Shown here: positions 1 to 21,878 of the stretch, piece by piece
How the letters are laid out: every line of letters begins with the position of its first letter
Position numbering within the stretch: the stretch's first letter is position 1
IMG/VR virus record: IMGVR_UViG_3300031687_000120
Coordinates: 1-21,878 of that record
Source of the DNA: a virus
DNA: 21,878 bases
Strand: one strand, 5' to 3'
Notes under the pieces: generated by a model
The model's input: only the letters and a program-made list of their open reading frames with translations
Database searches by the model: none
What the model was told of the DNA's origin: nothing
Position numbers and translations under genes: made by a program

Positions 1-144
1 GGCACACCCTCCGCTAACAGTGGTATTGAAGTGGAGCGCGGTACAGCAGCCAACAAGACTTTTGTCTGGAATGAAACCAGCGATGCGTGGGATCTAGGTG
101 ATGAAACCTTGCAGAGCGTTATTATTGATGGTGGCACGTACTAA
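1..144 (+). CDS. C-terminal end of a phage structural/fibre-like protein (5' partial)
   Basis: Frame 1 is open from the first base and stops at TAA 142-144, giving 47 residues with no start inside the window. The segment SGIEVERGTAANKTFVWNE followed by TSDAWDLG resembles the 'IEVERG...WNETSD.W' ending known from tail-fibre and structural proteins of marine and cyanophage-like genomes. That match is from memory of the family, not a search. The next gene is the 774-aa fibre, so a fibre or baseplate-periphery role is likely. Function beyond 'structural' cannot be read from this fragment. Confidence 0.7.
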   Translation, partial: GTPSANSGIEVERGTAANKTFVWNETSDAWDLGDETLQSVIIDGGTY

Positions 145-160
145 GCCCGTACAACTCTTT

Positions 161-188
161 GAGGGGGTGGCTCTATAGTCACCTCCTT
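161..188 (+). terminator. GC-rich hairpin after the first gene, possible terminator
   Basis: GAGGGGGTGGCT (161-172) can pair with AGTCACCTCCTT (177-188) across the four-base loop CTAT, giving about 12 pairs including three G-U wobbles. It sits 17 bases after the upstream stop and 26 bases before the next start. It lacks a clear run of T after the stem (the bases following are CCTAC), so it may be a weak terminator, a partial read-through element or an mRNA-stabilising hairpin. Confidence 0.45.
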
Positions 189-214
189 CCTACACACAAT
201 GGAGAACTAGCCCA

Positions 215-2539
215 ATGGCAACTAAAATTATTCATAAAAAGTCTTCGACTACTGGTAGTGTTCCTTCTGCTGGTAGTTTGGAGCCTGGAGAGTTAGCTCT
301 TAACCTAGCTGACCAGAAACTTTACTCAAAGAAAACTGATGGCACTGTAGTAGAAATGTCTCCCGTAGCAGCACAACCAACTGCTATGCAGACTAAAACA
401 GAGTTTACTGCTACAGCAGGTCAAACAACCTTTACTGTAGCTTATACGCCTAACGCTGTTAATGTTTATCGTAATGGTATACGCCTACAATCTAGTGACT
501 TTACAGCTACTACTGGTACTACTATTGTCCTTGATAACGCTTGTACTGTAGGAGACACTCTTGAAGTAGAAGCCTTTACAGTTTCAGGTATTGTTGCTAA
601 AAGCACAGTACTAAGCGAAGTTAAGTTTACAGCTACTCAAGGTCAAACTTCTTTTTCCTTGACTTATGACGTAGGAGGTGTGTTTGTTTTCCTTAACGGG
701 ATTAAACTACAAGACTCTGACTATACGGCTTCTAGTGGTTCTGCTATTGTTCTTGCTTCTGGTGCTAACGCCGGAGACATTCTAGACATTCAAAAGTTTG
801 TTGTGCAGAGTGTTCACGCTCAAGCAGCAGTACTTTCAGAACTAGAGTTTACAGCTACAGCTAATCAAACAACGTTTACTGCTAATTACACTGCAGGGGC
901 TATTGAAGTCTTCCTTAACGGTGTACGTCTACAAGCTGCTGACTACACAGCTACTAACGGTACTAGTATTGTACTAGCAACAGGCGCTACTGTTGGTGAC
1001 ATACTAAGCGTTCAAAAGTTTACGGTCTCTAGCCTTTATACTCTGCCCACAAGTTCTTATACTGAGACAGAGTTTACTGCTGTAGCAGGACAAACTAATT
1101 TTACTCACAGTTATGATGTGGGGGGAGTTACTGTTTATCTTAATGGTGTTAAACTTCAAGCCTCGGATTACGCTGCGACTAGCGGTTCCTCTATTGTATT
1201 AACCGCAGGGGCCACAGTAGGAGATATTCTTACTGTTCAAAAGTTTACGGTAGCAGCGGTTAACGCTCAACTAGCAGTAAGAACTGCTCAAGAGTTCACT
1301 GCAACGGCTAACCAAACAACTTTTAACTTTACTTACACAGCAGGTGCTATAGACGTTTATCTAAACGGTATTAAGCTCCCTGACTCTGATTTTACGGCTT
1401 CTAATGGCTCTACTGTAGTACTTGATACAGGGACTCAAGCAGGGTCTGTACTAGAAATTGTTAAGTACACAGTAGGTAGTTTAGACGCAGCAGCGGCAGT
1501 AATTACTAATGCAGCCTTTACAGCTACAGCTTCTCAAACAACTTTCACTACTACCTACACTCCTAATCAAGTAGAAGTATTCGTTAATGGTCTTAAGCTT
1601 CCTGATGCCGACTATACGGCGTCTAACGGAAGTTCAATAGTACTAGCAACGGGAGCTCAAGCAGGAGATAGTGTAGAGATTCAAAAGTATGCTATTTCTG
1701 ACATTAACTCTGTAAGTATTGATGGTGATACTTCCCCTACTCTTGGTGGAAACTTAGATACTAATAATAAAAGTATTACTTCGGCTTCTAATAATAACGT
1801 TGACTTAGATCCTAACGGTTCTGGTGCAGTAGTGTTTAAGGGTAACTCTACTAAGGGTGCAGGTCAGTTCAAGTTAAACTGTGAAGTCAACACCCACGGT
1901 GTTACTATTAAAGGCCCACCCCATAGTGCAGGAGCAAGTTACACACTAACACTCCCTAACAACGATGGTGATGCTAGCCAAGTGTTAACTTCAAACGGTA
2001 GTGGAGTTACTTCTTGGTCAACTCCCGCAGGAGGCGCTACGGTATTTATAGCTTCATCTGGTGAATTATCAAGTGCTGCTTCTGCTAGTTTTACAGCTTT
2101 TGACTCAAGTAAATATGATAATTATGTGTTTTATTTAAATCATGTAAAACCTGCTACTGATAATCAACTCCTGTTTGCCTATGCAAGTGTAAACGGCGGC
2201 AGTAGTTACGACACTACTAATGGCAACTATCATCTGAATGCTAATACTGATACAACAGGTTTTAATATCCATCATCAGGTTCCGGCTGGTAACGATACAA
2301 ACGAGTATGGCATTTCAGGACAATTTAGAATAATAAAACCACATGCTAGTGCATATACGGTATCACAGAGTGAAGTAGGTGTTTTTCATACAAATGGTTA
2401 TTATTATCCAGGTGCTGGTGGTGATTATATTAATTCATTTTTTATCAATACAAATGAAGTAAATGCGATTCAATTTAAGTTTGGTAGTGGTAATATAACA
2501 TCAGGTGAAATTGTAATGTGCGGAATAAGGAATTCTTAA
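215..2539 (+). CDS. Tail fibre protein with six 74-residue beta repeats
   Basis: This 774-residue protein is probably a tail fibre. Residues 1-50 contain GELALNLADQKLYSKK, an N-terminal fibre attachment motif resembling Mtd-like N-terminal domains. Six tandem repeats follow, with their (E/K/A)FTA motifs at residues 63, 137, 211, 286, 360 and 434. Each has the form FTATA.QTTF..Y..G.V.V.LNG.KL...DYTA..GS.IVL..GA.AGD....QKF. Residues about 503-545 (DTSPTLGGNLDTNNKSI, then DLDPNGSGAVVFKG) and DASQVLTSNG near 587-594 are linker motifs known from marine phage fibres. The last ~165 residues look like a separate C-terminal beta domain, probably the receptor-binding or trimer tip. GGAGA at 201-205 is a suitable ribosome-binding site. 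The coding sequence after about position 2040 looks richer in A/T by eye, hinting at a swapped tip module. The fibre role is confident; the receptor is unknown. Confidence 0.85.
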   Translation: MATKIIHKKSSTTGSVPSAGSLEPGELALNLADQKLYSKKTDGTVVEMSPVAAQPTAMQTKTEFTATAGQTTFTVAYTPNAVNVYRNGIRLQSSDFTATTGTTIVLDNACTVGDTLEVEAFTVSGIVAKSTVLSEVKFTATQGQTSFSLTYDVGGVFVFLNGIKLQDSDYTASSGSAIVLASGANAGDILDIQKFVVQSVHAQAAVLSELEFTATANQTTFTANYTAGAIEVFLNGVRLQAADYTATNGTSIVLATGATVGDILSVQKFTVSSLYTLPTSSYTETEFTAVAGQTNFTHSYDVGGVTVYLNGVKLQASDYAATSGSSIVLTAGATVGDILTVQKFTVAAVNAQLAVRTAQEFTATANQTTFNFTYTAGAIDVYLNGIKLPDSDFTASNGSTVVLDTGTQAGSVLEIVKYTVGSLDAAAAVITNAAFTATASQTTFTTTYTPNQVEVFVNGLKLPDADYTASNGSSIVLATGAQAGDSVEIQKYAISDINSVSIDGDTSPTLGGNLDTNNKSITSASNNNVDLDPNGSGAVVFKGNSTKGAGQFKLNCEVNTHGVTIKGPPHSAGASYTLTLPNNDGDASQVLTSNGSGVTSWSTPAGGATVFIASSGELSSAASASFTAFDSSKYDNYVFYLNHVKPATDNQLLFAYASVNGGSSYDTTNGNYHLNANTDTTGFNIHHQVPAGNDTNEYGISGQFRIIKPHASAYTVSQSEVGVFHTNGYYYPGAGGDYINSFFINTNEVNAIQFKFGSGNITSGEIVMCGIRNS
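398..1714 (+). repeat. Six tandem ~222-bp coding repeats in the fibre gene
   Basis: The FTA motif recurs at residues 63, 137, 211, 286, 360 and 434, spacings of 74, 74, 75, 74 and 74 residues. The repeats have diverged at DNA level. Copies 2 and 4 share YDVGGV, while copies 3 and 5 share TATANQTTF and YTAGAI, so a two-copy unit appears to have been duplicated. They probably form a string of small beta domains in the fibre shaft. Confidence 0.9.
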
Positions 2540-3445
2540 ATGACAAGAGCAAGAGAATTTGCTAACTTCGGCTCCGATGCACCTAATGCTATCGGGACTG
2601 CAGGGCAAGCTTTAGTAGTTAATACAGGAGCAACGGCTTATGAATGGGGTGCGGTATCAACTGCTTATTCTCCTCCGACACTACCTGATTGGAGCAACCC
2701 CACAAACACTTATACTTCCAGCGGCACTTGGTCCAAGGGCAGTCTGGCTGATGATGCAGTAGTTTGGATTTATTTAGTTGGTGGAGGTTCAGGTGGCTGG
2801 ACAGCTCCTGACCCAGTTGCAACTGGTTCGGGTGGTTTTTGCCGCATAATCGTTGGCACTGCTAAAGATTTTAACGGTGGCGCTTATGTAATTGGCGCTG
2901 GCGGTACTGCGGCAGCAAATAACGGCAACCCTAACCACGGAGGGAATGGAGGAAACACCACATTCACACAAGCAAGTGGCGTTGGCATTAGAGTCTTTAC
3001 AGGCTACGGTGGGTCGGGTACTATAACCGCAGTTACCCAATCCAATAACACCTTAACGAATGGTCGTGCCAGTCAAGTCTTCGAAAGCACTAACGATGCG
3101 TATGTTAAGATCACGGGTGATGGAAGTGTATTCGCCGCGAAGGATGGAGTGGCAAACGTATTTTTAAATTTAATATCTGCCTCGACCGGATCAGTTCAAA
3201 CGTCAGTTTTCAACGGAGGAGGTTTTGCTACTCTAGGCACAGTAAATAACACCTATGTAAGAACTTCTTTATTCGGCGGTAACTCTGGAGTGCATCAATA
3301 TTTGGCTAGCGGACAAACGACCACAGGCACAACAGCGGGATCAGTTCCAGGTGGAATGGGCGGCTGTGGTAGAGTAGCGGGATCAGGTTCCGGCGCACAG
3401 GCAAAGGCAGGTGGTGCAGGTAATATGAGAGTCTATCATGTATAA
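2540..3445 (+). CDS. Glycine-rich adhesin-like tail protein A
   Basis: This 301-residue protein begins directly after the fibre stop, with AAGGAA at 2527-2532 as ribosome-binding site. The N-terminus TRAREFANFGSDAPNAIGTA leads into GQALVVNTGATAYEWG, the same linker found in three neighbouring proteins. PTNTYTSSGTWSKGSLAD and then VVWIYLVGGGSGG mark the start of a glycine-rich domain of the kind found in phage fibre tips (Gly_rich_2-like), including GGAYVIGAGG. It ends GGAGNMRVYHV. Its place behind a fibre, its glycine runs and its partner gene suggest a receptor-binding tip or adhesin, analogous in architecture to T-even gp38 poly-glycine adhesins. That analogy is inference, and no homology to gp38 is claimed. 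Confidence 0.75.
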   Translation: MTRAREFANFGSDAPNAIGTAGQALVVNTGATAYEWGAVSTAYSPPTLPDWSNPTNTYTSSGTWSKGSLADDAVVWIYLVGGGSGGWTAPDPVATGSGGFCRIIVGTAKDFNGGAYVIGAGGTAAANNGNPNHGGNGGNTTFTQASGVGIRVFTGYGGSGTITAVTQSNNTLTNGRASQVFESTNDAYVKITGDGSVFAAKDGVANVFLNLISASTGSVQTSVFNGGGFATLGTVNNTYVRTSLFGGNSGVHQYLASGQTTTGTTAGSVPGGMGGCGRVAGSGSGAQAKAGGAGNMRVYHV

Positions 3446-3456
3446 AGGAGGCGTTT

Positions 3457-3741
3457 ATGCCAAGATTTCATAATATAAATGGACAAAACGTCCAGTTTAC
3501 AGCAGCTGAAGAAACAGCGCGTAATGCAGAAGAACTAGCTTGGGCCAACGCAGCAGATACTCGCGCAGCTGAAGCTAACAGAGAAACTCGAAATACTTTA
3601 CTTGCGGCTACTGACTGGCGATTTCGTTCAGACTTAGTCCCAAGTCAAGCTTGGAAAGACTATTCAACAGCGTTAAGGGACATTCCGTCTCACGCAAATT
3701 GGCCTAACCTTCAGGAAGCTGACTGGCCTACCATGCCATAG
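3457..3741 (+). CDS. Small tail assembly chaperone-type protein (Phage_tail_APC-like), copy 1
   Basis: This 94-residue protein has a charged N-terminal half (AAEETARNAEELAWANAADT) and the signature RNTLLAATDW near residues 47-56, then DYSTALRDIP and a C-terminal WPTMP. This matches my memory of the Phage_tail_APC family (R..RN.LL..TDW...W..YR.ALRDI....WP..P). Members usually follow tail-fibre genes and are thought to assist fibre assembly. AAAGGAGG at 3444-3451 is the strongest ribosome-binding site in the region, six bases from the ATG, and suggests high expression. Two paralogues lie downstream. Chaperone activity is inferred from the family name only. Confidence 0.8.
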   Translation: MPRFHNINGQNVQFTAAEETARNAEELAWANAADTRAAEANRETRNTLLAATDWRFRSDLVPSQAWKDYSTALRDIPSHANWPNLQEADWPTMP

Positions 3742-3750
3742 GGGGCTAAT

Positions 3751-4875
3751 ATGACTATAACAAGAAAAATGGCAGACTTTGCAGCGGATGTTCCTTCTAG
3801 CATAGGTTCTGCTTCTCAAGTACTAAAAGTAAACTCTGGCGCTAACGCTTACGAGTGGGGCGATGCTTCTGCTAGTTTTAACTCTTTAAGTGATACTACT
3901 GTAAACACTGGAAACCCAACACTTACTACAAATCCATCAGCCATTGGGCATATGTGGATTAACACTACAAGCGGCGAGGGGTTTATTTGTACTGACGCTA
4001 CGGCAAATGCCAATATTTGGGGGTCTCTTGGCCTTGGAGACTCACCTTCAATCCAACCATTTGGTGGCTCAGGCGGTATTAAAACAACATACGGTATTTA
4101 CACAGTTCACACGTTTCTATCTTCTGGAAATTTTGTTGCTGAAGGGGCTACAGTAAGCTCCGCTGTAGACTATTTAATTATAGCTGGTGGTGGCGGCGGC
4201 GGTTCTTCATACTACTCAGCAGGTCATGGAAGCAGCAGCGGCGGTGGAGGCGGTGGTGCTGGTGGCTTGATTACAGGCCAAGTTTCAAAAGCTGGTGGTG
4301 TTACATACCCTATTGTTATTGGTGCTGGCGGTGGTGGAGGTGCCAGAAATAATTACAATGGAAGTCCAGGAATTATAGGTAATAACAGTTCTGTTTTTGG
4401 ATTAACAGCGATTGGCGGTGGACGCGGCGCGGCAGACCAAAACTCAGCCTCAGAAACGGGAGGAAACGGTGGTTCTGGCGGTGGCGGTAGCACTTCTAAT
4501 TCTAGGGCTGGCGGTACTGCTACATCAGGTCAAGGTAATAATGGCGGGGCTTGCGGCTCTAATTATACTGGCGCTGGCGGCGGCGGAAAAGGTGCTGTTG
4601 GTGGAAACAGTAGTAGCGGCAACGGTGGTAATGGCGGTGTAGGACTCAGCAACTCGCTTAGAACAGGCTCTGGTGTATTTTACGCTGGCGGTGGTGGAGG
4701 TGCCATTCCCTCTAATACGAGCGGTACTGGCGGCAACGGCGGCGGTGGTGCTGGTGGAGTTGCTGGCGCTGGAGTTGCTGGCACAGCAAACACAGGTGGT
4801 GGAGGCGGTGGAAGCAGCGGTGTTACTGGTGCGGCTGGTGGCTCAGGCATCGTTATTCTCCGCTACGTGACATGA
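3751..4875 (+). CDS. Glycine-rich adhesin-like tail protein B (poly-glycine)
   Basis: This 374-residue protein is the most glycine-rich of the set. The N-terminus MADFAADVPSSIGSASQVL plus KVNSGANAYEWGDAS is the shared linker. Residues about 35-85 (FNSLSDTTVNTGNPTLTTNP, then GHMWINTTSGEGFICTD) resemble fibre spacer motifs. From residue ~145 (VDYLIIAGGGGGG) to the end there are long glycine runs with serine and asparagine, closing with GGSGIVILRYVT. This ending differs from the NxRVYHx ending of the other three glycine-rich proteins, so it is a second subfamily. Poly-glycine II packing, as in some phage adhesins, is plausible. GGGGG at 3742-3746 precedes the ATG. Long GGTGG-type DNA stretches could recombine or slip. 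It is likely a receptor-binding protein. Confidence 0.75.
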   Translation: MTITRKMADFAADVPSSIGSASQVLKVNSGANAYEWGDASASFNSLSDTTVNTGNPTLTTNPSAIGHMWINTTSGEGFICTDATANANIWGSLGLGDSPSIQPFGGSGGIKTTYGIYTVHTFLSSGNFVAEGATVSSAVDYLIIAGGGGGGSSYYSAGHGSSSGGGGGGAGGLITGQVSKAGGVTYPIVIGAGGGGGARNNYNGSPGIIGNNSSVFGLTAIGGGRGAADQNSASETGGNGGSGGGGSTSNSRAGGTATSGQGNNGGACGSNYTGAGGGGKGAVGGNSSSGNGGNGGVGLSNSLRTGSGVFYAGGGGGAIPSNTSGTGGNGGGGAGGVAGAGVAGTANTGGGGGGSSGVTGAAGGSGIVILRYVT

Positions 4876-4891
4876 TAAAAGGAAAATAAAA

Positions 4892-5236
4892 ATGCACTAT
4901 GCAAAAGTAATTAACGATATTGTTCAAAAAGTAATCGTAGCAGAAGCAGAATTTTTTGATAGCTTTGTAGACTCAAGTCCCGGTGCTTGGATACAAACTT
5001 CTTATAATACTTCTGGCAATGTCCATAGTCTTGGGGGAACGCCCTTAAGAAAGAACTATGCAGGGGTTGGTATGACGTATGACGCAGAAAGGGATGCTTT
5101 TATTTCTCCAAAACCTTATGCTAGTTGGACACTAGACGAAAACACTTGTTTTTGGCAATCACCTGTTTCTTATCCTACTGATGGTAATAACTACTCTTGG
5201 AAAGAAGAAACACAAGAGTGGGAATTAATAGAATGA
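4892..5236 (+). CDS. Conserved small phage protein between two adhesin genes
   Basis: This 114-residue protein begins MHYAKVINDIVQKVIVAE and contains WIQTSYNTSGNVHSLGG, LRKNYAGVGMTYD and AERDAFISPKPYASWTLDE, ending with a tryptophan-rich tail. This pattern is familiar from small conserved proteins of marine phages and cyanophages, usually near tail-fibre genes and without an assigned function. It takes the position that tail assembly chaperone-type proteins take in the other cassettes, so a fibre accessory or decoration role is possible but unproven. AAAAGGAAA precedes the ATG. Its last codons overlap the next start as ATGA at 5233-5236, implying coupled translation. Confidence 0.75.
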   Translation: MHYAKVINDIVQKVIVAEAEFFDSFVDSSPGAWIQTSYNTSGNVHSLGGTPLRKNYAGVGMTYDAERDAFISPKPYASWTLDENTCFWQSPVSYPTDGNNYSWKEETQEWELIE

Positions 5237-6294
5237 GTAAAGCAGTAACTACAGCTGAGTTTACTAGTGACTTACCTGCTTCTTTAGGAAGCGCAGGGAA
5301 AGTTCTTACTGTAAACTCAGGAGCAACAGCATTTGGCTGGGGCGATGCGTTTGCATATCCCACTGGCGCTGCTGCTGGACAAGTACTTCAGCGTAATGCT
5401 GGTAATAGCGCCTACGAATGGGGCGATGGTCTACCTACTGGAGCAAGTGCAGGACAAGTACTCCAGCGTAATGCTGGTGATAGTGCTTACGAATGGGGTA
5501 CCATTGCATCAGGCACACCAGCTGTCGTGTTTCCAAACCTCGCTTCCCCTACCAACACTTACACATCATCAGGCACTTGGAGCAAAGGCTCTTTAGCTGA
5601 TACTGACTTTGTTTGGATGTATCTGTGCGGTGGTGGTTACGGTGGTAATAGTGCATCCTATCCTTCAACGAGCAGCGGTGGTAAAGGCGGCGGTGCGGTC
5701 TTAGTTTATGGCACAGCTGGTCATTTCAACGGAGCAGCTTATGTTATTGGTGCTGGCGGTGCTGGTGGCTCTGGTGGTAATGGTACTGCTGGTAGCCTTT
5801 CAAGTATAACCACATCTTCTGCAAACGGCAGTTTTGCTTACAATACCCTTGTTGGTGGCTGGGCTGACACTCATGCCACAGACCTCCCAAATAAAATTAT
5901 GGTTAGTGCGCCCGACGGCATAGTGACTCAATCTACCACTTTGGCTTCTGGTCGCACGAAAACCCCTTACGACTTTATTTTTGCCGCAAACTCCGAGCCA
6001 ACAGGTTGGTCAGGTGCGGTGACTGGTTATTGGGGGCATTACGAGTGGACCAATGCGGGTGTGAATACTGGCGCTGGCATTAACGGAATATTTGGTGGTG
6101 GAGGCGGTGGCGGTAAAATTCAATATGGTGGCAACCCGTTGGTCTCTGTGCCTGGAGGCAGCTTGTACGCAGGTGTTGGCGGTGCTCACCCAAATGGTAC
6201 TGGCTCGGTTCCTGGAGGCGGTGGCGGTGGCCACTCATCCAATGGTCAAGCTGGCGCTGGCGGTGCGGGTAACCTAAGAGTCTACCATGTATAA
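5233..6294 (+). CDS. Glycine-rich adhesin-like tail protein C
   Basis: The ATG at 5233 is preferred over an in-frame ATG at 5197. It forms an ATGA overlap with the previous stop, and only from here does the protein align with its paralogues (TTAEFTSDLPASLGSAGKVL). The resulting 353-residue protein has the shared linker three times in a row: KVLTVNSGATAFGWG, QVLQRNAGNSAYEWG and QVLQRNAGDSAYEWG. PTNTYTSSGTWSKGSLAD follows, identical over 18 residues to adhesin A. Then comes a glycine-rich domain with AAYVIGAGGAGG, several poly-glycine runs and the ending GGAGNLRVYHV. It is probably a receptor-binding tip like A and D. There is no separate small partner gene directly after it; the next gene is another adhesin. 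Confidence 0.75.
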   Translation: MSKAVTTAEFTSDLPASLGSAGKVLTVNSGATAFGWGDAFAYPTGAAAGQVLQRNAGNSAYEWGDGLPTGASAGQVLQRNAGDSAYEWGTIASGTPAVVFPNLASPTNTYTSSGTWSKGSLADTDFVWMYLCGGGYGGNSASYPSTSSGGKGGGAVLVYGTAGHFNGAAYVIGAGGAGGSGGNGTAGSLSSITTSSANGSFAYNTLVGGWADTHATDLPNKIMVSAPDGIVTQSTTLASGRTKTPYDFIFAANSEPTGWSGAVTGYWGHYEWTNAGVNTGAGINGIFGGGGGGGKIQYGGNPLVSVPGGSLYAGVGGAHPNGTGSVPGGGGGGHSSNGQAGAGGAGNLRVYHV

Positions 6295-6308
6295 CAAAGG
6301 AATAGATA

Positions 6309-7325
6309 ATGACAACTAAAGCAAGAGACTTTGCTGAGTTTGCAGCAGATGTACCTACAAGCATAGGCTCGGCGGGTCAAATCCTTAAAATTAACGCCGG
6401 AGCAAGTGCTTATGTTTGGGGCGATAGTCCTGAAGCAGCTTTGAATATCGATGCTAGTGGAAACCCCACGCTCGGTTCAGGGGTGACTGCAGATGAGGTA
6501 AAAACTCTACTTAGTGCTGCGTCAACAGCAGTGGGCGACCCTGCTCCTAATTGGGCTAGTCCCACCGCTACTTATACTTCTAGTGGCACATGGTCTAAAC
6601 CTGCAGGTCTGTCTGATAATGCTATTGTTTGGCTTTACGGTGTTGGTGGTGGCCAAGGTGGTGGAACTTCTAGTGATGCTGGAGTTAACAACACACCCGC
6701 TTACGGCGGTAGGGGTGGTTATGCCTTTATGGTTCAATGCAAAGCAAGCCAACTACATGGCTCGGCGTATGTAATCGGTGCAGGTGGTAATGGTGGTGGT
6801 GGAGGTACTACCCAAAGGGGTGCTAATGGTGGAGCAACCACTGTCACAATAAACAGCGTTGTTTATAGTTCTGGTACGGTAAGTGCTGGGGGTTCAACCG
6901 GACACACTGGCCATAGCAATATATCTGGTGTTAGTGGCGCAGGTTCTACTGACACAGCTAACTACTTCGCGATAACTTACCCTGCACTTTATACTAGCGG
7001 CTTTAATACAGCCCTGCCCTCTGACGTAGTCATTGGTAATATTACAGCCTATGAGACTGTCTTTTCAGGAGGCTCTGGCAGCCAAATGGCTTGGGACAGC
7101 TCTGGCGGACCGAACGGTCAAGATTCTACTTATGGAGGAAGCGCAGGAGATAATCCCGGAAATGGCAGTGGCTCTGGACAGGGCAGTAACCAACAAGGGT
7201 CTCTCCCTACTATCCCTGGAGGCGGTGGAAGTCCCGCTAGAGGAACACACCCATCTTGGGGAAATACATCCTCTCCCGCTGGACGGCCAGGAGCACAGGG
7301 TAATATTAGAATCTATCATGCATAA
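6309..7325 (+). CDS. Glycine-rich adhesin-like tail protein D
   Basis: This 338-residue protein is a paralogue of A and C. Its N-terminus reads ARDFAEFAADVPTSIGSAGQ, followed by ILKINAGASAYVWGDS. Residues ~45-70 (AALNIDASGNPTLGSGVTAD) are an extra spacer. TYTSSGTWSKPAGLSDNA leads into VWLYGVGGGQGGG, then SAYVIGAGGNGGGGG, and the protein closes with a PGGGG segment and GNIRIYHA. AAAGGAA upstream serves as ribosome-binding site. The middle portion differs strongly from A and C while both ends are kept, as expected if the variable part recognises a receptor. The family name and role rest on sequence pattern, not on a search. Confidence 0.75.
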   Translation: MTTKARDFAEFAADVPTSIGSAGQILKINAGASAYVWGDSPEAALNIDASGNPTLGSGVTADEVKTLLSAASTAVGDPAPNWASPTATYTSSGTWSKPAGLSDNAIVWLYGVGGGQGGGTSSDAGVNNTPAYGGRGGYAFMVQCKASQLHGSAYVIGAGGNGGGGGTTQRGANGGATTVTINSVVYSSGTVSAGGSTGHTGHSNISGVSGAGSTDTANYFAITYPALYTSGFNTALPSDVVIGNITAYETVFSGGSGSQMAWDSSGGPNGQDSTYGGSAGDNPGNGSGSGQGSNQQGSLPTIPGGGGSPARGTHPSWGNTSSPAGRPGAQGNIRIYHA

Positions 7326-7337
7326 AGGAATAAACAA

Positions 7338-7619
7338 ATGACTAAAATATTTTACAACAGGACTACAGGCGACGGCGCAGTGTTTGATGACGCTGCCGTT
7401 GTAACTGACTGGCCTGACTTTCAAGAAACACAACCGGACATGACTCCTATGCTGGCTATATCGGCAAGAACTCAACGAGACGACCTACTAGCCGCCTCTG
7501 ATAGCATGGCACTAGCAGACCGTATTACAAGTGACTGGACTACTTACAGAGCGGCTCTGAGAGATATTCCAGCCCAAGAGGGTTTCCCCGCTAGTATAGT
7601 GTGGCCTTCTCAACCTTAA
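7338..7619 (+). CDS. Small tail assembly chaperone-type protein (Phage_tail_APC-like), copy 2
   Basis: This 93-residue protein starts MTKIFYNRTTGDGAVFDDAA. Its C-terminal half carries ARTQRDDLLAASD (about residues 43-55), DWTTYRAALRDIPAQEGFP and the final WPSQP. It is the closest of the three copies to the family pattern at its C-terminus, although the usual tryptophan after the first aspartate is missing (SDSMALAD in place of TDW). AAAGGAA lies eight bases before the ATG. It directly follows adhesin D and probably serves it, as tail assembly chaperones typically sit behind their fibre gene. Confidence 0.8.
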   Translation: MTKIFYNRTTGDGAVFDDAAVVTDWPDFQETQPDMTPMLAISARTQRDDLLAASDSMALADRITSDWTTYRAALRDIPAQEGFPASIVWPSQP

Positions 7620-7630
7620 GGACAAAGTAA

Positions 7631-8035
7631 ATGACAGCAACAAGAAATAACGCTGCGGTAGGTGCTCTACTTTCTACAGCAGGGTTGGATGATAGCATTA
7701 AACCTAAGTCTTACTTAGAAACCTACTCTGCAGCAACAGCAGGGGCAACAGTAACACTAGACTTGTCTGTAGCAACTTCTTTTTCGGTAACTCTAGATCA
7801 GAACACAACGTTTGTTTTTAGTAACCCTCCCGCCAGCGGAACTGCCTATAGCTTTACCTTAGTAATTACTCAACCAAGTAGTGCTAAAACTATTACTTGG
7901 CCTAGTTCAGTGGACTGGGCAGCTGCTACAGCTCCTGATGCACCTGGAGCTTCTGAAGTAAACGCCTATGGGTTTTTAACCAGAGATGCTGGTACAACCT
8001 ATTATGGCTTCTTAGGGGGAGCGGCACTTGGCTAA
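7631..8035 (+). CDS. Small beta-rich fibre-module protein upstream of the LamG protein
   Basis: This 134-residue protein contains SYLETYSAATAGATVTLDLS, FSVTLDQNTTFVFSNPPASG, YSFTLVITQ and ITWPSSVDWAAATAPDAPG, ending TYYGFLGGAALG. The alternating hydrophobic pattern with 'tLd.NtTf.fsNPp..G' and 'WP.sVdW' is a recurrent module in tail-fibre proteins of marine phages, where it is often fused into a longer chain. Here it stands alone, and its stop lies inside the start region of the LamG gene, overlapping by eight bases. The two products are therefore probably made together and may assemble together. AAGGA at 7618-7622 serves as ribosome-binding site. No enzymatic motif is visible. Confidence 0.7.
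   Translation: MTATRNNAAVGALLSTAGLDDSIKPKSYLETYSAATAGATVTLDLSVATSFSVTLDQNTTFVFSNPPASGTAYSFTLVITQPSSAKTITWPSSVDWAAATAPDAPGASEVNAYGFLTRDAGTTYYGFLGGAALG
8014..8021 (+). promoter_or_regulatory. Shine-Dalgarno site selecting a TTG start
   Basis: AGGGGGAG lies six bases before TTG 8028-8030, inside the end of the previous gene. The first in-frame ATG (8055) has no comparable site upstream, so TTG is the more likely start of the LamG gene. Confidence 0.65.
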
Positions 8036-10031
8036 TTCCTTTGATAAGACCCTAATGGGGGCATCAGCATCAGCAGGGGGTGGTCCCTCAGATGATCAGT
8101 TCAATCGTGTTAGTTTTCTGTCTCACTTTGACGGTGCAAACAATGGCCTGAACAATGCGTTTGATGACGGCTCTGCAAGTAACCACACCATCACTGCCGC
8201 TGGTAATGTAACTCAAGGTAGCTTCGGGCCTTATGGAACCAACTGGTCTGTGGACTTTGATGGTGGTGATTGTTTTACTGTGCCACAAGATGCCGACTTC
8301 AATGTAGACGCTGGCAGCTATACGGTGGAGTGTTTTGTAAATACTACCTTCAATGGATACCAAAATATAATTGCATGTTGGAACGGCGGGGCTGGTGGAA
8401 ACCCTGGATGGGGGATGTTTATATCAAGCGCTAATAAATTCGGTATGTTTATAGGTACTGTCGAGGTTGGCAAGGCAGGAGCCTCAGTTAATGACGGTGC
8501 TTGGCATCACCTAGCTGGCGTGTTTACTAATTCTGGTGCAACCGTAACACTCTATGTGGATGGAGCACAGATTAGCACTGGTTCTATTACTGCACCAGCT
8601 GATAACTCAGCAAGCATAATTCGCATTGGCGCTGCTGGTAATGCAAGTGCAACTTCCTTTTATAAGGGTAGGATATCAAATTTACGGCTCGTAAAAGGTA
8701 CGGCAGTTTACTCTGGTTCTAGTTTTACCGCTCCAACTTCTGCCTTGACTGCTATTACGAATACTAAACTGCTTGTTTTGGGCAGTAATAATTTCTTGGA
8801 TGACTCCACATCTAGTCACGTTTTAACACTAATAAGTGACCCAAAAGTCACATCATTCGGCCCATTCCTGAATTCAAAAGTGTATGACCCTGCGGTAAAC
8901 GGGGCGAGTGCTTACTTTGATGCCTCTGGGGATCAACTTTCTGCCACAGACAGTGCTGATTTTGACGTAGGAGCTGGTTTATTTACAGCAGAAGCGTGGG
9001 TTTATCCAACAAACCCAGCGTCACAAGCAATTATAATAGGCCAATGGACCGGATCGCACGCTTGGGCCTTGATGCTTTCAAATAACTCAAGTAGAACTCT
9101 ACGATATATTATAAAGTCAGGGGGATCGTTTTACGATAAAATAGCAGACAACACGGGGTTACCTTTAAATGCTTGGTCACATGTGGCATTTTCCAGAGCG
9201 TCCGGTAATGTGTTTTCTATTTATGTTAATGGTGCAAGAGTGCGTACAGACACACTGAATATAACTGCTAATAATAGCACAGGTGTTTTGGGCATAGGCG
9301 GGAATAGCGGCTCCTACTGGGGAGGTTACATCTCTGATGCACGAATGGTTAAAGGCTCTGCTGTATATTCTGGCACAAGTTACACAGTTCCAACAGCCCC
9401 TCTCACAGCTATCACTAACACCAAGCTACTTCTAAACATGGCAGATGGTCAGGCGATTGATAGTGCGGCACAGAATGTTTTGACGTTGGAAGATGGTGCA
9501 AACATAAGTACCACACAAAAGAAATTTGGAGATAGTAGTGTATACTTAGACGGCAATGACCTTGCGCGAACAGCAGTCAACCCTTCTTTTGCGTTTGGCA
9601 TAGGAGATTTTACAATAGAAGGTTGGGTTTATTTAACGGCTATAAATCAATACGATAATATTTTTGATATGCGTCATTCAGGTAATACACACCATATAGA
9701 TGTTTATTTTGACGGAAGCCCTTTGCGTTTAAGATATTTTGTCGGTGGGGGCGAAAGGTTTGCCGCTAGTGCGGGAGTTTCACTAAATACTTGGACACAC
9801 TTAGCATTAGTTCGTAGTAGTGGGACTACAAAACTTTACCAACAGGGCAGCTCTGTAGGGTCATATAGTGACAGTACCGATCTTTATTCTGGACGGTTGC
9901 ATCTTGGCGGTAGGTATTCAAATCAGAATCATGCTCAAGGGTACTTTGATGAAGTTAGGGTTAGCAGCATAGCTCGTTACACCAGCAACTTTACTCCAGA
10001 TACAGAACCATTCTTAGACAAAGGACGATAG
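8028..10031 (+). CDS. Tail protein with three tandem LamG (concanavalin-like lectin) domains
   Basis: This 667-residue protein probably starts at TTG, set by the ribosome-binding site at 8014-8021. It consists almost wholly of three LamG/concanavalin A-like domains at about residues 25-245, 250-465 and 470-660. Each shows the family pattern: a core 'FDG.....FTVEC/AWVY' strand, a WHHLA, WSHVAF or WTHLAL motif, a 'LYVDG' or 'IYVNGARV' strand, and a closing 'G.ISNLRLVKGTAVYSG', 'G.ISDARMVKGSAVYSG' or 'FDEVRVSSIARY' block. Domains 1 and 2 are more alike than either is to domain 3. LamG domains typically bind carbohydrate, so a cell-surface glycan receptor is likely. A chaperone-type gene follows, as for the other adhesins. 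No signal peptide is seen. The fold is confident; the ligand is unknown. Confidence 0.85.
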   Translation: MANSFDKTLMGASASAGGGPSDDQFNRVSFLSHFDGANNGLNNAFDDGSASNHTITAAGNVTQGSFGPYGTNWSVDFDGGDCFTVPQDADFNVDAGSYTVECFVNTTFNGYQNIIACWNGGAGGNPGWGMFISSANKFGMFIGTVEVGKAGASVNDGAWHHLAGVFTNSGATVTLYVDGAQISTGSITAPADNSASIIRIGAAGNASATSFYKGRISNLRLVKGTAVYSGSSFTAPTSALTAITNTKLLVLGSNNFLDDSTSSHVLTLISDPKVTSFGPFLNSKVYDPAVNGASAYFDASGDQLSATDSADFDVGAGLFTAEAWVYPTNPASQAIIIGQWTGSHAWALMLSNNSSRTLRYIIKSGGSFYDKIADNTGLPLNAWSHVAFSRASGNVFSIYVNGARVRTDTLNITANNSTGVLGIGGNSGSYWGGYISDARMVKGSAVYSGTSYTVPTAPLTAITNTKLLLNMADGQAIDSAAQNVLTLEDGANISTTQKKFGDSSVYLDGNDLARTAVNPSFAFGIGDFTIEGWVYLTAINQYDNIFDMRHSGNTHHIDVYFDGSPLRLRYFVGGGERFAASAGVSLNTWTHLALVRSSGTTKLYQQGSSVGSYSDSTDLYSGRLHLGGRYSNQNHAQGYFDEVRVSSIARYTSNFTPDTEPFLDKGR

Positions 10032-10033
10032 AC

Positions 10034-10525
10034 ATGAAAATAGCACGATTAGATGGCTCAACAGTAGGCGAGATAGCAGATCACAAGTCTCTGTTCCCTA
10101 ACAATAGCTTCCCAAGGTCTGGACCTGACAGTGATTGGTTGGCGGCCAATAGCTGCGCTGAAGTAATTGTTTTCCAAGAGTATGACAGCGCTACACAAAA
10201 GAACGAGAGTGTAACACCTTACTTATCAGCTGGTAAAGTATATACCCGTAGAGTTACTGACATGACAGACGAAGAAGAAGCGGCGGTAGTTACTGCAGCT
10301 AATTCTGAAGTGGCTGCTCGTAACAGAGCAAAAAGAGATACTCTTTTAGCAGACTCAGACTGGGTTGTTACTAAGGCTTTAGAAGCAAGCATTGCAACTC
10401 ATGCTAGTTGGGTTACTTATCGTACGGCACTACGCAACATTACTGCTCACGCTAACTGGCCTAACTTGGCAACAGCCGACATAGAAGGCAACGGGGGAGA
10501 CTGGCCTACAAAGCCCGTACAATGA
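10034..10525 (+). CDS. Tail assembly chaperone-type protein (Phage_tail_APC-like) with N-terminal extension, copy 3
   Basis: This 163-residue protein has two parts. Residues ~1-90 (MKIARLDGSTVGEIADHKSL, later VIVFQEYDSATQKNE and SAGKVYTRRV) are unlike the two other copies. Residues ~95-160 carry NRAKRDTLLADSDWV, SWVTYRTALRNI, HANWPNL and the final WPTKP, the same family signature. It is nearly twice as long as the 93-94-residue copies. AAAGGA sits eight bases before the ATG, and the gene follows the LamG gene by two bases. The family placement is firm by eye. The N-terminal part may contact the specific partner fibre. Confidence 0.75.
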   Translation: MKIARLDGSTVGEIADHKSLFPNNSFPRSGPDSDWLAANSCAEVIVFQEYDSATQKNESVTPYLSAGKVYTRRVTDMTDEEEAAVVTAANSEVAARNRAKRDTLLADSDWVVTKALEASIATHASWVTYRTALRNITAHANWPNLATADIEGNGGDWPTKPVQ

Positions 10526-10734
10526 TCCACGTATTTGCTTTAATGTTATACATAGGAGCGGGTGAGGACAAAAAACTTATAAGCGATGATATGTACTTTC
10601 GCAAAGTTGAAAGCTGCAACTACTATGCAGAACAACTTATTAAGTCTTTTGGATCTCACCCTAACAATGACCCTAGAAGGGCTTACTGTATCCCCAAATC
10701 AGTAGATCCGGCTAAAGAACAAATCTACTACTAA
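10522..10734 (+). CDS. Small hypothetical protein before phoH
   Basis: I do not recognise a function for this 70-residue protein. It overlaps the previous stop by ATGA, so it is probably translated by coupling; there is no good ribosome-binding site of its own. The N-terminus MIHVFALMLYIGAG is hydrophobic, which might be a short membrane-inserting segment or a signal-like start, but it is short and lacks a lipobox. The rest is polar with two cysteines (C32 and C55), CNYYAEQLIKSF and a C-terminal EQIYY. The two cysteines could form a disulfide if exported. Confidence 0.6.
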   Translation: MIHVFALMLYIGAGEDKKLISDDMYFRKVESCNYYAEQLIKSFGSHPNNDPRRAYCIPKSVDPAKEQIYY

Positions 10735-10755
10735 AAATAGAGATCGCTAATGATA
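10733..10755 (+). promoter_or_regulatory. Conserved 23-base intergenic motif, copy 1 (before phoH)
   Basis: The motif reads AAAAATAG, A, GATCGCT, A, ATGATA. A second copy at 20007-20029 differs only at the two separately listed A positions (both T there). It begins in the stop codon of the previous gene and lies 34 bases before phoH. It could be a phage-specific promoter. TAATGAT is a poor -10 and no good -35 is visible, so a standard sigma-70 promoter is not obvious. GAGATC (10740-10745) and GGTCTC (10756-10761) could pair, but copy 2 does not keep this pairing. Confidence 0.55.
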
Positions 10756-10789
10756 GGTCTCCCTAGAAATACCAAATAAAGGATTCTTT

Positions 10790-11494
10790 ATGTCAAGAAG
10801 ATCAGAAAAGAAAAAGTCCCGTTATGCTGATAAGAATGAAGGTAATGTTCACGTATTACCTAGATTTCATGTTCTTCCTAAGAATGAGAAGCAAAACTAC
10901 TTGATACAAGCTATTAAGAAAAGTCCAGTTGTAGTGACCATTGGTTGCGCTGGTACTGGGAAAACTTACTGTAGTGCTGGAACAGTAGCACAACTCTTTC
11001 TGAAAGGGGGCTATCGCAAAATAGTCCTTACACGCGCTAACGTACCCACAGGTAAAAGTCTAGGACACTTCCCAGGAACTATCGCTGAGAAGATGACTCC
11101 TTGGTTACTTCCTATGTTGGAAGTTCTTAAGAAAGCCTTTGGTACGGGCAAGTATGAGTATTTAATGAGTAAAAATGACATTGAGATTCAGCCCATTGAG
11201 ACTATACGGGGGCGTTCTTACGAGAATGCTCTTGTGTTAGTTGATGAGGCTCAAAATTTAAACATGGATGAACTAAAGGCCATAAGTACACGCATCGGCG
11301 AAAATTCTAAACTAATTCTTATGGGTGATCCTGCGCAGTCAGACGTTAAGGCTGGGGCAGATCTCATGAGGTTCTCTAGGCTTATACAGTCTAACGGTAT
11401 TAACCTCCCTGTGATTGAGTTTGGTGTAGAAGACATCGTAAGAAGCGACATAGTTGCTGACTTAGTGAGGATGTTTATAGCAGAAAAAATCTAA
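10790..11494 (+). CDS. phoH: PhoH-like P-loop ATPase
   Basis: This 234-residue protein is a PhoH family member. Walker A is GCAGTGKT at residues 52-59 and Walker B is VLVDEAQN at 149-156. Typical PhoH blocks lie between and after them: IVLTRANVPTGKSLGHFPGT, ETIRGRSYENA and ILMGDPAQSD. The N-terminal ~25 residues are basic (SRRSEKKKSRY). Length is usual for phage PhoH, which lacks the extra nucleic-acid domains of some bacterial forms. It is common in marine phages. The fold is a helicase-like ATPase, but its role in infection is not settled and the name does not prove phosphate regulation. AAAGGA lies seven bases before the ATG. Copy 1 of the conserved 23-base motif lies just upstream, so phoH may open a transcription unit running into the tail-tip genes. 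Confidence 0.95.
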   Translation: MSRRSEKKKSRYADKNEGNVHVLPRFHVLPKNEKQNYLIQAIKKSPVVVTIGCAGTGKTYCSAGTVAQLFLKGGYRKIVLTRANVPTGKSLGHFPGTIAEKMTPWLLPMLEVLKKAFGTGKYEYLMSKNDIEIQPIETIRGRSYENALVLVDEAQNLNMDELKAISTRIGENSKLILMGDPAQSDVKAGADLMRFSRLIQSNGINLPVIEFGVEDIVRSDIVADLVRMFIAEKI

Positions 11495-11509
11495 TTAAGG
11501 AACTAATCA

Positions 11510-12172
11510 ATGAAAACTTATTACTATAACGGAGCACAAATCCTTGCTCCTTTCACAATTACATCAAACGAACCTATGTTCGATATGACTACTATCTCTT
11601 TAAAAACACAGAGAGCCTCTCAAGGTGCTCAACGTTGGGAGTTATCCTTTGACATTATTGCTGAAAATAGTAATCAGGCAGATCTATTTGTTAGTTCCTT
11701 TAAGGACATTGAAGGCGCAAATACCATGATTATGCCGCAGTTGACTAGCTCAACTAAACCTCGTTACAACTCTTCGGGCGAAGATACTCTTTATAAAACA
11801 GGAGAAGTTGGCGCAAATTTAAATGAAATAACTATGCCAATATCTGTCGCTGCTAGCACAGGGGTAACTCAAGTGTATATCGGTGCAGGTACGGCAGTGT
11901 TAACAGGGTTAATGCCTAAAGGTACTTTTATAAAATTTACTAATAGCGATAAACTTTATGTTACAACTTCAGACGCAAACTTTGCAAACTCAGGTTCAGC
12001 TATTGATATTTATCCAAGATTAAAGAAGACTCTAAGTACCTCTGATAATATTGTATTAAAAGATCTTGTTCAATTCTCTTACTACAGAGATATTAGCAAT
12101 CAACAAGGTATAACTTTTACAGACGGAATTTTATCAAATATTGGCCAGATTAATTTAATTGAGGCGGTATAA
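11510..12172 (+). CDS. Minor tail protein at the start of the tail-tip module
   Basis: This 220-residue protein contains TISLKTQRASQGAQRWELSF (about residues 28-47), followed by a polar stretch and PQLTSSTKPRY. The 'SLKT.R...GAQRWE' pattern is one I associate with minor or distal tail proteins upstream of tail-tip genes in marine phages. The central part (ITMPISVAASTGVTQVYIGA, PKGTFIKFTN, KLYVTTSD) is beta-rich and ends QINLIEAV. It begins the block that leads through the next gene to the gpJ-like hub, the position of GTA-type DUF2460/DUF2163 or lambda gpM/gpL-type genes. AAGGAA precedes the ATG, and its stop overlaps the next start as TAATG. Tail tip is likely; the exact homologue is unsure. 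Confidence 0.65.
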   Translation: MKTYYYNGAQILAPFTITSNEPMFDMTTISLKTQRASQGAQRWELSFDIIAENSNQADLFVSSFKDIEGANTMIMPQLTSSTKPRYNSSGEDTLYKTGEVGANLNEITMPISVAASTGVTQVYIGAGTAVLTGLMPKGTFIKFTNSDKLYVTTSDANFANSGSAIDIYPRLKKTLSTSDNIVLKDLVQFSYYRDISNQQGITFTDGILSNIGQINLIEAV

Positions 12173-12777
12173 TGGCTAGGTCTTTTTCAACTAACTTTAC
12201 AACTGCTCTAAACAGTGGGTCTGTTACATATTTTTTCTTAATTGAAATTGACTTAGAAAGAGTTTCTGCAAACAACACAAACAGAGTTACTTATTATTAT
12301 ACTAGCTTTAACAGGGATATTAGCTGGAATAGTCAAACTTGGGTTGGCGATGGGGGAGTCTTCGAAATAGATTCTCCAAGATTCTCTTCTATAATTGATA
12401 GAGAAGCCTACATTATTACTCTAACTGATGCTGCCAACAGTCTCTCTGACACTTTTAAACAAGGCGTAATTGGCAATAATATAAAGGTTCGTCTGGGTTT
12501 GTTGAACAGTAGTGAACAACCTATGCTTGGCGTTGATAGTAATAGCGTTAGTGATATTGTTTTTCTTTACTCAGGATTTATTGACTCCCCAACAATAGCA
12601 GTTAATTGGGATACTAAGATTGCTAAAATAGAAGGGACTTCTCCTATGGCTGACTTAGATCAGATAAACTTAACTATGATTTCTAAAGATGGAATGGATC
12701 AAAAGAATTCTACAGACACCTCTTTTGACAACATTTACGATGATAATGAAACTGCTATTTCATGGGGGAAAATTTAA
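12172..12777 (+). CDS. Minor tail protein upstream of the gpJ-like hub (gpL/DUF2163-like position)
   Basis: This 201-residue protein has FFLIEIDLERV, YYYTSFNRDISWNSQTWVGD and FLYSGFIDSPTIAVNWDTKI, and ends TSFDNIYDDNETAISWGKI. A 'W.g..W.gDGg.f.i.sp' body and an ending of the type 'D.SFD.i......WG' are typical of phage proteins directly before the central tail hub. Overlaps with both neighbours (TAATG before at 12172 and after at 12777) indicate coupled translation of the tail-tip proteins. It probably sits at the tail tip between the tube end and the hub. The family assignment is by pattern and position. Confidence 0.65.
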   Translation: MARSFSTNFTTALNSGSVTYFFLIEIDLERVSANNTNRVTYYYTSFNRDISWNSQTWVGDGGVFEIDSPRFSSIIDREAYIITLTDAANSLSDTFKQGVIGNNIKVRLGLLNSSEQPMLGVDSNSVSDIVFLYSGFIDSPTIAVNWDTKIAKIEGTSPMADLDQINLTMISKDGMDQKNSTDTSFDNIYDDNETAISWGKI

Positions 12778-15548
12778 TGCCTTTTGGAATTGGTAATATT
12801 CTTAGCCTTGGCCTCACCCTTGCTTCGGCTGCATATCAACAAAAACTTGCGAGAGAAGCAGAGCGGCGGCGTCAAGCTGCCCTTGATAAGGCTCGTGGAC
12901 AAAAGTTTAATGTAACTTCAGAAGCAGCCCCGTTACCTGTTATATACGGTAAGCAACTTGCTGCAGGAGTAAAAACAGGACACAAAGTTAAAAACGGCTA
13001 TTCAGCTTCTAGTCCAGTAAATTATGACAATGCTTTTGAAAAGGACTTTAGTGACACTAGTGTTAGCGGTTCTAAAAAAGAATTTTTAGGAGTTCAAACA
13101 GCACTCTGTCACGGTGGAATTGAAGGTGTTCAACACGTTTTAGTAGATGGGCTTGACTATCGTGGTCTAACAAGTGAAATGAAAAACAGCAACTCTAAAT
13201 ATAATCATAGATTCCATATACATAACTCTGGAGGAGGAGATAGCGCCTCTAGTAGTATGGGGTTTCTTTCTACTAATACTTTTACCGACATAGCTTGGGT
13301 TTCTTCTTTTTTTAAACTTAACAGAGAAACCCCTCAGTATAGTGGTAGCCCTGAAGTTGAGTATATTTTAAAGGGTAAAAAAGTAAGGAAAATTAATAGC
13401 TCGAATTACACTTTAAATACTACTTATGAATATTCAAATAACCCTGCTTATTGTTTGTTAGACTACCTTCTAAACACTAACTATGGCAGAGGTCTTCCAG
13501 CTGATAAGGTAGACTTAGTCTCTTTTTATAACTCTGCAGTTATTTGTGATACAGTAAAACTCACTAATGCAACTCTCGGAGGGAGTGTTAACGGAACTAA
13601 ACCTATTTTTAGTTATTCAAATAACGATGCCTTTCCAGGGGTTAATGACTTTTCTCAGAGTGACTTTTCAACTACTGATTTGTCTAATTCAACTTATTTA
13701 TATTTTGCAGAAAATACTTCTCAGCTTTATTCTTTAGCCGTAGCTAACAATGGTACTCCTACTTACACTGAAATTAACACTCCTAACACGGACACTATTC
13801 GTCTTTATGAATGTAATATGACTCTGGACACTTCCGAAACTATTAGAGATAACATTGAGAGAATTCTGTCTACTATGGGAATGACAAGTCTTGTATGGAC
13901 ACCTGATGGCAAATACAAGCTATCTTTAGAATACCCTGTAGATGAAGCCGCTGTATCAGCATTAGTTAACAGTAATCATTCTTTTGGAGACGACGATATT
14001 GTTCGAGAAGAAGTGACTATTGTATGGCCTACTGCTCAAGAAAGATTCACTCAAGCTACCGTTCAATTTCCTAATGAATCCGAAAACTTTGATATGGATT
14101 CTATAACTTGGCCGCCAACATCATCAGTGGCTAACACTCCTTACGCTACCTTTTTAGCTGAAGATAATAATAATCCTTTGACTAAGAGTTTTTCTCCAGA
14201 CGGTATTACCAACAAATATCATGCACAGGCTTACGCTGAACAGCAAGTAAGAAAATCAAGAGGCATCTTTACAGTTGATATTACACTTACTAGAAAAGCA
14301 ATGACAGTAGAGCCAGGAGACATTATTTATATTAAGTCTGATGCTGCAGGTTTAATTCAGAACAGAGGTCAAGCTAATGAAACAGGATATCATTTTAAAG
14401 TTGAATCAATTAGAATTAATGATGATTTTTCAGTAAAAGTTAAATGCTATCATTTTCATTCAGGGTTTTTAGCTTGGAATGTACTAGACGATGTATCTTA
14501 CTCAATAATTCCTGAAATTGATTTTTCGGTAGCTCCAGTAACATCACTTTCTTTTTCATCTTCTTCAAATCAACTTTATGGCAGCTCTGCAGGGAAGTTA
14601 ACTTGGACAGCCTCGGATGATATCTCTGCAACGGATTACGTTGTTGAAGCAAAACTTTCTACGGAAAATGATAATCAGTACCAACAAGTAGGCACAACAG
14701 TGAATACAACGTTTGACATTCTTGGAATGAAAACGGGAACTTATATCTTTTCGGTAAGAGCGCGGTCTATAAATAATAGGCTTTCTAACAGGGTGACTTT
14801 GCAGCAGACCTTGCAGTTACTAACTAATGGGACTGTTGAAATAATCTATGCAAACACCGCTAATGCGGCTACTAACACTCAATCTTATACTTTTTCTACT
14901 CAAGAGTTTGTAGCGTACTACTCTCACACGGGTGCTCAACCGACTCTACCCCTCAGAGCGGGAGTAGCCTTCCATAAATTTGTAGGCTCAGACGGGACTT
15001 CAGGAAACAGTACTTTCCCTATTTATGCAGATAGTACTTCAGGAGGGAATCAGTCTTTTAGCCCTATAGGAAAAACCCATGTGAATTTTTTCTCTTCGGT
15101 TTCTTCCCCTAGCCTTCCAGTAAATGGGTTAACCTTTGTACCACTAGGCACTGCTGGGACAAGGGGTCCAGGGTGGTGGAGATATATTGATACAACAAAC
15201 GCTTCTAGTTATTATACTTCAGGGGCAAGTCTTCAACAACAGACAAGACTTAATGCAGCGTTTACAACAGCAACTTCTCTCACGGTAGTAGACTCAGATA
15301 GGTTTATAATCAAGTGTACAGATATTGCAATTGCTTATATTTACAATGGTTCTTCTTGGGTTACTCAAGCAGATTTTATTGATGGAGACTTAATGGTTGC
15401 TGGGACAGTTACTTCGGATAAACTCAATGTAACTAACCTCTCTGCCGTAACTGCTAATATGGGAACTTTAACAGCAGGAAAGCTTGAAAGTGCTGACGGT
15501 AAGTTTAAAATAGATTTAACAAATAAAGAAATATTAATAGTGGTATAA
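12777..15548 (+). CDS. gpJ-like tail hub / host-specificity protein
   Basis: I place the start at ATG 12777. GGGGGAA at 12764-12770 is well spaced for it and TAATG couples it to the previous gene, whereas the in-frame ATG at 12762 has no such site. The 923-residue protein shows the tail tip protein J pattern. There is an N-terminal helix rich in basic residues (YQQKLAREAERRRQ), then APLPVIYGKQLAAG (~51-64), ALCHGGIEGVQHVLVDG (~109-125) and NPAYCLLDYLLNTNYGRG (~222-239). Next come ETIRDNIERILSTMGM and VWTPDGKYKLSLEYP. A fibronectin-type-III-like domain lies at ~580-680, and a C-terminal segment with repeated 'TSDKLNVTNLSAVTANMGTL' and 'TAGKLESADGKF' pattern. This protein forms the tail-tip hub that triggers DNA ejection. 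The separate fibres and adhesins upstream imply that it is not the only receptor-binding part. Confidence 0.88.
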   Translation: MPFGIGNILSLGLTLASAAYQQKLAREAERRRQAALDKARGQKFNVTSEAAPLPVIYGKQLAAGVKTGHKVKNGYSASSPVNYDNAFEKDFSDTSVSGSKKEFLGVQTALCHGGIEGVQHVLVDGLDYRGLTSEMKNSNSKYNHRFHIHNSGGGDSASSSMGFLSTNTFTDIAWVSSFFKLNRETPQYSGSPEVEYILKGKKVRKINSSNYTLNTTYEYSNNPAYCLLDYLLNTNYGRGLPADKVDLVSFYNSAVICDTVKLTNATLGGSVNGTKPIFSYSNNDAFPGVNDFSQSDFSTTDLSNSTYLYFAENTSQLYSLAVANNGTPTYTEINTPNTDTIRLYECNMTLDTSETIRDNIERILSTMGMTSLVWTPDGKYKLSLEYPVDEAAVSALVNSNHSFGDDDIVREEVTIVWPTAQERFTQATVQFPNESENFDMDSITWPPTSSVANTPYATFLAEDNNNPLTKSFSPDGITNKYHAQAYAEQQVRKSRGIFTVDITLTRKAMTVEPGDIIYIKSDAAGLIQNRGQANETGYHFKVESIRINDDFSVKVKCYHFHSGFLAWNVLDDVSYSIIPEIDFSVAPVTSLSFSSSSNQLYGSSAGKLTWTASDDISATDYVVEAKLSTENDNQYQQVGTTVNTTFDILGMKTGTYIFSVRARSINNRLSNRVTLQQTLQLLTNGTVEIIYANTANAATNTQSYTFSTQEFVAYYSHTGAQPTLPLRAGVAFHKFVGSDGTSGNSTFPIYADSTSGGNQSFSPIGKTHVNFFSSVSSPSLPVNGLTFVPLGTAGTRGPGWWRYIDTTNASSYYTSGASLQQQTRLNAAFTTATSLTVVDSDRFIIKCTDIAIAYIYNGSSWVTQADFIDGDLMVAGTVTSDKLNVTNLSAVTANMGTLTAGKLESADGKFKIDLTNKEILIVV

Positions 15549-15552
15549 ACAA

Positions 15553-16203
15553 ATGAAAATAATGGTATCAGAATTATCTTTACTAATGACTGCCTCTGAT
15601 TTTTGGAGGAACACTTCAAAAGACAATGTGTATTACTCTACTGTAACAAAGGGAAAGCTATCCTTTTCTGAGTCTTCTGAAAACTCTTATGCAAGTATAA
15701 AAACTTGCGAAGACCTTTCTTTAGTCGAAGATGAAGACGTAGATAACCCTGTTTTTTATGTGGAGTGGCCTAGTGGAAAACATGCTTTAATAGTCCCTGA
15801 ATCTTGGAGGAGTATAGCTCCTTTAGAGGGAAGACCTTATAACCCTAGATCTTGGGACTGTTATAAGCTTGCTCAAGATTACTACAAGGCTAACTACAAC
15901 TTTTCGCCGCCGCCGATGACTGCTGAGTTACAAGAACTCAAAAATGGATGGTCCGCAACAAGTTTTAATGGTAATGAAGAACTAGATAATAACTGGGAAA
16001 TGACAGTTAATCCTCAAAAAGGAGATGCTATTTTCTTTGGGGTTGGAAAGTATTCTTTTGAAAATAAAAATCCAAATCACTGCGGAATATACCTCGGTGA
16101 TAGTAAGTTTTTACACCATTACTCAGGGAGAATTAGTTGTATAGAAGACCTAGAAGACTGGTCTCACTGGATACTCAACTACGTTAGGAGCAAACATGTC
16201 TAA
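15553..16203 (+). CDS. gpK-like tail-tip protein with NlpC/P60 peptidase domain
   Basis: This 216-residue protein carries the NlpC/P60 pattern of tail assembly protein K. GRPYNPRSWDCYKLAQDYY at residues 93-111 places the catalytic cysteine at C103. QKGDAIFFGVGK follows, and PNHCGIYLGDSKFLHHYSGR supplies the candidate histidine H176. Such domains cleave peptidoglycan peptides, helping the tail cross the cell wall. The first ~85 residues are unlike the JAMM domain found in lambda gpK and may be a shortened remnant or an unrelated head. It lies after the hub gene, whereas lambda and GTA-type clusters place the peptidase before it. The ribosome-binding site is weak, and an ATG at 15562 is an alternative start. 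The last bases overlap the next gene by eight. Confidence 0.8.
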   Translation: MKIMVSELSLLMTASDFWRNTSKDNVYYSTVTKGKLSFSESSENSYASIKTCEDLSLVEDEDVDNPVFYVEWPSGKHALIVPESWRSIAPLEGRPYNPRSWDCYKLAQDYYKANYNFSPPPMTAELQELKNGWSATSFNGNEELDNNWEMTVNPQKGDAIFFGVGKYSFENKNPNHCGIYLGDSKFLHHYSGRISCIEDLEDWSHWILNYVRSKHV

Positions 16204-17386
16204 AACTTTCTGGTCTGGCCCTGTAACAAAGGTAGTAGCGTCTGGCACTCTTGCCGCATCTAACACCCAGTTTGTAGGGCCGCTTCCTGTGTTCCCCGAA
16301 GATGCTTGGACAGTAGTATTAAACGGACAAACATTAGTAAGCTCTTCAGACAACCCCGCTGCATATCATTATTTTATGTTGTTATATAATCCAACAGACA
16401 TGTATATTATTTGGAACACTACTGTTAACGTAGGGGATGTTCTTTCTGCGTCTATTGAAAAAGTTAGTTGTGTTATTTATGAGGGAGACGAAAGTTATAT
16501 TGATAATTATAAGCTTGCAGCAGATGATCCTGTAGGGACTTCAAATGCTCTTACTTTTTCACAAAAATTAAATTCTCTTTATTTTCACTCTGATTTAAAT
16601 TACTTAGGTAGCACTCAAACAGCAACTACAAAGATTGTTTCTCACCCTGTTAGAACTGCAGCTTCCGCTTCTCAGAGCAAACACTCAGGGGCTTCTTATG
16701 CTATATTGAAGGGTACTCAAGAATATACTTTAATGAGTCATTCAGGCACTCTTGACACCCCTTTTATTGTTCAAGAAAATAGCAATCAACTTATGCAGGG
16801 GCTTCCTATTCAAAGTTCAGGAGCAAGCGTTAGAGCAGTAGGGGCTTACAATGACGGTAGCTCTATTAAAATCAGAGAAACTTATGTTACTCACTCAGAC
16901 TCTCTTCCCGCAGTAAACAAAACCTACACTGTTTATATGTTTGACATTGTTAGCAATAGTAATGTTTCTGCGGATAACACCTTAAAAATAACTTCCACAA
17001 ACTTTACAGCAGGTGCAGGGAGATTAGACACAGACAAAAAGTATATAAGGCGAGAAGACACTAACCCTGACTTTTACTTTAGTAAGGCAAAAACAGCAGA
17101 TGTTCAAAGAGGAAAACTAAAGGTTGTTGCTCCAAGCGGGGAAGTAATCTATAACCCCACTATGCCAAGCCCTCAGTGGGGATATCGGCATAATAACGCT
17201 CAGGCAGGGGGAACTAACTATGTCTATCATTTTCCCGACACCAATCCTTATAACACTACTCTGATATCTTCAGTATTTCCAACTAATCCTCTTTACGAAG
17301 GCTCTTTTGGAGGTTCAACTTCGGCGCAAGGTACTACTGTAGCAAACTGGGCAAGTAGCGGAAACAGTGTTGGGATAAAAATATGA
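16196..17386 (+). CDS. Hypothetical tail-associated structural protein 1
   Basis: I do not recognise the family of this 396-residue protein. It is rich in serine, threonine and asparagine with alternating hydrophobic residues, as in virion beta proteins. Visible segments are WTVVLNGQTLVSSSDNPAAY and IIWNTTVNVGDVLSASIEKV (about residues 38-87; the latter recalls 'VNG..L' fibre repeats), IRETYVTHSDSLPAVNKTYT, and a C-terminal LKVVAPSGEVIYNPTMPSPQ. No signal peptide or membrane segment is visible. It overlaps the peptidase gene by eight bases and the next gene by ATGA, so it belongs to the tail-tip operon. A tail-tip decoration, short fibre or hub extension is plausible. Confidence 0.65.
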   Translation: MSKTFWSGPVTKVVASGTLAASNTQFVGPLPVFPEDAWTVVLNGQTLVSSSDNPAAYHYFMLLYNPTDMYIIWNTTVNVGDVLSASIEKVSCVIYEGDESYIDNYKLAADDPVGTSNALTFSQKLNSLYFHSDLNYLGSTQTATTKIVSHPVRTAASASQSKHSGASYAILKGTQEYTLMSHSGTLDTPFIVQENSNQLMQGLPIQSSGASVRAVGAYNDGSSIKIRETYVTHSDSLPAVNKTYTVYMFDIVSNSNVSADNTLKITSTNFTAGAGRLDTDKKYIRREDTNPDFYFSKAKTADVQRGKLKVVAPSGEVIYNPTMPSPQWGYRHNNAQAGGTNYVYHFPDTNPYNTTLISSVFPTNPLYEGSFGGSTSAQGTTVANWASSGNSVGIKI

Positions 17387-18216
17387 GTTTTGAGCTAAGC
17401 AACAATAACCTAGTTATAAAAAATTCTAGTAATGATGTAATTTTTAACACTGACACCCCTATGCCACATATTATATCACACGGCACTGTAGGGTTAAGTG
17501 ATGCTACTGCCTATGGGCATGAGTTTAATATTCCTAATAGTCATATTTACTTTACAGGCATACCTTCTGGAACAACTACTTTGGTAAACTGCCCCTTTAC
17601 AGATTTTAATGGGTATCATCCTAACAACTCTGTAAGTGTTGAGGGAACTTCTTGGTCTAGAGCTGCTCTCCCCCATGAGACTACCTCTGTCAAGTTTATT
17701 GCAGCGATTGATCAAGTAGGTGTAGACGCTGACTTTGTTCTTATAAACGGCGGTTTGAGAAGACTGAGTGATTACAACGGTCAACTTGTTCAGTACGGAA
17801 TCGCTGATAGACCTTTTCAGTCTGACTATGGGGTTATAAATACTACTCTACCCCCTCAAGTAGTTACAGTAGCAAATAATACAGTTAGCACTGCCTACTC
17901 AGGCGCGGTTAACCTGTCAGGAACTACTCTTCTCGAAACAGCTTTTACTGCTAACGGAGAACAGTGGTTTACAAGAACGCTTACTCTTCGATATCAAGCG
18001 GCTACAGCTAATCAGGGCGGTTCAATTTATGCGGACTGGACTCACTCTTCAAATGGTTGGGAGTCTGATCAACAAGAAGTTTCTTTTGGGACTTGTGAAA
18101 ACAGAACCAATACTTCGAGTACTCCAGCAGCAGATGTTTTTGTTACTTCTTCTGAAAGTTTTTTTAGCAAGTGGGGCGCGTATTTTACAGTTTATTTTGG
18201 GAAATTTACAATATGA
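17383..18216 (+). CDS. Hypothetical tail-associated structural protein 2
   Basis: This 277-residue protein begins NNNLVIKNSSNDVIFNTDTP followed by MPHIIS, which resembles the C-terminal LKVVAPSGEVIYNPTMPSPQ of the preceding protein: both have hydrophobic-x-S-x-x-V-I-aromatic-N-x-x-x-P-x-P. Similar 'f.v.n..G..v.ds' openings occur in phage tail proteins. The remainder is beta-rich (SVKFIAAIDQVGVDADFVLI, TRTLTLRYQAATANQGGSIY) with no catalytic motif or membrane segment. It is coupled by ATGA to both neighbours. The two proteins may share a domain placed at opposite ends, or may interact. A structural role is inferred from composition and neighbours. Confidence 0.65.
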   Translation: MSFELSNNNLVIKNSSNDVIFNTDTPMPHIISHGTVGLSDATAYGHEFNIPNSHIYFTGIPSGTTTLVNCPFTDFNGYHPNNSVSVEGTSWSRAALPHETTSVKFIAAIDQVGVDADFVLINGGLRRLSDYNGQLVQYGIADRPFQSDYGVINTTLPPQVVTVANNTVSTAYSGAVNLSGTTLLETAFTANGEQWFTRTLTLRYQAATANQGGSIYADWTHSSNGWESDQQEVSFGTCENRTNTSSTPAADVFVTSSESFFSKWGAYFTVYFGKFTI

Positions 18217-18428
18217 CACAAGAAATTAATTATGATTGCGAAATAACATCTAAAATGTTTAAACCTATCGGTAACATAGTTTTAGTAAGGGCTTCGATAT
18301 GGCAAGAATTGTCAACTTTTAAAAAACTTATAGACACAATAGAGCTTACAATCGAAGGTGGCATGGCGATGGAAGATCATCAATTAAAAAATGAAATTTT
18401 AGACGTTTATAGAGCATCTTTAACTTAA
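18213..18428 (+). CDS. Small hypothetical protein (71 aa) between tail and lysis genes
   Basis: The start at ATG 18213 is chosen because it overlaps the previous stop as ATGA; an in-frame ATG at 18171 would overlap that gene by 46 bases. The 71-residue product (MTQEINYDCEITSKMFKPIG, VLVRASIWQELSTFKKLIDT) is soluble and mixed in charge, with a probable helix in the second half (EDHQLKNEILDVYRAS). I do not recognise it. It could be a small virion or lysis-timing protein, but nothing in the sequence decides. Confidence 0.6.
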   Translation: MTQEINYDCEITSKMFKPIGNIVLVRASIWQELSTFKKLIDTIELTIEGGMAMEDHQLKNEILDVYRASLT

Positions 18429-18443
18429 ACAAAAGGAAACCTT

Positions 18444-18650
18444 ATGGCAGTAACTATGGAAAGACTTCTTCAGTGGAAGATCTTGCCACGACTAATGATG
18501 TTGGCAATGACTTTTATGTACGTAACAGTGCTTTATTGGTTTATGGATCTTCCTCCTGAAGCCATGACCTCACAAGCAACCGCTTTAACTGCAACCGTAA
18601 CGGGCGCTATGACAGGTGCTTTTGCTGTATGGTTAGGACATGAAACATGA
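18444..18650 (+). CDS. Small two-TM membrane protein, holin candidate
   Basis: This 68-residue protein has a short charged N-terminus (MERLLQWK), a first hydrophobic segment at about 13-33 (LPRLMMLAMTFMYVTVLYWF), a short loop with DLPPEAM, and a second, weaker segment at about 44-63 (ATALTATVTGAMTGAFAVWL), ending GHET. Small two-TM proteins of this form directly before a holin and endolysin are common in marine phages. It could be a holin, antiholin or membrane accessory. AAAAGGAAA precedes the ATG, and the stop overlaps the next start (ATGA), tying it to the three-TM holin in expression. Confidence 0.7.
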   Translation: MAVTMERLLQWKILPRLMMLAMTFMYVTVLYWFMDLPPEAMTSQATALTATVTGAMTGAFAVWLGHET

Positions 18651-19000
18651 TAGGCGCACTAATAGGTAGCCTCACAGGTCTAGCTACAAGCATTATTGAC
18701 GGAAAGACTCAGATTAAACTTACCGAAGCTGAAATAAAAAAGAAGCAGCTTACCGGAGAGCTTGATTGGGATCTTGAGGCTATGAGGGCTACAGAAAACA
18801 GCTGGAAAGACGAATGGATTACACTCTTGTTTAGTATTCCGCTTATCCTAGCTTTTTGTGGTGAATGGGGGAATGACATTGTAGCAGCAGGGTTTGCCTC
18901 ACTAGAGATAATGCCTCAGTGGTATCAGATTGCCTTAGGTGGTATAGTGAGTGCATCTATTGGTATGCGTTCGGTAAGTAAGTTTTTTGGAAAAAAGTAG
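18647..19000 (+). CDS. Holin of the three-TM GTA type
   Basis: This 117-residue protein has a hydrophobic N-terminus (IGALIGSLTGLATSII), then a charged helix (LTEAEIKKKQLTGELDWDLE). Next comes the family signature around ENSWKDEWITLLFSIPLILA, followed by EIMPQWYQIALGGIVSASIG and a basic C-terminus (KFFGKK). This fits the GTA_holin_3TM family. Such holins permeabilise the inner membrane at the end of infection so that the endolysin reaches the peptidoglycan. The endolysin gene follows after eight bases. The start overlaps the previous stop (ATGA). Confidence 0.82.
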   Translation: MIGALIGSLTGLATSIIDGKTQIKLTEAEIKKKQLTGELDWDLEAMRATENSWKDEWITLLFSIPLILAFCGEWGNDIVAAGFASLEIMPQWYQIALGGIVSASIGMRSVSKFFGKK

Positions 19001-19008
19001 GATAGAGA

Positions 19009-19521
19009 ATGAAAGATAATTTTAAAGTTTGTTTAGACATGTTGTTATCACACGAAGGGGGTTTTGTAAATCATCCCAAAGATCCCGGAGGTATGACAAA
19101 CTTAGGGGTGACTAAGGCCGTATATGATTCACATATTGGCAAGAGCAGCTCAAAGGCTCAAATGATGGCGCTGACATACGAAGATGTTGCACCAATTTAC
19201 AAAAAGAATTACTGGGACAAAGCTAAATGTGATGACCTCCCAAGCGGCCTTGATTGGGCTGTTTTTGACTGGGGTGTAAACTCTGGAATGTCGCGACCAG
19301 TAAAAGCAATGCAAAAAAGTATCAAGGCTACTGTTGACGGTGGTGTTGGACCTCAAACTCTTAAGGCAGTTAATGCTGCTGAACCCAAAGAAGTAATTAA
19401 AAGCATTAACAAGCAAAGACAAAAATTTTATGAAAGTTTAAAGACTTTTGAAACTTTTGGAAAAGGTTGGACACGTCGAAATAAAGAAACCCTTGAGCAA
19501 GCACTCAAAATGTTAGAGTAG
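19009..19521 (+). CDS. Endolysin, glycoside hydrolase 108 type (muramidase)
   Basis: This 170-residue protein is a GH108 lysozyme-like endolysin. The motif HEGGFVNHPKDPGGMTNLGV at residues 15-34 includes the catalytic glutamate E16. AIYKKNYWD-like spacing is present as APIYKKNYWDKAKCDDLPSG, and LDWAVFDWGVNSGM completes the catalytic domain near residue 95. The C-terminal half (MQKSIKATVDGGVGPQTLKA, INKQRQKFYESLKTFETFGK, GWTRRN) matches the PG_binding_3 domain normally fused to GH108. Length is normal for the family. There is no signal peptide, so it depends on a holin, and a candidate lies immediately upstream. Its action is cleavage of the peptidoglycan glycan strand. Confidence 0.93.
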   Translation: MKDNFKVCLDMLLSHEGGFVNHPKDPGGMTNLGVTKAVYDSHIGKSSSKAQMMALTYEDVAPIYKKNYWDKAKCDDLPSGLDWAVFDWGVNSGMSRPVKAMQKSIKATVDGGVGPQTLKAVNAAEPKEVIKSINKQRQKFYESLKTFETFGKGWTRRNKETLEQALKMLE

Positions 19522-19540
19522 AAAGTAAAAGAGGCCCACC

Positions 19541-19993
19541 ATGCTAGTGGAACTTGCTGCAGCCAACGCTGCTTTTGCTATTATTAAAAAGACTGTACAA
19601 AATACAGGAGACTTGACAAGAGTAGCAAGTCAAATGGCAGCGTTTGTTGGCGCAAAAACAGAATTAGAAGATAAAGTCAAAAAGAAGAAAAACAGCCTAT
19701 TCAGTGATCCCGATGCGGTTAATGACATGGAAGAGTTTCTTGCATTAGAGTCTATTCGTAAAAATGAAGAAGAACTTAAAGAATTTATGATATGGTCAGG
19801 CCGACCGGGATTGTGGAATGACTGGGTAAAGTTTCAAGCAACTTCAAGAAAGAAGAGGGTTGCTGCAGAAGCGCATAGGCAAAAAGTATTAGCTACAATA
19901 ATGTTTAGGGTTGGCATTGGGCTAATAGTAATCACTGCGGTAGGCGGTATAATTGGCCTTGTTTTCTTTGCAAGTTTTCTTTCAGACTTATAA
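19541..19993 (+). CDS. C-terminally membrane-anchored protein after the endolysin
   Basis: This 150-residue protein has an N-terminal helix (LVELAAANAAFAIIKKTVQN), a charged middle that looks helical or coiled (ELEDKVKKKKN, LALESIRKNEEELKEFMIWS), then GRPGLWNDWVKFQATSRKKR, and one strong C-terminal membrane segment at about 123-147 (VGIGLIVITAVGGIIGLVFF). The IWSGRPGLWNDWVKFQ block is one I recall from marine phage genomes without a function. Its position behind the endolysin invites a spanin guess, but spanins carry N-terminal membrane or lipid anchors, so that assignment is weak. A membrane-associated lysis accessory is possible. AGAGG lies before the ATG. Confidence 0.65.
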   Translation: MLVELAAANAAFAIIKKTVQNTGDLTRVASQMAAFVGAKTELEDKVKKKKNSLFSDPDAVNDMEEFLALESIRKNEEELKEFMIWSGRPGLWNDWVKFQATSRKKRVAAEAHRQKVLATIMFRVGIGLIVITAVGGIIGLVFFASFLSDL

Positions 19994-20006
19994 AAAGAAT
20001 ATTCAC

Positions 20007-20029
20007 AAAAATAGTGATCGCTTATGATA
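20007..20029 (+). promoter_or_regulatory. Conserved 23-base intergenic motif, copy 2 (before the portal)
   Basis: This copy reads AAAAATAG, T, GATCGCT, T, ATGATA, matching copy 1 (10733-10755) at 21 of 23 positions. It starts 14 bases after the previous stop. TTCACA (20002-20007) and TATGAT (20023-20028) resemble sigma-70 boxes but are only 15 bases apart, and the -35-like box has no equivalent at copy 1. A phage-specific promoter or regulator site is the preferred reading. Confidence 0.55.
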
Positions 20030-20039
20030 TAAGTTTACT

Positions 20040-20080
20040 GAGGAACAGCTTATGATATCCCTACAAGCTGACCGTTCCTC
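20040..20080 (+). promoter_or_regulatory. Bulged hairpin in the portal leader
   Basis: GAGGAAC (20040-20046) pairs with GTTCCTC (20074-20080), and AGCTT (20047-20051) pairs with AAGCT (20065-20069), leaving a four-base bulge on the 3' side and a 13-base loop. The left arm and loop contain GCTTATGATAT, an exact copy of 11 bases of the motif at 20020-20030. It could be a structured 5' leader, a processing site or an operator. Confidence 0.5.
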
Positions 20081-20084
20081 TTTC

Positions 20085-20116
20085 GGGGTACCTAGTTAAT
20101 TCTGGGTACTCCTTTT
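20085..20116 (+). terminator. Rho-independent-type terminator between the lysis module and portal
   Basis: GGGGTACCTAG (20085-20095) pairs with CTGGGTACTCC (20102-20112) over 11 pairs, two of them G-U, around the loop TTAATT; TTTT follows at 20113-20116. It would end transcripts from the lysis genes. The T run is short, so read-through is possible. Confidence 0.65.
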
Positions 20117-20128
20117 AACTCAGGAAAA

Positions 20129-20167
20129 ATGTCTGCTGCTTATTGGGCAAACAAAGCTAAATGGTAA
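20129..20167 (+). CDS. 12-codon micro-ORF in the portal leader
   Basis: ATG 20129 to TAA 20165-20167 encodes MSAAYWANKAKW. CAGGAAA at 20121-20127 could serve as a ribosome-binding site, though it is closer to the ATG than usual. The ORF ends nine bases before the portal ATG, so ribosomes finishing it could reach the portal start. It may be a leader peptide coupling translation to the portal, or a chance ORF. Nothing in the peptide suggests a function. Confidence 0.35.
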   Translation: MSAAYWANKAKW

Positions 20168-20176
20168 GGAATCCCT

Positions 20177-21742
20177 ATGGCACAGAAAATTACTACTACT
20201 AAAACAGTTAAGAAGTCCGTAGCAGACCCTAGTGATGCTTATCATTCTCTTACTCCTTTATGGAAAAAAGCAAGAGCGATTCTTCAAGGGGAGGCTAATG
20301 TAAAGGCGCACGACACTACTCTGGCAACTGACTACTCTAATCTTTTGTTGCCATTTTCTCCTTCTATGACTCAAGCTCAGTACAATTTTTACAAAGCTGA
20401 AGCAGAACTCTCAGGGTTAACCGCGCAGTACTGTAAAGTATTAATTAGTTCCTTGTTACGCAAAAAATCACAACTAACCCTTCCCGAAGGAATTCCAGAA
20501 GAGGCTTTAGATTGGATTGAAACAAATTTTACTTTGGATGGTCGTTCTCTCTTTAATTTCCTTGACTCCGCTCTATGGGAGGAACTTCAGACCTCGCGCT
20601 GTTGGGTGTCAGTTGATTACCCGAAGTTTACCGAAGAACAACAAGAAGCTTTAACCCCTGAAGAGCGTAACATGATTGCGCCTTATCCAGTAATTATTAA
20701 GGCTGAAAACGTCATTAACTACCAAGTAGATGTTCATCCAATTACTCGACAAAGAACTCTTACTCGACTAGTACTGAGGTACTTAACTGAAGAGTTTGAC
20801 GAAGAAAACCCTTGGCATCCTAACTACGTAGATACTGTCTGTGATCACTACTTAGATGAAGGCGGCTATCTTGTTATGGATTACTACCGCCAAAAAGATA
20901 CTTACGCAGAACTTAAAGTTCTTAACGGCGAAGTAACACAAGACTATAAAGATATCCGTACAGAAACACAATTTGAAAAGTACGACACAATAACTCCTCA
21001 AATGTTTGGTGAGCGTCTTAAACGAATTCCTGCTTGGCCTCTCAACGGTCATATTGAACCTGTTGAACCAGTGCTCATGCCTCTTATTGATCGTGAGGTT
21101 TCTCTGTACAACAAGGTATCACGTAGGAACCACCTACTATACGGGGCTGCGACCTATACCCCTATTGTCTCTTCTGACATGACAGACGAAGAGTTTGAAG
21201 AGTTGGTGTCTGCAGGGCTAGGTACGTGGTTACGGGTACGTAAAGACGAGTCTGTTAGTGTTCTTGAAACACCTACAAGCGCCTTAAATGACATGGATAC
21301 TGCTATTACAAAGACCGTAGAAGAAATGGCTAAGATGGGTATCCGAATGCTTTCTCCTGAAACAGCACAGTCAGGTATTGCTTTAGAAATCCGAAACGCT
21401 TCTCAAACAGCACAGCTAGGTACTCTTAATGCCAAAGTATCTCATATTATGCGGGAAGTAATTTCTTTTATGCTTAACTGGAAGTACAACACACAGTACA
21501 CAGGCAACGATGTTGAGTTTACTCTCTCAGCAGACTTTGCACCAGTTGTTGGTGGTGAAGGGCCAATGCGTTTGGTTACTGAATGGTATCAGTCAGGTCT
21601 TATTCCACGGGATACTTTCGTATCGGTTGCTAAGTACAATGACTTTATTCCTTCTGATTACGATGATGAAGCAGCTATTGCAGCTATTCAGACAGACCCC
21701 CTTACTAATCAGCCGCCAGACGATAATATGGAAATGGAATAA
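20177..21742 (+). CDS. Portal protein, DUF4055 type
   Basis: This 521-residue protein matches the DUF4055 portal pattern. PLWKKARAILQGEANVKAHD lies near residues 28-47, followed by NFYKAEAELSGLTAQYCKVL and the adjacent LLRKKSQLTLPEGI. SLWEE-like spacing is present as LDSALWEELQTSRCWVSVDY. LMPLIDREVSLYNKVSRRNH and GAATYTPIV lie in the middle. A helical stretch around 'SGIALEIRNASQTAQLGTLN' is the typical 'S..A..l...' portal helix, and the tail is acidic (PPDDNMEME). Portals form the dodecameric ring through which DNA is packaged and to which the tail joins. AAGGA lies seven bases before the ATG. Copy 2 of the conserved motif, a hairpin, a terminator and a micro-ORF precede it. It is the first head gene of the window. 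Confidence 0.88.
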   Translation: MAQKITTTKTVKKSVADPSDAYHSLTPLWKKARAILQGEANVKAHDTTLATDYSNLLLPFSPSMTQAQYNFYKAEAELSGLTAQYCKVLISSLLRKKSQLTLPEGIPEEALDWIETNFTLDGRSLFNFLDSALWEELQTSRCWVSVDYPKFTEEQQEALTPEERNMIAPYPVIIKAENVINYQVDVHPITRQRTLTRLVLRYLTEEFDEENPWHPNYVDTVCDHYLDEGGYLVMDYYRQKDTYAELKVLNGEVTQDYKDIRTETQFEKYDTITPQMFGERLKRIPAWPLNGHIEPVEPVLMPLIDREVSLYNKVSRRNHLLYGAATYTPIVSSDMTDEEFEELVSAGLGTWLRVRKDESVSVLETPTSALNDMDTAITKTVEEMAKMGIRMLSPETAQSGIALEIRNASQTAQLGTLNAKVSHIMREVISFMLNWKYNTQYTGNDVEFTLSADFAPVVGGEGPMRLVTEWYQSGLIPRDTFVSVAKYNDFIPSDYDDEAAIAAIQTDPLTNQPPDDNMEME

Positions 21743-21861
21743 TGTTTAAATGGTTTAAAAAAAAGTGGCAAAAACCTAAGCCTAAGCCTGAATCAGAAGA
21801 TTCTAAATTTGAAAATATTCAAATAAAAAAGAAATCACCTGGAAATAAAAAAGGAAAATGA
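21742..21861 (+). CDS. Small lysine-rich hypothetical protein (39 aa) after the portal
   Basis: The ATG overlaps the portal stop (TAATG) and the TGA overlaps the next ATG (ATGA), so it sits in a tight coupled string. The 39-residue product starts MFKWFKKKWQKPKPKPESED and has 14 lysines, with an amphipathic or basic aromatic N-terminus (FKWFKKKW), a KPKPKP stretch and a basic end (KKKSPGNKKGK). It may bind DNA, membrane or the acidic portal tail. I do not recognise it. The two-sided overlap is the main argument that it is real. Confidence 0.6.
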   Translation: MFKWFKKKWQKPKPKPESEDSKFENIQIKKKSPGNKKGK

Positions 21862-21878
21862 CACGTTATAAGGGCTTT
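21858..21878 (+). CDS. Start of the next gene (3' partial)
   Basis: ATG 21858 overlaps the previous stop by ATGA and is preceded by AAGGAAA at 21851-21857. Only seven codons (MTRYKGF) lie in the window, too few to name a product. The ribosome-binding site and the overlap make a real start likely. Confidence 0.5.

Follow-up and report, generated by a model that had tools for sequence, protein, structure and literature searches.

What does a 23-base word do when it stands twice, almost unchanged, in the gaps between genes of a marine virus? The question is raised by the window – the whole stretch of DNA analysed here, a virus record of 21,878 bases, a marine contig with the roseophages DSS3_VP1 and DSS3_PM1 among its relatives, on which lie tail-fibre and other tail genes, phoH, an endolysin gene and a portal gene – in which AAAAATAGWGATCGCTWATGATA is found at 10733-10755 and again at 20007-20029, both on the + strand. 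Reading the window alone, the original prediction took this word for a promoter of a phage-encoded or phage-modified polymerase, or for a regulator site, rather than for a plain sigma-70 promoter. A nucleotide search of phage records with the window yielded nothing beyond a short match to HTVC019P in a tail-fibre region.

The motif in the window and in a composite genome

The two copies lie on the same strand and share 21 of 23 bases, exactly as first described. Up to three mismatches the window holds these two copies only, and allowing up to six adds none – so that the earlier remark on the lack of a third full copy stands – while the chance expectation at up to three mismatches was 0 in 100 shuffles of the window. 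The description of the window as having three true intergenic gaps likewise fits the ORF list (about 143-214, 10735-10789 and 19994-20176), provided that an overlapping 85-aa ORF at 18171-18428 is counted as a gene. The features around the two copies are as follows, with the motif parts numbered by gapless alignment with the T7 promoter:

10733..10755, + strand: predicted promoter copy 1, before phoH, found by pattern match; AATAG at 10736-10740 (-16 to -12), core AGATCGC at 10741-10747 (-11 to -5), TAAT at 10748-10751 (-4 to -1), predicted +1 at G 10752
10790..11494, + strand: PhoH-like gene (phrog_170, E 6e-73), the first gene 3' of copy 1, 38 nt from the predicted +1
20007..20029, + strand: predicted promoter copy 2, before the portal gene, its place kept in relatives with other cores; AATAG at 20010-20014, core TGATCGC at 20015-20021, TTAT at 20022-20025, predicted +1 at G 20026
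20040..20080, + strand: conserved RNA hairpin in the portal-operon leader (covariance-model hit, 32.6 bits)
20085..20112, + strand: hairpin resembling a terminator, with 11 bp followed by TTTTAA, lying past copy 2 and before the portal start
20177..21742, + strand: portal protein gene (phrog_145, E 2e-53), the first gene 3' of copy 2, 151 nt from the predicted +1

Both copies had been said to sit just after a stop codon. This is true of copy 2, which starts 14 nt past one; copy 1, as drawn, overlaps a TAA stop (10732-10734) by two bases, and only its conserved part, which begins at 10736, lies past it.

Further copies were sought by scanning viral contigs with the exact motif pattern, which gave 32 stretches, and with a shorter pattern, which gave 63. 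Three contigs overlap the window or one another at 99.78-99.99% identity: G011 prolongs the window rightward, and G013, overlapping the window on the left, connects it to G021. The resulting composite of 64,918 bases (about 65 kb; window offset 27,631) is drawn from several metagenomes, its overlaps being 99.8-99.99% identical over 5-12 kb. It contains six good copies of the motif – at 5065, 14475, 21612, 38364 (10733 of the window), 47638 (20007 of the window) and 57797 – and a weak one at 25879. All seven are on the + strand, the strand of 84 of the 88 ORFs, and stand at module boundaries. The modules that they head are, in order, the block that follows the RNA polymerase gene and contains a DNA polymerase; exonuclease and primase-helicase; terminase; tail fibres (the weak site); phoH and tail; portal, MuF-RNAP (a second polymerase, described below) and capsid; and tape measure. 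The scan thus yields the further one-strand intergenic copies that the original prediction had proposed to look for, at the heads of what it had taken for separate gene blocks. Sites 57797 and 25879 fall inside short antisense ORFs that are probably spurious.

Across the six good copies, the invariant stretch runs from -16 to +3 with no conserved flank, the invariant columns being motif positions 4-8, 10-16 and 18-22 only, and no inverted repeat is shared by all six. The flanks are therefore as unrelated, and a common hairpin as absent, as two copies had indicated.

A T7-like frame and two phage polymerases

Written as AATAG-WGATCGC-TWAT-GA, the motif aligns without gaps with the T7 promoter, AATAC-GACTCAC-TATA-GG (T7 regions as given in PMC10138996). 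It has, at fixed spacing, an AT-rich element, a 7-bp specificity region, a 4-bp melting region and a purine start, and its several copies are nearly identical, precede genes and lie on the transcribed strand. Judging by this alignment, the start base +1 would be the G of GAT (10752 and 20026).

A phage RNA polymerase gene elsewhere in the genome, which the original prediction had suggested seeking, is indeed present, and there are two genes to consider:

L255:2715-4874, on contig G021: T7-like single-subunit RNA polymerase, 719 aa (PF00940, E 3.1e-80)
Composite 49646-54016, just after the portal gene: MuF-RNAP, 1456 aa (PF04233, 56 bits; phrog_414, E 7e-19)

The free polymerase of L255 also matches phrog_414 (E 1.5e-126) and T7 RNAP (E 1.5e-54). 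Its contig is joined to the window through G013 at 99.78% and 99.9% identity, so that the same phage encodes a cognate single-subunit enzyme; a motif copy follows 194 nt past the stop codon of its gene, and nine of the longer contigs with a portal or phoH gene in common also encode a T7-like polymerase. MuF-RNAP joins an N-terminal MuF head domain to a C-terminal single-subunit RNAP domain, with catalytic motifs that show no variation among 13 phages. When its last 816 residues were modelled with AlphaFold (mean pLDDT 72.6), Foldseek matched the structure to T7 and mitochondrial RNAPs (E about 1e-15, TM about 0.5).

The frame of the motif is not peculiar to this phage. A de novo repeat search of the intergenic DNA of relatives found that most of the longer genomes have a repeated word of their own in the same frame, namely AATA[CG], seven variable bases forming a clade-specific core, and TWAWGA, repeated within each genome. 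Of 66 polymerase loci, 47 have a strict-pattern site 3' of the gene (a count that excludes the hand-set VP1 entry), and allowing ATTA adds seven, for about 54 of 66; the distance from gene to site is mostly 170-230 nt, a stretch of 200 nt having about 0.003 chance matches. Around the polymerase genes of L306, L309, L310, L311, L313 and L258/L263 the search found no site, and a simple 12-mer count showed no promoter-like repeat in Kolga. The position of the portal copy is conserved, 48 of 74 relatives having a site upstream of the portal with their clade's own core, while the site upstream of phoH is nearly confined to the clade of the window (10 of 51).

Promoter cores and polymerase specificity loops

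If the motif is read by the free polymerase, residues of the specificity loop should follow the bases of the core; in T7 RNAP, N748 contacts -10/-11, R756 contacts -9 and Q758 contacts -8 (PMC5937735). We compared 27 non-redundant polymerase–promoter pairs over 550 variable polymerase columns, named by T7 residue numbers; as the search patterns allowed any bases in the core, covariation was not built in by selection. Bases -11 to -7 match the specificity loop: the best column is 758 for base -8 (rank 1 of 550; AMI 0.80, next 0.56), 746 for base -7 (rank 1 of 550; AMI 0.89, next 0.61) and 748 for base -11 (again rank 1 of 550). The correspondences take the form of simple rules. For 746 and -7 these are R with C (16/16), Q with A (4), T, D, K or E with G (6) and V with T (1), which hold in 27 of 27 pairs; for 758 and -8 they are K with A (11), R with C (7), E or D with G (4), Q with T (3) and W with G (1), which hold in 26 of 27, the exception being L241, with K and C. 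Arginine at 756 always goes with C at -9 (5/5). The window phage has R746 and Q758, with C at -7 and T at -8, all as in T7; it differs from T7 at residues 748 and 756, and bases -10 and -9 differ too.

The main caveat is relatedness, since related polymerases are non-independent observations. With one polymerase per distinct core (n=12), 758 and 746 remain at rank 1 of 532 (permutation p = 0.0015 for 758/-8 and 0.0007 for 746/-7), whereas the couplings of 748 and 756 miss significance in this reduced set and rest on the larger one. On a tree that leaves out the loop, at least 6 to 10 changes of the core and loop traits are needed; independent-pair sign tests all point in one direction, with too few pairs for significance.

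The rules also carry over to polymerases outside the set. For L240, C at -8 and G at -7 were predicted before looking and both were found, in a site 196 nt past the polymerase stop (ATTAC-TCCCGCC-TAAT-GA); a weaker prediction of C at -11 failed, the base being T. Other correct predictions concerned loops nearly identical to known ones and carry lower weight. T7, T3 and K11, taken from their own records, fit as well (R746 with C at -7; Q758 with T or K758 with A at -8), and the 748 rule extends outside the training set as D748 with CC and K748 with GG, K11 having K748 with GG and K758 with A at -8. SP6 also fits R746 with C at -7; its alignment at 758 is uncertain.

Taken together, the copies and their placement, the RNAP encoded by the same phage, the alignment with T7 and the covariation of core and loop – all of them features of the sequences themselves – support the phage-polymerase half of the original prediction, and each computational check proposed there pointed the same way. 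Very probably the motif is a promoter that the phage reads with its own T7-like single-subunit RNA polymerase. MuF-RNAP, acting as an injected virion polymerase, might be thought to read it instead, given that it is encoded in the same phage and has invariant catalytic motifs. However, its specificity-loop region hardly varies among phages with completely different promoter cores, whereas the loop of the free polymerase varies with the core; because its loop does not follow the core, MuF-RNAP is rejected as the reader, a role that we consider highly unlikely for it.

Even less likely is a promoter of the host's sigma-70 type, in which TATGAT would be the -10 element and an activator would bind upstream. 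The T-type copies do contain TATGAT, which is near TATAAT, but the A-type copies (CTAATGATA) lack it, the flanks of the six copies have no conserved -35 and hence no -35/-10 pair at 16-18 nt spacing, and in a scan sigma-70-like sites were no commoner than expected by chance and did not occur at the motif. We therefore rejected it, in agreement with the first reading of the window; it would also leave the clade-specific cores and their match to polymerase residues unexplained. Least probable of all is a repeat that is not a promoter – a regulator binding site, or a signal for replication, recombination or packaging. Any such role would suit a repeated, conserved, intergenic DNA word, and in two copies a GAGA..TCTC inverted repeat spans the start; this repeat is absent from the other copies, however, and strict one-strand orientation at module heads, the gapless T7 promoter match, the polymerase-gene neighbourhood and the residue–base covariation all stand against it, so that the regulator site once offered as an alternative is not needed. 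A hairpin common to the promoters was likewise rejected, as GAGA..TCTC flanks some A-type copies only, and so was an N4-type hairpin promoter for a virion RNAP, which the six copies do not resemble in any shared inverted repeat.

A proposed cascade, the portal leader and known systems

With the motif taken as the promoter of the free polymerase, AATAG (-16 to -12) would serve as the AT-rich recognition element, WGATCGC (-11 to -5) would be read by the specificity loop, and TWAT (-4 to -1) would melt, with transcription starting at the G of GAT. The free polymerase, probably made early, would then transcribe six or seven modules in one direction: the DNA-polymerase block, exonuclease/primase-helicase, terminase, possibly tail fibres, phoH/tail, portal/capsid and tape measure. 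MuF-RNAP may serve the early genes as a virion polymerase, as the analogous cases of P23-45 (PMC10770324) and N4 suggest. This leads to a tentative model, whose chances we put a little below even: a T7-like two-polymerase cascade in which injected MuF-RNAP would transcribe early genes including that of the free polymerase, which in turn would read the motif by a near one-residue-one-base code (746 to -7, 758 to -8 and partly 748 to -11/-10), re-set by natural selection at least a dozen times.

Directly 3' of the portal promoter lies the leader hairpin, common to 40-odd relatives, with a lower stem ending AC/GT, an inner stem AG..CT and a 4-nt 3' bulge (GACC in the window phage, GACA in most relatives). 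Its stem changes are compensatory (54 two-sided against 16.8 in shuffles), pairing being partly by construction, as the set was first picked by an inverted-repeat search. More independent evidence comes from a model search of 958 kb, which gave 46 hits, every one on the + strand: 45 portal-containing loci have one each, and one locus has a second, weaker hit. Rfam has no family for this hairpin. The analogy with T3, whose promoters 1.1 and 1.3 have RNase III sites directly downstream, suggests an RNase III-site-like role.

T7-class promoters are already known; what is new is the core WGATCGC and an unusually clear natural recognition code. The value of the locus lies in this code, spread across a promoter family, and in an unusual two-polymerase genome. 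A two-copy repeat has led to a catalogue of about 15 matched polymerase–promoter specificities from uncultured marine phages, which are candidate mutually orthogonal pairs, and the simple residue-to-base rules, fitting T7, T3 and K11 too, make the T7-class recognition code directly testable. The second polymerase, fused to a head protein, bears on how siphoviruses start transcription, including DSS3_VP1 and DSS3_PM1.

These two cultured roseophages (Naomviridae in NCBI, from a group known for dU-DNA) have homologues of the portal, PhoH, MuF-RNAP, capsid, RNAP, DNA polymerase and primase-helicase of the window phage, most at 43-72% identity; in DSS3_VP1 the free polymerase is gp080 and MuF-RNAP has 1463 aa. 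They carry 7 (VP1) and 6 (PM1) AATAG-N7-TAAA-GA sites, two of them upstream of the portal, in DSS3_VP1 at 19236 and 19325; unlike in the window phage, the core is GGTGCGT, GTTACGT or GTGACGT and residue 758 is W. In DSS3_VP1 these cores are mixed, and one or two matches fall inside annotated genes. The portal-leader hairpin was not found in either phage, and a literature search found no promoter description for them.

A close likeness is to T7, T3 and K11, in which the promoter has the same frame and length (AT-rich at -17/-13, specificity at -11/-7, melting at -4/-1, G start; PMC10138996, PMC5937735), a promoter likewise follows directly after the polymerase gene, and the predicted reader of the motif is a homologous single-subunit RNAP. 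The window phage differs from them in its core and in its start, GA(T) rather than GGG, and it lacks the CACTA 'core' common to T7, T3, SP6 and K11; it is also of siphovirus type, about 65 kb long and with few promoters (6-7), unlike the Autographiviridae T7, T3 and K11. In combining a fusion of a virion structural protein and RNAP with a second, free phage polymerase, it resembles N4 and the Thermus phage P23-45, which has a tail-tape-fused virion RNAP and a non-virion RNAP (PMC10770324); N4-like virion RNAP modules had been reported only from N4-like phages (Iyer et al. 2017; PMC5512222). Unlike in P23-45 and N4, both polymerases here are T7-like single-subunit enzymes, one of them fused to a MuF head protein.

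Variable promoter bases and the roseophage polymerase

The six good copies of the T7-like promoter motif in the composite divide evenly at bases -11 and -3, the two variable motif positions: those at composite 5065, 38364 and 57797 carry A/A, and those at 14475, 21612 and 47638 carry T/T. This split may be due to chance or mark two promoter classes, since mixed combinations occur in relatives.

Among cultured roseophages, both DSS3_VP1 and DSS3_PM1 have mixed promoter cores (GGTGCGT, GTTACGT and GTGACGT), and in both the free T7-like polymerase carries W at position 758 (T7 numbering), as if, judging from sequence, this residue relaxed the reading of base -8.

L236:2536-4734, DSS3_VP1 RNA polymerase

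Promoters and hairpins upstream of the portal gene

Many relatives (loci L061, L084 and L106-L112) have two tandem promoters before the portal, not one, as does DSS3_VP1 (at 19236 and 19325). Two hairpins were noted in the window:

20040-20080, in the portal-operon leader: a conserved hairpin whose 3' side has a bulge of 4 nt
20085-20112, downstream of the portal promoter and ahead of the portal gene: a hairpin that resembles a terminator, with TTTTAA after it

The former is kept in 40-odd relatives and, across the 59 sources searched, occurs in that leader alone; Rfam has no family for it. The latter could be an attenuator, or a stop for read-through from upstream.

Fibre-like genes and the MuF–polymerase fusion

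Three tail-fibre-assembly-like genes (phrog_4912) each sit a short way past a fibre-like gene, in what is possibly a fibre diversification region:

window 3457-3741
window 7338-7619
window 10034-10525

Just right of the window, a MuF head protein is fused to a complete but divergent single-subunit RNA polymerase; by analogy, this may serve a siphovirus family as an injected virion polymerase.

composite 49646-54016 (L035:11839-16206), MuF–polymerase fusion
L235:21242-25633, the fusion in DSS3_VP1 (gp108)

The annotation of gp108 gives solely 'head morphogenesis'.
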